A DNA stretch of 64,000 bases from Thermotoga sp. KOL6 (GTDB taxonomy: Bacteria > Thermotogota > Thermotogae > Thermotogales > Thermotogaceae). How positions within the stretch are numbered: the stretch's first letter is position 1; each line of letters begins with the position of its first letter. The notes beneath the pieces were generated by a model, which had not been told where the DNA came from, made no database searches, and worked only from the letters and a program-made list of their open reading frames with translations. This document shows positions 1-64,000 of the stretch, in pieces. The position numbers and the translations under genes are program-made. Location of the stretch: positions 372,001-436,000 of the forward strand of contig NZ_LNDE01000002.1 of NCBI RefSeq assembly GCF_002866025.1, written 5' to 3'.

Positions 1-3000
1 GATTTGAAAAAAAAGATTCTCGAGCTCTTGAACGGAAATGTGCCGTATGTAAAGGATCTTGTATTCGAAGGAAACAGATTAGTTTTGAAAGTACTGGGAG
101 ATTTTGCACGAGAGAGAATTATTACCAAGTTGAAAAGTGTGAAACCTCACCTCGATAAAATGCTGCCAGTTGGCACAGAACTCATGCTGGAGGTTATTGA
201 TCCCTCGAAAGAACTTCTGAACAACACCTCCCCTCGTTTGGGTCCATCTAAAAATGGGAGAGCTTCTGAAGGTGAAGAAGTTAAGGTCAAAGACGAAAAT
301 CATATTTTTGGCCAAAAACCTAGAAAAATCGTTTTCACACCTTCCAAGATCATGGAGTACAACAAGCGAGCTTCTATAAAGGGAAAAGTGTTCAAAATGG
401 AGAAAATCAATGGAAAGAAGGAAGTTCTTCTGATCTACATAACGGATGGTGAAGATTCTCTTCTGTGTAAGGCATTCAACGGGATTGAGGAGATAGAACG
501 AGGAATAGAGATAGGAGACATCGTGGTCGTCACGGGAGATCTCTCCTTGGAAATGGAAGAACCAGTTCTCTATGTGAAAGGGATTACAAAGCTTCCGGAG
601 GAGAAAAGAATCGATAACTCGCCTATGAAGAGAGTGGAGCTCCATGCACACACTAAGTTCAGCGATCAAGATGCAATAATGGATGTGAAAGAATACGTGA
701 AAAGAGCAAAAGATTGGGGATTCTCTGCTGTTGCTCTAACGGACCATGGAAACGTTCAAGCCATTCCTTATTTCTACGATGCTGCAAAAGAAGTGGGAAT
801 AAAACCTATTTTTGGGATAGAAGCTTATCTTGTGAGTGATGTGGAACCGGTTTTGAAAAATTTCTCGGGGGATGCTTCATTCAAGGATACCGTTTTTGTC
901 GTTTTGGATTTCGAGACAACGGGATTGGATCCTTTGGTAGATGAAATTATAGAAATAGGAGCAGTGAAGATTGAAAATAGAAAAATTGTAGATGAATATC
1001 ACACTCTCATAAAACCATCCAAAGAGATTTCCAAAAAAAGTTCAGAGATCACTGGAATTACTCAGGAGATGCTTGAAGGACAACGGAACATTGAAGAAGT
1101 TTTGCCAGAATTCTTAGAATTTCTTGAAGGATCTGTGATCGTTGCACACAATGCGAATTTCGATTATCGTTTCTTGAGGCTTTGGATCAAGAAAGTGTTA
1201 GGAAAGGATTGGGAGAAACCTTATATAGACACACTCGCTTTGTCGAAATCGCTTTTGAAGTTGAAGAGCTATTCTCTAGATTCTGTCGTGAAAAAATTGG
1301 GACTCGGTCCTTTTCAACATCACAGGGCTTTGGACGATGCGAGAGTCACGGCAAAGGTTTTTCTCAGGTTTATGGAAATGATGGAAAAAATGGGTATCAA
1401 CAAGTTAATGGACATGGAAAAACTGAAGGATTCCGTTGACCACACAGCTCAAAAACCTTATCACTGTACCATTCTCGTCCAAAACAGAGTAGGGCTCAAA
1501 AACCTTTACAAGCTAGTTTCTGATTCTTATACGAAGTATTTCTACGGTGTTCCAAGGATCTTGAAAAGTGAACTCATAGAAAAACGAGAGGGATTGATTG
1601 TGGGAAGCGCCTGTATCTCTGGAGAGCTTGCAAGAGCTGCTCTCGAAGGAGCGAGTGATTCTGAACTTGAAGAAATAGCAAAGTTCTACGATTACATCGA
1701 GATTATGCCTCTTGACGTCATCGGAGATAACGAGGAGGAAGTTGATAGAGAAAGGTTGAAAGAAGTCTATAGAAAACTCTATAAGATTGCAAAAAAATTG
1801 AACAAGCCTGTTGTAATGACAGGTGATGTTCATTTTTTGGATCCTGAAGACGCCAAAGGACGTTCCGCTCTTCTTGCACCCCAAGGGAACAGGAATTTTG
1901 AAAATCAACCAGCATTGTATCTCAGAACGACAGAAGAGATGTTAGAAAAAGCTTTAGAGATCTTCGAAGACGAAGAGATAGCAAAAGAAGTGGTGATAGA
2001 AAACACGAACAAGATAGCGGAAATGATAGAAGAAATACAACCCCTTGAGAAAAAGCTACATCCTCCTGTCATAGAGAATGCGGATAAAATCGTGAAGGAT
2101 CTCACCGTGAAGAGGGCACACGAACTTTACGGTGATCCGCTTCCTGAAATTGTTCAAAAGCGGATAGAAAAAGAGTTGAACGCGATAATAAATCACGGTT
2201 ATGCTGTTTTATACCTGATCGCCCAGGAATTGGTTCAGAAATCCATGAGTGATGGATATGTAGTAGGTTCGAGGGGATCTGTTGGATCTTCACTCGTTGC
2301 GCATCTTCTTGGAATAACGGAAGTGAATCCCTTACCACCGCATTACAGATGCCCCGAGTGTAAATATTTCGAGGTGGTAGAGGATGAACAGTATGGAGCG
2401 GGATACGATCTTCCCGACAAAAGTTGTCCAAAGTGTGGATCTCCCTTGAAAAAAGATGGTCACGACATTCCCTTCGAGACCTTCATGGGATTCGAAGGCG
2501 ACAAAGTACCCGACATAGATTTGAACTTTTCTGGTGAATATCAAGAACGCGCGCATCGTTTTGTGGAAGAGCTTTTCGGGAAGGATCACGTGTACAGAGC
2601 CGGTACGATAAACACTATAGCGGAAAGAAGTGCGATTGGTTACGTGAAGAGTTACGAAGAAAAAACAGGAAAGAAGTTGAGAAAAGCGGAGATGGAACGT
2701 CTCGTTTCCATGATCACTGGTGTGAAAAGAACGACAGGTCAACATCCAGGTGGACTCATGATCATTCCGAAGGATAAGGAAGTTTACGATTTCACCCCAA
2801 TACAGTATCCAGCGAATGATAAATCCTCAGGAGTGTTTACCACCCACTTTGCCTACGAAACGATACACGATGACTTGGTAAAGATCGATGCCCTTGGTCA
2901 CGACGATCCTACCTTCATAAAGATGTTGAAGGATCTCACAGGTATAGATCCTATGACCATTCCCATGGACGATCCAGATACTCTCGCTATCTTCAGTTCG

Positions 3001-3927
3001 GTAAAACCTCTCGGTGTCGATCCGGAGGAATTGGGAAGTGATGTAGGTACTTATGGAATACCGGAATTCGGAACAGAATTTGTGAGGGGCATGTTGGTTG
3101 AAACGAGACCAAAAAGTTTCGCTGAACTTGTGAGGATATCGGGTCTTTCCCACGGTACAGACGTCTGGCTCAACAACGCGAGAGATTGGATAAACATGGG
3201 GTACGCGAAACTCTCGGATGTTATATCGTGTCGCGACGACATTATGAACTTTTTGATACACAAAGGTATGGAACCATCACTTGCCTTCAAAATAATGGAG
3301 AGCGTCAGAAAAGGTAAGGGTATCACCGAAGAGATGGAAAGTGAGATGAGGAAGCTGAGAGTTCCCGAGTGGTTTATAGAATCCTGTAAGCGAATCAAAT
3401 ATCTGTTCCCAAAGGCTCATGCAGTGGCGTACGTCAGCATGGCTTTCAGAATCGCTTACTTCAAAGTTCATCATCCACTCCAATTCTATGCGGCGTACTT
3501 CTCTATAAAGGGTGATCAGTTCGATCCAACTCTCGTACTGGAAGGGGAAGAAGCTATTAAAAGGCGACTAAAAGAGTTGAAAGCATTGATGGGAAAAGAT
3601 GCCCAGAAGAAAAACGAAGAGAGCGTTCTAGAAGTTGCCCTCGAAATGATGCTGAGAGGATACTCTTTCCTTTCACCGGACATATTCAAATCCGATGCGA
3701 AGCTTTTTCTAATCGAAGGAAACGCGCTGAGAATCCCCTTCAACAAATTGCCAGGTTTGGGTGACAGTGTGGCAGAATCCATTGTCAAGGCGCGCGAAGA
3801 AAAACCGTTCACGTCGATCGAGGATCTCATGCGAAGAACGAAGGTGAACAAGAGTCATATAGAACTGATGAAAAAGCTCGGTGTTTTGAAGGATCTTCCC
3901 GAAACGGAACAGTTCTCCCTTTTTTAA
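1..3927 (+). CDS. polC: DNA polymerase III alpha subunit, PolC type (5' end outside window)
   Basis: Replicative polymerase with built-in proofreading, expected in the replisome. Visible in order: an OB-fold region, the N-terminal PHP half (HAHTKFSDQDA, about residue 212), a DnaQ-like 3'-5' exonuclease inserted in the PHP domain (LDFETTGLDP near 300, HHRALDDAR near 440), a four-cysteine zinc site (CPEC...CPKCG, about 780-810), the polymerase palm (PDIDLNF near 836) and a C-terminal helix-hairpin-helix region. The frame is open from base 1. The first full codons read Asp-Leu, and the known Thermotoga protein has about 60 more residues ahead of this point (recalled), so the TTG at base 4 is an internal Leu and not the start. 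The 3' end overlaps the opposing acetyltransferase gene by 4 bases. Confidence 0.97.
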   Translation, partial: DLKKKILELLNGNVPYVKDLVFEGNRLVLKVLGDFARERIITKLKSVKPHLDKMLPVGTELMLEVIDPSKELLNNTSPRLGPSKNGRASEGEEVKVKDENHIFGQKPRKIVFTPSKIMEYNKRASIKGKVFKMEKINGKKEVLLIYITDGEDSLLCKAFNGIEEIERGIEIGDIVVVTGDLSLEMEEPVLYVKGITKLPEEKRIDNSPMKRVELHAHTKFSDQDAIMDVKEYVKRAKDWGFSAVALTDHGNVQAIPYFYDAAKEVGIKPIFGIEAYLVSDVEPVLKNFSGDASFKDTVFVVLDFETTGLDPLVDEIIEIGAVKIENRKIVDEYHTLIKPSKEISKKSSEITGITQEMLEGQRNIEEVLPEFLEFLEGSVIVAHNANFDYRFLRLWIKKVLGKDWEKPYIDTLALSKSLLKLKSYSLDSVVKKLGLGPFQHHRALDDARVTAKVFLRFMEMMEKMGINKLMDMEKLKDSVDHTAQKPYHCTILVQNRVGLKNLYKLVSDSYTKYFYGVPRILKSELIEKREGLIVGSACISGELARAALEGASDSELEEIAKFYDYIEIMPLDVIGDNEEEVDRERLKEVYRKLYKIAKKLNKPVVMTGDVHFLDPEDAKGRSALLAPQGNRNFENQPALYLRTTEEMLEKALEIFEDEEIAKEVVIENTNKIAEMIEEIQPLEKKLHPPVIENADKIVKDLTVKRAHELYGDPLPEIVQKRIEKELNAIINHGYAVLYLIAQELVQKSMSDGYVVGSRGSVGSSLVAHLLGITEVNPLPPHYRCPECKYFEVVEDEQYGAGYDLPDKSCPKCGSPLKKDGHDIPFETFMGFEGDKVPDIDLNFSGEYQERAHRFVEELFGKDHVYRAGTINTIAERSAIGYVKSYEEKTGKKLRKAEMERLVSMITGVKRTTGQHPGGLMIIPKDKEVYDFTPIQYPANDKSSGVFTTHFAYETIHDDLVKIDALGHDDPTFIKMLKDLTGIDPMTIPMDDPDTLAIFSSVKPLGVDPEELGSDVGTYGIPEFGTEFVRGMLVETRPKSFAELVRISGLSHGTDVWLNNARDWINMGYAKLSDVISCRDDIMNFLIHKGMEPSLAFKIMESVRKGKGITEEMESEMRKLRVPEWFIESCKRIKYLFPKAHAVAYVSMAFRIAYFKVHHPLQFYAAYFSIKGDQFDPTLVLEGEEAIKRRLKELKALMGKDAQKKNEESVLEVALEMMLRGYSFLSPDIFKSDAKLFLIEGNALRIPFNKLPGLGDSVAESIVKAREEKPFTSIEDLMRRTKVNKSHIELMKKLGVLKDLPETEQFSLF

Positions 3928-4463
3928 TCAAGGAGAAGCGCCATAATGAGAATATCTTCGAAAGAGCCGTCGTCTTTGAGAACGGCTTTCTTCTTCATCC
4001 CTTCGACTTCGAAACCAAACTTTTTGTAAAGGCTTATCGCCCTTTCGTTTGATTTCAAAACTTCCAATTGTATTCTTTTGAAATCATTCTGCTTCGCCCA
4101 ATCTATGAGACTCTTTATCATGGCACTGCCTATGCCTAAACCCCAGTACCTTTTCTTCACACTTATTCCGAACTCACCAACGTGTTTTGTTCTTTTCCTT
4201 CCGAATCCATTGAAACTCAGAACAGAAACGATTTCTCTGTTAATCTCACCGACGAGCATGAGCTTTCTTGCATCGTTCTTGTACATCCTTATGTACCTTT
4301 TTTCGGTGGAAACATCGAAAACTTCTTCGGGAGATGTTATCAGGAAGTCCGTCTCTGATGTGACTTCTTTCATATAATCAACGAGTCTTCTTGCATCCCA
4401 CACGTTCGCTTCTCTTATCAGAAGTAGATTCCCGTTTTTTATTCTCACTCTCTGTGGAAACAT
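3924..4463 (-). CDS. GNAT-family N-acetyltransferase (RimI-like)
   Basis: Probable acetyl-CoA-dependent N-acetyltransferase of 179 residues; the substrate is unknown. The GNAT core is clear: a strand ending in VGEFGISVKKRYWGLGIGSA, where the R/Q-x-x-G-x-G/A acetyl-CoA loop is RYWGLGIGSA, then IQLEVLKSNERAISLYKKFGF, the usual motif B seen in RimI and RimJ types. The ATG directly follows the stop of proC, so the two genes are very probably one transcript on the minus strand. The stop overlaps the end of polC by 4 bases. It could acetylate a protein N-terminus, a polyamine or an antibiotic; nothing here decides between these. Confidence 0.88.
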   Translation of the reverse strand: MFPQRVRIKNGNLLLIREANVWDARRLVDYMKEVTSETDFLITSPEEVFDVSTEKRYIRMYKNDARKLMLVGEINREIVSVLSFNGFGRKRTKHVGEFGISVKKRYWGLGIGSAMIKSLIDWAKQNDFKRIQLEVLKSNERAISLYKKFGFEVEGMKKKAVLKDDGSFEDILIMALLLD

Positions 4464-5231
4464 TCAGTTTCCCTCCAGTTCACAAGCCTTTCTGTGAGAA
4501 GAAAGAAGGGTCTCGATCATCCCACCTCTTACGGCAAGTCTTTCCATAGTAACTATTCCTTCTATGGTCGTACCTGCTGGGGAAGTGACTCGGTGTTTCC
4601 ACACGGCAGGATGTTCATCCGTTTCGGAGACCAATTTTACAGATCCTTCGAATAATTTATAGACGAGTTTTTTGGCCTTTTCGAACGGTATTCCCATTTT
4701 CACAGCGGCGTCGATAAAAGATTCCAGGAGTACAAAGATGAAAGCTGGCCCACTTCCGGTGAGAGCGGTGATAGCCGGGAACAAGTTTTCCTCTATTTCT
4801 AAAACAAATCCCAGTTTCGACAACATTTTTTTCACTTTCTCTTTTTCTTCCTTGCTGAGTTCTTCACTGAAGCTCACAGCTAGCACTCCCGCGCTCACTC
4901 TCACGGCGACGTTTGGCATCACCCTTACAATTTTCTTGATACCGTATTCCTCGATTTCCGATATTTTCAAACCAGCAACGATCGAAATTAGTATTCCGGC
5001 GAAGCCTTCTAGATCTCTCAGAACTTCACGAACGTTCTGAGGTTTTACAGCAACGATGATGACGTCCGACTTCTTTGCCTTCTCTATGTCTCCTAATTCG
5101 AAAGGAGAAGTTTTGAATTTCGAAACTTTTTTCAAATCCTTTTCGACAAGGATCAATTTATCTGCTTCTTCGGAGAGTTTTTCTGCGAAAATAGTTCCCA
5201 TGTTTCCCACGCCTATTATAGATACCTTCAT
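4464..5231 (-). CDS. proC: pyrroline-5-carboxylate reductase
   Basis: Last step of proline synthesis: NAD(P)H-dependent reduction of 1-pyrroline-5-carboxylate to proline in the cytoplasm. The 255-residue protein has the N-terminal Rossmann loop GVGNMG (residues 7-12), the middle VAVKPQNV stretch, and the C-terminal dimer and substrate domain with TGSGPAFIF and the family signature around HRVTSPAGTTIEG. The length is slightly short for ProC (usually about 265-270). The ATG has a purine-rich ribosome site (GAGGAGAAGAG). It is first in a two-gene unit with the GNAT gene. No proA or proB is in the window. Confidence 0.93.
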   Translation of the reverse strand: MKVSIIGVGNMGTIFAEKLSEEADKLILVEKDLKKVSKFKTSPFELGDIEKAKKSDVIIVAVKPQNVREVLRDLEGFAGILISIVAGLKISEIEEYGIKKIVRVMPNVAVRVSAGVLAVSFSEELSKEEKEKVKKMLSKLGFVLEIEENLFPAITALTGSGPAFIFVLLESFIDAAVKMGIPFEKAKKLVYKLFEGSVKLVSETDEHPAVWKHRVTSPAGTTIEGIVTMERLAVRGGMIETLLSSHRKACELEGN

Positions 5232-5258
5232 CTCTTCTCCTCCCTCGTTTTTTCTGAT

Positions 5259-5264
5259 ATTATA
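5259..5264 (-). promoter_or_regulatory. -10 box for proC-GNAT unit
   Basis: A perfect TATAAT on the minus strand 27 bases upstream of the proC start. No good -35 hexamer is seen at the expected distance. It lies back-to-back with the tRNA promoter, so the two divergent transcripts share about 50 bases of control DNA. Confidence 0.5.
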
Positions 5265-5273
5265 CCCGATATC

Positions 5274-5301
5274 TTGAAAATCTCCCTTCAGCTGGTAAAA
5301 T
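5274..5301 (+). promoter_or_regulatory. promoter for tRNA-Thr (and probably tilS)
   Basis: TTGAAA at 5274-5279 and TAAAAT at 5296-5301, separated by 16 bases, end 15 bases before the mature tRNA 5' end. This is a good sigma-70-type match placed as expected for a tRNA gene. Confidence 0.7.
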
Positions 5302-5316
5302 AGTAGACAGGAGGAT

Positions 5317-5392
5317 GCCAGCGTAGCTCAACCGGCAGAGCGGCGCATTCGTAATGCGCAGGTTGTGGGTTCGAGTCCCACCGCTGGCTCCA
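5317..5392 (+). tRNA. tRNA-Thr (anticodon CGT)
   Basis: A full cloverleaf can be folded by hand. The acceptor stem GCCAGCG (5317-5323) pairs with CGCTGGC (5382-5388). The D arm is GCTC/GAGC. The anticodon stem GCGCA/TGCGC holds loop TTCGTAA, with anticodon CGT at 5350-5352, reading ACG (Thr). The T arm GTGGG/CCCAC holds loop TTCGAGT. The discriminator is T and CCA is encoded (5390-5392). A run of T follows directly. The ribosome site of tilS starts about 15 bases downstream, with no separate terminator hairpin, so both may lie on one precursor. Confidence 0.96.
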
Positions 5393-5418
5393 TTGTTTTT
5401 TATAAAGGGGTGTGAAAC

Positions 5419-6714
5419 ATTTCCGAAGGATTTGAAGAGAAATTTCTAGATTTCATCAAAAAAGAACGATTGGCAGAAGAAAGAGATAAATTGCTCGTTG
5501 CAGTCTCCGGTGGATTGGATTCCATGACCCTCCTCTATATTTTGAAGAAATTCTCCTCCCTCCTGAAGATTGAGATAATGGCGGCTCACCTAGATCATAA
5601 AATCAGAAAGAATTCTGAAAGGGACAGAAGATTTGTGGAGAAGATTTGTGGTCAATGGAATGTTCCTTTGGAAGTGGGCGTTGTTGATGTTCCTGCTCTT
5701 TGGAAGGGTTCGGGTAAGACACTCGAGGAAGTAGCAAGAGAAGTGAGGTACGAGTTTCTAGAAGAAACGGCGAAGAAGTTCAAGGCTACGAAAATTGTTC
5801 TCGCACATCACAAGAACGATTTGGTTGAAACAGTTCTTCACAGAATGATAAGGGGAACGGGGCCTTTAGGTCTCGCTTGTATTCCTCCAAAAAGAGGGAT
5901 ATTCATCCGGCCTTTTCTCGTTTTCAAAAGGGACGAAATAGAGGAATACGCTCGAGAACACGGTATTCCTTTTGTCATCGATGAAACCAATTATGACACG
6001 AAATACACACGGAACTTCATAAGACATAAGATTGTTCCACTTTTGAAGGAACTGAACCCTAACCTTGAGGATGCTGTCTATAGACTGGTTTCCATTACTT
6101 TCATGTTGCGAGAATTTGTTGAAGAATCTGTGAGAAAATTCATCGATGAAAATGTTCGTTACTATCAAGACTTTGCCGTTTTTGAAGAACCGGAGAACAC
6201 CTTTTTCTTTTTGGAAGTCACAAGGTGGGTGATAAAGAAGCTTTTTGAAAAGACTCCCGATTATGAAAAACTTGTTGAAACCTTGAAATCGAAGAGAACC
6301 GAACTTTGGCGAGATGTGTTCATTGAAAGGTCGTTTGGATATGTAGCGGTAGGGAAAACTCTGTTCAAAGACACGTACAAGATCGAATTGGAAAATGGGG
6401 TTTTTGAGATCCAAGGGTTTAAAATAAAGGTAGAACTTCCGAGTGAAAAGGTTACTCTTTGGTTCAGAAACAGAAGAAGAGGTGATAGAATAATAATCAA
6501 TGGCACGCAGAAGAAAGTGAAAGACCTCTTCATTGAAAAGAGAGTACCGACGTTTTACAGAGATAGGGTACCGCTTATTGTCGACAAAAAAGATGAGGTT
6601 CTTTGGATACCTGGTATCGGATCTTCCGATCTATTTCCAAAAGACTTGAAGGTAAAACTTTTAGAAGCCCCTGTTGGCTATGTGAAAGGAGGTACGAGTT
6701 TTGAACAGATCTAG
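5419..6714 (+). CDS. tilS: tRNA(Ile)-lysidine synthetase
   Basis: Converts C34 of the CAU-anticodon tRNA-Ile to lysidine using ATP and lysine, changing its decoding from AUG to AUA. The PP-loop ATPase signature SGGLDSM is followed by AAHLDHKIR and the LAHHKNDLVET segment; the C-terminal TilS domain contains GDRI and FIEKRVP. The start is uncertain. A TTG at 5470 has no ribosome site and begins only 12 residues before the P-loop. An ATT at 5419 lies 6 bases after AAAGGGGTG in an open frame, with a stop upstream at 5413, and gives an N-terminal helix of family-like length (431 residues in all). I chose ATT by inference. The 3' end overlaps ftsH by 14 bases. Confidence 0.93.
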   Translation: MSEGFEEKFLDFIKKERLAEERDKLLVAVSGGLDSMTLLYILKKFSSLLKIEIMAAHLDHKIRKNSERDRRFVEKICGQWNVPLEVGVVDVPALWKGSGKTLEEVAREVRYEFLEETAKKFKATKIVLAHHKNDLVETVLHRMIRGTGPLGLACIPPKRGIFIRPFLVFKRDEIEEYAREHGIPFVIDETNYDTKYTRNFIRHKIVPLLKELNPNLEDAVYRLVSITFMLREFVEESVRKFIDENVRYYQDFAVFEEPENTFFFLEVTRWVIKKLFEKTPDYEKLVETLKSKRTELWRDVFIERSFGYVAVGKTLFKDTYKIELENGVFEIQGFKIKVELPSEKVTLWFRNRRRGDRIIINGTQKKVKDLFIEKRVPTFYRDRVPLIVDKKDEVLWIPGIGSSDLFPKDLKVKLLEAPVGYVKGGTSFEQI

Positions 6715-8533
6715 TATATGGAATTTGCTGTTCACAATCATCATAATAATCTCGTTGTTTTGGCTTGCAAGATTCTTCTACATAGAAAGTTCACCTGTTT
6801 CTAAACTGAGTTACACGAGCTTCATTCAAATGGTAGAAGATGAGAGAAGTATGATATCAGAAGTGACGATCAGGGACGACGGTGTTCTCAAGGTCACCAC
6901 CAAAGATGGAAGATTGTACGAAGTCGATGCTCCGTGGGCAGTTAACGACTCGCAGCTCATAGAAAAACTCGTCTCAAAGGGCATCAAAGTCTCTGGTGAA
7001 AGAAGTGGAAGTAGTTCGTTCTGGATAAACGTTCTCGGTACTCTCATTCCAACGATTTTGTTCATAGTTGTTTGGTTGTTCATCATGAGAAGTCTTTCTG
7101 GTAGAAACAATCAGGCGTTCACGTTCACAAAGAGTAGGGCGACGATGTACAAGCCATCCGGGAAAAAGAGAGTAACCTTCAACGACGTGGGAGGAGCAGA
7201 CGAAGCGATCGAAGAGCTGAAAGAAGTGGTGGAATTTCTGAAAGATCCGTCGAAATTCAACAAGATAGGTGCTAGAATGCCAAAAGGAATACTCCTTGTT
7301 GGGCCTCCCGGTACCGGTAAAACATTACTCGCGAGAGCCGTTGCGGGTGAAGCCAACGTACCATTCTTCCACATTAGTGGTTCCGATTTCGTGGAACTCT
7401 TCGTTGGTGTTGGAGCAGCGAGAGTGAGGGACCTCTTCGCTCAAGCAAAAGCGAACGCTCCTTGTATTGTTTTCATTGATGAGATAGACGCCGTTGGAAG
7501 GCACAGGGGTGCTGGCCTTGGAGGCGGTCACGACGAAAGAGAGCAGACATTGAACCAACTACTTGTTGAAATGGATGGTTTCGATTCAAAAGAGGGAATA
7601 ATAGTCATGGCTGCAACGAACAGACCCGACATACTCGATCCTGCGCTTTTGAGACCTGGAAGGTTCGACAAGAAAGTCGTCGTAGATCCCCCTGATATGC
7701 GTGGAAGAAAAAAGATTTTAGAGATTCACACGAGGAATAAACCTCTCGCAGAGGACGTTGATCTTGAGATAATAGCGAAGAGAACACCTGGTTTCGTTGG
7801 GGCGGATCTCGAGAACCTCGTCAACGAGGCCGCTCTTCTTGCTGCAAGGGAAGGAAGGGACAAAATCACGATGGACGATTTCGAAGAGGCCATAGACAGA
7901 GTGATAGCAGGACCTGCGAGAAAATCAAGGCTCATTAGTCCAAAAGAAAAACGTATCATCGCCTATCATGAAGCTGGACATGCTCTCGTTTCAACGGTGG
8001 TTCCTAACGGCGAACCCGTTCATAGGATCTCCATCATACCAAGGGGGTACAAAGCACTTGGATACACACTTCATCTTCCTGAAGAGGATAAATATCTTGT
8101 CACAAAAAGCGAACTCATGGATCAACTCGCCGCTCTGTTGGGTGGAAGGGCTGCGGAGGAAGTGGTGTTTGGAGACGTGACAAGTGGCGCAGCTAACGAC
8201 ATAGAAAGAGCAACAGAGATTGCTAGGAACATGGTGTGTCAGCTTGGAATGAGCGAAGAGTTGGGGCCACTCGCGTGGGGAAAGGAAGAACAAGAAGTCT
8301 TCTTGGGGAAAGAGATCACGAGACTCAGAAACTACAGTGAAGAAGTGGCAAGCAAGATAGACGAAGAGGTAAAAAAGATCGTTACGAATTGCTATGAAAG
8401 GGCAAAAGAAATTATACGAAAGTACAGGAAACAACTCGACAACATCGTGGAAATTCTTTTGGAAAAGGAAACAATAGAAGGTGAGGAACTGAGGAAGATT
8501 CTTTCTGAAGAGCTCGAAAAGGTGGTGGAATGA
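6701..8533 (+). CDS. ftsH: ATP-dependent zinc metalloprotease FtsH
   Basis: Membrane-anchored AAA protease that degrades misfolded membrane proteins and short-lived regulators. Order along 610 residues: TM1 (about 8-25), a small extracytoplasmic domain, TM2 (about 110-129), the AAA module with Walker A GPPGTGKT (about 201), Walker [13 protein letters not shown] and the RPGRFD arginine-finger region, then the zinc protease domain with HEAGH (about 423). All catalytic residues are present. The start is TTG at 6701 after AGGAGGT, inside the end of tilS; the tilS-ftsH order recalls the tilS-hprT-ftsH order of Firmicutes. The next gene starts within the stop codon, indicating translational coupling. 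Confidence 0.98.
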
Positions 8534-8955
8534 TGAATTTTGATTTTCTTGAAGGGAAAAGGCTCACGGAAGATGTGGCTCTCGATGAGACAATGGCGTG
8601 GAATGAGGATGTCAGAATGCTTGACCTTCATCTTGTTTCCACCTCTGCTTTGATGGGAGTAGTTCACAAATTGGCTTACGAACTTTTGAGCAAGTACATT
8701 CCGGACGACTATACCACTGTTGTTGTGGAAAGTTGTGTGAGACACGTGAAAGCCGTACCAACGGGAACGAGGGTGGCAGTCGGTGTGAGGGTAGTTGGAG
8801 TTGTGGGAAACAGAGTGAAGTTTCGTGGTCTTGTCATGAGTGGCGATGAAAAAGTAATGGAAGCCGAATTCGTCAGAGCAATCGTTTCCCAGAGTTATCT
8901 GCGGAGGGTGACTCTTGAGAAAACCGAGAAGGCCCCAAGATTTTTTGGAATATGA
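8530..8955 (+). CDS. hotdog-fold thioesterase-like protein
   Basis: A 141-residue protein with a single hotdog fold, resembling the fluoroacetyl-CoA thioesterase type: [16 protein letters not shown] forms the long central helix, followed by the strands [16 protein letters not shown] and [12 protein letters not shown]. Such proteins hydrolyse or bind acyl-CoA; the natural substrate here is unknown. The ATG overlaps the ftsH stop (ATGATGA; a second ATG sits at 8533). The last 41 bases overlap the radical SAM gene. The co-transcription with ftsH is noteworthy, but no functional link can be proven from the sequence. Confidence 0.78.
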
Positions 8956-10378
8956 AAAAGTTTTAAGATTCGGAAGAAAGGAAACAAAGGTTGAAAAGAT
9001 GAGATTAGAGGGCGACATTCGTGTCGCCCTTGTTGTTCCCAACAGTTACGAAGTTGCCGTTTCTGGCCTTGCTTTTCATCACGTTCAAAGACTTCTCAAT
9101 TCGCATCCACGTATAAGATGTGAAAGATTTTTCTACGATGAATCTTTCGAGAAGTTCTATTCCCTTGAATCTCAAACTCCTATCGACGAATTTCCAATCT
9201 GGCTCTTTTCTGTGAGTTTCGAAAACGATTTTCTGAATCTACTTGACATATTGAAAAGAAAAGGGATTCCTCTTTTGTGGCAAGAAAGAGAGGATCATCA
9301 CCCCCTCGTAATAGCGGGAGGTGCGGTTACTTATCTGAACGAAAGGTTTCTCCTTCCAGTGGTAGATGCCGTGTATTTCGGCGAGCTTGAGAAGTATCTG
9401 ATGGATTTCTTGGAGGCTCTCACAAAGAGATCGAAAAGGAGTGCCTTAGAATATCTCTCCAAGATACCATCTATGAACGTTCCTCCTCTTTCAAAATCTC
9501 ATTCAGAAGTGGCGGGCGGTGTGAACCTGAACGATTTTCTTCCTCACGCGAGTGTGGCGCCGCAAGTGGGGGTTTTTCCCAGGAAACTGCTCGTTGAGAT
9601 CGGGAGGGGTTGTATAAGAAGGTGTGCCTTCTGCGTTTTCGGAAGAAACTTGAAACCAGCTCGTTTTGTAACTCCTGATAACTTCGAGAGACTGGTTAGA
9701 TCCCTTTCGTATGACGAATATGGACTCATAAGTGCTACAGTTACGGATTATCCTTGGCTCGAAGATTTACTGAATATAGTGGAAAAATACGGATTGAAGA
9801 TTTCTGTTTCTTCTTTGAGATTAGATAGACTTTCAGAGAGACTCTTGAGGGTATTGAAAAGTTCCGGTCAGGAATCCTTCACCATAGCTCCGGAATCTGG
9901 TTCTCGGAGAATCCGTGACATTCTGAAGAAAGACATATCTGACCAGCAGATCGAAAACGCCTTGAAGATAGCCAGAAACGTTGGGTTTGGTAGAATAAAG
10001 ATGTACTTCATATACGGGCTTGTTGAAGAAACTGAGGAAGATCTGAGGGCGGTCAGAAAGATAGGAGACATGGCTTTTGAGATGGGATACAAAGAAGTTC
10101 ACATGAGTTTCAATCCTCTTATCCCTAAACCTGGTACAGAATTCGAAACTAGAAAGATGGAATCGTTTGACGAGTTAAGAAGGAAAGAGAAGTTCTTGAG
10201 AAACCTTCTCAAAGGTTTCAGAGTGGATTTTGAAAGTCTTCGAGAGTCCGTGGTTCAATACACGATTGCCCACTCGTCTGAAGATGAAGTGATAGAGTGG
10301 GTAAAATTTTTCCAAAAAAAGAACAAGAGAGAGCTGAAAAAAACAATATTCGATGAAGGGAGGAAAAGGTTGTGCTGA
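8915..10378 (+). CDS. B12-binding-type radical SAM protein (TIGR03960-like)
   Basis: Radical S-adenosylmethionine enzyme of 487 residues. The N-terminal half looks like the cobalamin-binding-type domain ([19 protein letters not shown]). The radical SAM barrel follows with the iron-sulfur triad C-x3-C-x2-C in [14 protein letters not shown] (about residues 232-240), then the [12 protein letters not shown] strand and the [16 protein letters not shown] strand. It resembles the widespread family next to ribosomal protein L21 or RNase G genes in other bacteria, whose reaction is not established. The TTG start at 8915 sits after GGAGGG and gives a 41-base overlap with the thioesterase gene. The stop overlaps the next start by 7 bases, so this is one operon. 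Confidence 0.88.
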
Positions 10379-11676
10379 AAGAAAAACTTTTGAATAAGAC
10401 AGCAGTGGTGGGTGTCATAGGATTAGGATACGTCGGGCTTCCATTGGCTGTTGAAAAGGCGAAAGCCGGTTACAAAGTGATCGGATTCGATATTCAAAAG
10501 AAGAGAGTTGATATGGTTAATCAGGGTATAAACTACATAGGAGACGTGGTCGATGAAGAACTCAAAGATCTCGTTGAAAAAGGAATGATAAGGGCTACCA
10601 CAGATTTTTCAGAACTTAAAAATTGTGATGTCGCCACCATTTGTGTTCCTACACCACTCGGAAAACACAAAGAACCCGACCTTTCTTATGTGATAAGCAC
10701 AGCCAAGGAGATTGCAAGGTACCTTCACAAGGAAATGCTTGTCGTTTTGGAAAGTACTACGTATCCAGGAACGACCGAAGAAGTGATCCTTCCCATCTTG
10801 GAATCCACGGGGTTCAAAGTGGGAGAAGATTTTTATCTTGCGTTCAGTCCGGAAAGGGTAGATCCTGGAAACAAAATTTACAAAACGAAGAACACACCCA
10901 AGGTTGTGGGAGGAGTGACAAAGAAATGTACGGAGCTTGCTCGTATTCTTTACGAAAGCGTTCTTGAAGCACCTGTGTACACCGTTTCATCGCCGAAAGA
11001 AGCCGAGATGTCTAAGGTTTTAGAAAACACCTTCAGATTGGTGAATATCTCTCTCATAAACGAGATGGCCATTCTTGCAAGAAGGATGGGAATAAACATA
11101 TGGGAAGTGATAGAAGCAGCTGCTACGAAACCTTTCGGCTTCATGCCTTTCTACCCTGGACCCGGTGTGGGAGGGCACTGCATTCCCATAGATCCATTCT
11201 ACTTAGTTTACAAGGCGAAGGAATACGACGTGAGATTCGATCTTGTCGAAATGGCGGGTAAGATAAACGACATCATGCCAGAATACGTGGTTACAAGGGT
11301 TCAAGATATATTGAACGATATGAAAAAACCTCTGAACGGTTCGAGAGTGCTTCTCCTCGGAGTGGCTTACAAGGGCGATGTTGCCGACACCAGAGAATCC
11401 CCTGCTCTCAAGGTCTGGGATCATCTCGAGAGGAAGAAAGCGATCGTTGAATTTTTCGATCCATACGTTCCGGAAGTGAAAAGGGGAGACACGATTCACA
11501 AGAGAATCACTCTTTCAGAAGACTATTTGAAAAACGTGGACATAGTTGTTATAACAACGGCGCATAAAAACGGAGTGGATTACGATTTCGTTGTAAAACA
11601 TGCACCGGTCGTTTTCGATACCAAAAACATAACGAAAGATGTGAAGGAAAATAGAGAAAAGATCATCCTGCTTTGA
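10372..11676 (+). CDS. nucleotide-sugar (UDP-sugar) 6-dehydrogenase
   Basis: NAD-dependent four-electron oxidation of a UDP-hexose at C6 to the uronate, supplying acidic sugars for surface polysaccharide. The 434 residues show the N-terminal Rossmann motif GLGYVGLP (about 17-24), ESTTYPGTTEE, the central dimerisation helix, the catalytic cysteine in GVGGHCIPIDP (C270) and the C-terminal domain beginning at LLLGVAYKGDVADTRESPAL. Overall it looks most like the UDP-GlcNAc/ManNAc dehydrogenase branch (WecC/WbpA) rather than UDP-glucose dehydrogenase, but specificity is not certain. It starts with GTG and ends with a 14-base tail-to-tail overlap with the rhomboid gene. It may feed the polysaccharide cluster at 33-53 kb. 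Confidence 0.93.
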   Translation: MLKEKLLNKTAVVGVIGLGYVGLPLAVEKAKAGYKVIGFDIQKKRVDMVNQGINYIGDVVDEELKDLVEKGMIRATTDFSELKNCDVATICVPTPLGKHKEPDLSYVISTAKEIARYLHKEMLVVLESTTYPGTTEEVILPILESTGFKVGEDFYLAFSPERVDPGNKIYKTKNTPKVVGGVTKKCTELARILYESVLEAPVYTVSSPKEAEMSKVLENTFRLVNISLINEMAILARRMGINIWEVIEAAATKPFGFMPFYPGPGVGGHCIPIDPFYLVYKAKEYDVRFDLVEMAGKINDIMPEYVVTRVQDILNDMKKPLNGSRVLLLGVAYKGDVADTRESPALKVWDHLERKKAIVEFFDPYVPEVKRGDTIHKRITLSEDYLKNVDIVVITTAHKNGVDYDFVVKHAPVVFDTKNITKDVKENREKIILL

Positions 11677-12376
11677 ATCTCCTTATTGCTGCATCAATTT
11701 CAGGGATTTGCCTTATCAAGAAAATGTAAGAAATCACAACGAAGATTATCACCCCTATGGCCACGATTTTCCACAGAGCCCTTCTCTTCCAGGAGAAGGG
11801 CTTTATTGTGTATCCGAGGAGCATTCCAGAGAGGAAACCACCCAAATGTGCTGCGTTGTTGATGTTGGTACCTGGTAGAAACCCGTAGATAACGTTTATC
11901 AGAATGATGGGGAGAAGAGACATTCCGGTCACGGGTTTCATGAAGAAAGGAGTATCTTTTCTAAAGCCAGCAGCAAACAACACACCGATGAGTCCAAAAA
12001 TAGCTCCACTTGCACCCACAGAGATGGTATCATGGTAAAAGATGTGGGTCGCCACGTTCCCAATCACTCCGGTGAGAAAGTAACTGAAGAGGAGCTTCTC
12101 TGTTCCGTATATGTCTTCCACGATCAAACCGAAGTAGTACAATGCATAAGAATTGAAAAGAATATGTAGTAGGCCCCCATGAACGAAGAGGGCAGTGATC
12201 AAACGAAACCAGTCACCAGCGTCTACTCTAGGACCGTATTGAGCGCCATACCTAAGAAACAAAAGCATCTGCAAAATAGAGTCTCTTGTGGAAAAAACGC
12301 CGGACAGAGTCATCATGATAAAGATGAAGAAGTTGAACAAAAGAATGAAATAAACAGCTTTCCATCTCATCGCCAT
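11663..12376 (-). CDS. rhomboid-family intramembrane serine protease
   Basis: Six-helix intramembrane protease of 237 residues. Conserved points: HGGLLHILFN in TM2 (oxyanion-side His and Asn), the catalytic serine in GASGAIFG (S123) and the catalytic histidine in NNAAHLGG (H177), forming the Ser-His dyad. A seventh hydrophobic segment lies near the C-terminus (VAIGVIIFVVISYIFLI). The start codon lies inside the end of the downstream-facing oxidoreductase gene (10-base overlap), so it is translated from the same minus-strand transcript. Substrates are unknown. Confidence 0.92.
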   Translation of the reverse strand: MAMRWKAVYFILLFNFFIFIMMTLSGVFSTRDSILQMLLFLRYGAQYGPRVDAGDWFRLITALFVHGGLLHILFNSYALYYFGLIVEDIYGTEKLLFSYFLTGVIGNVATHIFYHDTISVGASGAIFGLIGVLFAAGFRKDTPFFMKPVTGMSLLPIILINVIYGFLPGTNINNAAHLGGFLSGMLLGYTIKPFSWKRRALWKIVAIGVIIFVVISYIFLIRQIPEIDAAIRRFKAG

Positions 12377-13449
12377 TTTACTCCCTTCATCTCTTCCGTT
12401 GAAAAATCAAATGGATATTTCACAGGCCTCCCCTCCAAAAACGATTTGTATATACCGAGAACGATCTCCACTGCTTTCTTACCGTCTTCACCAGAGATGT
12501 AGGGTTTCCTATCTTTCAAAATCGCCTCATAAAAATCTTTGTACACGTACTTGTGACTGTCACCGTAAACGGTATCCGGATCCGGTAGATTCATGAACGG
12601 ATGACTTTCTTCCCCTTCGAATCTCCAGGTGAGTATTCTGTTGACAGCAAGTCCCCCAACAACAGCTGTTCCTTTTTCACCGAATACAGCAAGAGTCTCT
12701 TCGAGATTTCTTGGAAACACGTTGCTCGTAGCTTCAACCAACCCAGTCTTCCCACTCTTGAATTTCACGATCGCGAATCCTGTATCTTCGGCTTCTATGT
12801 AAGGATGATTCGTGTTTGCGATGTGTCCGTATATCTCTTCTATCTCTCCGCCGAGGAACCACTGAAGCAGATCTATTGCATGCGTGGATTGATTCATCAA
12901 AACCCCGCCATCCATTTCCCATGTTCCTCTCCAACTCGCTTGCTTGTAATACTCTTCGTTTCTATTCCATCTCACCGCAACGGATGCGTAGAATATCCTT
13001 CCGAAATCTCCGGAATCGAGTTTCTTCCTTAACTCTTGGATGGGAGGATTGAATCTATTTTGAAAAAACACACCAAGCTTGAGATTTTTTTCCTTTGAGA
13101 GTTGTATCATTTCGTTCATGTGTTTCGTAGAAAGTGCCATGGGCTTTTCCACAAGAACATGTTTGCCAGACATAAGTGCTTCCATCGTGAGTTGATAATG
13201 TTTTCCACTTTCCGTTGCTATGGAGACAACATCTACATCGTCTCTCTTGAGTATTTCTTTGTAATTCGTAAACACTTCCGGTTTCTTCAAATTCGCCCTT
13301 TCGAATTGTGAAGCCGCATTCTGTGCCTTTTCTCTGACAATATCACAAACTGCAACTGTTTCGAAAATATCCTTCATCTCAATCAATGCGGGAACATGTT
13401 TCTTCAGAGCAATTCTTCCGCAACCTATCAGAGCGATTCTCAACTTCAT
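12367..13449 (-). CDS. Gfo/Idh/MocA-family NAD(P)-dependent oxidoreductase
   Basis: Sugar or inositol dehydrogenase-like protein of about 360 residues. The Rossmann motif is ALIGCGRIALKKHVPAL at the N-terminus; VEKPMAL is the conserved Glu-Lys-Pro motif near residue 95; the C-terminal beta-sheet domain contains WRGTWEMDGGVLMNQSTHAIDLLQW, shown here in parts as GGVLMNQ and HAIDLLQW with the catalytic His. The ATG at 13449 is chosen because GGGAGGG lies just upstream; a longer frame from TTG at 13467 would begin before that ribosome site. The first 71 bases overlap the 3' end of the DMT transporter gene. Substrate unknown; a role in nucleotide-sugar or cyclitol metabolism is possible. Confidence 0.9.
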   Translation of the reverse strand: MKLRIALIGCGRIALKKHVPALIEMKDIFETVAVCDIVREKAQNAASQFERANLKKPEVFTNYKEILKRDDVDVVSIATESGKHYQLTMEALMSGKHVLVEKPMALSTKHMNEMIQLSKEKNLKLGVFFQNRFNPPIQELRKKLDSGDFGRIFYASVAVRWNRNEEYYKQASWRGTWEMDGGVLMNQSTHAIDLLQWFLGGEIEEIYGHIANTNHPYIEAEDTGFAIVKFKSGKTGLVEATSNVFPRNLEETLAVFGEKGTAVVGGLAVNRILTWRFEGEESHPFMNLPDPDTVYGDSHKYVYKDFYEAILKDRKPYISGEDGKKAVEIVLGIYKSFLEGRPVKYPFDFSTEEMKGVKWR

Positions 13450-14278
13450 GCTTTCCCTCCCTTTCAAAGATGGATAGTCCCAACACTACCAAGACTACTC
13501 CCCCTATCAAAAGAATAGATGGTAACTTCAGCTTCACCAGATGCTCAACGACGGCTGTAACAACTGGTATGTAGTATATCATGTTGGTTGTCTCTCTACT
13601 TCCCAATTTCTCTATCGCCTTATTCCAGAGGAAATAGGCAATTCCTGAACAAATGAGGCCGAGGTAGAAAAGGGATATCCAGACGGGGATTCGTACATCG
13701 CTCAGTTGTCCAAATTTCCCTACGGAGAACGGTAAAAAGAAGAGCATTCCCCAAAGCATGATCCCTGCGTTCTCAGATAAACCAAGGGTTTTGATTCTCT
13801 CCACATGATGAGTATAGAGAACCCACGACAGAGCGGCTCCGAAGGCGAGCAGATCTCCTATTGGATTCAACTTCAGTACGAAACGTCCGTTCAGAATTAC
13901 GAGAGAAACTCCCACGAAGGAGAGAGATACACCGAGATACATTCCAGTGGTGGTTCGCTTTTTTTGAATAAGATGTGAGAAGAGTAGAAAGAAAATGGGA
14001 GCCGATGAAACGATGATGGAAGCATTGGTCGGTTCTGTAAACATGAGAGCGGAATTTTCGAAAGCGAAGTAACTGAAGACACCCCAAAACCCTGCCAACA
14101 TAACGTCCCTGTTGAGCAACTTCACTTTTCCTCTGGAGATGACTACAAGAAAAAGAAAAGCTAGTAAAAACCTCATAAATCCAGCGAAAAATGGATTCAG
14201 ACTTTGAACAACCACTTTCGTTGCGAGGAAAGAAATTCCCCAAAACACAACGACGAGCCAGGCAAGAAATCTGTACAA
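13379..14278 (-). CDS. EamA/DMT-family metabolite exporter
   Basis: Integral membrane protein of 299 residues with about ten hydrophobic segments arranged as two EamA repeats (repeat one from residue 3, repeat two from about residue 145 with FGAALSWVLYTHHVERI). These proteins export amino acids, purines or other small metabolites; the substrate cannot be read from sequence. The polar tail (about 24 residues after SIFEREG) is encoded by DNA that is also the 5' end of the oxidoreductase gene. TTG start after GAGAAGGTGA, directly behind the stop of the pyrophosphatase gene. Confidence 0.88.
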   Translation of the reverse strand: MYRFLAWLVVVFWGISFLATKVVVQSLNPFFAGFMRFLLAFLFLVVISRGKVKLLNRDVMLAGFWGVFSYFAFENSALMFTEPTNASIIVSSAPIFFLLFSHLIQKKRTTTGMYLGVSLSFVGVSLVILNGRFVLKLNPIGDLLAFGAALSWVLYTHHVERIKTLGLSENAGIMLWGMLFFLPFSVGKFGQLSDVRIPVWISLFYLGLICSGIAYFLWNKAIEKLGSRETTNMIYYIPVVTAVVEHLVKLKLPSILLIGGVVLVVLGLSIFEREGKHEVENRSDRLRKNCSEETCSRID

Positions 14279-14279
14279 A

Positions 14280-15920
14280 TCACCTTCTCTCCCTTCTCAG
14301 GATTTCTCCGATTCTTGGAACAAAATCCTTCTTTCTGGACATAACGTTCTTCAGAAGAAACATTCCATCTTTCTTTTCTACATCGAAAGCTTTCTCCACG
14401 ATCTTTTGATCTCCTTCAACCATGACCAAACTAGCTTCCTCAATTGGGTTGGTAAAGAGGACGAAGAAATGATTCACACCCAACTCTCCCCTTAAAGATT
14501 TCAAGGCGTTTGAGAACTTTTCTTTTTCTTTCAGCAGAGAGGAGAAATCTGAGGTCATGACCTGCGAAACAGCAAAAGATTCGTCTTCCATTTCGTAGAT
14601 TTTCACGTCTCGCTTCAGAAGAGAGACTGGATCCACATTCTCTGGTATTCTCATTCCCTCCTTCAACACCCTCTTGGCAAACTTCTCAAGATCGAGTTTG
14701 GCCACTTTGGCAAGGAACTGAGCCATGCTCTTATCTTTTGGTGTGGTTGTTGAGAGCTTGAAAAACAAAGTGTCGGAGACGATACCCGCAAGAAGTATTC
14801 CTGCTATTTCTCGTTCTAACTTCACATCGTCTCTCAACGCGAACTCCGATACGATCGTAGAGGTGCTTCCCACAGGTTCGTTGTAAAAGAAAACAGGGTT
14901 CAGAGTGCTTAGACCTCCGAGTCTGTGATGATCTATGATTTCTAAGATCTCTGCCTTTTCCACTCCATCCGGAGCTTGTGTGATTTCATTGTGATCCACG
15001 AGAATCACTTTTTTCTTGATGTCTTTCATCAGATCGGTTCTCGTTATAACACCGAGGAGTTTTCCTTTTTCGTCTTCCACGAAGGCCGCACGTAACTTGG
15101 AGGTAAAAACGATTTCTTTCACATCTTCGAGGGTGTCTTTTTTTGTTACCGTTGGAAATTTCTTACTCATCACGAGTGTCACCGGCAGCGAAAGATTTAT
15201 GAGTTTCGACGCGCCGAAAGCATCGAATCCCACACGGAGGACCGCTGCGTTCTTTTCTTTCGCAATCTCCAGAACCCTGTTGGATATTGGTGCGTTGTTT
15301 ACAATTATCATGAGCTTTGCTCCCTTTTCTAGAAGTGCTATCTGAGCTGGTTCGTTGTCACCGACTATCACGACGTCACCTATTTCTACCTTGCCCAGGA
15401 GCACGTGAAGCGCATCAACTGCTATGTGAACCTTCCCGGCTACGATCTTTTCCTTCAAATAATCGCATACAACCTCTGCTTTCAGGACTCTGACCAGCTG
15501 ATCGAAAGAAACCGGGTGTATAACGAGAGGTTCTATTTTCAGTCGTCTCACGTAAACACGTGCGAGATTACTTTCAGTAACAACACCGATCATTCTGCTT
15601 TTGGAGACTACAGGAACGTTTTTTATACCCTTGCTTTCCATGAGTATCGCGACGTCGTAAACAGGTGTGTCCGAAGAAACAAAGATAGGATCTTTCAGCT
15701 CGAGGTCTTCAACTGTAGGTTCTAAAGTTTCAAGGTGGATAGGGGGTTTTATTTTGAAGTAGTTGAGTACAAACAAAGATTCGTTCGTCAACTCTCCAGC
15801 TCTTGCTGGAATAAAGGTCTTGCTTTTTTCGAGTTCGTTTTTGTAATAGGCATACCCTATTGCCGAACATACACTGTCTGTGTCTGGATTTTTGTGCCCG
15901 ACCACGTAAACCTTTTCCAA
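14280..15920 (-). CDS. ppaC: CBS/DRTGG-containing family II (manganese) inorganic pyrophosphatase
   Basis: Hydrolyses pyrophosphate to phosphate in the cytoplasm. DHH-type metal motifs GHKNPDTDSVCSAIGYAY and VDHNE and DHHRLGG are present, and the C-terminal domain ends with SRKKD where most family II enzymes have SRKKQ. Between the first and second motif lies a regulatory insert of about 240 residues: CBS, DRTGG-like domain, CBS. In characterised relatives this insert binds AMP, ADP or diadenosine polyphosphates. The start is taken as TTG at 15920, 7 bases after GGAGGTG; the GTG at 15929 is fused to that ribosome site. Family II enzymes usually begin at this position. It heads the pyrophosphatase-DMT-oxidoreductase-rhomboid run. 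Confidence 0.95.
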   Translation of the reverse strand: MEKVYVVGHKNPDTDSVCSAIGYAYYKNELEKSKTFIPARAGELTNESLFVLNYFKIKPPIHLETLEPTVEDLELKDPIFVSSDTPVYDVAILMESKGIKNVPVVSKSRMIGVVTESNLARVYVRRLKIEPLVIHPVSFDQLVRVLKAEVVCDYLKEKIVAGKVHIAVDALHVLLGKVEIGDVVIVGDNEPAQIALLEKGAKLMIIVNNAPISNRVLEIAKEKNAAVLRVGFDAFGASKLINLSLPVTLVMSKKFPTVTKKDTLEDVKEIVFTSKLRAAFVEDEKGKLLGVITRTDLMKDIKKKVILVDHNEITQAPDGVEKAEILEIIDHHRLGGLSTLNPVFFYNEPVGSTSTIVSEFALRDDVKLEREIAGILLAGIVSDTLFFKLSTTTPKDKSMAQFLAKVAKLDLEKFAKRVLKEGMRIPENVDPVSLLKRDVKIYEMEDESFAVSQVMTSDFSSLLKEKEKFSNALKSLRGELGVNHFFVLFTNPIEEASLVMVEGDQKIVEKAFDVEKKDGMFLLKNVMSRKKDFVPRIGEILRRERR

Positions 15921-15991
15921 AATTTTCACCTCCGTATATTAGAAATTCTATCAGATGATGAAATAAAAGCATTGAACAGGGAATTCGGCGA

Positions 15992-16029
15992 AAACTCGAA
16001 GTGAATTCGTTTCGAGTTTATGATATAGT
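15992..16029 (+). promoter_or_regulatory. 9-bp inverted repeat over the mreB promoter
   Basis: A perfect inverted repeat, AAACTCGAA (15992-16000) and TTCGAGTTT (16011-16019), is followed directly by an extended -10 box (TGA then TATAGT, 16024-16029). The -35 zone of that promoter falls inside the repeat. It lies between divergent ppaC and mreB. No T-run follows on either strand, so an operator is more likely than a terminator. Confidence 0.5.
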
Positions 16030-16074
16030 TAAGAATGAACGTTAAGGGAGTTTTTGTTGAGAAAAGAAAGCTGA

Positions 16075-17716
<1,642 letters not shown>

Positions 17717-17720
<4 letters not shown>

Positions 17721-18061
17721 TTTTTATTCTTTCTTTTCTCAGTATTCTGTGGGATTTTGTTTTCGAGGACTTTCTTGTCTTCTTTCCTGCTTTTCTCGGT
17801 GTTGCCTTTTATGAAAGGAAAAATGGTCTTTTTTTCTTAACGATTCTAATCAGATTTCTCGCGATACCAGGATACTGGTACATCTTCATCCTCATCGTTT
17901 TTTTGGCTCTTGATGCTTTCAGAGATCATTTCTCGTCTTTGTTCGTTCCTGCTTTTATCCTAGTTATGATCGGTTGCTTTGTATCTGGATTTCAAGTTGT
18001 GCCTTTCATACTATCAACCCTTGTCGGCGTTTTCTTTCTGATGAGGGCGGCAAAACAATGA
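17717..18061 (+). CDS. mreD: MreD-like small membrane protein
   Basis: A very hydrophobic 114-residue protein with four or five transmembrane segments. It is shorter than typical MreD (about 160 residues) and shows no firm motif; position between mreC and the PBP2 gene, with ATGA overlaps on both sides, is the main argument for the name. Its assumed role is to bridge MreC and PBP2 in the elongation complex. A different small membrane protein at this site cannot be ruled out. Confidence 0.6.
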
Positions 18062-19731
18062 AAAACAGGTTTTTTTTGCTTTTAATGGCTTTGTCTTTCA
18101 TTCTGATCATTATAAGAGCTTTTCAAATTCAGATTCTTGAACATGAGGAGCACAAAAGGTACATCGATCTCCTTCAGACGAGGATCATTAAAGTTCCAGC
18201 TCCGAGGGGGATTATTTTCTCCAGTGACGGGGAAGCGCTCGCTAAGGATGAGACGGTTTACATCTTGGATCCGTGGTTAAACGACATCGACAAATTGAAA
18301 AAAACGGGGCTTCTCTCTTCCGATGAACTATTTAAGCTTGTAAGCGGAGAGAGTGTATGCTTGGACAAGGCAAGAGCAGAGATTTTGTCGAAGATAGGGA
18401 TAAGAATCACGGTAGGCTACAGACGAAAGTACGGGCCGATCGCACCGCATGTAATTGGATACGTGAATGCGGATAGAGAAGGTACTTACGGTGTTGAGAA
18501 AGTTTACAACGAGTTTCTAAGGGGATCGGAAGGTGTCAAGATGGTTTTTGTGGAACCTTCCGGGAGGATTGCTTCTGAAGTGATAAAGAGTCCTCCAAAA
18601 CCTGGAGAAAATGTCGTTCTCACCATCGATTCCAGAATACAAAAAGTTGCAGAAAAGTCTTTAGAAGATGTAGGAAAACCCGGTTCTGTGATTCTCTCCA
18701 ATGTTAAAACTGGCGAAATAATTGCACTTGACTCTTCACCCAAGTTCGATCCGCAGGTCTTTTCCGATGGACTCACAAAAAGAGAATGGGAAAGACTTTC
18801 GAGAAGTTACTCATCACCTCTCATCAACAGGACGATATCTTCTGCGTACAACCCGGGATCCTCAATCAAGATTCTTTGGGCCATAGCGGCCCTTTTGAAC
18901 GGAGTGGATCCAAATGAACATGTCAATTGTCATGGGGTCTTTGAGTACAGAAACAGTAAAGGGAAGGTGGTAGCAACTTACAAGGATTGGAAATTGGAAG
19001 GACACGGTCCAACCGATCTCAGAAAGGCGATAAGGGTATCATGCAATGTTTATTTTTATCAATTGGGACTCAAGCTAGGTGTTGAAAAACTTGTTGAAGT
19101 CGCTAGAAGGTTTGGTATTTTTGAAAGAACAAAGATAGACCTTCCCGGTGAGAGAAATGGTCTTCTTCCATCCCCGACATGGAAAATTTCCAAGACCGGC
19201 GAGCAATGGTACCCTGGTGATACCATATTGATGTCCATTGGGCAAGGTTACCTCGAGGTTACTCCCATAGAGATGTTGAAACTCGTCTCACTCGTGGCGA
19301 ACAAAGGCATCTTTTACAGACCTCACGTGGTGAAAAGGATAGGTTCCAAAACTGTGAATCCAGAGATCGAGACACGAATCGACGTTGATCCCAAAATATG
19401 GGATTTTTTGAAAGAAGCCATGGTGGATGTGACTAGTTTCAAAGGAAACGAGGAAGAGGATCCTGGAACGGCTTACCATGTGTTCAGGGACTTTCCGTAC
19501 AAAGTAGCAGGAAAAACAGGTACGGCGGAAACCAACGATGGTGATCCTCACTCTTGGTTTGTAGGTTTCGCGCCGGCCGATGATCCTGAAGTTGCCATCG
19601 TTGTGATGGTGGAGCACGGGGGATATGGTTCCGGTGCAGCCGCTCAAATTGCAAAGAAGATTTTAATGGAGTATTTTAAACTGAAAGAAAGTGGGCAAGA
19701 AATTCCCGTGTCCTCTCGTTCTCAGGATTAG
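18058..19731 (+). CDS. mrdA: penicillin-binding protein 2 (peptidoglycan transpeptidase)
   Basis: Class B PBP that cross-links peptidoglycan during cell elongation. The 557-residue protein has an N-terminal membrane anchor, the PBP dimer domain ([15 protein letters not shown]), and the transpeptidase domain with SxxK (active serine S268 in PGSSIK), SxN (SCN, 328-330) and KTG (KTGTAET from K486). The ATG at 18058 overlaps the mreD stop; an in-frame extension to 17974 would run inside mreD and is not needed. The last 56 bases overlap, tail to tail, the coding end of the ABC ATPase gene on the other strand, leaving no room for a terminator between them. Confidence 0.96.
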
Positions 19732-20404
19732 AGAAAATCTTTTCTGGTGGACCACTTTCCACGATTTTTCCCTCGTCCATGAATATGACTTTATCTGAAA
19801 CATCTCGAGCGAACCTCATTTCATGTGTTACGATCAACATCGTCATACCACTTTGAGCGAGATCTTTTATCGCATCGAGCACTTCTTTCACAAGTTCTGG
19901 ATCCAACGCAGAAGTTGGTTCGTCGAAAAGCATGAGTTCCGGATCCATCATGAGGGCCCTTGCTATCGCCACTCTCTGTTGTTGACCCCCCGAGAGATTT
20001 CCGGGTTTTTCTTTTATTTTGTCGATCAAGCCAACTCTTTCAAGAAGTTTTTTCGCCTTCTCTATGGCTTCCTCCTTTGGCATGTTCTTAACCTTAACCG
20101 GTGCGAGAATCAGGTTGTCCAAAACAGAAAGGTGTGGAAAGAGATTGAACTGCTGAAAGACCATTCCTATTGAACTTCTTATTCGGTTTATGTTCTTGTG
20201 GTTCACGAGCTCTCCTTTGAAATAAACTCTTCCTTTTTGGTATTCTTCGAGCAAATTTATGCAGCGAAGCAACGTACTTTTTCCGCTGCCGCTCGGCCCT
20301 ATTATCGAGATCACTTCACCTTTTCTCACTTCAAGATTTATACCCTTGAGCACGTGAAGGTTTCCAAAAAACTTGTGTAGATTCTCTACTTTCAACACTG
20401 TCAT
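19676..20404 (-). CDS. polar amino acid (arginine) ABC transporter ATP-binding protein
   Basis: ATPase of a GlnQ/HisP-type importer, about 242 residues. Walker [11 protein letters not shown]-loop [12 protein letters not shown], signature [15 protein letters not shown], Walker [14 protein letters not shown] and switch His in [10 protein letters not shown] are all intact. The start is taken as ATG at 20404, which overlaps the stop of the permease gene in an ATGA arrangement and gives the usual MTVLKVEN beginning; an in-frame ATG at 20416 lies directly against its only possible ribosome site. It is the third gene of the binding protein-permease-ATPase operon. The 3' end overlaps mrdA by 56 bases. 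Confidence 0.95.
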
Positions 20405-21051
20405 ACCTTCAACCATCCTTCCACGAGTTTCATGAGTCTAGAGACAGAGAAAGTGATGGCAAAGTAGATCAAAGCCACGCCACCGTATATAGGAAAGCTC
20501 ATGAAGGTTCTGCTAACAATGTATTGAGCACTTCTCATGAGTTCAACGGTTCCTATCACCATCGCGAGTGAGCTGTCTTTTGCAAGTGCTATGAATTCGT
20601 TTCCGAGGGCAGGTAGAATGTGTCTGAATGCTTGTGGTAATATCACATGAACCATCGCTTGGAAATGAGACATTCCAAGAGACCTTGCCGCCTCGTATTG
20701 TCCTTTCGGGACGGACTGTATGCCTGCTCTGACGATTTCAGCAACGTAAGCACCGCTGTTCACACCGAGAGCGACAACCGCAGCGGTGAATCTATCGAAC
20801 TCAAAGCCGAGTTCTGGAAGTCCGAAATACACGAGAAAGAGTTGAACCATGAGTGGAGTTCCTCTGATAAACTCCACGTACACAGAAGAAGGATACCGTA
20901 TTATTCTATATTTTGAAAGCCTTCCCATTCCAACGAAAGTTCCTATCGCAAGTCCTATCGAAACTGCCAAAGAAGTAAGCTGAAGGGTGCGAAGAGCACC
21001 CTTCAGCAGAAGAGGTAGATTGTCCACGATCACTTTCAACCACTCTGGCAT
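20401..21051 (-). CDS. polar amino acid (arginine) ABC transporter permease
   Basis: Membrane subunit of a HisM/GlnP-type importer, 216 residues with about five transmembrane segments. The conserved [12 protein letters not shown] segment ([16 protein letters not shown], about residues 127-142), which contacts the ATPase, is present, followed by [20 protein letters not shown]. Only one permease gene is found, so the transporter should be a homodimer. ATG with GGAGGAG upstream. It sits between the binding-protein and ATPase genes. Confidence 0.95.
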
Positions 21052-21065
21052 TCTCTACTCCTCCA

Positions 21066-21806
21066 TCATTCAGAGAACCATTTCTCTATGAGTACATCGT
21101 AAGGACTCTTCTTCAGCTCTCTCAGAACGTTGTTAACGAACTCCAAAAGATCAGTGTCTTCTTTTCTAACGGCGATGCCGTATTGTTCACTGGAAAGTAC
21201 GTCACTGGAGATGATGAGATCCGGATTCTTCGCAACAAAAGCCTTTGCTGTAGCGGAATCCAACACAACCGCATCTGCTCTGCCTCTTTTCAACTCTAGG
21301 AAGGCATCGGTGAACTTGTCGAATCTCACTACATTGATACCTTCGTACTTCGAAACTTCTATGTCACCGGTGGTACCTATTTGAACTGCTACGGTTTTTC
21401 CTATGAGATCTTCGTAAGTTTTCGGTCGGAAATCACTATCTTTTCGAACGACTATCACCTGTCCTGCGTTGAAATAAGGATCAGAAAAAGCAACCACTTT
21501 CTTTCTTTCCTCAGTGATTGTCATCCCCGAGATGATCATATCAATTTTCTTCGTCAGAAGACTCGGTATTAATCCATCGAAGGTCATATCAACGATTTTG
21601 AGTTCAACTCCGAGTCTCCTTGCGATTTCTTTGGCAAGATCTACATCGAAACCCACTATGTTTCCGTTCTCATCGACGAACTCGAATGGAGGAAAGTCTG
21701 CAGAAAGTCCCACGAGTAGATATCCTCTACTTTTGATCTCCTCAATGGCACCGGCGAAGATCACAATTGAAACCAAAAGAGATAAAACAACGACGAGTCT
21801 TTTCAT
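21066..21806 (-). CDS. arginine-binding protein of ABC transporter
   Basis: Secreted solute receptor of 246 residues with an N-terminal signal peptide (LSLLVSIVIFAGA) and a mature part of the type II periplasmic-binding fold: LLVGLSADFPPFEF, GFDVDLAKEIARRLG, ISGMTITEERKKVVAFSDPY and the Asp-containing AVVLDSATAKAF. As recalled, it is nearly identical to the structurally studied T. maritima arginine-binding protein (TmArgBP), so arginine is the expected ligand; that ligand is inference from the relative. The mature protein lacks a lipobox Cys. It starts the operon, with GGGGTGATAAC before the ATG. Confidence 0.95.
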   Translation of the reverse strand: MKRLVVVLSLLVSIVIFAGAIEEIKSRGYLLVGLSADFPPFEFVDENGNIVGFDVDLAKEIARRLGVELKIVDMTFDGLIPSLLTKKIDMIISGMTITEERKKVVAFSDPYFNAGQVIVVRKDSDFRPKTYEDLIGKTVAVQIGTTGDIEVSKYEGINVVRFDKFTDAFLELKRGRADAVVLDSATAKAFVAKNPDLIISSDVLSSEQYGIAVRKEDTDLLEFVNNVLRELKKSPYDVLIEKWFSE

Positions 21807-21823
21807 GTTATCACCCCTGATTG

Positions 21824-21829
21824 ATTATA
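21824..21829 (-). promoter_or_regulatory. -10 box of arginine transporter operon
   Basis: TATAAT on the minus strand, 18 bases upstream of the binding-protein ATG. A weak AGACAT lies 18 bases further upstream as a possible -35, inside the 3' end of the purine permease gene. No other candidate exists in the 38-base gap. Confidence 0.5.
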
Positions 21830-21844
21830 ACACACCTTTGCATA

Positions 21845-23161
21845 TCAATGTCTTATGAAAGCAAGCCACAGAGCGAAAGCTAACGCAAGAATCCAAGTGA
21901 ACCAGTGAACTTCTTTGTATTTCCCACTGAAAAATTTCACCAATGCATAAGAAATGATACCGAGAGCTATTCCGTTGGCAATGGAGTAAGTGAGGGGCAT
22001 TGTTATAACAGTGATGAAGGCGGGGAGCGCTTCCGTTATGTCATCCCATTTCACCTTTCCAAGATTTCCTATCATGAGAGCTCCAACGAATATCAAAGCA
22101 GGAGCGGTGGCGTATCCAGGTACCGTTTGGGCGAGGGGAGCAAAGAAGAGCATTGCAAGCATACAGAGAGCTACAACGAGTGCTGTGAGGCCAGTTCTTC
22201 CTCCTTCGGCTATTCCGGCTCCACTTTCTATGTACGTTGTCACTGTTGACGTACCAAACACGGCTCCTACGGATGTGCCTATAGCGTCCGCAAGGTATGC
22301 CCTGTTTGCTCTCGGAAGTTCTCCATTCTTCATGAAGCCAGCACTCTGAGCAAGCCCTGTGATGGTGCCAAGTGTATCGAAGAAGTCGACGAAGAAGAAT
22401 GTGAGAACCACAATCCAAAAATCAAGGTTCAAAAATCCGGAGAAATCGAGTTTCATAAAAGTGGGAGATATATCTGGAATCGGGCCTACAATTCCTTGAT
22501 ACTTCGTAACACCTATTCCGGGGAGGGCTCCAACGAGTGTGGCAACCAGAATACCTATCATTACCGCTCCGGGGATCTTTCTGTGGTAGAGAGACACTAT
22601 CACGAGAAGTCCTACAACAGTTACTATAACTCCAGGGTTTGTGAGATCTCCCAGGGAAACAGACGTAGCTGGGTTGGAAACAACTATTCCCGCACTCCTC
22701 AAACCGATGAAAGCGATGAAGAAACCTATTCCTGCGGAGATGGCCACTTTTATAGAATCGGGAATGATTCCAGCCACGAATTTTCTGAATCCGACCAGAG
22801 TCAAACCGATGAAAATCAAACCTTCAACAAACACCGCTGCGAGCGCAACTCTCCAATCGATTCCCATTCCCAGACATACCGTGTAGGTGAAATACGCGTT
22901 CAATCCCATACCTGGTGCTAGTGCGAACGGATAGTTTGCAAAAAGAGCCATCACGAGTGTCGCGGTGGCAGATCCCAAAATAGTTGCTACCATGAATGCA
23001 CCGAAAAACTGTTGATAGAGGGGACTGCTGGCATCCACTCCCACTGCCTGAACGAGAATGGAAGGATTAACGAAAACGATGTAGGCCATGGTGAGGAAAG
23101 TGGCGATACCGGCGAACACTTCCGTTTTCACGTTCGTTCCCATCTCCCTAAGACGGAACAC
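21845..23161 (-). CDS. NCS2/AzgA-family purine (adenine/guanine/hypoxanthine) permease
   Basis: Proton-coupled nucleobase importer of 438 residues with 12-14 membrane segments. Family features: GTNVKTEVFAGIATFLTMAYI at the N-terminus (here split as GTNVKTEV and FLTMAYIVFVNP), FALAPGMGLNAYFTYT (the AzgA PGMGLNA motif), and the two loop motifs around FVDFFDTLGT and TSTVTTYIESGAGIAEGGRTG (seen as TYIESGAGI). These place it with AzgA/PbuG rather than uracil or xanthine carriers. The GTG at 23161 is chosen, 7 bases after GGAGGT; the GTG at 23170 is fused to the ribosome site. A terminator-like leader lies just upstream. Confidence 0.93.
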   Translation of the reverse strand: MFRLREMGTNVKTEVFAGIATFLTMAYIVFVNPSILVQAVGVDASSPLYQQFFGAFMVATILGSATATLVMALFANYPFALAPGMGLNAYFTYTVCLGMGIDWRVALAAVFVEGLIFIGLTLVGFRKFVAGIIPDSIKVAISAGIGFFIAFIGLRSAGIVVSNPATSVSLGDLTNPGVIVTVVGLLVIVSLYHRKIPGAVMIGILVATLVGALPGIGVTKYQGIVGPIPDISPTFMKLDFSGFLNLDFWIVVLTFFFVDFFDTLGTITGLAQSAGFMKNGELPRANRAYLADAIGTSVGAVFGTSTVTTYIESGAGIAEGGRTGLTALVVALCMLAMLFFAPLAQTVPGYATAPALIFVGALMIGNLGKVKWDDITEALPAFITVITMPLTYSIANGIALGIISYALVKFFSGKYKEVHWFTWILALAFALWLAFIRH

Positions 23162-23173
23162 GCAGCTCACCTC

Positions 23174-23252
23174 CGAATGAAAAAAATTTATAGGGATCTT
23201 CGATCCCTTTCCTAGTTGATGATCTCATAGTTTCCTTAAGAAACCTTTAAAC
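23174..23252 (-). promoter_or_regulatory. leader of purine permease with terminator-like hairpin
   Basis: Read on the minus strand. A first hairpin (GGTTTC with GAAACT, around 23224-23242) is followed by a second, AGGGATC-GAA-GATCCCT (23208 down to 23192), then ATAAATTTTTTTC (23191-23179) and the ribosome site GGAGGT (23174-23169). A stem followed by a T-run immediately before the ribosome site has the layout of a transcription attenuator. It could instead be a second terminator for the upstream binding-protein gene. No known purine-riboswitch core was recognised by eye. Confidence 0.45.
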
Positions 23253-23260
23253 AAAATAAA

Positions 23261-23290
23261 CAAAAGAAAAGCGGGAGGAACACCTCCCGC
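23261..23290 (-). terminator. Rho-independent terminator of sugar-binding-protein gene
   Basis: Perfect 8-bp stem GCGGGAGG / CCTCCCGC with a 4-base loop (23271-23290), starting right at the stop codon of the binding-protein gene, followed on the minus strand by TTTTCTTTTG. Confidence 0.85.
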
Positions 23291-24550
23291 TCATTCACCG
23301 TATTCTTCCTTCAAATATTCTTTTATCTTCTGATCAGCCGTCTTTATTGCCGTTTCCATATCCACTTTTCCGTTCACGAAGTCGGAGAACATGTTTCCAA
23401 CCACCGTTCTGATCTCGTACCATACCCCGATCTGTGGATCGAACACGGCATTGTCGATCTGTTTCAAGGGGATCTCGAGCAGCGGGTCAGACTTTGCAGC
23501 TTCTTTCCAGATAGATGTTTCAAGAGCGCTTCTTCTCACGGGTATGTATCCGGTATGTATAGCCCAGTAAGCGGTGACTTCTGGTGAGATGAGGTACTTC
23601 ATGAATTCCCAAGCTGCTTTCTTCTCTTCTTCAGAGGCCGTGTTGAACATGATGATATCGGTTCCGGCGAAGGGTACTTTATTTGTCACCCACGTGGGAA
23701 CGGGTGCCCAGCTCCAAGTGAATTTTCCTTTCGTGGATTTCTCAACGTAGGGTCTCCCGGCTATCGTGCTTATGTACATCATAATCTTCTGCTGTCCAAA
23801 GATCCCGTCCAGGTATCCGCCCTGATAGTACGCGATACCATCGTCCACCATCTTCTTCACAAACGCGAGCACTTCTCTTGTTTCTTTGCTGTCGATATTG
23901 GATACCCATTTTCCATCAACTTGCTTCAGGATGGATCCACCTCTGAGAGTGAGGAGTATCTGGAAGAAGTCAACTGTCGTCCTGAAGCCGAAGCCGTACT
24001 GATCTGTTTTGCCGTCGCCGTCAAGATCTTCCGTCATGAGTCTCGCGGCTTCGTAGAGCTCATCAATCGTCTTTGGAACGTCCACGCCGTACATTGCAAA
24101 GGCATCTGCATTGTAATAGAGTACGTAAAGACTCTTGTTAAAAGGAACAGCGTATATGGTGTCTCCCCACATACAGTTCTTTCTCAGAGGTTCAAATATA
24201 TCCTCCCATTCTTCCTTTGTGAGGCCTATCTTAGGATCGTTCACGAACTCGTTCAAAGGTTGAACAACTCCGCTTTGAATGAGCTTGGCAGTCCAGTTAG
24301 AGTAAGCCTGGGAGATGGTAGGAAGTTCGCCCGCTTGTGCAGCCGCAAGAAGCTTTTGAGAAAGTGCACCGTAGTTACCGACGTACACCGCTTCAACTTC
24401 GATATCGGGATGTAGTTCGTTGAACGTGTTCACTATCTCTTGTAGTGTCTTCCCGTGACCCCCTCCCATCGCGTGCCAGAAAGTAACTTTCACTTTTGCG
24501 AGCGCAAAGACGCTCAAAATCACCATGAGAAGCACCAGAAATTTTTTCAC
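23291..24550 (-). CDS. sugar-type ABC transporter substrate-binding protein
   Basis: Secreted solute receptor of about 419 residues, cluster B/MalE-UgpB type. The signal peptide is FLVLLMVILSVFALA; the mature part starts VKVTFWHAMGGGHGKTL and contains the extracellular solute-binding hallmarks LPTISQAYSNWTAKLIQ, GDTIYAVPFNKSLYVLYYN and the KKAAWEFMKYLISPEV stretch. Substrate unknown; HAMGG resembles glycerol-phosphate or oligosaccharide receptors. The GTG at 24550 is chosen because GGAGGG sits 6 bases ahead and the signal peptide then begins correctly; a longer frame adds 16 unlikely residues. Transcribed divergently from its two permease genes, with its own terminator. Confidence 0.92.
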   Translation of the reverse strand: MKKFLVLLMVILSVFALAKVKVTFWHAMGGGHGKTLQEIVNTFNELHPDIEVEAVYVGNYGALSQKLLAAAQAGELPTISQAYSNWTAKLIQSGVVQPLNEFVNDPKIGLTKEEWEDIFEPLRKNCMWGDTIYAVPFNKSLYVLYYNADAFAMYGVDVPKTIDELYEAARLMTEDLDGDGKTDQYGFGFRTTVDFFQILLTLRGGSILKQVDGKWVSNIDSKETREVLAFVKKMVDDGIAYYQGGYLDGIFGQQKIMMYISTIAGRPYVEKSTKGKFTWSWAPVPTWVTNKVPFAGTDIIMFNTASEEEKKAAWEFMKYLISPEVTAYWAIHTGYIPVRRSALETSIWKEAAKSDPLLEIPLKQIDNAVFDPQIGVWYEIRTVVGNMFSDFVNGKVDMETAIKTADQKIKEYLKEEYGE

Positions 24551-24586
24551 AGCGATCCCTCCTTTTCTATGGTTTCTCCACAAGGA

Positions 24587-24606
24587 ATTATACCGCATAG
24601 TATAAT
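24587..24606. promoter_or_regulatory. divergent -10 boxes between binding protein and permeases
   Basis: TATAAT on the minus strand at 24587-24592 (facing the binding-protein gene) and TATAAT on the plus strand at 24601-24606 (facing the permeases) lie 8 bases apart. The -35 regions are weak on both strands, so activation by a regulator is possible. Confidence 0.5.
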
Positions 24607-24645
24607 CTGAAATGTGAAAAGATCATGAGAAAGAGAGGGTTAGAT

Positions 24646-25911
24646 ATGAAGCGCTCGAGCAAACTACGAGAGGCCGTCTTAGCGTATCTTTTTTTGCTTC
24701 CCTCTATCGTGATCCTTGGAATGTTCGTTTTCTGGCCAGTTGGTTTTTCATTCGTTTTGAGTTTCTTCAAATGGGACTTTCGAAACATGAAGAATCCTTA
24801 TTTCACGGGTTTTAACAACTACGTGGAAATCTTCCGCTTCGATTATCCACCGAAATACTCGTTTATCTTCACCGTCTTGAACACGTTCTTTCATCTTGCG
24901 GTTGCCAGTGCCATTGTACTTTTGATTTTGAATTTCATTCGAAAGAAAAAATCTGTGGTGAGCGTTCTCGCAAATTTCCTTATAATCTTTGTCTATGTGA
25001 TGTTGAACGTTTTCGACCTTGAAAATCCCATACTCTCCTTTTTTGTGGCCTCTGTCTCTTGGTCTTGGTTGCTCTACGATCTCAAAAAAACGAAAGTGAA
25101 GAACAGTTGGGCTTGGTTCATTCTCTTTCTTTTGGTGTTCGTCCTTGTAGAACTTCATTCTTCTCTTCCTGGTGTAGTGAACTTTCTACTAGACGCGAAG
25201 GATAAGAATCTGTTCTTAAAAGCACTCACCAACACCTTGTATTACGTGGTTCTCAGTGTTCCTTCGCAGATATTCATATCCCTCGTGATAGCCCTTCTTC
25301 TGAACTCCAACGTGAAACTTCGGGTATTCTTCAGGACGGCTTACTTCATACCTTTCGTGACATCCGTTGTTGCCATCTCCCTCGTGTGGAAATGGATTTT
25401 CAACGACGAATTTGGTTTGCTGAACTACATCTTGTCTTTCTTCAACGTGGAGCCCATCTCTTGGTTGAAAGATGAGAGATGGACTATCCCGACTATCGCC
25501 ATTGTTTCCGTTTGGAAAACGGTTGGATACGATGCTGTCATATTCCTTGCGGGACTCCAGAACATAGATCGATCATACTACGAAGCTGCTGAAGTGGATG
25601 GGGCAAATTCTTTTCAGAAGTTCTTTTACATCACTTGGCCACTTCTGTCTCCAACGACGTTTTTCTTACTCATAGTATCCCTAATAGGTGCCTTCAAAGT
25701 TTTTGCCGAAGTCTACATCCTTTACGACGGGCTACCGGGTCCTTACAACAACAGCGGTATGACACTCGTGTACTATGTGTTTGATCTCTTCTACAGACAG
25801 CAGAGAATGGGGATCGCTTCGGCAGCTGCTTACATACTCTTTGCGATCATACTCATTTTCACGTTCGTTCAGTACAGATTCGGAAGAAGAGCAGTGGAGT
25901 ATGTCTCGTGA
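24646..25911 (+). CDS. sugar-type ABC transporter permease, MalF/UgpA-like
   Basis: Membrane subunit of about 421 residues. The N-terminus (AYLFLLPSIVILGMFVFWPVG, seen here as LLPSIVILGMFVFWP) is typical of MalF/UgpA. Between the first segment and the conserved core lies an enlarged region (about 70-180) with three or four extra hydrophobic helices. The core then follows with FRTAYFIPFVTSVVAISLVWKW (part: FIPFVTSVVAIS), and the ATPase-contact loop YYEAAEVDGANSFQKFFYIT (EAA motif). The ATG at 24646 is 7 bases after GAGAGG; the upstream in-frame ATG at 24625 has no ribosome site. It pairs with the next permease, 9 bases downstream. No ATPase gene is nearby, so a shared MsmK/MalK-like ATPase from elsewhere must be used. 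Confidence 0.9.
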   Translation: MKRSSKLREAVLAYLFLLPSIVILGMFVFWPVGFSFVLSFFKWDFRNMKNPYFTGFNNYVEIFRFDYPPKYSFIFTVLNTFFHLAVASAIVLLILNFIRKKKSVVSVLANFLIIFVYVMLNVFDLENPILSFFVASVSWSWLLYDLKKTKVKNSWAWFILFLLVFVLVELHSSLPGVVNFLLDAKDKNLFLKALTNTLYYVVLSVPSQIFISLVIALLLNSNVKLRVFFRTAYFIPFVTSVVAISLVWKWIFNDEFGLLNYILSFFNVEPISWLKDERWTIPTIAIVSVWKTVGYDAVIFLAGLQNIDRSYYEAAEVDGANSFQKFFYITWPLLSPTTFFLLIVSLIGAFKVFAEVYILYDGLPGPYNNSGMTLVYYVFDLFYRQQRMGIASAAAYILFAIILIFTFVQYRFGRRAVEYVS

Positions 25912-25920
25912 GGTGATAAC

Positions 25921-28029
25921 GTGAAGAAGCTGATTGTGTACCTTCTGCTCATCTTCGGTGCGATATTAATGCTTGGTCCTTTCGGCTGGATGGTACTCAC
26001 TTCATTCAAAGCGCCATCGGAAGTTCAACAATGGCCCCCGAGATTCTACACAAAGAATTTCGCTCTCTCACGTGATGTGAAAGTGATCCTGAAGCCGGGA
26101 GTCCAAAGAGTTGGGAAGAGTGTCAGTTTGAGAGAAGCCTACGCCCTCAAGACGAAGGAAGAAAATTTGTTGACCATAGTCGTCAACGACGATCCATTTC
26201 ACAGAGGAACGATGACGATACCGTTGAAAGAAGCAAGATACACTTCGAGTGTAGATATCGAAGAAGTGAAAAGAATCTCTTCGGAGTCTCCAGTGGAATT
26301 TTCTTGGAATACACCCGAGGAGTTCTTCGAATCCTTCTTCATCTATTACAAGAGCGGTGCGAATCCGTTCTTTCAAAGGTCCAGTCTGATGAACAAAATC
26401 TTGGGGTCGATAGACGGAGCGACGAAGATAATCTCCCAGATGAGGAGATTCATAAATGTGAGAATAAAGGACGAGTCCGAACGTGAAAGATTTCGTTCTT
26501 TTCTTGAAACGAAGGAGAAAGAGCTTCTCTCACTCAAAGAGAAAGTGGAAAGCATGAAGGCAGGAACAACACTCGTCCTCACCGATGAGGAGATAAGAAA
26601 ACTCTACGATCTTTTGAAAAGTGTCAACCTAAGATACACGGGTAGCAACCCACTCGTTTCAGTCTACACGAGTAGGGTAGTCGTTCCCATTGAAGAACTA
26701 AAGAAGAACATAGGTTACTATTTAGAGGTTGTCGATCTGTTTCAAAATGTGCAAAATCTAACGGTTGATAAAAACATAGTTGCAAAATCGATGACGAGAG
26801 ATGAGAGAAAAAATCTCTTTCTGGAAAAGATAAAAGATTTTCATGACAGGCAACTCGTCGAGAAACTGATGAAAGAATCGAAAGACAATCTGGTTGAAAG
26901 CTATGTTTCGTTGAAAGAAAAAGAGATTTCTGAGAAATACCATGTGGATCTTCTCACCATCGCTACTGTGAAACCTATCGTTTCTTCTTTAATTGGCTTG
27001 GCTCAGGAAAACAACATAGATACGTCCAACTTCGAACGAATGATGGAAGAACTGGAAGAACGTCTTTCAAACAGCACCACTTACAAGGTGTTGAAATCAA
27101 AAATCACACAACTCGATCTGGGAAGCGAATTTCTTAGTGCGATGGCAAGTTATCTCAAGGATATCACCTTTTTGAGGAAAGCTTATGAAGACGCTATGAG
27201 CTCTTGGAAAATAATCGAAGCTCCAGACTTCGTAAAAGAAGTGCGGGTGAAAGACGGTGAGGTAATAGAGATTCTTCTGGAAGGAGTCCCTTCGGTTTTT
27301 TTGAGTGACGAACCCATTGACTCCGTCAAACTCCGGTTTTCCTTCACTGAAATGCTTGCAAACCTCTTTCAAAACTACGTTGACGCGTGGAATGCCGCAC
27401 CGTTTCCAAGATACTACTTCAACACTTTCTTCGTCGCCAGCACAACAACGATTCTCGAAGTTATCGTGGCATCGCTCGCGGCTTACGCCTTTTCGTGGAT
27501 GGTTTTCCCAGGAAGAGATTTCATATTCGGACTCTACCTTGCCACAATGATGATACCCGGCGAGGTTCTTCTCGTGCCGAACTTCATCACAATATCGAAA
27601 CTCGGTTGGATCGACACGTATTACGCTCTGATCATTCCATGGATCGTCAGTGTTTTTGCCATTTTCCTCCTCAGACAACACTTTTTGACCATACCGAGAG
27701 AGCTCTTCGATGCGGCAAAAATAGACGGATGCTCTCACTGGAGATTTCTATGGCAGATCGTCGTGCCTCTCAGCAAACCAGCCGTGATCACCTCTGCTCT
27801 TCTCAAATTCGTTGGAAGTTGGAACGCTTTCCTCTGGGTTTTGATCGTGACGAATAGTGAGAACTATAGAACTCTTCCTGTGGGACTTCAGGCGTTCAGT
27901 TCCGATGTGGGGACTCAGTACAATCTACTCATGGCGGCGGCAACGTTTTCGATTCTTCCGGTTGTAATCTTGTTCATATTCACCCAGAAGTACTTCATAC
28001 AAGGAATTGCCAGAACAGGACTGAAATGA
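25921..28029 (+). CDS. sugar-type ABC transporter permease, MalG-like, with a ~430-residue loop insertion
   Basis: A 702-residue permease, more than twice the usual 270-300. TM1 (residues 3-28) and the family start of the first external loop (SFKAPSEVQQWPPRFYTKNF) are normal. The core resumes at about 475 (NYVDAWNAAPFPRYYFNTFF), continues through the remaining five segments and keeps the EAA-type loop LFDAAKIDGCSHWRFLW. In between lie about 430 residues predicted to be extracytoplasmic, rich in charged helices (probable coiled coil around 180-230 and 260-400). The reading frame is intact. GTG start after GAGGTGATAAC. MalF also carries an external P2 loop, but in the other subunit and shorter. 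Confidence 0.92.
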   Translation: MKKLIVYLLLIFGAILMLGPFGWMVLTSFKAPSEVQQWPPRFYTKNFALSRDVKVILKPGVQRVGKSVSLREAYALKTKEENLLTIVVNDDPFHRGTMTIPLKEARYTSSVDIEEVKRISSESPVEFSWNTPEEFFESFFIYYKSGANPFFQRSSLMNKILGSIDGATKIISQMRRFINVRIKDESERERFRSFLETKEKELLSLKEKVESMKAGTTLVLTDEEIRKLYDLLKSVNLRYTGSNPLVSVYTSRVVVPIEELKKNIGYYLEVVDLFQNVQNLTVDKNIVAKSMTRDERKNLFLEKIKDFHDRQLVEKLMKESKDNLVESYVSLKEKEISEKYHVDLLTIATVKPIVSSLIGLAQENNIDTSNFERMMEELEERLSNSTTYKVLKSKITQLDLGSEFLSAMASYLKDITFLRKAYEDAMSSWKIIEAPDFVKEVRVKDGEVIEILLEGVPSVFLSDEPIDSVKLRFSFTEMLANLFQNYVDAWNAAPFPRYYFNTFFVASTTTILEVIVASLAAYAFSWMVFPGRDFIFGLYLATMMIPGEVLLVPNFITISKLGWIDTYYALIIPWIVSVFAIFLLRQHFLTIPRELFDAAKIDGCSHWRFLWQIVVPLSKPAVITSALLKFVGSWNAFLWVLIVTNSENYRTLPVGLQAFSSDVGTQYNLLMAAATFSILPVVILFIFTQKYFIQGIARTGLK

Positions 28030-28042
28030 AGGAGGCGATAGT

Positions 28043-29692
28043 ATGAAAAAGTTAGTGATTTTCTTTTTGATTCTCTCTTCCTTGATCTTTGGAGCAACCT
28101 TTTATGGAAATCTTCACTCCCATACTTCCTACTCCGATGGGAAGGGAACACCGGACGAAGCTTACGAATATGCAAAGCAGTTTCTCGACGTGCTTGCGGT
28201 GACTGATCACGCTTATTATTTCGCTCAGAAGATAGACGGGAAGACCAAGCCTTATCTTACGAAACTCGCTGCGGAAAGGCATACAAAAGATGGTGAATTC
28301 GTTGCTCTCCAGGGTTTCGAATGGACGGCGGGTGTTGGTCACATAAACGTGTACGAATCGATCGAATGGATCGACAGAAACCAAGAGGGCTCCTTGGAGG
28401 GTTTCTACGCTTGGCTCGTGAAACATAAGAAACTTGCCCAGTTCAATCATCCCATAAGTAAGTTCGGCACCTTCGATTCCTTCAGGTACTTTCCCGAGGC
28501 TGATAAATACGTGAACCTGATAGAAGTTGGAAACGGGAATTGGTCCTCTGGTGACGTGATAAATCCTGAGATGTTTGGCAACTACATCTTAGCTCTGAAC
28601 AGAGGTTGGCATCTTGGAGCCACTGCCAACCAGGACAATCACAAACCAAACTGGGGTAGTGCGAACGACGCTAGAACTGGTATCATCGCTGATAAGTTGA
28701 CGTACGATGCCATCATGGATGCCCTTTGGAAAAGGCATACTTTTGGAAGTGAAGATAGGAACGTTCAGGTTCTCTTCAAGTCGGGAGAGCATCTGATGGG
28801 GGACGTTGTCTTCATCGATGATTTCTCACAAAAAACGCTGAGTATAGAGTACAAAGATACTGAGAAACTTCTCTATCTTGCTCTGATCTCCCAGAGTGGA
28901 ACGGTTCTCGAACTCAGACCTGGTACAGATCACTTGAAACTCGATCTGAAAGTCACTCCTCCAGATGGTTATGAGTGGTACTTCTTCTACATGAAGCAGA
29001 TGGACGGTGACGAGATCGTAACTTCCCCGATATGGTTCCAAATACCGTCTCCCGTTTATGTCAACAGCGTCAGAATTTCTCCAGAAGAAATCCACGCTGG
29101 AGAGGTTGCAAAACTGTACTTTGAAATATACAACACCACTGAAAACAAGGCGAAAGTTAATCTCATCATTTTGTTGGACGACGATCCGATCAGAAACGTA
29201 ACCCAGGAATTTGCACCTTACCAGCTCAAGAGATTCGTCGTTCCCACTGGAAAATTGGAAGAAGGGACACACAGAATTTCTTTCCTAGTGAATGGAAAAC
29301 TCGTCCAGTCGATTTCTTTCGTTGTCCAAGAAAAACTCAAAGGTGTCATCATGATAGACACCCTCCACGAGAACGACCATCTCGAAGAGTTGAGGGCACT
29401 CGCCGAAGAGTTGAAAAAAGCAGGGTACAACGTGATCTATCCGAAAGTGATGTTGAAGAACCTTGGAGGGATCGATATTCTCATCATCGCAACTCCGAAG
29501 GAAGGTGGCTTGAGTTTCGCCAAGAAACTCTCAAAAAAGGAATTGGAAGAGCTAGAAAAATTTGAAGGGAAATTGTACATAATACCGGGAGGAGATGAGG
29601 AGTACAGAGAGATCTATTTGAGTCAGCTGAAGGGAGAAGTGGTCACACTCGAGGAGCTGAGAAAGAGACTGCTTGGGGAGGGAGATAGTTGA
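28043..29692 (+). CDS. secreted CehA/McbA-family PHP-type metallohydrolase
   Basis: A 549-residue protein with a signal peptide (FFLILSSLIFGA) and a PHP metal-binding domain: NLHSHTSYSDGKG (metal His pair at the mature N-terminus), VLAVTDHAYY, LAQFNHPISKFG and HLGATANQDNH. This matches the CehA/McbA class, which includes phosphoester and carbamate hydrolases. A beta-sandwich domain of roughly 100 residues follows (about 330-430), then a Rossmann-like C-terminal domain with IPGGDEEYREI. It is the third plus-strand gene of the sugar-type ABC cluster (13 bases after permease two). It probably acts outside the membrane on the imported compound or its precursor; that role is inference. Confidence 0.85.
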   Translation: MKKLVIFFLILSSLIFGATFYGNLHSHTSYSDGKGTPDEAYEYAKQFLDVLAVTDHAYYFAQKIDGKTKPYLTKLAAERHTKDGEFVALQGFEWTAGVGHINVYESIEWIDRNQEGSLEGFYAWLVKHKKLAQFNHPISKFGTFDSFRYFPEADKYVNLIEVGNGNWSSGDVINPEMFGNYILALNRGWHLGATANQDNHKPNWGSANDARTGIIADKLTYDAIMDALWKRHTFGSEDRNVQVLFKSGEHLMGDVVFIDDFSQKTLSIEYKDTEKLLYLALISQSGTVLELRPGTDHLKLDLKVTPPDGYEWYFFYMKQMDGDEIVTSPIWFQIPSPVYVNSVRISPEEIHAGEVAKLYFEIYNTTENKAKVNLIILLDDDPIRNVTQEFAPYQLKRFVVPTGKLEEGTHRISFLVNGKLVQSISFVVQEKLKGVIMIDTLHENDHLEELRALAEELKKAGYNVIYPKVMLKNLGGIDILIIATPKEGGLSFAKKLSKKELEELEKFEGKLYIIPGGDEEYREIYLSQLKGEVVTLEELRKRLLGEGDS

Positions 29693-31029
29693 AGAGGCTT
29701 GGAATCGTTGGATTCGGTGCGAGTGCTATCGGATTCGTCTATGGCCTCATAGACACCGGAAGAGTAAATGAGTATAAGATCACGATCTTCGAAAGGGGAA
29801 AGAACTACTCCCACAACACCATTTCTGGAGTGAGAGTGGACGGCAAAATCTTCATCTCTCACGGTATGGGTGGTGAAATACACATTCCTCTTGAAGTACA
29901 GGCCAAAATTGTGGAATTTTACCTGAAATTCTCGGGATACACCCCCACCATCGACAAAAGTAAGGGAGTTGTGAACTACCTAAAATCCTTTGAAAGAGAT
30001 GGTAGGAAAATAGAGTTCGGAGAGTCCTTCGCAGATGAGAAGGTTTACAAACTTTTCTATCATCACGGTTTCGATCCGGTAAAATCTTACTTCTTTCATC
30101 TGGGAACCGATATTCTGAAGGAGACCAACAAGAACATCTACGATTATTTCTCTTCCTTTGGGAACATAGAATTTCTGTTTGGAACCGTAGTAGAAGATGT
30201 TGACCTAGGGCCTCCACACAGAGTACACACGAACGAAGGAAGTTTCGAGTTCGATGAACTCGTGATAGCTGTTGGAAGAAGTGGTCACAGGTTGATGGAT
30301 CACCTCAAAGAGAAATATCCTCATCTTGTGAGACCGAACCAGTTTGTTGACATTGGAATCAGATACGAACTACCCAATCACGTGATGGAACCCTTTTCTG
30401 ATATGTACGAAGTGAAGGTGAGATACAAAACGAAGACAGGATACATATGCAGGGTCTTCTGTCAAAATCCTGCGGGAAAAGTGGCGTTGGAAAGGTACGA
30501 AGACTTCACCACCGTGAACGGTTATTCTGACAGCTTTCACAAAACAGAGAACACGAACTTCGCTGTCCTTGTTACCACACGTTTCACGGAGCCTTTCAAG
30601 GATCCGACCGGCTACGGTGTAAATCTTGCAAAGCTCGCAAACATCTTGGCGGGGGACAAAGAACGGGTGATTCTTCAAACGTATGGGGATTTCAAGGAGT
30701 TCAGAAGAACGAAGAGACTCGGCAGGGTACATCCCACCTTGAACTCAGAGAGTTACATTCTGGGAGATGCGAATCTCGTCTTTCCCTCTAAAATAAGGGA
30801 ATCACTGATAGATTTCGTGGAAAGTCTCGACAAGGTGATCACGGGAGTTGCTTACTTCGATAATTTGCTCTACGCGGTCGAGGTGAAGTTCTACACGAAC
30901 AAATTCCTGAACGACGTAGTAGAGGGTCTCCATGTGATAGGAGACTGCTCTGGATGGACTCGGTCGATCCAGTATGCTACGTCTATGGGTTACATGAGAG
31001 CAGCGAAGATGAAAATTCAGGTTCTGTGA
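29689..31029 (+). CDS. FAD-dependent oxidoreductase, uncharacterised (COG2509-like)
   Basis: Soluble flavoprotein-like protein of 446 residues. The N-terminal dinucleotide-binding loop is GIVGFGASAIGF, a second nucleotide strand is ELVIAVGRSGHRLMDH in its family form (here DELVIAVGRSGHR), and the C-terminal FAD motif is HVIGDCSGWTRSIQYATSMG. This layout is that of uncharacterised FAD dehydrogenases of the COG2509 type. TTG start, overlapping the stop of the previous gene by 4 bases, after GGGGAGGGAGA. It closes the ABC-hydrolase operon, so it may oxidise the imported compound, but no substrate can be deduced. Its end overlaps the opposing membrane-protein gene by 13 bases. Confidence 0.8.
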   Translation: MKRLGIVGFGASAIGFVYGLIDTGRVNEYKITIFERGKNYSHNTISGVRVDGKIFISHGMGGEIHIPLEVQAKIVEFYLKFSGYTPTIDKSKGVVNYLKSFERDGRKIEFGESFADEKVYKLFYHHGFDPVKSYFFHLGTDILKETNKNIYDYFSSFGNIEFLFGTVVEDVDLGPPHRVHTNEGSFEFDELVIAVGRSGHRLMDHLKEKYPHLVRPNQFVDIGIRYELPNHVMEPFSDMYEVKVRYKTKTGYICRVFCQNPAGKVALERYEDFTTVNGYSDSFHKTENTNFAVLVTTRFTEPFKDPTGYGVNLAKLANILAGDKERVILQTYGDFKEFRRTKRLGRVHPTLNSESYILGDANLVFPSKIRESLIDFVESLDKVITGVAYFDNLLYAVEVKFYTNKFLNDVVEGLHVIGDCSGWTRSIQYATSMGYMRAAKMKIQVL

Positions 31030-31325
31030 GACAGAATGGCGAAAAAGCCCCATTCGATTAGAAGAACAGAGAAGAATACCACGAAACCTTCCCAGAAGGA
31101 GAATTTGTGTATACCAAAGACGTGGAGTACCAAAACGGTTGCTATGGCGCAGGAAACCAAACCGTTTGGAAAACCTTTTTTGACGAGAGCGCTGATACCC
31201 ACGTAAGCGAATATGACAGCAAACGCGATACCAAGGAACCGACCAAAAGAAACATCAAAAACGTTGAAAACAGAAAGAAGGATCAGAACTCCCAGGAGAA
31301 TCAATATTGCTCCGAAGATTTTCAC
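31017..31325 (-). CDS. small membrane protein (LiaI/LiaF-TM-like)
   Basis: About 102 residues with four hydrophobic segments (IFGAILILLGVLILLSVF, FLGIAFAVIFAYVGISALV, SCAIATVLVLHVFGI, FVVFFSVLLIEWGFFAIL). The first segment with LLGVLILL resembles LiaF transmembrane-region proteins linked to envelope stress, but no function can be assigned. The GTG at 31325 is chosen because AAAAGGAG lies 8 bases ahead; the longer frame starts before it. It diverges from the DtxR-like regulator gene. Confidence 0.7.
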   Translation of the reverse strand: MKIFGAILILLGVLILLSVFNVFDVSFGRFLGIAFAVIFAYVGISALVKKGFPNGLVSCAIATVLVLHVFGIHKFSFWEGFVVFFSVLLIEWGFFAILSHRT

Positions 31326-31413
31326 GATCATCACTCCTTTTCTCTTTATATTCAAAAATATTTTATCATTCTCAATCTGTTGTGTTAGAATTACCTAAAA
31401 GGGAGGTAGAAAT
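31326..31413. promoter_or_regulatory. divergent control region with a possible metal-regulator half-site
   Basis: AT-rich gap between the small membrane protein and the DtxR-like gene. It contains TTTTATCATTCTCAAT (about 31361-31376), which resembles one half of Fur or DtxR family sites, and a strong ribosome site GGGAGG before the regulator. No complete palindrome was found. Confidence 0.3.
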
Positions 31414-31869
31414 ATGTTATCACCAACTGAAAAGAGATATCTTTTGGCGGTTCTCATAACATTAGACGATGGTAGCACGAGATTGAAGAGAGTGTCGGAT
31501 TTTCTCAAGGTGAAAATGCCCTCTGCAAAACAAATTCTTGAAGACCTCGCGATGAAAAAGTTGATAAATTACGTGAGGAGAGGTCCCATCTCCCTAACAA
31601 AAAAAGGAATGGAACTCGCTCAGAAAGAAAAAGAACGTTTCGACAACTTGAAGGAGTTTCTGGAAAAGATCCTCTTTCTCGACAAAAAAGAAGCAGAGAA
31701 GGGAGCTTGGGAGATCTTCTTCAACCTCGAAGAGAAGATCGCCGACAGAGTGGTGGATTTTATGAACTTCCTCACTCACTGTCCTCATATAACTCCCATA
31801 TGTATAAAGGGATTCAAAGAATATCTTGAAACAGGAGAATTTCCAGTTCTTTGCAGACTCAAAAGATGA
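31414..31869 (+). CDS. DtxR-family metal-dependent transcriptional regulator
   Basis: A 151-residue protein with an N-terminal winged helix (VSDFLKVKMPSAKQILEDLAMKKLINY, seen as the turn VKMPSAKQILEDL) and a C-terminal helical domain ending in CPHITPICIKGFKEYL, like the dimerisation and metal-binding part of DtxR/MntR proteins. Candidate metal ligands are the Cys and His of HCPHITPIC. It is shorter than DtxR and has no SH3 domain, as in MntR. It probably represses iron or manganese uptake genes, none of which is adjacent. ATG after GGGAGGTAGAAAT. Confidence 0.85.
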   Translation: MLSPTEKRYLLAVLITLDDGSTRLKRVSDFLKVKMPSAKQILEDLAMKKLINYVRRGPISLTKKGMELAQKEKERFDNLKEFLEKILFLDKKEAEKGAWEIFFNLEEKIADRVVDFMNFLTHCPHITPICIKGFKEYLETGEFPVLCRLKR

Positions 31870-31878
31870 TGGTATAAT
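31851..31878 (+). promoter_or_regulatory. promoter of rpsF-ssb-rpsR
   Basis: TTGCAG at 31851-31856 and TATAAT at 31873-31878 with a 16-base spacer. The -35 lies inside the last codons of the DtxR-like gene. Transcription would start near 31885, giving a 5' leader of about 60 bases. Confidence 0.75.
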
Positions 31879-31884
31879 CGTGAA

Positions 31885-31940
31885 AGTGAAAATCCCGCTC
31901 CACCCTTCCTGAGGTGGGGCCGAATGTCCGAGGGAGGTGA
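31885..31940 (+). ncRNA. candidate S6:S18-binding leader of rpsF operon
   Basis: The leader holds a stem CCACC...GGTGG (around 31899-31917), then GGCCGAATGTCCGAG with two CCG triplets just before the ribosome site. Many bacteria have an autoregulatory RNA here that binds the S6-S18 pair and shows a conserved CCG next to a hairpin. The match is by position and motif only. Confidence 0.4.
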
Positions 31941-31946
31941 GTTTTG

Positions 31947-32333
31947 GTGGCTTACGTGAAAGAGAGGATCTACGAGAGCATGTTCATCATCGCACCGAAC
32001 GTGCCGGAGGAAGAGAGAGAGAAACTCGTGGAAAGGGTCAAGAGTATCATCGAAGAGAGGGTCAAGGGAAAGGTCGACAAGATCGACAGAATGGGTATGA
32101 GGAAATTCGCTTACGAGATCAAGAAGTTCAACGAAGGAGACTACACGGTCATCTACTTCAGATGTGACGGTCAGAATCTTCAAGAGCTCGAGAATTTCTA
32201 CAGAATAACTCCCGAGATCATCAGATGGCAAACTTTCAGAAGGTTCGACTTGGAGAAAAAAGAAAGAAGAGCCCAGAGGGAAAAAACAACTGCAGAATCG
32301 TCTGAAGAGAAAGAAGGAGGAACAGAGGCCTGA
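31947..32333 (+). CDS. rpsF: 30S ribosomal protein S6
   Basis: Small-subunit protein binding the central domain of 16S rRNA with S18. The 128-residue protein contains ESMFIIAPNVPEEERE-type N-terminal strand, MRKFAYEIKKFNEGDYTVIY (middle strand and helix) and a charged C-terminal tail of about 30 residues. The GTG at 31947 gives the known Thermotoga N-terminus (MAYVKERIYESM); a TTG one codon earlier is too close to GGGAGGTGAG to be preferred. The stop overlaps the ssb start. Confidence 0.98.
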   Translation: MAYVKERIYESMFIIAPNVPEEEREKLVERVKSIIEERVKGKVDKIDRMGMRKFAYEIKKFNEGDYTVIYFRCDGQNLQELENFYRITPEIIRWQTFRRFDLEKKERRAQREKTTAESSEEKEGGTEA

Positions 32334-32758
32334 TGTCTTTTTTCAACAAAATCATTCTCATCGGAAGACTCGTGAGAGATCCAGAAGAGAGATACACTTT
32401 GAGTGGAACGCCGGTGACCACTTTCACGATAGCGGTGGACAGAGTTCCAAGGAAGAACGCGGCAGAAGACGCGCAGACAACGGATTTTTTCAGAGTGGTT
32501 ACCTTTGGAAGATTGGCAGAGTTTGCGAGAATGTATCTTACCAAAGGAAGGCTTGTTCTTGTTGAAGGAGAGATGCGCATGAGACGGTGGGAAACTCAGA
32601 CGGGCGAGAGAAGAGTCAGTCCGGAGGTTGTTGCAAACGTTGTGAGATTCATGGATAGAAAACCTTCAGAATCGACGGAGGAAATCGAAGAGAAACTGGA
32701 GATTCCCGAAGAGGATTTCTCTGACGAGACTTTCAGCGAAGATGAACCACCATTTTGA
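32333..32758 (+). CDS. ssb: single-stranded DNA-binding protein
   Basis: Binds single-stranded DNA in replication and repair. The 141 residues show the OB fold ([20 protein letters not shown], seen as [12 protein letters not shown], and [15 protein letters not shown]) followed by an acidic disordered tail ending DEPPF, the partner-binding tip. The gene sits in the classic rpsF-ssb-rpsR order and overlaps both neighbours. ATG at 32333; the rpsF stop is read from the same bases. Confidence 0.98.
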
Positions 32759-32772
32759 GGGAGGTGCGATCG

Positions 32773-33000
32773 ATGGCTTACAGAAGGAGGAGAAAGAAGG
32801 TCAAGAAGTGTAGACTCTGCGAAATGAAATTGGACTACGTTGACTATAAAGATGTGAAACTCCTCAGTGAGTTTCTCACGGACAAGGCGAAGATCATTCC
32901 TAAGAGACTCACAGGGAATTGTTCTAAACATCAGAGAATGATCAAAGTGGCCATCAAGAGAGCACGCCAGATGGGGCTCCTACCTTATCTGAAGATATGA
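32773..33000 (+). CDS. rpsR: 30S ribosomal protein S18
   Basis: Partner of S6 in the 30S platform; 75 residues starting [12 protein letters not shown]. The ATG at 32773 follows GGGAGGTG at a good distance; the longer frame from 32755 begins before that site. The segment [17 protein letters not shown] keeps two Cys, CxxC, and a later Cys and His (NCSKHQ) are present, so this is the zinc-binding type of S18. Directly followed by a strong terminator. Confidence 0.97.
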
Positions 33001-33005
33001 AAAAC

Positions 33006-33031
33006 AAAAGGGCGCCGAAAGCGCCCTTTTT
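33006..33031. terminator. bidirectional terminator between rpsR and DUF1292 gene
   Basis: Stem AAAAGGGCGC / GCGCCCTTTT with loop CGAAA. On the plus strand it ends in TTTTT just after rpsR; on the minus strand it ends in TTTTGTTTT after the DUF1292-like gene. It marks the border between the ribosomal operon and the polysaccharide island. Confidence 0.9.
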
Positions 33032-33363
33032 CACTCATCATCGTCTGTTTCAAAGAACATCTCTTCAATATCGGGAATACTCTGTTGCCACTTTTCAAAT
33101 ACCTTCTTTGCCGTGTCGTATTCCACACCTTCGAGCATGATGCCCTCCGGTGTTTCATCCGCTTTGAACACGTACACTTCACCGAGATCCTCTATCATGT
33201 CTCTCGCTTCGTTTAAGAAAACTTCTTCGCAGACCCAAAACAGATTTCCTTCGTCCTCGACTTCTCCAAGCTTGTGGAAGAAAACCTCGTTTCCATCTTG
33301 GTCGAATAGACTGAAGACTTCCGTTTGATGCTCGTGTTCGTGTTCATGTTCGTGCATACTCAT
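33031..33363 (-). CDS. DUF1292-like acidic protein with His-Glu repeat N-terminus
   Basis: A 110-residue acidic protein. The core (FSLFDQDGNEVFFHKLGEV, then VYVFKADETPEGIML) resembles DUF1292 proteins, small bacterial proteins of unknown function. Unusual is the N-terminus, residues 3-12, with alternating His and Glu, a likely metal-binding tail. ATG after TAAGGAGG. Single-gene unit on the minus strand, ended by the shared terminator. The function is unknown; the His-rich tail suggests nickel, zinc or cobalt binding. Confidence 0.7.
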   Translation of the reverse strand: MSMHEHEHEHEHQTEVFSLFDQDGNEVFFHKLGEVEDEGNLFWVCEEVFLNEARDMIEDLGEVYVFKADETPEGIMLEGVEYDTAKKVFEKWQQSIPDIEEMFFETDDDE

Positions 33364-33451
33364 AATAAAAACCTCCTTAACAAAAAAACTGGGCTCTGAG
33401 AAATACTACCATTTGTAAGAGAGAAAATCAAGGGGAGAAAATCTGAACTGC

Positions 33452-34540
33452 TCAAGTCAACACGAAGTCTAGGAATCTTTCTTCTTTCTCCTCGTCCCAG
33501 ACGAATGCTCTTTGGTGTTTCTTTAGGCTTTCCATGATCTCTCCGTAGTTCAAAAAGGCCTTTCTTATCTTTTCCACACTCTCTTTCACGTTCTTGGGAT
33601 CTATCACTATTCCCACTTTCTTTTCCTCAACGATCTTGGCCATGCTCACAAAACGTTTGTTGACCACAACGGGTGTCCCGGCGGCGATGGAATCGAAAAA
33701 TTTATGGGGGAGTGAGAAAATATCGTTCTTGTAACGATCACTTTTGACAACCGTTTGAAAAGAAATCCATGAAAACTTGGCTTTGGAGACTTCTTTCATC
33801 ATCTCTTCATACGGAAGAAAAGGGAGCACTTTGCTGTTTTCTATTCCGAAGTTTGTGTTCATCCCTATCACCTTGAATCGGATTCCATCCTTTGCTAGCT
33901 CTTTCAGTATCTGGATCTCTTCTGTAGAGAGAGATCTGAAAGTCTTACCCACAAAACATATCTCGTCTTCTTTTTTTTCAGGATCCATCGAGACAGAGGC
34001 ATAATTCGGTACCACAAGATGGGGCTTTTCTAAACCAATGGTTTTAAAAACATCGTCTGCGATCTCCTTTGAGACGAAGATACACCTGTCTGAAAAAGCA
34101 ATCTGCCTTTTGAACACCCACCACATCACCTGTTCCTTTATCCATCTCAGTGGAACAGGAAGATTTCCTAAAAAGTTTTGAGGATGGTGTTCGTGAACAT
34201 CGTAGATGATCTTTTTTCCTCTCTTTTTAGCAATTTTGAAAGGTTCTATCGGTTTTGTAGCGGGAAAATGGTGCATGTACAAAATATCATAGTCTTCTTC
34301 CGCCACCAACTTGCAGATCATCTTGTCAAAATTTCTTCTTTTAAAAAATTTTTTCAACAAATTCTCTTCTCGGATATAACAGACGGGAAGATATTCTATG
34401 TTTCCTTCCTCGATGGGATGCTCTTTTTTTTCTGTTAGATATTGATAGATAACTCTGCATCTTTTGGAAAGTGCTTGCACAGTTCTGAACACTCTTTTGT
34501 CGTTTTTTGAGTGAGTGTAGCCTATTATCAGTACTTTCAA
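33452..34540 (-). CDS. glycosyltransferase, GT4-like (GT-B fold)
   Basis: A 362-residue transferase of the GT-B type. N-terminal domain: VLIIGYTHSKNDKRVFRTVQ, with YDVHEHHPQNFLGN as the acceptor-side loop. C-terminal donor domain: EICFVGKTFRSLSTEEIQIL, FKVIGMNTNFG, and SLPHKFFDSIAAGTPVVVNK, where the usual E-x7-E helix is replaced by KFFDSIAAGTP. Donor and acceptor sugars are unknown. TTG start 7 bases after GAGGTG. Last gene of the minus-strand group 37684-33452; a glycosyltransferase remnant lies just upstream. Confidence 0.88.
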   Translation of the reverse strand: MKVLIIGYTHSKNDKRVFRTVQALSKRCRVIYQYLTEKKEHPIEEGNIEYLPVCYIREENLLKKFFKRRNFDKMICKLVAEEDYDILYMHHFPATKPIEPFKIAKKRGKKIIYDVHEHHPQNFLGNLPVPLRWIKEQVMWWVFKRQIAFSDRCIFVSKEIADDVFKTIGLEKPHLVVPNYASVSMDPEKKEDEICFVGKTFRSLSTEEIQILKELAKDGIRFKVIGMNTNFGIENSKVLPFLPYEEMMKEVSKAKFSWISFQTVVKSDRYKNDIFSLPHKFFDSIAAGTPVVVNKRFVSMAKIVEEKKVGIVIDPKNVKESVEKIRKAFLNYGEIMESLKKHQRAFVWDEEKEERFLDFVLT

Positions 34541-34577
34541 CGATGTTCACCTCGGTTTTCTAATATCCTTTCGCAAA

Positions 34578-34799
34578 TCAGCCGTGAGATCTGAAGACTT
34601 GCTTATATACGTGTATTTCTTTTTTTGCAATCTCTTCCCACGTGAAATTTTTTGCTCTCTCTATGAACACTTTTGGGTTGTATCCTTCCTTCAATACCTC
34701 GACAATTCTTTTGGCAAACCTTTCTTCGAAATTTTTCCCTTCTTGAACAACGTATTCGTTAAAACCTATCGCTTCTGGTATTCTTCTATTGCTATCAAT
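34578..34799 (-). pseudogene. C-terminal remnant of a GT4-type glycosyltransferase
   Basis: An open stretch of 73 codons with no start codon or ribosome site, preceded in frame by a stop. It translates to a typical GT4 C-terminus: PEAIGFNEYVVQEGKNFEER, a helix FAKRIVEVLKEGYN, then a segment containing FTWEEIAKKEI and a final Lys-rich helix. All parts upstream of the PEAIG-type loop (about 300 residues) are missing. It sits between two intact glycosyltransferase genes on the same strand, only 23 bases from the end of one, so it is best read as the scar of a deletion or gene replacement in the island. Confidence 0.75.
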
Positions 34800-34822
34800 T
34801 TATACAAATATCCGCCTGATTT

Positions 34823-36217
34823 TTATCGACTCACGAGTTCATTTATTAGAGACTCGAATTCCTTCACTTGTTTTTCTAAAGTCCATCCTCTTTTGATAAT
34901 GTACTCTCTATAATGATGCGAGTCATATCTTTCTTCGGTTATTTTCTCTACAGCTTCATCCACACTGGAGAATAAGAATTCTTCATCGTACAATTCTTTG
35001 GCATTGTAGAAATCATGTATGACTGGTTTGATACCCCTTGCCATTGCTTCCACTATATTGTAGCCAAAGCTTTCATGAATACTTGTTGAAAGCAAATAGT
35101 TTTTATCTTCCAACCATTGATTGATATCATCTACCCAACCGTGGAATATAACATTATCTTTGATTTTCATAGATTTGGCTAGATGTTTCAAATATATTTC
35201 ATACATTGGATCATCGAAGCTTCCCGCAACATGTAATCTGTACCGCTTGTCTTTCTCGGAAAGTTTTTTTATTATTTCGAAAGCAACATGAAGATTCTTT
35301 CTTGGTATGATATGAGCTACCCACGCGATATTGTAGCCTTTCTGTCTTGGGATGAATTGAAAACGTTTCAAATCTATGCCATTATAAATGACACGCCAAC
35401 TCACCTTTTGAAGATTCAAACCTCTCATTTCTAGGATATCTTTCATGAATTGAGAAACGAACACCAATTCATCCACATTGTTCCAGTTGATCATAAATGG
35501 GATATCGGTAAAAGCCTCATACCTGTGCAGGCGTACAAAAAGTTTTTTGCCCTTGGGTTTCACATAACTACCGGTAACTGCCAAAAAATCAGCCCATTCG
35601 CACCAAGTTACATCAGCCCAAGAAATAATCTTTCGCAATTTAGAGCCTAGGAAATGCAAAATAACTTTGTAAAGATTATCATTAATAAGCTTTTTTCTTT
35701 TGGCTTTGAGTAGAGCATTCAGAAAGGTTATTTTAGAAGTTGGGATTACAAATTTCTTAACCCAGATTTTTTTTGACAAGTTTTCCACAAGATCATCAGT
35801 AAATGTGTCGCCCCCTTGATGAACAATAACAGCCAATTTTAACTGTGACTTTTTCTCTTGCATTAAAGCATAAGTTTTTTCAAGTTTTTCGCGCAATCTG
35901 TTTTTATCTTCTGGTTGACTGGTTAGTTTCAAAGCAGATTTGTACATTTCAATGGCTTTTTTGTAATCTCCTTCGAAGCTATAAACCTCTCCCAAGTATT
36001 CCAATATTTTTGGATCTTTTCCGAATTTTTTAAGAAATGATGTGGCATAGTTTTTACACTTTGACCATTTCTTTAGTTGTCGGTAAATCGAACATATATA
36101 GTAATGGCTTTCCTTGTTGTAAGGATTGTTCTTCAAAATTTCGTTGAACTTCCTAAGTGCTTCGTTGTAGTTTCCTACTTCAAAGCTTTTAATAGCTTCC
36201 TGAAAATTTTTTCTCAA
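34823..36217 (-). CDS. TPR-glycosyltransferase fusion (GT4-like)
   Basis: A 464-residue protein with two parts. The N-terminal 130 residues form about three TPR repeats (SFEVGNYNEALRKFNEILKN; the third contains GDYKKAIEMYKSALKL). The rest is a GT-B transferase: LKLAVIVHQGGDTFTDDLVE, the donor-binding strand NIAWVAHIIPRKNLHVAFEI, FHGWVDDINQWL, and STSIHESFGYNIVEAMARGI with the E-x7-E helix. The TTG at 36217 is preferred (7 bases after GGAGGT). Strongly AT-rich. The TPR part may dock it to other assembly enzymes; this is inference. Confidence 0.88.
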   Translation of the reverse strand: MRKNFQEAIKSFEVGNYNEALRKFNEILKNNPYNKESHYYICSIYRQLKKWSKCKNYATSFLKKFGKDPKILEYLGEVYSFEGDYKKAIEMYKSALKLTSQPEDKNRLREKLEKTYALMQEKKSQLKLAVIVHQGGDTFTDDLVENLSKKIWVKKFVIPTSKITFLNALLKAKRKKLINDNLYKVILHFLGSKLRKIISWADVTWCEWADFLAVTGSYVKPKGKKLFVRLHRYEAFTDIPFMINWNNVDELVFVSQFMKDILEMRGLNLQKVSWRVIYNGIDLKRFQFIPRQKGYNIAWVAHIIPRKNLHVAFEIIKKLSEKDKRYRLHVAGSFDDPMYEIYLKHLAKSMKIKDNVIFHGWVDDINQWLEDKNYLLSTSIHESFGYNIVEAMARGIKPVIHDFYNAKELYDEEFLFSSVDEAVEKITEERYDSHHYREYIIKRGWTLEKQVKEFESLINELVSR

Positions 36218-36328
36218 GTTATACACCTCCAATTTCTCGAGAGAATCAATCTGATTTTGATGAGCGGTTCCTTCGATCGATCGTTTTTTTGGAGGTAACT
36301 GATGTCCAATTAGCTTGGGGATCAGCTT

Positions 36329-36355
36329 AGTATAGTGTTGTTATGGGATTCTCAA
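36329..36355 (-). promoter_or_regulatory. possible promoter for TPR-glycosyltransferase gene
   Basis: On the minus strand, TTGAGA (36355-36350) and TATACT (36334-36329), 15 bases apart, lie at the end of the upstream sulfatase-fold gene and precede a 112-base leader. The spacing is short, so support is modest. Confidence 0.35.
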
Positions 36356-37684
36356 GAATTTTTTCCAATATCTATTTTTTAACGTATACCTCAAAAGTTC
36401 ATGCTTGAAATTTTTCATGTAAGATTGTATTTCTTCAGGAATTTGAGAGGTATCTTCTATTTTCGAGGGATATTGCTCTTTAGGATCTGCCCTCAGATCG
36501 AACAAGTATAACTGCCCGTCTAGTTTCATAAGTTTTTTATCTTTTGTTCTAATGCACCAGTTGTGAATACCCTTTTTCAATGGATCGTGTGCAATACTAT
36601 CTTTCCTTCTGAACCCTTCGCAGTATATGTACTCCCTTGTGTCTTTTCCTCCAAACAAAGTATCTTTTCCCACGAATTCCTTAGGTTTTTCGCCGAATAG
36701 AAACCTTGATATTGATGGAGCAAGGTCCACAAGCGAGACAAGTTTCTTTTTCTCAGAGTTTCTTTCTTCTTGTGAAAATTTTTCATTTCCCACTTTGACA
36801 ATCAATGGTACTCTAATAATTTCTTCGAAAGGTTTTGGAAGATGATCAAAATTCCCATGTTCAAGAAATTCTTCACCGTGGTCTGAAGTTATTATCACGA
36901 TGGTATCTCTTAGAATCCCCATGGTATCGAGCGCATTTAGAAGTCTTCCTATGTGGTGTTCTACTATCTCTAAGCCTTGTGTATACCAATCTTCAGCTAG
37001 TGTCCGCCATTTTTTTGCTTCTTCTCTCGAAAATTTTCCTCTGTCTCTAAAGAATTTGTTTATCAAAAACCTTTCTCTCAAAGATTGTTCCCACAGGCCT
37101 TGATAAGGTCCATGAACGTCCATGAAATCAATGAAAGCAAAAAAGCGCTGGTTTTTATTCTCTTTCAACAGTTCTATGAACTTATCAATTTGGTTTTGTG
37201 CTTTGTATATTATTGCCACATTTAGTAGTATTTTGAATATCTCCGATGCCTTATAAGTTAGATTACCTAGTTTCATTTTCTCAAGGGCTTTTTTTATTTT
37301 TGATTTCAGAAACCTTTTTTTCAATTCCATTTTACGCTCGCTCTGCCAAAAAATAATTCCCCTTGCATACCCGTACAAATCCGATACGTATATATTTCCA
37401 CCGTCGGATCCAAAGGTCACATAACCCTTTTGTTTCAAATACTCCGCAAAAGTTAAAGGGGCATGTATAACCCCTGGAGTCACCGTTTGAGAAGAATAAA
37501 TAGAAGCTAGAATACCTGGAAAAGAAAAAGGTGTGCTCGTTCCAGAGGAAAAGGCATGATCATATATTAACCCTTGACTTGCAATCTCATCGAGGATGGG
37601 AGTTTTGTGAGATTTCTCGAAACTTTCTGAGCAGCTTACATAATCATATCTCAATGTATCAATAACTAGGAAAAGAATATTCAT
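36341..37684 (-). CDS. sulfatase/phosphoglycerol-transferase-fold enzyme (alkaline phosphatase superfamily)
   Basis: A 447-residue protein with the metal sites of the superfamily: LFLVIDTLRYDYVS at the N-terminus, FIDFMDVHGPYQGL (metal His), and IITSDHGEEFLEHGNFDH. The nucleophile region reads SSGTSTPFSFPGILAS; the C/S-x-P-x-R motif needed for formylglycine conversion is absent, so a classical sulfatase is unlikely. Ser- or Thr-using phosphotransferases of the LtaS/EptA kind or a phosphodiesterase fit better. No membrane segments, so it appears cytoplasmic. First gene of the minus-strand group, divergent from the sulfate operon. Confidence 0.85.
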   Translation of the reverse strand: MNILFLVIDTLRYDYVSCSESFEKSHKTPILDEIASQGLIYDHAFSSGTSTPFSFPGILASIYSSQTVTPGVIHAPLTFAEYLKQKGYVTFGSDGGNIYVSDLYGYARGIIFWQSERKMELKKRFLKSKIKKALEKMKLGNLTYKASEIFKILLNVAIIYKAQNQIDKFIELLKENKNQRFFAFIDFMDVHGPYQGLWEQSLRERFLINKFFRDRGKFSREEAKKWRTLAEDWYTQGLEIVEHHIGRLLNALDTMGILRDTIVIITSDHGEEFLEHGNFDHLPKPFEEIIRVPLIVKVGNEKFSQEERNSEKKKLVSLVDLAPSISRFLFGEKPKEFVGKDTLFGGKDTREYIYCEGFRRKDSIAHDPLKKGIHNWCIRTKDKKLMKLDGQLYLFDLRADPKEQYPSKIEDTSQIPEEIQSYMKNFKHELLRYTLKNRYWKKFLRIP

Positions 37685-37758
37685 GTATGTATCCCTCCTA
37701 TCAATGTATGTTACAATGATAATGATATCATGTACTCATATTGGAGTGTGATGGGAGT
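37685..37758. promoter_or_regulatory. divergent control region of the sulfate-activation operon
   Basis: Seventy-four AT-rich bases between the sulfatase-fold gene (minus) and the first RHH gene (plus). Near the centre are ATGATATCAT, a 10-base palindrome, and an adjacent TGATAATGATA, possible operator sites, for example for the RHH protein encoded next to them. Clear -35/-10 pairs were not found. Confidence 0.35.
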
Positions 37759-37983
37759 ATGGACAGAGTCACGATAAAGATTCCTAAGTCTTTATACGCC
37801 AGAATAAAAAAGGTGATAGAAGGAACCAGTTACAACAGCGTAACGGAGTTTGTGGTAGATGTATTGAGAGATCTGGTCTCATCTGGAATAGAAAAGGTGA
37901 ACGACGAGTTCGAGATGACATCTCTCACGAAAGAAGAAATAAAAGCTATAAAGAGAAGGCTGAAAAACCTAGGATATCTGTGA
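37759..37983 (+). CDS. small ribbon-helix-helix-like protein
   Basis: A 74-residue protein. Residues 1-40 (VTIKIPKSLYARIKKVIE, then SVTEFVVDVLRDLV) have the strand-helix-helix pattern of RHH DNA-binding proteins. The C-terminus ends with EEIKAIKRRLKNLGYL, nearly repeated in the second small protein at 39467. An ATG at 37759 begins the RHH domain; an in-frame TTG at 37741 would add six residues. First gene of the sulfate operon, 37 bases before cysC. It may regulate the operon, or the C-terminal motif may act as a protein contact; neither is shown. Confidence 0.72.
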   Translation: MDRVTIKIPKSLYARIKKVIEGTSYNSVTEFVVDVLRDLVSSGIEKVNDEFEMTSLTKEEIKAIKRRLKNLGYL

Positions 37984-38020
37984 AAGACGTTGTACTTAGG
38001 AAGGGAGGGGAATTCATACA

Positions 38021-38623
38021 ATGGATCCCAAGGCCAAGAATATTGTGTGGCACGAAGGGAAGGTTAAGAAAGAGGATCGGGAAAAACTCCTTGGCCAGAA
38101 AGGAGTAGTCGTATGGCTCACGGGGCTTCCGGGTTCGGGGAAATCCACCATTGCTCATGAACTGGAATGGAGATTGCTTGAAAGAGGAAAACTTGCTTAC
38201 GTTCTAGATGGAGACAATATAAGACACGGTTTGAACAGTGATCTTGGTTTCTCGCCGGAGGACAGAAAGGAAAACATAAGGAGAATAAGTGAGGTGGCGA
38301 AACTCTTTGCAGATGCAGGGATCATCACTATCACGGCGTTCATTTCTCCTTACAGAGAAGATAGAAGAAGAGCTAGATCTCTTTTGAAAGAAGGAGAATT
38401 CATAGAGATTTATGTGAAATGTCCTCTTGAAGTACTCATAAAGAGAGATCCAAAGGGATTGTACAAAAGAGCTCTGAAAGGAGAAATAAAAGAATTTACA
38501 GGGATTTCCGCCCCCTACGAGGAACCAGAAAATCCCGAATTGATCGTAGAAACCGACAAAGAAAGCGTGGAGGAATCTGTTGGAAAAATCCTAAAGTATC
38601 TCGAAGAGAAAGGAATAATATAA
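38021..38623 (+). CDS. cysC: adenylylsulfate (APS) kinase
   Basis: Phosphorylates APS at the 3' position to give PAPS, the sulfate donor. The 200-residue protein has a short N-terminal extension, Walker [10 protein letters not shown] (35-43), the substrate segment [20 protein letters not shown] (shown in two parts: [20 protein letters not shown]), [12 protein letters not shown] and the lid around [20 protein letters not shown]. All known key residues are present. The ATG follows AAGGGAGGGG. It sits in one run with sat (41498), so the pathway ATP sulfurylase then APS kinase is complete. Confidence 0.97.
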
Positions 38624-38642
38624 CTAATATCGGGGTGAAGGT

Positions 38643-39470
38643 ATGTTTGTGGATTTTCATGTACACACAAGTGCATCCGATGGTAGTTTCGCGCCAACAG
38701 AAGTGATAAAGATGGCTACAGACAAGGGCATAGAGGTTCTTTCAATAACTGATCACGATACTGTTGAAGGGGTACAAGAAATTTCTGGAGTAGAAGGGAT
38801 CGTTTTTGTTCCCGGAGTTGAGATCAGTTCGGAGTATCCTCGAACTTTGCATATTTTGGGATACGCCATAGATCCTTTTCACGAGAAATTGTGTGCGGTC
38901 TTGAAAGATCTGCAAGAATTTCGTAAAAAAAGAAACCTTCTGATCGTTGAAAAGATGAATCAAATGGGTTTTCATATAACGTTAGAAGAGCTCATAAAAG
39001 AAGCAGGTGGAGGGTTAGTCGGAAGACTCCATTTCGCTAGTTTGATGGTGAAAAAAGGTTTTGTCTCCAATTATCAGGAGGCTTTCGATAGATACTTGGG
39101 GAAAGGGAAACCTTTGTACATTGACAAAAAGCGTCTCCAACCGGACGAAGCTATCGGACTTATACTGGCAGCAGGTGGCATACCAGTTCTTGCACATCCT
39201 TATCAAGCGGAGGAAGATGAAGAAAAGTTGGAAGATCTTGTGAAAAAGTTAGCCGGTTTTGGCTTGAAAGGTATAGAAGTTTTCTACTCGAAGCACAACG
39301 AAAGAAGGATTTCAAAATATTTAGAGTTGGCCAAGAAATATGATCTGTTAGTGACTGCCGGCACCGACTTTCACGGTGAGAACAAGCCAGATATTCCACT
39401 GGGGATCAGTGTTCAGTACTATTATTTGAGAGAATTTCTTAGTGAAATTGAAGGGAGGTGTGTGTTATGA
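38643..39470 (+). CDS. PHP-domain phosphoesterase (TrpH/YciV-like), candidate pAp phosphatase
   Basis: A 275-residue cytoplasmic PHP protein with all metal motifs: FHVHTSASDGS (His6, His8), ITDHDTVEG, PGVEISSEY, VLAHPYQ and GTDFHG. It belongs with the TrpH/YciV class; E. coli YciV removes the 3' phosphate from nucleoside 3',5'-bisphosphates. Between cysC and sat, the natural candidate substrate is pAp, the product of sulfate transfer from PAPS, whose removal would relieve product inhibition. That substrate is inference from family and context. ATG after GGGGTGAAGG; the stop overlaps the next start. Confidence 0.9.
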   Translation: MFVDFHVHTSASDGSFAPTEVIKMATDKGIEVLSITDHDTVEGVQEISGVEGIVFVPGVEISSEYPRTLHILGYAIDPFHEKLCAVLKDLQEFRKKRNLLIVEKMNQMGFHITLEELIKEAGGGLVGRLHFASLMVKKGFVSNYQEAFDRYLGKGKPLYIDKKRLQPDEAIGLILAAGGIPVLAHPYQAEEDEEKLEDLVKKLAGFGLKGIEVFYSKHNERRISKYLELAKKYDLLVTAGTDFHGENKPDIPLGISVQYYYLREFLSEIEGRCVL

Positions 39471-39679
39471 AACAAGTTAACATTCCTGACGATCTGTATG
39501 AAGCCATTGAAAAAAAACTTGATGAATATGGTTTCAAAACGGTGGATGAGTATGTTACGTTCGTTTTAAAAGAGGTGATAAACACAGATGAAAAGGGTTC
39601 TGAGGATACGGATGTGTTTTCTGAAGAGGAAGAAGAAATCATAAAAAAGAGATTGAGAGATTTGGGATACCTGGATTGA
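39467..39679 (+). CDS. second small RHH-like protein
   Basis: A 70-residue protein starting with VNIPDDLYEAIEKKLDEYGF and TVDEYVTFVLKEVI, again the RHH pattern, and ending EEIIKKRLRDLGYLD after an acidic linker. The end matches that of the 37759 protein, and the two are probably paralogues. The ATG (39467) overlaps the stop of the PHP gene after GGGAGGTG. The same C-terminal pattern (RLxxLGY) is common at the ends of some alkaline-phosphatase-fold proteins (recalled), and such enzymes are nearby. Confidence 0.75.
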   Translation: MKQVNIPDDLYEAIEKKLDEYGFKTVDEYVTFVLKEVINTDEKGSEDTDVFSEEEEEIIKKRLRDLGYLD

Positions 39680-39680
39680 G

Positions 39681-41030
39681 ATGAAGAAGAAGGTTGTTTT
39701 TCTGGTTTCATTGGTCCTCTTTGTCTTACCGTTTTTCCTTTCACCGCCCTTTGATCTAAGTGAGGAAGGGTTCAAGACCCTAGTTATTTTTGCAATTTGT
39801 ACCCTTTGGTGGATCACAAACGTTGTACCTATCATGATAACAAGTCTTTTCGCAATTATCTCATTCCCTCTGTTGGGATTGGCGAGCTCAGAGGAGGTCT
39901 ATTCTTATTTTGGTAACACTTCTGTTTTCTTTTTAATAGGCTCTTTCATCATCAGTTCTGTGTTGAGAAGAAACGGTATCACACAAAAAGTAGCTTTAAA
40001 GTTCATAGAAACTTTTGGGAAAAACCCAAAAAGATTGATTCTAAGTGTTCTTTTTTCTTCTTATTTTCTGTCTCTGTGGATGCTCAGTCATGCGGTGGTA
40101 GCAGTTTTGTTGCCCATTGTGCTAGAAATAGCGAGCAATATGGAAGAGGGGAGTGAAAAGTTTGCAAAAGCGCTTTTGCTTGGAACTTTTTGGGGAGCAG
40201 TTTTGGGAGGTAACACTACCCTTCTTGGAGGTGCACGAGCACCTCTCGTTTTTGCTATGTTTCAACCCTACTTTGCTAGAAGGTTAACCTTTCTCAAATG
40301 GATTTTGGCTTCTCTTCCCATTACAGGAACTTTGCTTCTTTTTTCATCGTTTTTTCTCATCAAATTGACGCCTAATTTAGAAATGGAAAAAATAAGGAAA
40401 TTTCTTCGGTCAAGTATGAAGGAAGACACACTCTCTTCTAAGAAGATTTTCATCATTGCTGTCACCATAGTTACCATCTTTCTTTGGATGTTCGCAGGAG
40501 AACGAATAGGAGTTGCAAACATAGCGTTAGGAGCAGTAATTGTTCTTTTCTTTATGGATGCGGTCAGCTGGGGAGAGGTAGAGGAAGATGTAAATTGGGG
40601 AGTTATTCTCATGTACGGTGGAGCCATTGTGTTGGGAAGAATGGTGAGCAAGACAGGTTTGGCAGAGTGGATCGTTTCTCACCTGAAAATGGAAGTTCTC
40701 TCTCCTACTGTTCTGTTCTTTACAATGATAATAGGTGGTATGCTTTTAACGGAGGTGATGAGTAATTCCGCTGCCGCAGTGGTGTTGACGCAATTCGCTA
40801 TTCCACTTTTAGGGAGTATGAAGATACCTCCAGAAGCTGTGGCAGTGATGGTTTCCATGGTAACAGGATTTTCTTTCATGTTCCCAACAGGTTCACCGAG
40901 TGCTGCGTTGATTGCATCGACCGGATACATACAAATAAAAGATCTCGTAAAATACGGTGCTTTCATAGCTTTTTTATCTTTTGTTGTCTTCGTTGTTTTT
41001 GTGAACACTCTTTGGAAGTGGATCTTTTAG
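39681..41030 (+). CDS. SLC13/DASS-type anion transporter, candidate sulfate importer
   Basis: A 449-residue membrane protein with about eleven segments. Family features: TLWWITNVVPIMITSLFA, the first SNT-like loop GGNTTLLGGARAP, and the second loop MSNSAAAVVLTQFAIPL with PTGSPSAALIAS. SLC13 members move sulfate or dicarboxylates with sodium. The position between cysC and sat makes sulfate the likely cargo. The ATG follows the RHH gene by one base, with a weak ribosome site, suggesting coupled translation. Confidence 0.9.
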   Translation: MKKKVVFLVSLVLFVLPFFLSPPFDLSEEGFKTLVIFAICTLWWITNVVPIMITSLFAIISFPLLGLASSEEVYSYFGNTSVFFLIGSFIISSVLRRNGITQKVALKFIETFGKNPKRLILSVLFSSYFLSLWMLSHAVVAVLLPIVLEIASNMEEGSEKFAKALLLGTFWGAVLGGNTTLLGGARAPLVFAMFQPYFARRLTFLKWILASLPITGTLLLFSSFFLIKLTPNLEMEKIRKFLRSSMKEDTLSSKKIFIIAVTIVTIFLWMFAGERIGVANIALGAVIVLFFMDAVSWGEVEEDVNWGVILMYGGAIVLGRMVSKTGLAEWIVSHLKMEVLSPTVLFFTMIIGGMLLTEVMSNSAAAVVLTQFAIPLLGSMKIPPEAVAVMVSMVTGFSFMFPTGSPSAALIASTGYIQIKDLVKYGAFIAFLSFVVFVVFVNTLWKWIF

Positions 41031-41043
41031 GAGGCTTGATGAT

Positions 41044-41484
41044 GTGAAACTTGTCACCTTATTTTTGGATTTTGAGTGGAATCCTTTGGTGTTTTTGAAG
41101 GTCATAAAAAACGCCAGCGTGGTGAAGATCGTTCCTCTAATCGATGAGAATCTGATATCGCTTTCTATGGAATTGATATCGGAAAAAGGATGGTTGGGCA
41201 AGCATGAAATGGATGTTCTTATAAACACTCTGAAGAAACAGTTGGAGAAACAAGAAGAAAAGTTCTTGAGTGAAATGGAGAGGATTTTAAAAGAACGAAA
41301 TGTGGTTTACGTTATTGAAAGGAGAGAGGGCAACTTGAAAAAAGTTCTGATAGATCTTTTTTCTGAAAAACCGGATAAAGTGGTGATTTTCATAAGGAGG
41401 AGAAACCCTCTTCTGAAGGTGGTTAAGCCCATCTTACGAGGCATTATGAAAAATCATCAAAAAATCGAGATTGTGAAGGTGTAA
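41044..41484 (+). CDS. unknown protein, UspA-like at the C-terminus
   Basis: A 146-residue protein between transporter and sat. The second half (a helix with [20 protein letters not shown], then [20 protein letters not shown]) recalls the universal stress protein pattern of a DLIVIG-type strand, a glycine loop and a helix, but the usual ATP-binding glycines are not evident. USP domains often travel with transporters, so a regulatory role for the SLC13-type gene is possible. I do not recognise it firmly. GTG start 9 bases after AGGAGG. Confidence 0.55.
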
Positions 41485-41497
41485 GGAGGTGTTTGTT

Positions 41498-42670
41498 GTG
41501 ATAAACCCCCATGGTGGACATTTAGTAAACAGGATTGTAGAAGTGGAAGAAAAAAAGGAGTGGGAAAGGAAAGCGAAAGAAATGAAAAAAATCACTGTGT
41601 CGTACTGGGATCTATCTGAGCTGGAAAACATCGCCACTGGGTTGTTCAGTCCATTGGAGGGTTTCATGGTGAAAGAGGACTACGATTCTGTGCTTGACGA
41701 TATGAGACTCGCAAATGGAGTAGTTTGGACTATTCCTGTTGTTCTTTCGATTCCTAAGGAGATAGCGAGGGAAATAAGAGTTGGTGATTGGGTAGCTATA
41801 CATGGAGAGGACGGGAAATTGTACGCTGTGATGAAAGTTGGTGATAAATACGAAAGGCGAAAAAGAGAAGAGGCCAAAAAAGTTTATAGGACGGAGGAAG
41901 ATGCTCATCCAGGCGTTGCATTTCTTTATTCTCAAGGAGATGTTTGTTTAGGAGGTAAAATCTGGCTTTTGAGCAGGGTAGAACATAAAAACTTTATTGA
42001 GTACAGATTTGATCCAAAGGATACTAGGAGAATTTTCCAGGAAAGGGGATGGAAAACAGTTGTAGCGTTTCAGACGAGAAATCCTATTCATAGAGCACAC
42101 GAGTATCTTCAGAAAGTGGCTCTGGAGATTGTCGATGGGCTGTTCATAAATCCGCTCGTTGGAAAAACAAAAAAAGGAGACATCCCTGCAGATGTGAGGA
42201 TGAAAACTTACGAGGTGATCATAGAAAAGTATTATCCGCAGGAAAGAGTTTTCTTAGGTGTTTTTCCCGTGAACATGAGATATGCGGGACCCAGGGAGGC
42301 CGTTTTCCACGCGATCTGTAGAAAAAATTACGGATGTACTCATTTTATCGTAGGAAGAGATCATGCAGGAGTGGGAAATTACTATGGAACGTATGAAGCA
42401 CAGGAGATATTTGATGAGTTCAAGCCGGAAGAAATAGAAATTGTACCTTTGAAATTCGAGCATGCTTTCTACTGTAAAAAATGCCAAGGAATGGCAACTA
42501 AGAAAACGTGCCCTCATCCAGATGAAGATCACGTCTATTTGAGCGGAACAAAGGTAAGAGAAATGCTTTCCAAAGGTGTCATGCCTCCTCCTGAATTTAC
42601 AAGACCGGAGGTTGCAAAGATACTGATGGATTACTATATGGGAAGAAGCTATTCTGAGCAAGTGAGGTGA
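41498..42670 (+). CDS. sat: ATP sulfurylase (sulfate adenylyltransferase)
   Basis: Makes APS and pyrophosphate from ATP and sulfate. The 390-residue protein is the homo-oligomeric archaeal/bacterial type: FSPLEGFM, the [13 protein letters not shown] nucleotide motif (QxRNP and HxxH, about residue 190), [24 protein letters not shown] and the zinc-binding FYCKKCQ...CPHPDEDH with SGTKVREML. No APS-kinase domain is fused; cysC supplies it. The GTG at 41498 follows AAGGAGGT by 7 bases and begins [11 protein letters not shown], the archaeal style of start. No CysDN-type subunits are found here. Confidence 0.97.
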
Positions 42671-42675
42671 TGACA

Positions 42676-43995
42676 ATGAAAAAAGTAGCAGTAATAGGCT
42701 TAGACTGTGCAGATCCGAAATTGGTTTTCGAAGAATTCTGGGAAGAACTTCCAAATATGAGAAAACTTGCGAAGAGTTATGGACCTTTGAGATCCACAAT
42801 TCCACCCATAACAGTCCCTGCTTGGATGAGTATGATGACTGCAAAAGATCCTGGGGAGTTGGGAATATACGGTTTCAGGAACAGAAAAAGCTACGAATAT
42901 GACTCTGTTGTTTTTGCTAACTCGAGGATGATAAAGTATCCCACCGTTTGGGACACACTTGGGATCAGAAGTTACAAATCGATCGTTTTGGGGGTACCTT
43001 TGACGTATCCTCCGAAAAAGATAAATGGATGCATGGTGACGTCCTTTTTAACACCAGGCCTTGACGTTGAATACACTTATCCCCCTGAGTTGAAAGAAGA
43101 GATAAGTAAATGGGTGGGAAAATACATGTTCGACGTGGAAAATTTTAGAACGGAGAACAAGCAACTTGTGATCGACCAAGTTTATGAAATGACGGACAAG
43201 CGTTTCGAAGTGGCAAAACATTTAGTAACGGAAAAAGAGTGGGATTTTTTCATAATGGTTGAAATGGGTCCAGATAGAATGCATCATGCACTTTGGGCGC
43301 ACCACGATCCCACACACTTCAAACACGATCCAAATAGCCCTTACAAAAATGCAATAAGAGACTATTACAAGTATCTAGACGAAAAAATAGGCAATCTCGT
43401 TTCTCTGTTTCCTGATGATACAGTAGTGATTGTCGTTTCTGATCATGGAATACAGAAGATGGAGGGAGGTATCGCGGTAAACGATTGGTTGATAGAAAGG
43501 GGATATCTTGTTTTGAAAGAAAAACCAAAGGTACCGACACGCATAGGCCAGCTCATTAAGGAAGGAAAGATCGACTGGGAAAAGACGAAAGCATGGGGGT
43601 TAGGTGGATACTACGGGAGAATCTTTATAAACGTTGAGGGGAGGGAACCAAACGGTATCGTCAAAAAGGAGGAATACGAAGATTTCAGGGACGAGTTAAT
43701 AAAAGAGTTGGAATCTATAACTGATGAGCATGGGAACAATATAGGAACCAAAGTCTTTAAACCTGAAGAGGTTTACAAAAAGGTCAATAACATTGCACCC
43801 GATTTGATTGTGTATTTTGGAAATCTCAGGTGGCGTTCCATTGGAAGTGTGGGAAACGATACGATATGGCTTCACGAGAACGACACGGGACCGGACGATG
43901 CGAATCACGCTGAGGACGGCATAATTATCTCGTCCGAAGGGCAGGTTCCTAGGAGTATATATGAGGTGAGAGATTTCATTTTGAGTTTCTTCTGA
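42676..43995 (+). CDS. type I phosphodiesterase/nucleotide pyrophosphatase-like protein
   Basis: Alkaline phosphatase superfamily enzyme of 439 residues. The metal and nucleophile region is VIGLDCADP then PPITVPAWMSMMTAKDPG (Thr probable nucleophile), followed by MVEMGPDRMHHALW and VVSDHGIQKMEGG, and a final HAEDGIIISSEG. No signal peptide or anchor, so the enzyme is cytoplasmic. Such enzymes cleave phosphodiester or pyrophosphate bonds in nucleotides or act on glycan-lipid intermediates; it could turn over APS, PAPS or a sugar nucleotide. Starts at ATG 42676, 6 bases after GAGGTG. Confidence 0.9.
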   Translation: MKKVAVIGLDCADPKLVFEEFWEELPNMRKLAKSYGPLRSTIPPITVPAWMSMMTAKDPGELGIYGFRNRKSYEYDSVVFANSRMIKYPTVWDTLGIRSYKSIVLGVPLTYPPKKINGCMVTSFLTPGLDVEYTYPPELKEEISKWVGKYMFDVENFRTENKQLVIDQVYEMTDKRFEVAKHLVTEKEWDFFIMVEMGPDRMHHALWAHHDPTHFKHDPNSPYKNAIRDYYKYLDEKIGNLVSLFPDDTVVIVVSDHGIQKMEGGIAVNDWLIERGYLVLKEKPKVPTRIGQLIKEGKIDWEKTKAWGLGGYYGRIFINVEGREPNGIVKKEEYEDFRDELIKELESITDEHGNNIGTKVFKPEEVYKKVNNIAPDLIVYFGNLRWRSIGSVGNDTIWLHENDTGPDDANHAEDGIIISSEGQVPRSIYEVRDFILSFF

Positions 43996-44012
43996 TAAAT
44001 GGAGGGGTTTTT

Positions 44013-45506
44013 TTGGAGACACGGTACGAGAATTACTTGAAAACCACTGTAAAGCAAGCAGGAATGGTTTTTTTCGTCAGAGTTGTTGGCTATCTACTTG
44101 GATTTGTTTTGCAACTTGTTTTTGCAAGGCTCCTTGGGGTAGGTCTGTACGGGCTTTATTCACTTGGTTTTACAGTTGTCAATGTAGGTGTCTTGTTTTC
44201 CACTCTTGGAATGAGCTCTGGTGCGGTGAGATTCTTAGGAGAATATGTAGGAAAAAGAGAGTGGGGTAAAGTTAGGTTTCTTTTGGGAGTGATTTTCAAA
44301 ACTTCCCTTGTGGTCTCATCTGCAAGCGCAATTTTTCTAGTTGTTTTCAGGCGTCCTCTCGCACGAGTTTTCAACGAACCTCAACTTGAAGGTCTTTTCA
44401 TCTGGTTTTCCGCTGTTATTTTCTTCTATACACTTATGAACATTCTCTCTGGGATTTTTCAAGGTTTTAAAAAACCTTCGATCTTTGTATTCTGGAAAGA
44501 CGTTATGGAGAGAAGTTTGAGAATAGCCTTTTTTATTACCTTTTATTTGATAGGATTGAAGTTGATGGGAGCAGTTGTGGCAACGGTCATTTCATCTATC
44601 ATAGTTGTTCTATCGCTGTTTTCCAATCTTGTCAAGCTCACTCGACCGTTTTGGAAGGAAGAGATTTCTCCAATCGATATAAAGAGTTTCTTTACGTATT
44701 CACTGAGCATGCTTTTTGTAGGATTCACATATTTTCTAATGGGTCAGGTGAACCAGCTGATACTGGGTGTATTCTCTGATTCTACCAGTGTTGGTTTGTA
44801 CACAATCGCCAACACTGTTGCTCAACTCCTTGTGTTCTTTCTCGGCAGTTTCAACATGATTTTTGCGCCTATTATATCTGAACTCTATCACACAGGGCAA
44901 AAGGAAACTTTATCAAGAATGTATTCCAATCTTACAAGGTGGATTGTCTCATTGACTACTCCTTTGTTCTTGTGGATAGTGAGCTTTTCAAAAGAGATAC
45001 TCGCATTGTTTGGTACAGACTATATTGCTGCAAGAAATGCTTTGATCGTGCTTTCTGTTGCTCAATTGGTGAACGCAGCGGTTGGATCGAATGGTTTTCT
45101 ACTTTCAATGACAAAATACCAGAGATACGAGATGTTGAATGGGGTGGTAGTAGCCTCTCTGAACGTGGTGTTGAATATCTTGCTTGTTCCAAAATACGGT
45201 GTTTTGGGATCTGCTGTGGGAGGAGCCCTTGCGATAGCAAGTGTGAATATAATAAAAATGATAGAGGTATATTTTGCTTTGAGGATGATTCCTTACAATT
45301 TGAGATACATAAAACCCATAATTGCCAGTGTAATAGTATGGGTAGTCTTCATGTTTTTGAGACACATATTTGGTGGTTTTGTCCTTGTCTTAGTGAGTTT
45401 ATTGGCTGGGTTTGTTACAATGTTTCTTGTGCTTTCACTTTTGGGACTATATGAGGAAGATAAAATGATATTAAGAAGTATTTTCAGGAGGTTGAAAAAA
45501 TTATGA
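44013..45506 (+). CDS. Wzx-type lipid-linked oligosaccharide flippase
   Basis: A 497-residue membrane protein with 14 predicted segments, MATE/MVF-like polysaccharide translocase superfamily. Typical stretches: VRVVGYLLGFVLQLVFARLL at the N-terminus, a long PTR/GxxxG central part, and the C-terminal half with LNVVLNILLVPKYGVLGSAV. It would flip undecaprenyl-linked repeat units. TTG start after GGAGGGG. It is embedded in the sulfate operon, tying sulfate activation to export of a glycan. The stop overlaps the start of the next gene. Confidence 0.9.
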   Translation: METRYENYLKTTVKQAGMVFFVRVVGYLLGFVLQLVFARLLGVGLYGLYSLGFTVVNVGVLFSTLGMSSGAVRFLGEYVGKREWGKVRFLLGVIFKTSLVVSSASAIFLVVFRRPLARVFNEPQLEGLFIWFSAVIFFYTLMNILSGIFQGFKKPSIFVFWKDVMERSLRIAFFITFYLIGLKLMGAVVATVISSIIVVLSLFSNLVKLTRPFWKEEISPIDIKSFFTYSLSMLFVGFTYFLMGQVNQLILGVFSDSTSVGLYTIANTVAQLLVFFLGSFNMIFAPIISELYHTGQKETLSRMYSNLTRWIVSLTTPLFLWIVSFSKEILALFGTDYIAARNALIVLSVAQLVNAAVGSNGFLLSMTKYQRYEMLNGVVVASLNVVLNILLVPKYGVLGSAVGGALAIASVNIIKMIEVYFALRMIPYNLRYIKPIIASVIVWVVFMFLRHIFGGFVLVLVSLLAGFVTMFLVLSLLGLYEEDKMILRSIFRRLKKL

Positions 45507-46711
45507 TCAACGATAGATTGAATGTTTTTGTGGTAATAACAGATTGTTTGAGATATGATGCTTTTCAAGGAATGGAAATAAAAAAGTATGGTAAAGTGAT
45601 AGAAAATGTGTATTCTTCGGCTCCTAGTACTTTCTTTGCCGTGCCGTCAATCTTAACGGGAACTCTACCGTTTCAGGTGATAAAGGATGCACGGATAAAC
45701 AGTGAGGCTTACACTTATCTCCCTCTCGTTGCATGGAAGTATGGGTATCAAACTCTATTTGTAACAGGAAATGTTGTAACTTCCCGGGCGTACGGCTACT
45801 ATATAAAGGAGGGAATATTCGAAGACTTTTTGAAAATCAGAAAATTACCTCCTAGTGATTTGGGGCTTCAGAAAGAAGGAAAAGTAAGAAAAGTAGTAAG
45901 GAATATTCTGAAAAGATATCCAAGGATTTTTTACATCGCGAAAATTACGTACCATCTGTTAAAGAAAGATCTAAAAAATCAAAACACAGCTTTTGAAAAC
46001 AAAATACGAACTGGAGTGATAATAGATTATTTATCAAAGCAGAAATTTTTATCCGAAAAGCCCATCTTTGGTTTTATTCACTTGATGGATACACACGCAC
46101 CTTATGGTTCTCCACACCTTCGAAAGCAAGATCTCAAGAAAGCCGCTAGGCTGGTAAGAAAACTTTATGGACATCCTACCCTTTTGAAAGAAAAAGAGAT
46201 AGAGCTGTTGAAATATTTCTATCAAACGGAAGTTGAGTATCTTGATGATGCTCTAGAAGAATTGTTAAATTTGATCGATAAAAAATTTAATCTTAAGCAA
46301 TCTGTTGTTATTGTAGTCTCTGATCATGGAGAAGCCTTTGGTGAGGGAGGGTATTTCACGCATCCTGATTTTGGTTTGATAAAGGAAATTTTGAAGGTTC
46401 CTTTGGTCATGTTTGGAAATGTTGGTGGTATAAAAGTCGTAGGGCAAGGTATTTTGCCAAGTTGGAAAATCCATGAGATTGTTCTCAAGATCTTTTCAGG
46501 GCAAAAGGAGATAACAGTCGAGCGCGAGAAAGAAGCTTTAGCTATTGGATACAAAAGAGAAGATAAAAAGTACAAAATAGTCAAGTATGCTAGAATCGCA
46601 AATGATAAAATTGTGGTGCAAGAGGATCTTGAAACAATCAACAGATTACTCATTGAAAAGAGAAGAGAGTATATGTTGAATAAATTAAGGCGCAAGTTAT
46701 CAAAACAATGA
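45503..46711 (+). CDS. sulfatase-fold enzyme, second copy type (alkaline phosphatase superfamily)
   Basis: A 402-residue protein with VFVVITDCLRYDAFQG, SSAPSTFFAVPSILTGTLP (nucleophile loop), FIHLMDTHAPYG, VIVVSDHGEAFGEGG. It shares the layout of the 36341 gene product but is only distantly similar. Again no C/S-x-P-x-R motif for formylglycine. A soluble phospho- or sulfo-transferase or hydrolase acting on a polysaccharide precursor is possible. ATG overlaps the stop of the flippase gene, and it is the last gene of the plus-strand sulfate run; a convergent glycosyltransferase gene ends 18 bases away. Confidence 0.85.
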   Translation: MINDRLNVFVVITDCLRYDAFQGMEIKKYGKVIENVYSSAPSTFFAVPSILTGTLPFQVIKDARINSEAYTYLPLVAWKYGYQTLFVTGNVVTSRAYGYYIKEGIFEDFLKIRKLPPSDLGLQKEGKVRKVVRNILKRYPRIFYIAKITYHLLKKDLKNQNTAFENKIRTGVIIDYLSKQKFLSEKPIFGFIHLMDTHAPYGSPHLRKQDLKKAARLVRKLYGHPTLLKEKEIELLKYFYQTEVEYLDDALEELLNLIDKKFNLKQSVVIVVSDHGEAFGEGGYFTHPDFGLIKEILKVPLVMFGNVGGIKVVGQGILPSWKIHEIVLKIFSGQKEITVEREKEALAIGYKREDKKYKIVKYARIANDKIVVQEDLETINRLLIEKRREYMLNKLRRKLSKQ

Positions 46712-46729
46712 TGTGAATCAATAATTGGA

Positions 46730-47920
46730 TCATTTTAGGAGTTCTCTATAAAGTTTTTCAAACCTCATAATATGATTTGATAAAGAGAACTTTTTCATAT
46801 TCTCTTTTAGTTCATACATTTTTTTAAACCACACGCCTTCATTATAATAATACCTTATAATAGCTAGCAGTTGTTCGTAGTTGTCAAAAATCAATGAATT
46901 ATCTCCAATTACTTCTGGAATGGCTCCCCAAGAACTTCCTATGGGGAGACAGCCGTTATAAAAGCCTTCTACCAGTACCCTTCCAAATGTTTCCTGTACT
47001 TGCGAGGGAAGAACCACAAAATGCGCTTCTTTGAAGAATTTTTCAACTTCTTCGAAAGGAATCCATCCAGTGATTTTTACTTTTCCACTTTTTATGAAAT
47101 TTTCAAGATCTGTTTCTAAAAAATTTCTCGCAGGGCCATCACCTACGAATATCAGTTGTAGATTTTCTCCCAAATCTTTATAAAGATCTTTATAACACGA
47201 AGCTAGAAGATGTACTCCTTTATACTTAGAAAGGGTACCAGCAAAGATCATTTTTTTTGGAAGTTCTTTCTTTTTCTTAGAAACAAGTTCCTCCCATAAT
47301 TCCTCCTCAAAATCTCTCCCAACTGTGTTGGGAATTACAACTTTTCTTGTTGAGATCTTTTTTCCGAACTTTTCCATAATAGTTTTAGAAGGGAAATGGA
47401 CAATATCACACTTTGAAAGTACATTATTAGTATATTGATACCAAAACGGAATAGGAAAACCTGAACTAGAAATACCTAAAATACCTAAAAGAAAGCTATC
47501 ATGAACGGATTGAATAATCTTTATCCTCCGTCTTTTTAAAATTCTATAAATTTTCTTCAAAGGGAATCCAACCACATTGTTGAGGTGAACGATTTGAGGT
47601 TTAAAATTATCAAGTTCATTCTCAAGAATCTTGATAAATTCTTCATGATACAAATCTAAAATCATCGAAAGGCGTACCAGAATACTTTTTAATTTTCTTT
47701 TTTGTCTCTTAGCAGTTTCGTACAACATCTTTGAAAGCTTCGGGACTTGCCTTCTAATAACAAGAACATGGTTTACTATTTCTGTTGTATTCTTTGTGTC
47801 TACTGTAAAAACAGCAACCTCATGTTTTCTAGCCATATTTTCAGCAAGAATTCTCAAGGAAATTGCTGCTCCTCCTTTTTCATGTGGGAAATAACGTTGA
47901 GAGAGATAGAGTATTCTCAC
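46730..47920 (-). CDS. glycosyltransferase, GT4-like
   Basis: About 396 residues, GT-B fold. N-terminal domain ILYLSQRYFPHEKGGAAISL; acceptor side IQSVHDSFLLGILGIS; donor domain KKMIFAGTLSKYKGVHLLA, QLIFVGDGPARNFLE, ITGWIPFEEVEKFF and the E-x7-E-like helix ETFGRVLVEGFYNGCLP. It begins at GTG 47920, 8 bases after AAGGAG. AT-rich like its neighbours. Last of five island genes reading leftwards from 52600 (sugar transferase, GT, Wzy, GT, GT). Confidence 0.9.
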   Translation of the reverse strand: MRILYLSQRYFPHEKGGAAISLRILAENMARKHEVAVFTVDTKNTTEIVNHVLVIRRQVPKLSKMLYETAKRQKRKLKSILVRLSMILDLYHEEFIKILENELDNFKPQIVHLNNVVGFPLKKIYRILKRRRIKIIQSVHDSFLLGILGISSSGFPIPFWYQYTNNVLSKCDIVHFPSKTIMEKFGKKISTRKVVIPNTVGRDFEEELWEELVSKKKKELPKKMIFAGTLSKYKGVHLLASCYKDLYKDLGENLQLIFVGDGPARNFLETDLENFIKSGKVKITGWIPFEEVEKFFKEAHFVVLPSQVQETFGRVLVEGFYNGCLPIGSSWGAIPEVIGDNSLIFDNYEQLLAIIRYYYNEGVWFKKMYELKENMKKFSLSNHIMRFEKLYRELLK

Positions 47921-48016
47921 AGTTATCACTCCTTGTTTGGTTCACTCCATGTCTTTTGAGTTTGGGATTCATATCTAAGTTAACAGGTAAAAATAATCTA
48001 TGGTTCTTATCTCATC

Positions 48017-49081
48017 TTACATTTGAAGGTCTTGCAAAATTTCTTGCATCTTTTTAACATAAGACTTGTAGTGAAAGACTCTCAAGAAAAATCTTCTAGC
48101 ATGGTTGCTGTAAAGTTTGATATTTTCTTTTATCCTCATCAATTGTTCGATCAAACTCCCATAATCTATTTCTTCAATGGAAATGATCTGGCCGGTTTTA
48201 CCAGATAATACAAATTCTGGAAAACTTCCAATGTTACTTGCAATAACTGGTGTTCCAAACATGTAAGCTTTGGGAAGCACACCGCTTTGAGTTGATCTTC
48301 GGTAAATGTTCCACACACAAAAACTCATTTTGTACGCTCGATTTATTTCTTCATTCGTGAGAGGTTTTCCGTGAGAGATTTTCAGAACTTTGTCTTCAAT
48401 CATTTTTTGTAGAATCTTATCTTTCTTCAGTAATTCACTTAAGTCAATGCGAGTAGCTACTTCGTACTTTATTTTTACACTTTGCTTGTACATGTATTTT
48501 ATCAAATTTATATATAGATCAAATGCGTGACCTTTTACAGCATGACCTATGTAGGAGAAAAATTCTTTTTTTGAAGGATCTATCTTTCCATTTGTTTCAT
48601 CATCGAAAAGGAGGGGTATTACCACAACATTTTTATTGTATTTGATATCTTTTCTTCTATAAAGATTCAAAGCGTAATTTGAAGGTACTATCACTAAATC
48701 TGAGAGTTTTAAGGTTTTTACAGAGAAGTGGTGAGCAACAGTTGCTTTTAGAGTTTGTTTGATGCCCTCTTTCAAGTAAGCTCTGAAACTTTCCCAAGGT
48801 TCGTGGTAAAGATAGATGATTTTCGTTCCTTTTTTCTTGAGCTTCTTACAAATTAAGTGATTTATCATCGAGACATTGGCAAGAAAAACTACATCAAAGT
48901 TCATTGAAGACAATTGTGGATACCATTCTATTGGTATTTCATGATCAGTTACTAGCTGCTTATACTCTTCATCCAGCCATAATACCACATCACAACCTGT
49001 TTCTTTGAACAACTTTGCATAAGCGATCATGTGTGACAGATGGCCTGGTGAAAATTTGAAAGATGAAACTGCTACTTTCAC
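48017..49081 (-). CDS. glycosyltransferase, GT4-like
   Basis: About 354 residues. N-terminal domain VAVSSFKFSPGHLSHMIAYAK (start, split as VAVSSFKFSPG and HMIAYAK) and YLYHEPWESFRAYLKEG; donor domain SYIGHAVKGHAFDLYINLIK, MSFCVWNIYRRSTQSGVLPK and AYMFGTPVIASNIGSFPEFV with a GT4-like loop. The GTG at 49081 is 6 bases after GAGGTG; an earlier in-frame GTG at 49090 is fused to it. Sugar specificity unknown. It follows the Wzy gene by 13 bases. Confidence 0.85.
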   Translation of the reverse strand: MKVAVSSFKFSPGHLSHMIAYAKLFKETGCDVVLWLDEEYKQLVTDHEIPIEWYPQLSSMNFDVVFLANVSMINHLICKKLKKKGTKIIYLYHEPWESFRAYLKEGIKQTLKATVAHHFSVKTLKLSDLVIVPSNYALNLYRRKDIKYNKNVVVIPLLFDDETNGKIDPSKKEFFSYIGHAVKGHAFDLYINLIKYMYKQSVKIKYEVATRIDLSELLKKDKILQKMIEDKVLKISHGKPLTNEEINRAYKMSFCVWNIYRRSTQSGVLPKAYMFGTPVIASNIGSFPEFVLSGKTGQIISIEEIDYGSLIEQLMRIKENIKLYSNHARRFFLRVFHYKSYVKKMQEILQDLQM

Positions 49082-49094
49082 TTTTCTCACCTCA

Positions 49095-50285
49095 TTATAG
49101 AATGGAGATCACTATCAGTAACCACAAATGTCTCCAATGCAAGCTATCAATGAAAAAGGAATTTACCAACTGACCAATAAGGACAGGTATGAAGAATTTT
49201 CTGTAACTTGATTTTAAAGCATATCTTGACACCAAAACGAGGAATACAACGAATGTTGATATTCCTATCAAACCTCTTTCACCTATATATCTTGCAAACA
49301 GAGAATGTGTAGCCATCCTGGAAAAGTTTTCGTAGTTACCTGGTCCTACTCCAAAAAATAAGCTAAGAACACTGTAATTCATTATATCTACGAACTCTTT
49401 CTGAGCAGAAAAACGGCCAGTATCATAGGATTTAAGTCCCGTTCTGTTGATGAAAAAATCATATAGATTCACACCCAGTATATTTATCTGCGTAGATACT
49501 TGAAAGAAAATCATCAGGAGTATAAGGACAATCACAAAAAAACCGGCAATCTTTCCTCTTGATCTTGGCTCACCAATCAATCCAAAGATTAAAAACAGCA
49601 TGGAAAAAAAGAGATTCAACCATGCAGCCCTTGAGAATGTTAAAATCACACCTCCACTGAAGAAAATAAACAGTAATAAATGTTGTATGCTCTTTTCACG
49701 TTCTTTGAAAAACATATAGAGATAATAAATACCAGCCGGTATTAAAAAAGGACCAAGAACGTTGGGATCTTTGAAGAAGCCTTTTAATCTGATACCGAAT
49801 CTTATTATCTCTGTTCCCAAAAGAGTTGTTCTACCTGTAACATATGCAAACAATCCTGCCATTATGTTTACAGCACCTGCAACTGCCCATGCTTTCATCA
49901 AAGAACTGAGTAGGTGATCTTTATTAACGATTTTCTTAACGTGAAAACCCAATGAAGATAAAACGAAAAAGAAGATAAAAAGGTATGTATCTATGGTGAA
50001 AAACCTGAGGTTGAAAAAACCCTGAATTATTCCGAAGTAAGCTGAGATGGTCATGGGAACGAACAAAAGAAGAAAGAGAATCATAATCCTCCAGGTTGTT
50101 GAAAACCCAATCAACATCATAGGAGCCATTATAGTGAACATGATCTCCGCTGGACTCGGTTCTATGAAAACAAAACCGCTCAGAAACACATAGAGTACAA
50201 CAAACACAAAATAAACTCTCGCTATAAATTTGTCGTTTAGCGAATATCTTCTCTCAATAGAAAAACTGCTCACCAATTTTCTCAC
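49095..50285 (-). CDS. O-antigen polymerase/ligase-like membrane protein (Wzy/WaaL type)
   Basis: A 396-residue membrane protein with about ten segments and one large loop. The C-terminal half shows the Wzy_C-like pattern: FSRAAWLNLFFSMLFLIFGL before the large loop, then FGVGPGNYENFSRMATHSLF after it, with conserved Arg, Gly and His. It should join flipped repeat units or ligate a chain on the outer face. GTG at 50285 overlaps the stop of the upstream glycosyltransferase gene. Together with the flippase at 44013 it makes a Wzx/Wzy pathway; no Wzz/Wzc chain-length gene is in the window. Confidence 0.88.
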   Translation of the reverse strand: MRKLVSSFSIERRYSLNDKFIARVYFVFVVLYVFLSGFVFIEPSPAEIMFTIMAPMMLIGFSTTWRIMILFLLLFVPMTISAYFGIIQGFFNLRFFTIDTYLFIFFFVLSSLGFHVKKIVNKDHLLSSLMKAWAVAGAVNIMAGLFAYVTGRTTLLGTEIIRFGIRLKGFFKDPNVLGPFLIPAGIYYLYMFFKEREKSIQHLLLFIFFSGGVILTFSRAAWLNLFFSMLFLIFGLIGEPRSRGKIAGFFVIVLILLMIFFQVSTQINILGVNLYDFFINRTGLKSYDTGRFSAQKEFVDIMNYSVLSLFFGVGPGNYENFSRMATHSLFARYIGERGLIGISTFVVFLVLVSRYALKSSYRKFFIPVLIGQLVNSFFIDSLHWRHLWLLIVISIL

Positions 50286-51373
50286 TTCCTGTAAAGTTCT
50301 GCGTAATTCTTTATAAATACTTCGTAAGACGGTTTTGGAAGTTTATCTTTGTTCGGATCGTCCAGCATTTTTATAACTCCTTCTATCAATTCTTCGTTTC
50401 GATGACACGTTTTACTCACCATCTCCCCCACGCATCCCACGTCAGTACTTACAATGGGGATCCCCTGATTCATTGCTTCTAAGACAACAAGAGGCATACC
50501 CTCGCTGTTTGAAGTTAAAAGAAACACATCGAAATCTGCCATGAGTTTTGGAGCATCTTTTCTAAACGGAAGAAAGAAAACTTTATTCCTCATTTGAGAG
50601 TTTCTTTTCAGGAATTCTTCAACTTTCTTTCCATAGTAATCCTCTACAACACTACCACCTATCCAGACAAAAACAACGTCGTTTCTTCTTTCCAAGACAC
50701 CTTTCGCTACTTCAAGGAACCTGATTGGATTTTTTGGTGGGTCGAGCCTCGCCACATTTCCTACTATTTTGACATTTTCTGGTAAGTTCAATTCTTTTCT
50801 CAGTAATCCTTTAGGTGCCGGCGGCTCTGGTATTATAGCGTTTGGAATTATGACGTATTGATTCTCGTTTCCTATCTTCCATACTTTTGCTTTTTCTTTC
50901 TCTCTTTTACAAAGAAAGACAAGAAAGTCACAGTACTTGGCCACGATTCTTTCGGACAAGATGAGCAATCTCTTCTTGATGCCACTATATTGCTCAATAC
51001 CCCAAAAGCCGTGATAAGTGTGTACGATCTTCTTCACACCGCATTTTCTGGCCGCGATCCTTCCTAAGATTCCTGCTTTCGAGGAGTGAGTGTGTACTAT
51101 ATCATAGTTTCCTTCCTTTATCAGCTTTTTTATCTCTTTGTATGCCTTCATGTCATTTAAGGGAGATATTTCTCTGACGAGATGTTCTATTATATGCACT
51201 TTCACACCTATTTTCTTAAGCTCCGGAATCAACATACCATTTTCTGAGCCGCATGCCACTTCTACCTCGAATTCGTCCGAATGATATTTTTTCAGACCGT
51301 AAACTATAGAATAAAGGACCTTCTGACCGCCTGCCCAATCTGAACGTGTGATCAACTGAAGCACCCGTTTCAT
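50282..51373 (-). CDS. glycosyltransferase, GT4 family
   Basis: A 363-residue GT-B enzyme. N-terminal: LQLITRSDWAGGQKVLYSI (Gly-Gly loop), IVHTHSSKAGILGRIAAR, VHTYHGFWGIEQY; donor domain: VKIVGNVARLDPPKNPIRFL, FVWIGGSVVEDYYG, and SEGMPLVVLEAMNQGIPIVS with the E-x7-E motif. It most resembles enzymes transferring hexoses onto the lipid-linked first sugar. ATG directly after the end of the initiating sugar transferase gene, so the two are co-translated. Confidence 0.93.
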   Translation of the reverse strand: MKRVLQLITRSDWAGGQKVLYSIVYGLKKYHSDEFEVEVACGSENGMLIPELKKIGVKVHIIEHLVREISPLNDMKAYKEIKKLIKEGNYDIVHTHSSKAGILGRIAARKCGVKKIVHTYHGFWGIEQYSGIKKRLLILSERIVAKYCDFLVFLCKREKEKAKVWKIGNENQYVIIPNAIIPEPPAPKGLLRKELNLPENVKIVGNVARLDPPKNPIRFLEVAKGVLERRNDVVFVWIGGSVVEDYYGKKVEEFLKRNSQMRNKVFFLPFRKDAPKLMADFDVFLLTSNSEGMPLVVLEAMNQGIPIVSTDVGCVGEMVSKTCHRNEELIEGVIKMLDDPNKDKLPKPSYEVFIKNYAELYRK

Positions 51374-52600
51374 TCACCTCGCTCCTCTTCTCCACAACAC
51401 GGCTTCAATTGTTTGAAGAACAATCCTCAAATCTAGGAGGATATTCCTATTTTTTATATACCACAAGTCATAGCTGAGTTTTTGCTTTGCCTCTTCCAGA
51501 TTGGAAGAGTACTTGTACATGAGTTGCGCCCAACCGGTGATACCGGGTTTCACCTTGTGGCGAAGATAATAAAAAGGTATGTTTCTTTTGAACATTTTCA
51601 CAAAGTCAACCTGCTCTGGTCGAGGTCCGACAACGCTCATTTCTCCTCTGAGGACGTGCACAAACTGAAGCACTTCGTCCAATCTAAAGGGTCTTATGAT
51701 CTTTCCTACCTTCAATATCCTATCTTTTTCTTGATCTGCAAACTTCGGCTGATTTGTACGAGTTTTTTTCATACTTCTAAATTTTATCATTGTGAACGTC
51801 TCCTCGTTTTTCCCTACTCTTTCCTGCCTGAAAATTATTGGTCTTCCGTCTTCCAGGTATATCATTATAGCAACGATCAACATTATGGGAGAGAAAACAA
51901 CGAGGGCAACAATCGAGATGAAGACGTCCAGAATTCTTTTTGCAGGTGAATCGTCTCTCACGCTATCGAAGACGACCTTGTAATATTCTTCAAACTTTTC
52001 AATCACTTCTACGGGAATTCTTTTCAGAGTCCTTTCGACGAGGTTCGGTAAATATTCGATGTTCTTCGCCCCTGAGTTTTTCGCTATATCCTCGAAATCA
52101 GGATCTGTGATGAGTACCAGATCGTACTCTTTCACGTGTGCTTTCAAAGTTTCAAGAGATGGGTTCAAATAGTCTGCGAATCGATACTTTCCAAAAGTTT
52201 TCTTCTCTATTTCTTCCAAAATGTGTTCTACTTCTTCTTTTTTTCCAAGAACCAGAACATTTTTGGAAGACACACTCCTTGTGAAAAGCTTGCTGAAAAG
52301 AAAATTGAAAGGTGGAATAAGGAGAGAGGCTATCAGAAAATTTCCAAGGAAGTTATAATGCGATATGGTGTTTCCAAATAAGGGATAGAAAAAAAAGATG
52401 GGAACGAAGGAAAACAGAACACCCACAGCAGCCCTGACAAGCTGCTCGTTGTAGCTCTGTAAATTCTCCGGATCGTACAATCTAAAGGCGAAGAAAGAAA
52501 GTATCATACTGCAGGAAAACAGAAAGGCTATATACCAATTAAAAAAGAGGAGGTTCAAAGAGAAGACCAAAAGAAAATCCAGTAAAATGATGCTGTTCAA
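51374..52600 (-). CDS. polyprenyl-phosphate sugar-1-phosphate transferase (WcaJ/PglC type)
   Basis: Starts lipid-linked repeat-unit synthesis by moving a sugar-1-phosphate from a UDP-sugar to undecaprenyl phosphate. The 408 residues have four N-terminal membrane helices, a soluble Rossmann-like middle (KNVLVLGKKEEVEHIL) and the C-terminal catalytic domain with membrane re-entrant helix: KRILDVFISIVALVVFSPIM, IFRQERVGKNEETFTMIKFR (split: FRQERVGKNE, MIKFRSM), VVGPRPEQ and KPGITGWAQ. TTG start after GGGGAGGG. First gene of the minus-strand export unit 52600-46730. Confidence 0.95.
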   Translation of the reverse strand: MNSIILLDFLLVFSLNLLFFNWYIAFLFSCSMILSFFAFRLYDPENLQSYNEQLVRAAVGVLFSFVPIFFFYPLFGNTISHYNFLGNFLIASLLIPPFNFLFSKLFTRSVSSKNVLVLGKKEEVEHILEEIEKKTFGKYRFADYLNPSLETLKAHVKEYDLVLITDPDFEDIAKNSGAKNIEYLPNLVERTLKRIPVEVIEKFEEYYKVVFDSVRDDSPAKRILDVFISIVALVVFSPIMLIVAIMIYLEDGRPIIFRQERVGKNEETFTMIKFRSMKKTRTNQPKFADQEKDRILKVGKIIRPFRLDEVLQFVHVLRGEMSVVGPRPEQVDFVKMFKRNIPFYYLRHKVKPGITGWAQLMYKYSSNLEEAKQKLSYDLWYIKNRNILLDLRIVLQTIEAVLWRRGAR

Positions 52601-52633
52601 AACATCCCTCCCCTTTGAAAAATTTAAGAATTT

Positions 52634-53041
52634 TTATAAGCGAAAATAGACATTTAGACACTTTTGTGCGTATTTTGGATCCGTTGCATATCCTAACTCT
52701 TGAAGAAGCTCAAAGTATCTCTCAGGATTCGCTCGCATTTTCCAAGCTCTATTATAACACTCTTTTATCAAAACAAGGTAGGCTATCATGCTGTTTTCTG
52801 GGCAGTCGAAAACCTGAAACACGTCGTGTATCTCTATCCCATTGAATTCTTTTGTTTTTGCTTTCACACCACCAGCGAGCCACGGAAGTTTCTTTATCCC
52901 AAAGAGATTGTTCCCCACAACGTGTTTTCCCCAACCTGTCTCCAATGCGGATTGGGCAAGGAGTATCTTCGGATCCATTTCGATGAGTCTTCCAAGTAGA
53001 ATGGCAGTCTGAGAAAATTTGTTCAGAAATTTCTCTTTCAT
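52634..53041 (-). CDS. glucosaminidase-domain cell-wall hydrolase (FlgJ/LytG-like)
   Basis: A 135-residue single-domain protein. [20 protein letters not shown] contains the catalytic Glu (LETGWGKH), followed by NNLFGIKK and [15 protein letters not shown] with the usual Tyr-Ala region near the end. This is the peptidoglycan glucosaminidase fold of FlgJ, LytG and AcmA. It lacks a signal peptide or anchor, so export is unclear; phage-type holin-assisted release or cytoplasmic remodelling is possible. A hairpin with T-run lies between it and the upstream gene. ATG after GGAGGTGAAGGA. Confidence 0.85.
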
Positions 53042-53057
53042 TCCTTCACCTCCTCCA

Positions 53058-53084
53058 CATAAAAGAGCGGGGGAATCCCCCCGC
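53058..53084 (-). terminator. terminator or attenuator before glucosaminidase gene
   Basis: On the minus strand, stem GCGGGGG / CCCCCGC with a 3-4-base loop (53084-53067) followed by TCTTTTATG. It lies between the sigma-like gene and the ribosome site of the glucosaminidase gene, so it may end or reduce transcription within the operon. Confidence 0.6.
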
Positions 53085-53087
53085 CCT

Positions 53088-53447
53088 TCAGATATTTTCG
53101 AAGTCTTTCAGTTCGTAGGGTTTTTGCAGGTACTCCGACTTGAGAATTTTAAAAGGAGTATTTTTACACCACGGAGCGTTTCTCCCTGCAATGATATCGT
53201 TCATTTTCCTGTCCACCGTGCATTTGAAATGTGCTATGAAGTTTCCTTTCTCTTTCTTCCACGTTTTGCACGCGTAGCAAAACAAGTAGCAGATTGTCTG
53301 GTACAAATCTTCGAAAGATAGAAGTTTGTATTTGTATTTTTTGAAGAAGTGAAACGTCTTTTTCAATATCTCGTCGTGATATTTTTCAAAGAGTTCTCCC
53401 ATGGAGAGTTCTTCATCTGATCGTTTTTTTAGACTCTGTCTAGCCAC
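53088..53447 (-). CDS. sigma-70 region 2-like small protein
   Basis: A 119-residue protein. [18 protein letters not shown], then [20 protein letters not shown] and [17 protein letters not shown] follow the helix pattern of sigma factor region 2 (in sigma factors: core binding then -10 contact). No region 4 (DNA-binding) domain is present, so it would need a partner or is a degenerate sigma. It could also be a phage-type late regulator. GTG start is assumed; an ATG further in (MGELFEKY) is an alternative. It overlaps the small gene upstream by 8 bases. Confidence 0.6.
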
Positions 53448-53694
53448 GTTTCCACACCCGATCGTTGAAGAAATCCACGATGAAATCTATCGCATAGTCG
53501 AGTATGTGTTCCAGTATCTCTTCACTTCCAGGAAAATCAACTCCGAACTCTTCGAACAAACTGAGAACGATTTCTTTCACCTCTTCTTTTTTGTTCTCAC
53601 CGTCTCCTGGCCTCTCCACCAGAGAGATAGTAAGAGGAAGAAAGTCTTTCAAAACGGGAAGAAGAGTAGTCATCTCAGCATCATCCTTTCTCAT
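53440..53694 (-). CDS. small acidic protein of unknown function
   Basis: An 84-residue protein. No family was recognised. It has two parts: a hydrophobic beginning (TLLPVLKDFLPLTISLVE) and acidic helices with ILEHILDYAIDFIVDFFNDR. The ATG overlaps the stop of the DUF2922 gene (ATGA), so translation is coupled; an in-frame ATG eight codons in is possible. Its place in the DUF1659-DUF2922 operon suggests a joint role. In Firmicutes a small YvrJ-type protein often occupies this position, but similarity is not visible. Confidence 0.6.
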   Translation of the reverse strand: MRKDDAEMTTLLPVLKDFLPLTISLVERPGDGENKKEEVKEIVLSLFEEFGVDFPGSEEILEHILDYAIDFIVDFFNDRVWKRG

Positions 53695-53900
53695 TGAATG
53701 AGATCGAAGAACTCGTTGGAGTTCGTTTCCACTACGACCGCCCTGTCGATGGCGTATCCTTCCAAAACCTTGGCATCCAAAAGTGACTGCATTGCAGATT
53801 GCACTTGATCAGCTGTCAAACCATCGATTGGGTCGGCAACGGTGATTCTTCTTCTCTTTCCTTCAGCTTCGTTGTAGAAATCAAGGTAGAGTCTCTTCAT
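53691..53900 (-). CDS. DUF2922 family protein
   Basis: A 69-residue protein: LYLDFYNEAEGKRRRITVAD, then ADQVQSAMQSLLDAKVL and IDRAVVVETNSNEFFDL, which fits the DUF2922 pattern (conserved A-V-Q-x-A-M region and E-ending strand). Function unknown. In Firmicutes it is usually encoded beside DUF1659, as here. ATG after GGAGGTGAAGTGGG. Confidence 0.8.
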   Translation of the reverse strand: MKRLYLDFYNEAEGKRRRITVADPIDGLTADQVQSAMQSLLDAKVLEGYAIDRAVVVETNSNEFFDLIQ

Positions 53901-53914
53901 CCCACTTCACCTCC

Positions 53915-54109
53915 TCATATAGTTTCGTAAGTGACGAGTTGGGCAGAAACATGGGTACGGTTCGTGAGAGAATCCAGAGCGTCCACCGCTGTGGCGAGGT
54001 CTTGCACTGTTGCGTTCGGACTCACTGTGATGGTCTGTCTCCTAATTACAGGATCTCCGTTCTCGTCCACTTCTCCTGTTGCCCAGATGATCCTGAGAGC
54101 CTTTTCCAC
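53915..54109 (-). CDS. DUF1659 family protein
   Basis: A 64-residue protein: LRIIWATGEVDENGDPVIRR, then TITVSPNATVQDLATAVDAL, with the DUF1659 pattern (GxDxxGxPV strand, then AxALxxL helix). Function unknown. The GTG at 54109 is 8 bases after GGAGG; the longer frame from 54118 overlaps the ribosome site. First gene of the five-gene minus-strand operon. Confidence 0.82.
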   Translation of the reverse strand: MEKALRIIWATGEVDENGDPVIRRQTITVSPNATVQDLATAVDALDSLTNRTHVSAQLVTYETI

Positions 54110-54115
54110 TAAAAA

Positions 54116-54153
54116 CACCTCCTGAATTTTTTTGGAGGAAGCTGAGTCCCTCC
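54116..54153 (-). promoter_or_regulatory. leader hairpin that may mask the DUF1659 ribosome site
   Basis: On the minus strand, GGAGGGA-ctcagc-TTCCTCC forms a 7-bp hairpin (54153-54134). Its CCTCC arm could alternatively pair with the downstream ribosome site CAGGAGG (54124-54118). This gives two exclusive structures. Confidence 0.35.
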
Positions 54154-54284
54154 ATTGTTATTAAGTCCGTGTTTGCTAATTGCGAACATGTTATGATATA
54201 GAAACAATTTTATGTATAAAACATAATGAATAAATTTACCAAAGCGAACTTTTTGAAGAAATCATCTCATTCTTTCCGTTGAGG

Positions 54285-54290
54285 TATAAT
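54285..54290 (+). promoter_or_regulatory. -10 box of the SLBB exporter operon
   Basis: TATAAT 33 bases before the ATG at 54323, with no strong -35 at 16-18 bases (TCATCT is the nearest). The ribosome site is GAAGGAGGG. The 54119-54322 gap also holds AT-rich stretches but no other gene. Confidence 0.5.
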
Positions 54291-54322
54291 CTTCACAGAA
54301 AAAGACAGAAGGAGGGTACACA

Positions 54323-57301
54323 ATGAAAAAATCTCTGGTTGCTGTGTTTCTTCTGTTGACGGCACTCGTTCTTTCTTACAACATCAGAAAGGGTGACGTT
54401 TTGAGAATTGAGGTTGTGGGGTATCCCGATCTTGCAAGAGATTGTACCGTCGACATCGACGGTGCTATTACTTTTTCATACGTTGGAAGGATAAAAGTAG
54501 AGGGCCTTACAGTTGACCAGGTCACTTCCCTTTTGAAGGAAAAGCTCTCCTCGAGTTTTTCTGAACCAGAAGTGGTGGTATCGCTCGAGAGTATCGCGCC
54601 GAGAAACGTCTACGTCACCGGTGTTGTAAACGGAGTAGTGGATATGGGAGTGAAAGATCTGACTGTCTCGGAGCTTCTTTCACTCCTCTCCATCGATCTA
54701 ACGAGTGTTGATCTGTCGAATGTGAAGATCCTGAGAGACGGGAAGACTTTCATCGTGGATCTTTCATCGCTCCTTTGGGGTGGAGTACCAGAAAACGACA
54801 TGATTTTGAATGAAAACGATCGAGTGATTCTCCCAGAGAAGAGCTATTCAGATTTCATGAAGATCTTTGGAGCAGTTTTGAATCCGGGTATGTACCCTTA
54901 CAAAGAGGGAATGACCCTCGTTGATCTTCTTGCGGCTGCCGGTGGAACCACTGAGGAAAGTTCTGGAAAGATATTCGTTTTCTCCAAAGAAGAAACGATC
55001 GAATTGGAAGAAGAGAGTCTCTTTCAAAAGAACGTTGTCTTGAAACCGGGAGATGTAGTGCTCGTTCAGAAAGTCAACGAGAGATTCGCTTACATCGTGG
55101 GAGCTGTTGTGAAACCGGATATGTACATCTTCTCCAAAGAAGAACCTCTCACACTGAAGAATCTTGTGGCGAAGGCGGGAGGGCTTTCCGTTGAAAAGAA
55201 ATTCGTGGAGAAGGTGTCAATTACAAGGGACGGCAGATCCATAGAGTATCCGCCCGGCGTGCTCGATGAGAATCTCGAGCTGAAAAGTGGTGACGTTGTA
55301 GAGATAAAAGAGTACGAAAAAACCGAGGTCTATGTTTCCGGATACGTTATAAATCCCGGTGTTTATCACGTTTCACCGAAAGAAAATCTCACTCTGGAAG
55401 AGTTACTTTCGATGGCTGGAGGATTCAGAGGAACCGATAGAGACGTGGACGAGATAGTTATTACAAGGGATGGAAGTACCATCGTTCTTTCACCAAAAGA
55501 AACGAGTTTTCTCGTGAGACCCGGGGACGTAGTGAAGGTGAAGGAGTATCTTCCAAAGAAAGCCTACGTGCTTGGATACGTGAGAAGCCCTGGGCTCTAC
55601 ACCTTCGGAAAAGATGAGGCGTTCACATTGCGGAATCTCATTGCGAAAGCGGGCGGTTTCGTTGATGAGGACCAAGTTGTGAGTGTGAAAGTGGGAAGCA
55701 ACACTTTCACGGTAGACGACGTCGTTGAAAGAGATATTCCCCTCGAAGATGGGGTCTTCGTCTACGTAGAGAGATATGTAGAAAGATTCGTATACATGGT
55801 GGGGGACAACGTTGAAAGGAATGGAAAATTGAGCTTTGAAAGAGAGGAACCTTTCACACTCTCAACGGCTCTCAAGAAATACGGAATTGAAGACTTTTCT
55901 CTCGTGAAAACCTTGTTCCTTCTGAGAAACGGTGAGGAAAGAAAGATAGATCCTCAAAAGATCTTGACGGAAGATGTACCACTTGAGATCGGAGATACGA
56001 TCTTGGTGAGAACTGTGCAGGCGAAGAGAATTTACTTCACAGGTGACGTCTACGGTTACGTGAACTTCGGAAAGGACGAGGAAATCACACTCGAAAAAGC
56101 ACTTGCAAAGTTTGGAAAAATCCAAAGAAAGTACATATCAAGTTTGAGGGTTTACACCGGCGGGAAGGTTCTCGAGATGGCGAAACCGGAAGACGTGAAA
56201 ATCGAGGACGGTTCGGTAGTGGAAGTGGATTTGAAGAACACCATCAGGGTCTACGTGGACGGTTTTGTGAGGATGCCCGGTGTTGTGGTGTTCGAACCGG
56301 ATGAAACTCCCACTCTCGACAAGGCGATAGTCAAAGCGGGAGGCTACAAAGAAGATCCTCTCTTCGAAGCAAAAGATGTTGTGGTGTTGAGAGAAGGAAA
56401 CGAGATCGTCGTTTCGAAAAACCAGGAGAGTTCTTTCGAGCTGGAGGATGGCGATCTTCTCTTCGTGAGGTACAAAGAAAAGATTCACGTTTATGTTTTC
56501 GGTGAGGGGATCACGAACACGCTCGTGACGTTTGAGGACGAAGAAACACCATCTATCAGAAACGTTCTCGGCAAAGTGGGAGGTATAAGAAGCACGGGAT
56601 CTAGCAAAATCATCGTGGTGAGACCTTCTGGAGAAAAAGAAGAGATCGACTACGAAGATGTGGTGAATACAGGAGGGCCCGTTCTCGAAAGCGGAAGTGT
56701 GGTTTTCGTTCCTGCCGAGACGGAAAACTTCGCCTACGTTGTGGGAGAAGTGGCAAAACCGGGTGCCTACGAACTCAAGGGTGACGTGACTCTCTTAAAA
56801 CTCATCGCTCAAGCAGGAGGTTTGAGTGACTGGGCTTTGAAAACGAAGGTGATCCTACGAAGAGATGGTAAGGAAGAGATCTACGATTTCACGGATATTT
56901 CGAGGGTACAAAACGTCAAAATCGAGCCTGGAGATGTTGTTTACGTTCCACCTGTTGAGACGAATTACGTGTACGTCCTTGGGAACGTAAAAAGCCCAGG
57001 AATGGTAAAGGTAGATAGGTATTCTACCGTTTTCGACGTGATTATGAGAGCAGGTGGCTTCACGGACAAAGCGGCAACGAGCAGAATCTTCCTCTTCAAG
57101 GGAGGACCTCAGGGTGAAGTGACCGTGTGTGATCTGTCGGGGGTACTTTCTGGAAAGGGTGGCGGTGTCAATCCGAATGTTGCGCCTGGTGACGTGGTCT
57201 TCGTGCCTGATAATCCACTCATCCAAATAACAGAAGCACTCTCCATCGTGAATACCATCATGAACACGGTGAGAAATGTTAAAGACGTTATGGGGTGGTA
57301 A
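54323..57301 (+). CDS. polysaccharide export protein with multiple SLBB domains (Wza/KpsD-like, 992 residues)
   Basis: Large exported protein with a signal peptide (VAVFLLLTALVLS), an N-terminal polysaccharide-export domain (IRKGDVLRIEVVGYPDLARD; about 20-95), then about eleven SLBB-like repeats of roughly 75-80 residues. They share the pattern YVxGxVxxPGxY, then AGG, then PGDVVxV, at about 95, 180, 265, 345, 425, 495, 575, 650, 730, 805 and 885. The last repeats are best preserved. Wza-type proteins form the outer-membrane channel for capsule and have one or two SLBB domains, so this array is unusually long; it may span the wide gap under the Thermotoga toga. Followed by a predicted barrel protein. 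Confidence 0.93.
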   Translation: MKKSLVAVFLLLTALVLSYNIRKGDVLRIEVVGYPDLARDCTVDIDGAITFSYVGRIKVEGLTVDQVTSLLKEKLSSSFSEPEVVVSLESIAPRNVYVTGVVNGVVDMGVKDLTVSELLSLLSIDLTSVDLSNVKILRDGKTFIVDLSSLLWGGVPENDMILNENDRVILPEKSYSDFMKIFGAVLNPGMYPYKEGMTLVDLLAAAGGTTEESSGKIFVFSKEETIELEEESLFQKNVVLKPGDVVLVQKVNERFAYIVGAVVKPDMYIFSKEEPLTLKNLVAKAGGLSVEKKFVEKVSITRDGRSIEYPPGVLDENLELKSGDVVEIKEYEKTEVYVSGYVINPGVYHVSPKENLTLEELLSMAGGFRGTDRDVDEIVITRDGSTIVLSPKETSFLVRPGDVVKVKEYLPKKAYVLGYVRSPGLYTFGKDEAFTLRNLIAKAGGFVDEDQVVSVKVGSNTFTVDDVVERDIPLEDGVFVYVERYVERFVYMVGDNVERNGKLSFEREEPFTLSTALKKYGIEDFSLVKTLFLLRNGEERKIDPQKILTEDVPLEIGDTILVRTVQAKRIYFTGDVYGYVNFGKDEEITLEKALAKFGKIQRKYISSLRVYTGGKVLEMAKPEDVKIEDGSVVEVDLKNTIRVYVDGFVRMPGVVVFEPDETPTLDKAIVKAGGYKEDPLFEAKDVVVLREGNEIVVSKNQESSFELEDGDLLFVRYKEKIHVYVFGEGITNTLVTFEDEETPSIRNVLGKVGGIRSTGSSKIIVVRPSGEKEEIDYEDVVNTGGPVLESGSVVFVPAETENFAYVVGEVAKPGAYELKGDVTLLKLIAQAGGLSDWALKTKVILRRDGKEEIYDFTDISRVQNVKIEPGDVVYVPPVETNYVYVLGNVKSPGMVKVDRYSTVFDVIMRAGGFTDKAATSRIFLFKGGPQGEVTVCDLSGVLSGKGGGVNPNVAPGDVVFVPDNPLIQITEALSIVNTIMNTVRNVKDVMGW

Positions 57302-57302
57302 T

Positions 57303-58511
57303 GTGAAGAAAATGGTTCTGTTTTTTCTCTTCTTTTCGGTTTTCATCTTTGCAGGTGAGAATCTCTCACTAGAGTTGATTTTTGAGAGTGGGCAGTTCAA
57401 ATGGACAGGAGAGCTTGAAAAGAGTCTTTGGATGGACGAAGGGTGGCGTTTCAACTTCGAGGTAGGTATTGGGAAAGGTTATGGAATTGTTCACACCGGA
57501 ATTATCGACGAACTCAAAAAAATCGTGGAGTTCTATTATTTTCCGAAAGCCTATCTTTCTGGGAAGATCGGCCCTCTGGAGATGAAAGCGGGAATCCTGA
57601 ACGAGGAGAGGGGACCCGGTATCGACAAGCTTTTTTTGGACGATAACTCACGTTTTTACGGTTTCCCAGGTGTTTCTTTGAAGTACTCCAGAGACAATTG
57701 GTACGCAGAAAGTTTGTGGCTTGGTCTCAATGAGAGCAAAGGATTCAACTACAAGACACTCGTGTTCGATTTCGGCCTTTTGAAGATCGCTTACGAAGAT
57801 GCGACCGTTTACGTGAACGAGGCCTTCAATCCTTACTATTTCTTCGTACCTCTTCCGTCTCTTGTGATTCAAGAGATATGGTTGCACCAAAGTGGTGCGC
57901 CTTGGAAAGATACCACGAAGAACGCAAACTCCCTCATCGGCGGTTGGATCGAGTTGAATTTTGGTCTCGGAAGGGTTTATTTTCAAGCGCTCATCGATGA
58001 CATGAGCCTGAACAGACTTCTTGGGAAAGGAGGGTATCTTAATCCGGACAAAATAGCTCTTCTAGGTGGTTTCGACATTAATATGAAGTCGGTCAGGCTT
58101 TACTCAGAAGTCTCTGGTGCAACTGCGTACACTTTTGAGAGAACCAGTCCCACAATTCCCTACGAATACACGTATTTTTCGGAAGGTGCCATCGAAGATA
58201 GGATGATAGGTTACAAGTACGGGGAGAATTCTTTCTCTTTCAGATTCGGAGTGAAATTTCCCCTTTCTTTTGGGACAACGGGTACTTTCGAGTATCATTA
58301 CCTCGCTTACGGGGATCGAACGCCCGAAACTCCCTGGCATGGAAGTGAGATGCCTTCAGATACGAAGTGGCTCATAGGAAATCTCACGCAAGACCATACG
58401 CTTTCGATCTCTGTGGAAACGTTTCTTGGTGAGTACGGTGGAAAGATCTTCACTTGGTGGAGTAGTCTGAGGGGCTTTGGAGTCGGTGCGACTTTGAACA
58501 TAACGATGTAG
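57303..58511 (+). CDS. predicted outer-membrane (toga) beta-barrel protein
   Basis: About 402 residues with a signal peptide (MVLFFLFFSVFIFAG) and no other hydrophobic helix. The mature part is made of alternating strands with many aromatic residues (RVYFQALIDDMSLNRLLGKG is a turn; the last strand GFGVGATLNI ends near the C-terminus, as in barrel proteins). I do not recognise a family; sugar porin or assembly protein are both possible. GTG start just after the SLBB gene stop, with GGGGTGG as ribosome site, so the two are co-translated. Confidence 0.7.
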   Translation: MKKMVLFFLFFSVFIFAGENLSLELIFESGQFKWTGELEKSLWMDEGWRFNFEVGIGKGYGIVHTGIIDELKKIVEFYYFPKAYLSGKIGPLEMKAGILNEERGPGIDKLFLDDNSRFYGFPGVSLKYSRDNWYAESLWLGLNESKGFNYKTLVFDFGLLKIAYEDATVYVNEAFNPYYFFVPLPSLVIQEIWLHQSGAPWKDTTKNANSLIGGWIELNFGLGRVYFQALIDDMSLNRLLGKGGYLNPDKIALLGGFDINMKSVRLYSEVSGATAYTFERTSPTIPYEYTYFSEGAIEDRMIGYKYGENSFSFRFGVKFPLSFGTTGTFEYHYLAYGDRTPETPWHGSEMPSDTKWLIGNLTQDHTLSISVETFLGEYGGKIFTWWSSLRGFGVGATLNITM

Positions 58512-58523
58512 CGGAGGTGGATC

Positions 58524-59135
58524 ATGATAAGGAACATCGTTTTCGACTTGGGTGGAGTGTTGATCGATTGGCGACCTTGTGATCACCTTATGAGAACTTT
58601 TCCAGGAGAAGTGGCGAGCGTTCTGGCAAAAGAGATCTTTCACCACGAAGACTGGAAAAATATGGACAGGGGTGTTCTTCCAGAAGACAAGCTTTGGGAG
58701 AAGAAGAAAAGAGAGCTTCCAGACTACAGAGAGTACATTGAGAGATTGGAAAGAGAAGTTCCAGAGATTTTGAAGGCGATAGACGAAAATGTGAAGGTTC
58801 TAGAGGAACTCAAAAAACGAGGATTTTTCCTTTACGTTCTCTCGAACTTTGGAAGAATCTATTTCGAAAAGATTCGAAAAAAATACGATTTCTTCGATCT
58901 CTTCGACGGAATCGTTGTTTCCGCGCACGTTGGTTACATGAAACCGGAGAGGGAGATATTCGAAGAGTTGATCAAAAGATACAACATTGTTCCGGAAGAG
59001 AGTCTCTTTGTGGATGATATGGAAGAAAACGTAGCCGCCGCAAGAAGGCTAGGATTCCATGCGATACATCTGAAAGACCCTTCACTTTTGAGGAAAGAGT
59101 TATTCAAATTTCTCGAGAGTGAGGGAAGGTTATGA
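58524..59135 (+). CDS. HAD-superfamily hydrolase (subfamily IA)
   Basis: A 203-residue phosphatase-like protein: nucleophile motif FDLGGVLIDW (Asp8), a helical cap with the second motif LYVLSNFGRIY (Ser/Asn site), the third with YMKPEREIFEELIKR (Lys), and fourth FVDDMEENVAAARRLGF. It likely removes phosphate from a sugar phosphate or nucleotide; the substrate is unknown. ATG after GCGGAGGTGG. It lies between two envelope genes with 4-base overlap to the next, so a role in precursor synthesis for the envelope is possible. Confidence 0.88.
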   Translation: MIRNIVFDLGGVLIDWRPCDHLMRTFPGEVASVLAKEIFHHEDWKNMDRGVLPEDKLWEKKKRELPDYREYIERLEREVPEILKAIDENVKVLEELKKRGFFLYVLSNFGRIYFEKIRKKYDFFDLFDGIVVSAHVGYMKPEREIFEELIKRYNIVPEESLFVDDMEENVAAARRLGFHAIHLKDPSLLRKELFKFLESEGRL

Positions 59136-60556
59136 GAAGGAGAACGCTCTTCTTTTTTATTTTTCTCTCTTCTCTTTTGATTGCATCTCCACTTGTTACA
59201 GAATTCGATGGGAAACTTGTTTACAATTGTTTGAATTTCGGGAAGCCACTTCCAGGTATTCTTCCCATACCATCCGGTGAAGAGAAAGATGAGGTTTCAA
59301 TCGAGATCTCACCGTTTTTTTATTTTGGAAGCGCGGGAGGAAAAACAAAGACAGGTTGGTTCGTTCTGGCCGATCCACCTTGGGAAAATTTCTACCTTTT
59401 TGAAAGAACACCATCCTTTGTGAAAATTTCTCTAGAAGGACACGTGGGGAAGATTTTCCTTTATGGTGAAATCCCTCTCAGGAACAACTACAACGATTTC
59501 TATTTGGATTTTCACAGCAATATTCCTCCTATGTGGAAAGAACCCTATACAAACGCAGACACAAACTTTCCCTACACTGCTTATTTGCTTTACAACGATA
59601 AAGATTTCTACGTCGTTGTCGGAAGATCGAAGGTCAGATGGGGTGGCTCAGATTTTCCCGTTTCTATATCGGATGTGAGTCCCTGCTTCAATCATTTCAC
59701 ATTCTCAACGAAGGGAACGATCAGGTACACACTCCATGTGATCTCCATCAACCCGGTTCTGACGGAGGAAGAATGGGAGAAACAAAGCAACTACAGGCCC
59801 GTGAATGCAGATCCTCTTTCACCATACACCGAAAAGGTCAAGACCTTGGCCGCGCACAAAGTAGATCTTTACCCTTTGGAAAGTCTCAGAATTGGATTGG
59901 GCGAGCTCACGATGATCGGTGGAAAATACCCGGATCTTTTTTCTCTGAGTCCTCTTGCGATCTGGCATAACAACTACAATGAAGGATACACCAACTCCAT
60001 GGGTGTTTTGGATTTCTCTTATGTCCCCGCGGAGGGATGGGAGTTACACGGAGAATTTGCTCTCGACGATTTAGTGGGGACTACAGAGAGCGATTCAAAA
60101 CCCACCGCTTACGCCTTCAACGTTGGTTTGAGAAAAAGTTTCTCCTTTGATTCTTTCAAAGGTGTTTTTGGCGTAGAATACGCGTTCTCCTCAAAATTCG
60201 TCTACAATACATTCCTGCCGTATTTGAAATTCAACAACAGATTCCTCTATCTCACAAACCTTCCACCTTCTCGGACCGTAGTCGATTATCCAGTGGGATT
60301 TGCGTTTGGACCGGACGCGCATTTTTTGAATTTCCGTCTCGATCTTTTTTATAAAGATCTGCAACTCACTACGAATCTTTTCCATCTTGTGAAGGGACCA
60401 AATACGTTTTACACGGAGTATCCGAAAGAAGAATCAGGAGAGGTGAAAGAACGGTGGGGAATCAATGTTGAAGGTGAGTACAAAGGTGTTGTGATCTCTT
60501 TCAGAGTGATAGATGGAGAGCTTTTGGTGGGAGCGGGATTCGAATGGAAATTTTGA
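59132..60556 (+). CDS. Wzi-like outer-membrane beta-barrel protein
   Basis: A 474-residue protein with an N-terminal signal peptide (FFFIFLSSLLIASP). The part around LYGEIPLRNNYNDFYLDF and GRSKVRWGGSDFPVSIS resembles the Wzi capsule-assembly barrel, in which the RWG motif in a strand is typical. The C-terminus ends with a strand and terminal aromatic residue (GAGFEWKF), as in outer-membrane barrel proteins. It may anchor polysaccharide to the cell surface. ATG overlapping the HAD stop (ATGA). Call based on pattern; a search is needed to confirm. Confidence 0.68.
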   Translation: MRRRTLFFFIFLSSLLIASPLVTEFDGKLVYNCLNFGKPLPGILPIPSGEEKDEVSIEISPFFYFGSAGGKTKTGWFVLADPPWENFYLFERTPSFVKISLEGHVGKIFLYGEIPLRNNYNDFYLDFHSNIPPMWKEPYTNADTNFPYTAYLLYNDKDFYVVVGRSKVRWGGSDFPVSISDVSPCFNHFTFSTKGTIRYTLHVISINPVLTEEEWEKQSNYRPVNADPLSPYTEKVKTLAAHKVDLYPLESLRIGLGELTMIGGKYPDLFSLSPLAIWHNNYNEGYTNSMGVLDFSYVPAEGWELHGEFALDDLVGTTESDSKPTAYAFNVGLRKSFSFDSFKGVFGVEYAFSSKFVYNTFLPYLKFNNRFLYLTNLPPSRTVVDYPVGFAFGPDAHFLNFRLDLFYKDLQLTTNLFHLVKGPNTFYTEYPKEESGEVKERWGINVEGEYKGVVISFRVIDGELLVGAGFEWKF

Positions 60557-60573
60557 GCTGAGAGGTGTTCGAT

Positions 60574-62010
60574 GTGAGATGGATGATAATGCTGGTTTCT
60601 TTGTTTTTGGTTATGAGTTGTGTTCCTTCGAGTTATTTTTTAGACGATCACACTCAAGGAGCACCGGGAATACCCTCCAAAGTAGTGGTGCTGGACGGGG
60701 GCACCACCCACGTAGCCGGGAGATACACTTACGTAATCGTAGGAGTTCTCGACGAAAGTAACTTTCCAGTTTCTAATGTTACAGTGAAGTTGTATGAACA
60801 GTCTGGTGTGTATATCAGCGAGGCAAAAACGGATTCTTCTGGTATTGCAACGTTGCCACTCTTTTCCACAAAGAGTGGAAAACGTACTTTCTACGTTGAA
60901 GTGGAAGGGTATTCTTACTCGTTTGATATTTACTTTGAGAATCCCACGTGGCTTTTTGTGGTTTGGCTAGGAGCGGATAACGACTTAGAAGAGTTCGCGA
61001 ATCGTGATCTTGAGGAGATGAGGAGTGCCAGCGAAAACGTTTCTGTTGTTGTATTCTACGATGGTGGCGGGATTTACGATGGAATAATGGTGCTGGACGA
61101 AGAAGGGAACTGGCGATTCATAATGGGAATTACGGAGATCGATTTGAACAGCGGCTCTATCGAAGACTTGAAATATTGGATGGGATACATCCTTAAAAAT
61201 TTCACGGCGGAACACGTTGCGTTGATCTTGTGGAATCATGGGGGTGCTTGGCTTGATGATTCCATGTATTCACTCAAAGCAGTGAGTTACGATTATTCTC
61301 AAGGGACCGCGATCACCATAGCAGATTTGAGAGGTGCTCTTGAGAGTGTTTTGAACGGAGGAAAGTTAGATATTCTTGGTTTCGATGCCTGCTTGATGGG
61401 ATCTTTGGAGGTGATCTACGAGCTCAGAAATACGGCAGATTACATCGTTGCCTCGAGCTTTCTCGAACCGGGTGAAGGATGGGATTACACTTTTTTAAGT
61501 GAAATTAACGCTTCCAGTGAACCACTCGATGTGGGAAAACTCATAGTTGACAAGTACAAAGAACATTATCTGAATCATCCACAGCCAGGATTGAATAGTC
61601 TGAGTCTGGCGGTGTACGACACTTCGAAAGTAAAAAGTTTCGTTTCAGATTTCAACATTTTCGTTGAAAATGATCTAAATTCCAGTACCGATGTGGTAAA
61701 CACGATTTATCTCGATGTGGTGAAAATTTACTACGATTTCTTCAGTAACGATGCTGTTCTCATCGATCTTGGTGACTTTTTAGACGAATATGTCAATAAA
61801 ACCGTATCTTCTATTCCCGACCCAAGTTCTTTCGTTGTGTATTCTTACGGGGAAACAGAAGGGCAACCCTTGCAAACTCCCATCAGTATTTTCATGCCAG
61901 AAAATTCATCGTGTTATTCTTACTATCTTGATAGCTATTTGACCCTTTCTTTCCCGTACGATACGTCTTGGGATGAATTCTTGGAACATTGGCTTGGAAT
62001 TCAGCAGTGA
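60574..62010 (+). CDS. clostripain-family (C11) cysteine peptidase lipoprotein
   Basis: A 478-residue lipoprotein. Signal and lipobox: LFLVMSC, Cys16 is the lipidation site. After a short linker comes an Ig-like beta domain (about 40-125), then the C11 peptidase domain: WLFVVWLGADNDLEEFANRD, catalytic His222 in WNHGGAW, catalytic Cys273 in FDACLMGSLEVIYEL. Such enzymes cleave after Arg or Lys and often need self-processing. The GTG at 60574 follows GAGAGGTG by 6 bases; an earlier GTG at 60565 is fused to it. It closes the envelope run that starts with the SLBB exporter. Confidence 0.9.
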   Translation: MRWMIMLVSLFLVMSCVPSSYFLDDHTQGAPGIPSKVVVLDGGTTHVAGRYTYVIVGVLDESNFPVSNVTVKLYEQSGVYISEAKTDSSGIATLPLFSTKSGKRTFYVEVEGYSYSFDIYFENPTWLFVVWLGADNDLEEFANRDLEEMRSASENVSVVVFYDGGGIYDGIMVLDEEGNWRFIMGITEIDLNSGSIEDLKYWMGYILKNFTAEHVALILWNHGGAWLDDSMYSLKAVSYDYSQGTAITIADLRGALESVLNGGKLDILGFDACLMGSLEVIYELRNTADYIVASSFLEPGEGWDYTFLSEINASSEPLDVGKLIVDKYKEHYLNHPQPGLNSLSLAVYDTSKVKSFVSDFNIFVENDLNSSTDVVNTIYLDVVKIYYDFFSNDAVLIDLGDFLDEYVNKTVSSIPDPSSFVVYSYGETEGQPLQTPISIFMPENSSCYSYYLDSYLTLSFPYDTSWDEFLEHWLGIQQ

Positions 62011-62039
62011 CTGAACTCACTTTTCTTTTTGAGGGTAAA

Positions 62040-62085
62040 GAGCTTTTGATTAATTTTTATTAATTTTTAATTAATTTGGTATAAT
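62040..62085 (+). promoter_or_regulatory. AT-rich promoter with TTAAT repeats
   Basis: A nearly GC-free stretch with repeated TTAATTTTT units leads to TATAAT at 62080-62085, 31 bases before the lipoprotein ATG. It resembles an UP-type element; a clear -35 hexamer cannot be chosen. Confidence 0.6.
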
Positions 62086-62116
62086 TAATTAAATTCATAA
62101 TAAAGGGGGTGTGTTC

Positions 62117-63706
62117 ATGGGGAAAAAAGCGGCTTTTGTGATCGCAGCGGTTGCGGTGATCTTTCTTCTGTTCTTCGGTTGTAGCTCTCCTTACGAAGGT
62201 AAAGGAACCCTTAGAGTGTTCCTCGTTGCCTACAACAGCGGTCACGGGGTTGAAAGTGCCGTTGTGACGGTGAAAGATCACGAAACGGGTGCTGTTATTT
62301 TCACAGATACGACAGATGAATCGGGGTTTGCTCATCTCGTTGTTCCGGGGCTTCAATATGGTCCTCGTTTCGTGGATATCGAGGCGAAGAAAAATGGATA
62401 TGCCTTGAGTGCTATGAGAGGCTTGAGGATCGAGAATGGAGAAATCAAAGTTGTTGAGATGATAATGAAAGAAGCAAAGCTCAGTTCCGATCCCGATAAT
62501 GAAACGTTCCCCGATGTGACACTGGAATTTTATGATATGAACAACGATCCTCTCGATTTGACCTCCCCAATATCTGGGCAGTTCCAAGTCAAGGTGAGTG
62601 TGAACGCTCAAAACCATGTGAGTCTCATTTACCTTTCGTTGGGGAATGTACCCGGTTCAGGATTCTTCACCGAAAGATCGGTGGCAGAGAACACCCCTGA
62701 AGCGACTTTCACAGTCGATCCTACAGGATGGACAGGTGAGACGGAACTTCATGTGGTTGTTTACGACAAGAACGACAACAGAGTCCATGTCGTGAAGTAC
62801 CTGAATATTCAATCAACAACAGAGGTTCCTCAGAATATGTTCGTTCCCGCTCCGGCAACTGACTATGGGAGCCCGAATCTGATTGCTTATACGAGAGATG
62901 ACGGTATCGAATTCTACGGAGGCGAAGGAGTAATTCAGAAAGTGAGGGAGAAATACCATCTGGTTTCCAGAGAGGTGAAATCCGCTCCGAAAGGAACGAA
63001 CCTGTGGGTTGAGGTTTACTGGATGGGCTATTCTGACGTTGGAGATCCATCCTTGCCGGAACCCGATGGATACAACGTTTACAGATCTTTTGATGGAGAG
63101 CATTATCAATGGATAGGATTCACGAAAAACAACTATTACAGAGATCATTCACCTCTACTTGCTCCTGGAAAGAGAATCTGGTATGCGGTGAGTTCCGTCT
63201 ACGGTGGAGCGGAATCCGAGAGAGTAGAACTCGGTTCTGTTGTACCTTTGGATATCTTCAAAGTGAGGCTTCTTGAACCAGAGGATGGTGCGATCGGTGT
63301 TTCTGCTCAACCCACCCTCAGATGGTCTTCTGACAGGGCTTTGAATTCTCCTGAAGGAGAAGTCGTTTACCATTATTCCACTTTGATAATGGACTTTGTC
63401 CAGTCGGAATATTACCTGCTTCCTGTTGACAACTATGGATACTTATACGACTGGTCTGCTACACAAACGGAGATCAGTGCGCCTTTCGTCTCGGAAGAAT
63501 ATCAGTGGTTGCACACAAAAGCTGGTTTTACGGAAAGGCTCGAGTATTCCAAAACATACAGCTGGGGTATGTACTATGCGTACGCTGAGGTAGCAGATGA
63601 AGACAGTGTGGCGATGAGCATTGCGTGCGATTTGGGAATCGGATACGATCCATTCGGAGAATTGCCGCCGGAGAAGTACAACGAGTTCACAACTACCGAT
63701 GAGTGA
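62117..63706 (+). CDS. surface lipoprotein with carboxypeptidase-like and Fn3-like domains
   Basis: A 529-residue protein with signal peptide and lipobox (LLFFGC, Cys22). The N-terminal domain (about 30-125) has the regulatory-like beta-sandwich pattern VESAVVTVKDHETGAV with DESGFAHLVVPG. Further domains: an Ig-like part (about 140-230), then Fn3-like parts (DGYNVYRSFDGEHYQWIG and ALNSPEGEVVYHYS; 300-480). No catalytic motif is seen. ATG at 62117, 7 bases after AAAGGGGG. Substrate or partner unknown; presumably a cell-surface binding protein, co-transcribed with the lipoprotein gene that follows 15 bases downstream. Confidence 0.78.
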   Translation: MGKKAAFVIAAVAVIFLLFFGCSSPYEGKGTLRVFLVAYNSGHGVESAVVTVKDHETGAVIFTDTTDESGFAHLVVPGLQYGPRFVDIEAKKNGYALSAMRGLRIENGEIKVVEMIMKEAKLSSDPDNETFPDVTLEFYDMNNDPLDLTSPISGQFQVKVSVNAQNHVSLIYLSLGNVPGSGFFTERSVAENTPEATFTVDPTGWTGETELHVVVYDKNDNRVHVVKYLNIQSTTEVPQNMFVPAPATDYGSPNLIAYTRDDGIEFYGGEGVIQKVREKYHLVSREVKSAPKGTNLWVEVYWMGYSDVGDPSLPEPDGYNVYRSFDGEHYQWIGFTKNNYYRDHSPLLAPGKRIWYAVSSVYGGAESERVELGSVVPLDIFKVRLLEPEDGAIGVSAQPTLRWSSDRALNSPEGEVVYHYSTLIMDFVQSEYYLLPVDNYGYLYDWSATQTEISAPFVSEEYQWLHTKAGFTERLEYSKTYSWGMYYAYAEVADEDSVAMSIACDLGIGYDPFGELPPEKYNEFTTTDE

Positions 63707-63721
63707 AGGGGGTGACTGTCG

Positions 63722-64000
63722 ATGAAGAAAACAATCGTTGTTTTGAGCATAGCGGTTCTACTGGTTCTGGCCGGTTGTTTCGGACCCGTTTCCTTCGAAT
63801 CGAACACAAATTCTCAAACGGTGGTAAACGATGGAGGGGGAACGTTACCTATCGATGATGTGATCTCATCTTTGAACGACATGAAGTATTTCGAGAATCA
63901 ACTTGTAATTCTCTACGAAAACAGGATGGCTGCGGAAAATTTGGTAGTCAAGCTGAAAGGAAGGATCATCGATGAAATACCACAATTGAACGCCATACTT
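63722..64000 (+). CDS. lipoprotein, 3' end outside window (possible secreted peptidase)
   Basis: Reading frame from ATG at 63722 (ribosome site GGGGGTG) to the end of the window, 93 codons without a stop. Signal and lipobox: VLLVLAGCFG, Cys19 lipidated. The last 25 visible residues (LVVKLKGRIIDEIPQLNAIL) resemble the inhibitor-like propeptide of subtilisin-family proteases, so the gene may encode a surface subtilase. That is a tentative reading of a short fragment. Confidence 0.7.
   Translation, partial: MKKTIVVLSIAVLLVLAGCFGPVSFESNTNSQTVVNDGGGTLPIDDVISSLNDMKYFENQLVILYENRMAAENLVVKLKGRIIDEIPQLNAIL

Follow-up and report, generated by a model that had tools for sequence, protein, structure and literature searches.

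The analysed window covers 64 kb (C2:372001-436000) of a 1.7 Mb genome, judged Thermotoga-like by its gene content and relatives, and contains two adjacent genes on the forward strand, at 24646..25911 and 25921..28029, whose products are, judged by sequence, the permease subunits of a type I ABC importer of the CUT1 group. Both exceed the Pfam cut-off for BPD_transp_1 (PF00528, 26.4 bits), with 80.8 bits for the core of the downstream, G-type subunit (G) and 68.2 bits for its F-type companion (F). The G frame starts with GTG, encodes 702 aa, and contains zero internal stops. Residues 1-44 comprise TM1 and the usual start of the periplasmic segment; residues 483-702 (27367..28026) form the permease core with the EAA region, which can be aligned to SugB, AlgM2, and MalG from transporters of known structure. 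Between these parts, the periplasmic TM1-TM2 loop (P1) is enlarged by about 440 extra amino acids (residues 45-482). According to alignment and structural models, this insert is composed of an N-terminal end (residues 45-110, 26053..26250), a fast-evolving helical middle (residues 111-424, 26251..27192), and a well-conserved C-terminal end (residues 425-482, 27193..27366). The middle is charged, with 48 K/R and 52 D/E among its 314 residues. A normal TM1 and core interrupted by a long, helical, and charged loop had been proposed in the first-pass annotation, and our analysis bears out each of these points, the helical character by prediction.

That annotation had also called G a MalG-type permease with a loop of about 430 residues. 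While the loop is confirmed, the MalG label did not hold, as model scores place G closer to UgpE. G scored 150 bits against the NCBIfam UgpE model (equivalog cut-off 297) and 72.7 bits against MalG (cut-off 261), and F scored 104 bits against UgpA (cut-off 335). A third gene on the reverse strand, at 23291..24598, encodes a binding protein for which UgpB is the nearest model (114 bits, cut-off 411). All three proteins stay far below the equivalog cut-offs, and by these scores the permeases appear closer to UgpE and UgpA than to MalG and MalF. The ligand residues described for UgpB of Phaeobacter (PMC12718374) were located via alignment to E. coli UgpB. Equivalents of Tyr64, Ser143, Gly303, Tyr342, and Arg393 appear to be kept, Glu88 and two Trp residues are not kept, and Ser266 is uncertain. 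A phosphate-containing ligand is plausible. The system resembles the sn-glycerol-3-phosphate importer UgpB-UgpA-UgpE in the nearest model of all three components and in several of these ligand residues, but differs from it in that the P1 loop of E. coli UgpE is only short.

The binding protein gene is listed with a start at 24598. This is probably too early, and the true start probably lies at 24550, because the orthologues within the genus have 419 aa and three of them carry a stop in the upstream stretch (24550-24598). Most genomes contain one clear orthologue of the protein. Whereas F adjoins G in nearly all Thermotogota loci examined, the binding protein gene is located away from the F-G pair outside the genus Thermotoga, and neither a binding protein nor an ATPase gene was found beside the pair in these loci. 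There, the pair lies in what we take to be a housekeeping-like cluster with an hslU-like gene upstream (L035, L040, L048, L056, L057, L062, and others), and in several genomes presumably also near hslV-, miaA-, and metK-like genes. In several genomes the binding protein gene is found near what we assume to be apt-, pgi-, and coaE-like genes; all of these names were read from N-termini.

Despite the usual lack of linkage, the most plausible reading is that F, G, and the binding protein form one system, because they are absent from the same lineages and joined in a paralogous operon. The three genes are jointly missing from three lineages (G010, G047, and G082/G083), and MalG1, the G subunit of another importer, is still present in G010, G082, and G083. 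Among the compared genomes that are at least 90% complete, the co-absence table reads 55/1/0/4 (Fisher p 1e-5, uncorrected for relatedness). The paralogous operon (L186:951-7753 of G058 C15) combines three related UgpB-like binding proteins with an F that carries an insert and a G of 566 aa. One complete genome, G042, keeps F and the loop-bearing permease but has no orthologue of the binding protein; relaxed selection on its loop was looked for and not seen. The genome under study encodes three OB_MalK-type ATPases and the 64-kb window none. As there is no ATPase nearby, the subunit is probably shared with other importers. Directly downstream of G, at 28043-29692 on the forward strand, lies a gene whose product has an apparent signal peptide and a match to a CehA/McbA metallohydrolase domain (119.6 bits). 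We considered this metallohydrolase and an FAD protein, likewise downstream, as members of the system and rejected both, since they stand next to it only in the genus Thermotoga; the CehA/McbA-type gene is found directly 3' of G in this genus alone.

A profile of the loop matched 99 of 103 Thermotogota genomes and 35 of 38 genera, the four genomes that miss the permease being G010, G047, G082, and G083, and a long-loop orthologue was present in nearly all of 61 relatives. The importer is part of the core genome of the Thermotogota and found once in almost every member. This distribution across the phylum rules out a sequencing or assembly artefact, and the absence of the loop from relatives, named beforehand as the other observation that would speak against it, was not found. 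In four genomes (L007, L014, L065, and L093) the G gene is broken up over two reading frames, and in L192 (G041) the binding protein gene is split, which reflects either sequencing error or decay. Across 84,980 scanned species genomes, the loop turned up in no phylum other than the Thermotogota; hits had to contain a conserved motif beside the loop, and highly divergent sequences from other groups may therefore have escaped the scan. The motif was taken from alignment A2, which includes 20 core residues, because alignment A1 had no sufficiently conserved stretch. A scan of IMG/VR with the loop gave zero matches.

The insert has about 440 residues in Thermotoga and reaches about 540 in other orders, and its sequence varies far more than that of the core (mean top-residue frequency of 0.39 for the whole loop vs 0.83). 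Within the genus, dN/dS was 0.016 for the core and 0.14 for the helical middle of the insert, and ranged from 0.044 to 0.155 for its beta ends; these values are rough, as several pairs are close to saturation at synonymous sites. The insert is under purifying selection. Its most conserved parts are the beta ends next to the membrane, where R95 is near-invariant and G96 invariant in the N-terminal end, and where the last residues before the core are likewise near-fully or fully invariant. The high divergence and the change in length, together with the much shorter loop of the 566-aa paralogue, might be expected if the helical part were a lineage-specific addition of little function that is kept by drift. 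We regard this as highly improbable, given that the loop is retained in almost all genomes of the phylum, is predicted with a confident fold, and shows dN/dS values well below 1.

For full-length G, AlphaFold2 gave a pLDDT of 80.5, with most of the insert between 81 and 94 except for residues 61-78. The insert modelled alone with 33 sequences reached a pLDDT of 89.5 and a pTM of 0.79. In these models both ends of the insert supply strands, with about 13 helices between them. From their position, we read the strands of the two ends as one membrane-proximal beta region, and the predicted architecture would be that of a membrane-adjacent beta region interrupted by a helical part. When the loop was searched against Pfam, NCBIfam, and PDB sequences and by profile, only chance or coiled-coil-like matches to known domains came up. 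Foldseek with the loop model gave no match at E 0.001 or better, and a VIA search as a second look returned generic helical bundles over loop residues 83-234 with Z up to 9.2, so that neither search identified a clearly similar solved structure, and we assign the insert to no fold family. Part of the loop matches four-helix bundles, ligand-binding sensor domains among them, which could suggest that the importer captures or senses its substrate, or some other small molecule, through the insert. The matches, however, lie in a range that the tool's own note rates as common, the conserved residues are located in the beta ends and not in the helical part, and the system already has a separate binding protein. 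Such a role is very unlikely, and the substrate capture domain imagined in the first-pass annotation is unsupported, with a predicted fold that has no confident match and a helical part that evolves fast.

F, a UgpA-like protein of 421 aa, also differs from a standard permease. It carries about four extra hydrophobic segments at about residues 72-174 (24859..25167), recognised by hydropathy and surrounded by charges that fit the positive-inside rule, in agreement with the extra helices noted earlier for this protein. They are positioned between TM1 and the second core helix, which is the same topological place as that of the G insert, and the F orthologues of the Thermotogota share this arrangement. 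It is conceivable that the G insert packs on these segments and on the core, and thereby stabilises the complex in the heat or helps to coordinate its motions; the membrane-side beta ends, as the most conserved parts of the loop, would agree with such contacts. Yet the F insert itself is poorly conserved, the helical part of the G insert is larger than this role needs, and the loop also occurs in Thermotogota of moderate temperature such as Mesotoga, which leads us to consider a stabilising or gating function quite unlikely.

Outside the phylum, the nearest relatives of G are permeases of about 340 aa, mostly from metagenome-assembled genomes (MAGs) of Candidatus Eisenbacteria and from some other MAGs. 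They share about 49-53% identity with G over residues 438-702 and have an insert at the same place, which in contrast to that of G comprises only about 45-60 residues, is probably beta-rich, and lacks the helical part. Their partner F has no extra segments and in other phyla is only 308-342 aa long. In a tree of the core, all long-loop proteins form one group (100/100), including the 566-aa paralogue of the L186 operon. Its loop of about 310 residues keeps both ends, and much of the helical middle is missing. Because this paralogue falls inside the long-loop group, its shorter loop is probably secondary.

An enlarged P1 loop has been known in the phylum since 2008, when a 500-residue insert was described in MalG1 and MalG2 of the Thermotogales (Noll et al., PMC2246101). 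These proteins resemble the permease studied here in being CUT1 G subunits; their insert of about 500 residues likewise separates TM1 from TM2, is found phylum-wide, and is mostly helical by sequence. The permease described here adds a second example, from a different subfamily. In the genome under study, a MalG1-type permease is encoded at L031:4191-6692 (G000 C1, about 775190-777690); it has 833 aa, about 540 of them in a TM1-TM2 insert, and similar proteins are present in most Thermotogota. The MalG1 insert, however, begins about 20 residues further on, after a QHYKDLI motif, and the MalG1/MalG2 core belongs to the MalG clade, separate from that of G: in the core tree, MalG1 and E. coli MalG form a joint group (100/100) apart from the long-loop proteins, the E. 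coli rows being long branches. An hhalign comparison of the two inserts gave only a weak match of 46 columns in a helix at 48%. Homology of the inserts thus finds no support in this weak match, the different site, and the separate clades of the cores. Since the MalG1 insert occupies another site in a permease of another clade, the two inserts appear to have been acquired independently.

The recurrence of such a loop in a second importer of the same phylum would also fit an insert that works as a tether or spacer and anchors the importer to peptidoglycan, to the toga, or to outer-membrane proteins, with no specific interface to the binding protein. Restriction of the loop to the Thermotogota, which have a toga envelope, and rapid sequence change with a retained fold agree with this explanation. 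On the other hand, no domain known to bind the wall or envelope was identified in the insert, and a tether would not need the retained link to a binding protein. Taken together, we consider a tethering role unlikely, although less so than a stabilising one.

The reading that we favour, and whose chances we regard as evenly poised, is that the enlarged P1 loop serves as a docking or retention surface for the UgpB-like binding protein. The P1 loop of G would have grown into a folded periplasmic domain that consists of the membrane-side beta region and the helical part, and this domain would offer an additional surface on which the binding protein docks and is positioned or retained above the channel, with ATP hydrolysis supplied by an ATPase common to other importers. 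We propose this by analogy to the maltose importer of E. coli, in which MalG P1 and MalF P2 are reported to play such a part for MalE and to contact it (Daus 2007, as cited in PMC3150292). The G insert sits in the very loop of the G subunit for which this contact is reported there. MalF P2 offers a parallel as a folded periplasmic domain of a CUT1 permease that contacts the binding protein and is accompanied by extra membrane segments. It differs in belonging to the other subunit and another loop and in its size of about 180 aa (PMC2246101), so that the insert is, as suggested earlier, the larger of the two. No profile match between MalF P2 and the G insert was obtained, and a sequence relation was thus not found.

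Docking of the binding protein would be consistent with the confident prediction of a folded domain, with its maintenance by purifying selection in 99 of 103 genomes, and with the co-absence of the three components and their association in the paralogous operon. Several observations argue against it. Sequence variation is much greater in the helical part than in the binding protein, close relatives outside the phylum work without the helical part, and the G042 genome retains F and an unrelaxed loop in the absence of a binding protein orthologue. Of the earlier idea of a domain that captures either the substrate or the binding protein, the latter half stays plausible, based on the P1 site and the presence of a binding protein in the system, while the former is unsupported.

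The domain described here belongs to an importer that nearly all genomes of the phylum carry in single copy, and no description of it was found in the literature searched. Together with MalG1, it suggests that the envelope of the Thermotogota repeatedly favours such domains. A broader and more speculative possibility, which we consider rather doubtful, is that the G subunits of two unrelated CUT1 importers in this phylum each acquired a periplasmic P1 domain of 440-560 residues that adapts them to the envelope and holds or loads the binding protein in a novel manner. The loops form a natural length series, from about 45-60 aa in other phyla and about 310 in the paralogue to 440 to 540 in the Thermotogota, which can be used to test what the periplasmic loops of type I importers do, and the heat-stable proteins should suit structural work. 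A third importer of the same genome also has an enlarged first periplasmic loop: its OppC-like permease of 524 aa, encoded at L033:2376-3950 (G000 C2, about 326400-327950), carries an insert of roughly 200 residues after TM1.

Follow-up and report, generated by a model that had tools for sequence, protein, structure and literature searches.

Within the 64,000-nt stretch of Thermotoga sp. KOL6 DNA analyzed here (the window), a gene encoding a 275-aa phosphoesterase of the PHP family (38643-39470, plus strand) follows the APS kinase gene cysC, and the locus raises the question of which reaction a PHP enzyme performs in a gene cluster devoted to PAPS production. On the evidence of its open reading frame, family assignments, PDB relatives, structure model and fold matches, we propose that the protein is a pAp 3'-phosphatase, with clean-up of pAp as its most likely role. 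A laterally mobile PAPS module in which the PHP protein clears pAp is the best explanation of the locus as a whole, and we assign it a probability of about 0.7. Individual genomes and loci are referred to below by G and L numbers, G000 being the host genome (1.71 Mb in 6 contigs, 99.93% complete).

Organization of the gene cluster

Nine genes form a run in the order cysC, PHP gene, 70-aa gene, DASS transporter gene, 146-aa gene, sat, AlkP-family phosphodiesterase (PDE) gene, flippase gene and a further AlkP-family gene, with intergenic gaps of 19 bp or less and 4-bp overlaps at three junctions. The first of them, cysC (38021-38623, plus strand), encodes an APS kinase of 200 aa (APS_kinase, 234.9 bits; apsK, 277.6 bits, cut-off 138.7). 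The PHP gene has an ATG start located 19 bp past the end of cysC, and its stop is overlapped by 4 bp by the 70-aa gene (39467-39679, plus strand). The latter has no Pfam or NCBIfam family over cut-off, resembles ribbon-helix-helix/CopG-like proteins by eye only, and has copies of 65-71% identity in G086, G084 and G045 (70% in G086). The first-pass annotation had placed the PHP gene directly between cysC and a transporter, which holds on the cysC side; on the other, the 70-aa gene intervenes.

Downstream lie genes for (i) a DASS-family anion transporter (39681-41030, plus strand; TIGR00785, 216.8 bits, cut-off 198.6), whose substrate, judged from the context, is probably sulfate; (ii) a 146-aa protein (41044-41484, plus strand) with no Pfam or NCBIfam family over cut-off; (iii) the ATP sulfurylase Sat (41489-42670, plus strand; 393 aa), assigned by Pfam and NCBIfam matches; (iv) the PDE, a type I phosphodiesterase/nucleotide pyrophosphatase of the AlkP superfamily (42667-43995, plus strand; PF01663, a phylum-wide search and fold matches), which has no PDB relative by sequence and is proposed to act as a pyrophosphatase; (v) a polysaccharide flippase family protein (44013-45506, plus strand; PF01943 and PF13440); and (vi) an AlkP/sulfatase-superfamily protein that ends the run (45503-46711, plus strand; PF00884). 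In several modules a copy of the 146-aa protein, only 24-30% identical, is encoded at the corresponding site, after the transporter gene and before sat. The flippase gene also adjoins the module in G086, G084, G045 and G098.

A divergent gene for another AlkP/sulfatase-superfamily protein (36341-37684, minus strand; PF00884) has relatives adjoining the module in G084 and G098. The module is thus flanked by two sulfatase-superfamily proteins, relatives of which recur at the modules of G084, G098 and G045. The motif C/S-x-P-x-R, characteristic of true sulfatases, was not seen by eye in either product, so the two proteins may be transferases. Genes for glycosyltransferases, a Wzy-type ligase and a sugar transferase are found on one or both sides of the module. 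Promoter-like sites showed no excess over shuffled sequences (16 vs. 18.7). The window contains a second PHP-type protein (28043-29692, plus strand; 549 aa), with a signal-like N-terminus, the PHP-like start NLHSHTSYSDG and a weak PF02811 match (20.4 bits, under cut-off).

Family, fold and active site of the PHP protein

The product of 38643-39470 matches the Pfam PHP family (PF02811, 33.8 bits, cut-off 26.4). Its highest-scoring NCBIfam model is NF041577 (3',5'-nucleoside bisphosphate phosphatase; 206.2 bits, below the equivalog cut-off of 400), followed by NF047791 (RNase AM/RNM; 174.9 bits, below the equivalog cut-off of 375) and a cyclic phosphate diphosphodiesterase model (101.1 bits, likewise under its equivalog cut-off). 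The PDB relatives are 2yb1 (Cv1693 of Chromobacterium violaceum, E-value 7e-36), the RNase AM proteins 9etk and 7ug9, and 3e0f (Bad_1165). A structure model (mean pLDDT 94.6) gave its best fold match to 2yb1 (Z 34.0, rmsd 2.4 over 273 residues), followed by 9etk (Z 32.2) and 3e0f (Z 31.1), while the best match outside the group 2yb1/9etk/3e0f/3o0f/7ug9 reached Z 16.6. The inositol monophosphatase/FIG fold of CysQ was not found, Pfam, NCBIfam and fold all indicating PHP, and no DHH family of Pfam or NCBIfam matched the product. Cv1693, a 3',5'-nucleotide bisphosphatase, and RNase AM are therefore the nearest relatives of the protein. Since Cv1693 is cited as a PHP pAp phosphatase (PMC8268124, in excerpt), enzymes of this kind are already known as such, and the bisphosphatase kinship suggested earlier is borne out.

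Residues of the PHP protein were mapped, through an alignment with the PDB relatives, onto the RNase AM sites named in the accessible part of PMC9410882. The complete metal motifs reported in the first-pass annotation were confirmed, with counterparts of all eight RNase AM metal ligands (H6, D13, H38, E60, H70, H185, D242 and H244). R94, R97 and R128 correspond to the three arginines surrounding the 5'-phosphate in RNase AM and F148 to its base-stacking Phe, and these four residues are invariant across 25 Thermotogota sequences. One residue differs: R201 of RNase AM, the Arg of HPGR that bridges to a bound sulfate, is replaced by Q188 (HPYQ). Arg occurs at this position in none of 30 Thermotogota PHP sequences, so the Gln is a trait of the family and no mark of the operon copies; Bad_1165 lacks the Arg as well. 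Cv1693 has in common with the Thermotoga protein the PHP fold with its insert domain, the metal ligands, the 5'-phosphate arginines and the stacking Phe, at 31% identity in the structural alignment, and differs from it in the HPGR Arg. According to the entry title, the ligands bound in 2yb1 are AMP and phosphate; it is the 3'-phosphate that this enzyme cleaves off. We know of no PAPS-operon location for Cv1693.

Distribution and history of the PHP gene in Thermotogota

Matches to the PHP protein at an E-value of about 1e-30 or better were collected from 103 Thermotogota genomes. They were present in 73 genomes (partial in G001), a strong cysC match was present in 22, and 21 genomes had both. 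In five of these 21 (G000, G086, G084, G005 and G045) the PHP gene lies within ~2 kb of cysC, for which a rough binomial estimate, not corrected for relatedness, gives a chance of 2e-8. In G100, the PHP gene adjoins the PDE gene and sat where the contig ends, and cysC is found on a separate short contig; no link between PHP and cysC was seen in the remaining 15. Within the host family (14 genomes) the PHP gene occurs only in G000, the one genome with the complete module. Since 52 of the 73 genomes have no strong cysC match, the PHP protein must have a different role there. In six genomes (loci L019, L020, L021, L022, L023 and L026) the unlinked PHP relative directly adjoins the gene of a DHH-family protein of ~295 aa, whose PF01368 match is weak in the one checked; here, too, phosphoesterases of two types are neighbors.

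The PDE gives a second view of the module. Fifteen genomes contain relatives of it at full or almost full length (that of G004 is cut by a contig end), with the two weak matches of G036 and G037 (25% identity) left out of the count. Strong cysC matches accompany them in 13 of the 15, compared with 9 of the 88 other genomes (Fisher's p 4e-9, relatedness ignored). The PDE gene lies beside sat or cysD-cysN in 7 of the 15, and a PHP gene shares five of these seven loci (G000, G086, G084, G045 and G100); in the other two, G098 (5.6 kb) and G004 (3.6 kb), the contigs end inside the module. To these, G005 adds a PHP gene beside cysC. The sat, PDE and flippase genes of G098 show 84-92% identity, and its genome (94% complete) contains no PHP match, which runs counter to a fixed link between PHP and module. 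G004 has a distant PHP on a different contig. In the four further genomes examined (G035, G049, G050 and G051), the PDE gene adjoins a TauE-like gene, away from cysC. A scan of genome contigs with the PDE alignment returned 4 loci only, one of them the G084 contig; its patterns are narrow and a poor gauge of spread.

A tree was built from the best 30 of the 73 Thermotogota PHPs. Six linked copies require three changes on this tree, two of them forced by well-supported branches, and a constraint uniting the six in one clade was rejected (p-AU 0.009); uniting five of them, without G100, was marginally rejected (p-AU 0.0497). As the module copies form no single clade, the link between PHP and module arose more than once. 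The PHPs of G084, G045 and G005 cluster (94/92, not starred) although they come from three families, which suggests transfer of the PHP gene along with the module.

These data also bear on the closest alternative, in which the PHP protein is a Thermotogota housekeeping 5'-3' exoribonuclease of the RNase AM (YciV/RNM) type whose gene came to lie beside cysC; it would act on short RNA ends, with pAp hydrolysis incidental or secondary. RNase AM (7ug9, 9etk) has the same fold and catalytic site and is nearly as close in NF047791 score and in the 9etk comparison, and most Thermotogota relatives of the PHP protein lie far from cysC, beside unrelated genes. However, the family score is lower, the HPGR Arg is absent, the genomic setting points to PAPS through repeated linkage to cysC or the PDE gene across unrelated lineages, in the host family the PHP gene occurs only with the module, and a comparable cluster elsewhere carries a PAP phosphatase. 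We consider a mainly ribonucleolytic role unlikely, while noting that both activities may hold, because one site serves both.

PAPS production, its use and the clearance of pAp

The proposed module would begin with the import of sulfate by the DASS transporter and the formation of APS by ATP sulfurylase, the pyrophosphate released being cleared by the AlkP-family PDE; APS kinase would then convert APS to PAPS. From PAPS the sulfuryl group would be passed to an acceptor by some further enzyme; the position of the module among genes for glycosyltransferases, a ligase and a flippase makes a surface glycan a possible acceptor. The by-product pAp would be converted to AMP by the PHP protein, which would remove the 3'-phosphate by the three-metal mechanism of Cv1693. 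Gene order, family, fold, conserved ligands and distribution are what the present analysis contributes to this scheme; the enzyme activities are those published for Cv1693, the DHH PAP phosphatases and TON_1705. Removal of pAp matters to any user of PAPS, because this nucleotide is an inhibitor of PAPS reductases, sulfotransferases and enzymes that degrade RNA (PMC8268124, in excerpt).

A counterpart of this arrangement is an archaeal cluster that encodes a CopG protein, ATP sulfurylase, a DHH PAP phosphatase, a type I PDE and APS kinase, and whose DHH enzyme was shown to convert pAp to AMP (both from an excerpt of PMC8268124). In the Thermotoga cluster, ATP sulfurylase, APS kinase and a type I PDE likewise lie in one run, the DHH PAP phosphatase is absent and the PHP gene is found in its stead; a DASS transporter and a flippase are added. 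The known DHH PAP phosphatases (PYCH_17540, TON_1706 and MtPAPP, 8a8k) occupy a like place, with sulfurylase, APS kinase, PDE and a small CopG-like gene, but have the DHH/DHHA1 fold, which is unrelated to PHP. CysQ, too, has in common with the PHP protein only the proposed reaction (pAp to AMP), its fold being that of the FIG superfamily. Within the Thermotogota modules the PHP protein thus appears, by analogy, to hold the role of the DHH PAP phosphatase.

A bacterial parallel is provided by the Kerfeldbacteria contig L129, in which sat, a DHH protein gene and a PDE gene are consecutive, with cysC further on. The only PDB relative of this DHH protein is the PAP phosphatase 8a8k (E-value 2e-14), for which PMC10322725 reports a fast reaction and high specificity for PAP; in the 103 Thermotogota genomes it gave no match, in a search run without a positive control. 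In two Ktedonobacteria loci with PDE, cysC and sat no pAp enzyme was found, one of them (L128) being only 4.4 kb long. In Thermococcus, TON_1704-1707 are named as APS kinase, pyrophosphatase, PAP phosphatase and ATP sulfurylase (PMC4463584, in excerpt), and TON_1705 is tabulated as a pyrophosphatase (PMC9653972, in excerpt). The PDE of the present module was likened to TON_1705 by its position in the cluster; given the activity reported for TON_1705, a pyrophosphatase role is preferred for the PDE, and it is disfavored as the missing PAPS consumer.

As to other enzymes for pAp, which the first-pass annotation proposed to check as cysQ or nrnA, the answer differs between the two. G000 encodes an NrnA ortholog, a DHH/DHHA1 protein of 333 aa that is near-identical to TM1595 (TmPDE; E-value 2.4e-191) and aligns with it end-to-end. 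Proteins of this type, unrelated in fold to PHP, were found in 102 of the 103 Thermotogota genomes regardless of cysC. The NrnA ortholog may also act on pAp, so the PHP protein need not be the sole pAp phosphatase. The efficiency of NrnA on pAp is disputed, NrnA-like proteins of other bacteria being described as poor on this substrate in the available part of PMC9757072. The single IMPase-family gene of G000 (contig C1, 470313-471050) was considered as cysQ; FBPase/IMPase and HisN models score above CysQ, with none over cut-off. Because CysQ scores lower and every one of the 14 host-family genomes carries a gene of this kind, the gene was not called cysQ. The earlier idea of a non-homologous replacement is thus fair with respect to DHH and CysQ enzymes, whereas NrnA is still present. 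The sole genome without an NrnA match, G045, bears a module-linked PHP (module on L081) among three full PHP copies, and has two DHHA1 matches compared with three in its six genus mates; it represents a natural test of PHP standing in for NrnA.

The description of the locus as a sulfate operon was correct insofar as cysC and sat make PAPS; an assimilatory pathway, however, is not apparent. In G000 a search for PAPS reductases of the usual type (PF01507), as distinct from atypical archaeal-type ones like the Methanothermococcus enzyme (PMC10322725, in excerpt), gave TtuA, involved in tRNA thiolation, as its sole match, and thus no PAPS reductase. Neither a sulfite reductase domain (NIR_SIR) nor the standard sulfotransferases Sulfotransfer_3 and Sulfotransfer_1 were matched in this genome. 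These four families were searched for in a selection of 10 among the 103 genomes, and G086 was equally without a match to any of them. With no reductase or standard sulfotransferase found, the operon seems to serve a use of PAPS other than sulfate assimilation. G095, of the same genus as G086, presents a contrasting, assimilatory-like set: cysC, sat, CysH (ORF 3506-4285 of L078) and a sulfite reductase domain lie within ~7 kb, a 266-aa protein adjacent to CysH and near cysC is ThiF/MoeB, and a PHP of the present family is absent. Sulfotransferases are present in other cysC genomes, that of G009 having sat and cysC as its immediate neighbors on either side, and at least two uses of cysC therefore seem to exist in Thermotogota.

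Two further readings were weighed. Were the PHP protein to act mainly on PAPS or APS, guarding against excess activated sulfate, its operon position would fit equally, and a homolog of the enzyme in the archaeal slot is reported to degrade PAPS besides pAp (PMC8268124, in excerpt). Such an enzyme would, however, wastefully destroy the product of its own operon, and it is the 3'-phosphate that is removed in 2yb1; we regard this role as improbable. Some PHP proteins (CpsB/YwqE) are part of capsule loci, and the glycosyltransferases, Wzy-type ligase, sugar transferase and flippase around the module would suit an enzyme of a surface-polysaccharide locus acting on a phosphorylated sugar or a regulatory phosphoprotein, but this is very improbable given a fold score to CpsB/YwqE of Z ~9 compared with 34, the retained counterparts of the nucleotide contacts, and the PHP gene beside cysC in G005, on a 9.4-kb contig where no glycan genes were recognized.

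Clearance of pAp by the PHP protein remains the preferred reading, with several points against it: NrnA is present, PHP is common without cysC, G095 has cysC and CysH and no such PHP, the family scores lie under the equivalog cut-offs, the HPGR Arg is Gln, and the Ktedonobacteria loci showed no pAp enzyme. Among the papers listed by our literature searches, none describes a link between a PHP enzyme and a PAPS operon. If the reading is correct, the clean-up enzyme would be swappable between unrelated folds even within one mobile module, and a PHP family so far annotated by domain alone would gain a function. The operon also points to some further use of PAPS in a thermophile seemingly without known PAPS consumers. 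A bolder version, advanced only tentatively, is that PHP represents a third unrelated fold of dedicated PAP phosphatase, besides FIG/CysQ and DHH, recruited repeatedly in Thermotogota, and that the module feeds an undescribed sulfuryl-transfer enzyme working on a surface glycan, possibly one of the AlkP-superfamily proteins retained next to the module; the second part is suggested by the lack of a known PAPS reductase or sulfotransferase in the genome. Among the papers listed for sulfated polysaccharide in Thermotoga, none has this subject in its title.

A different combination was observed in G051, in which cysC, an IMPase-family gene (7113-7898 of L084), a TauE-like gene and a sulfotransferase gene (PF00685) share one contig, the cysC neighbor of 246 aa being TauE. 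L084 is perhaps a CysQ-type version of the PAPS module.
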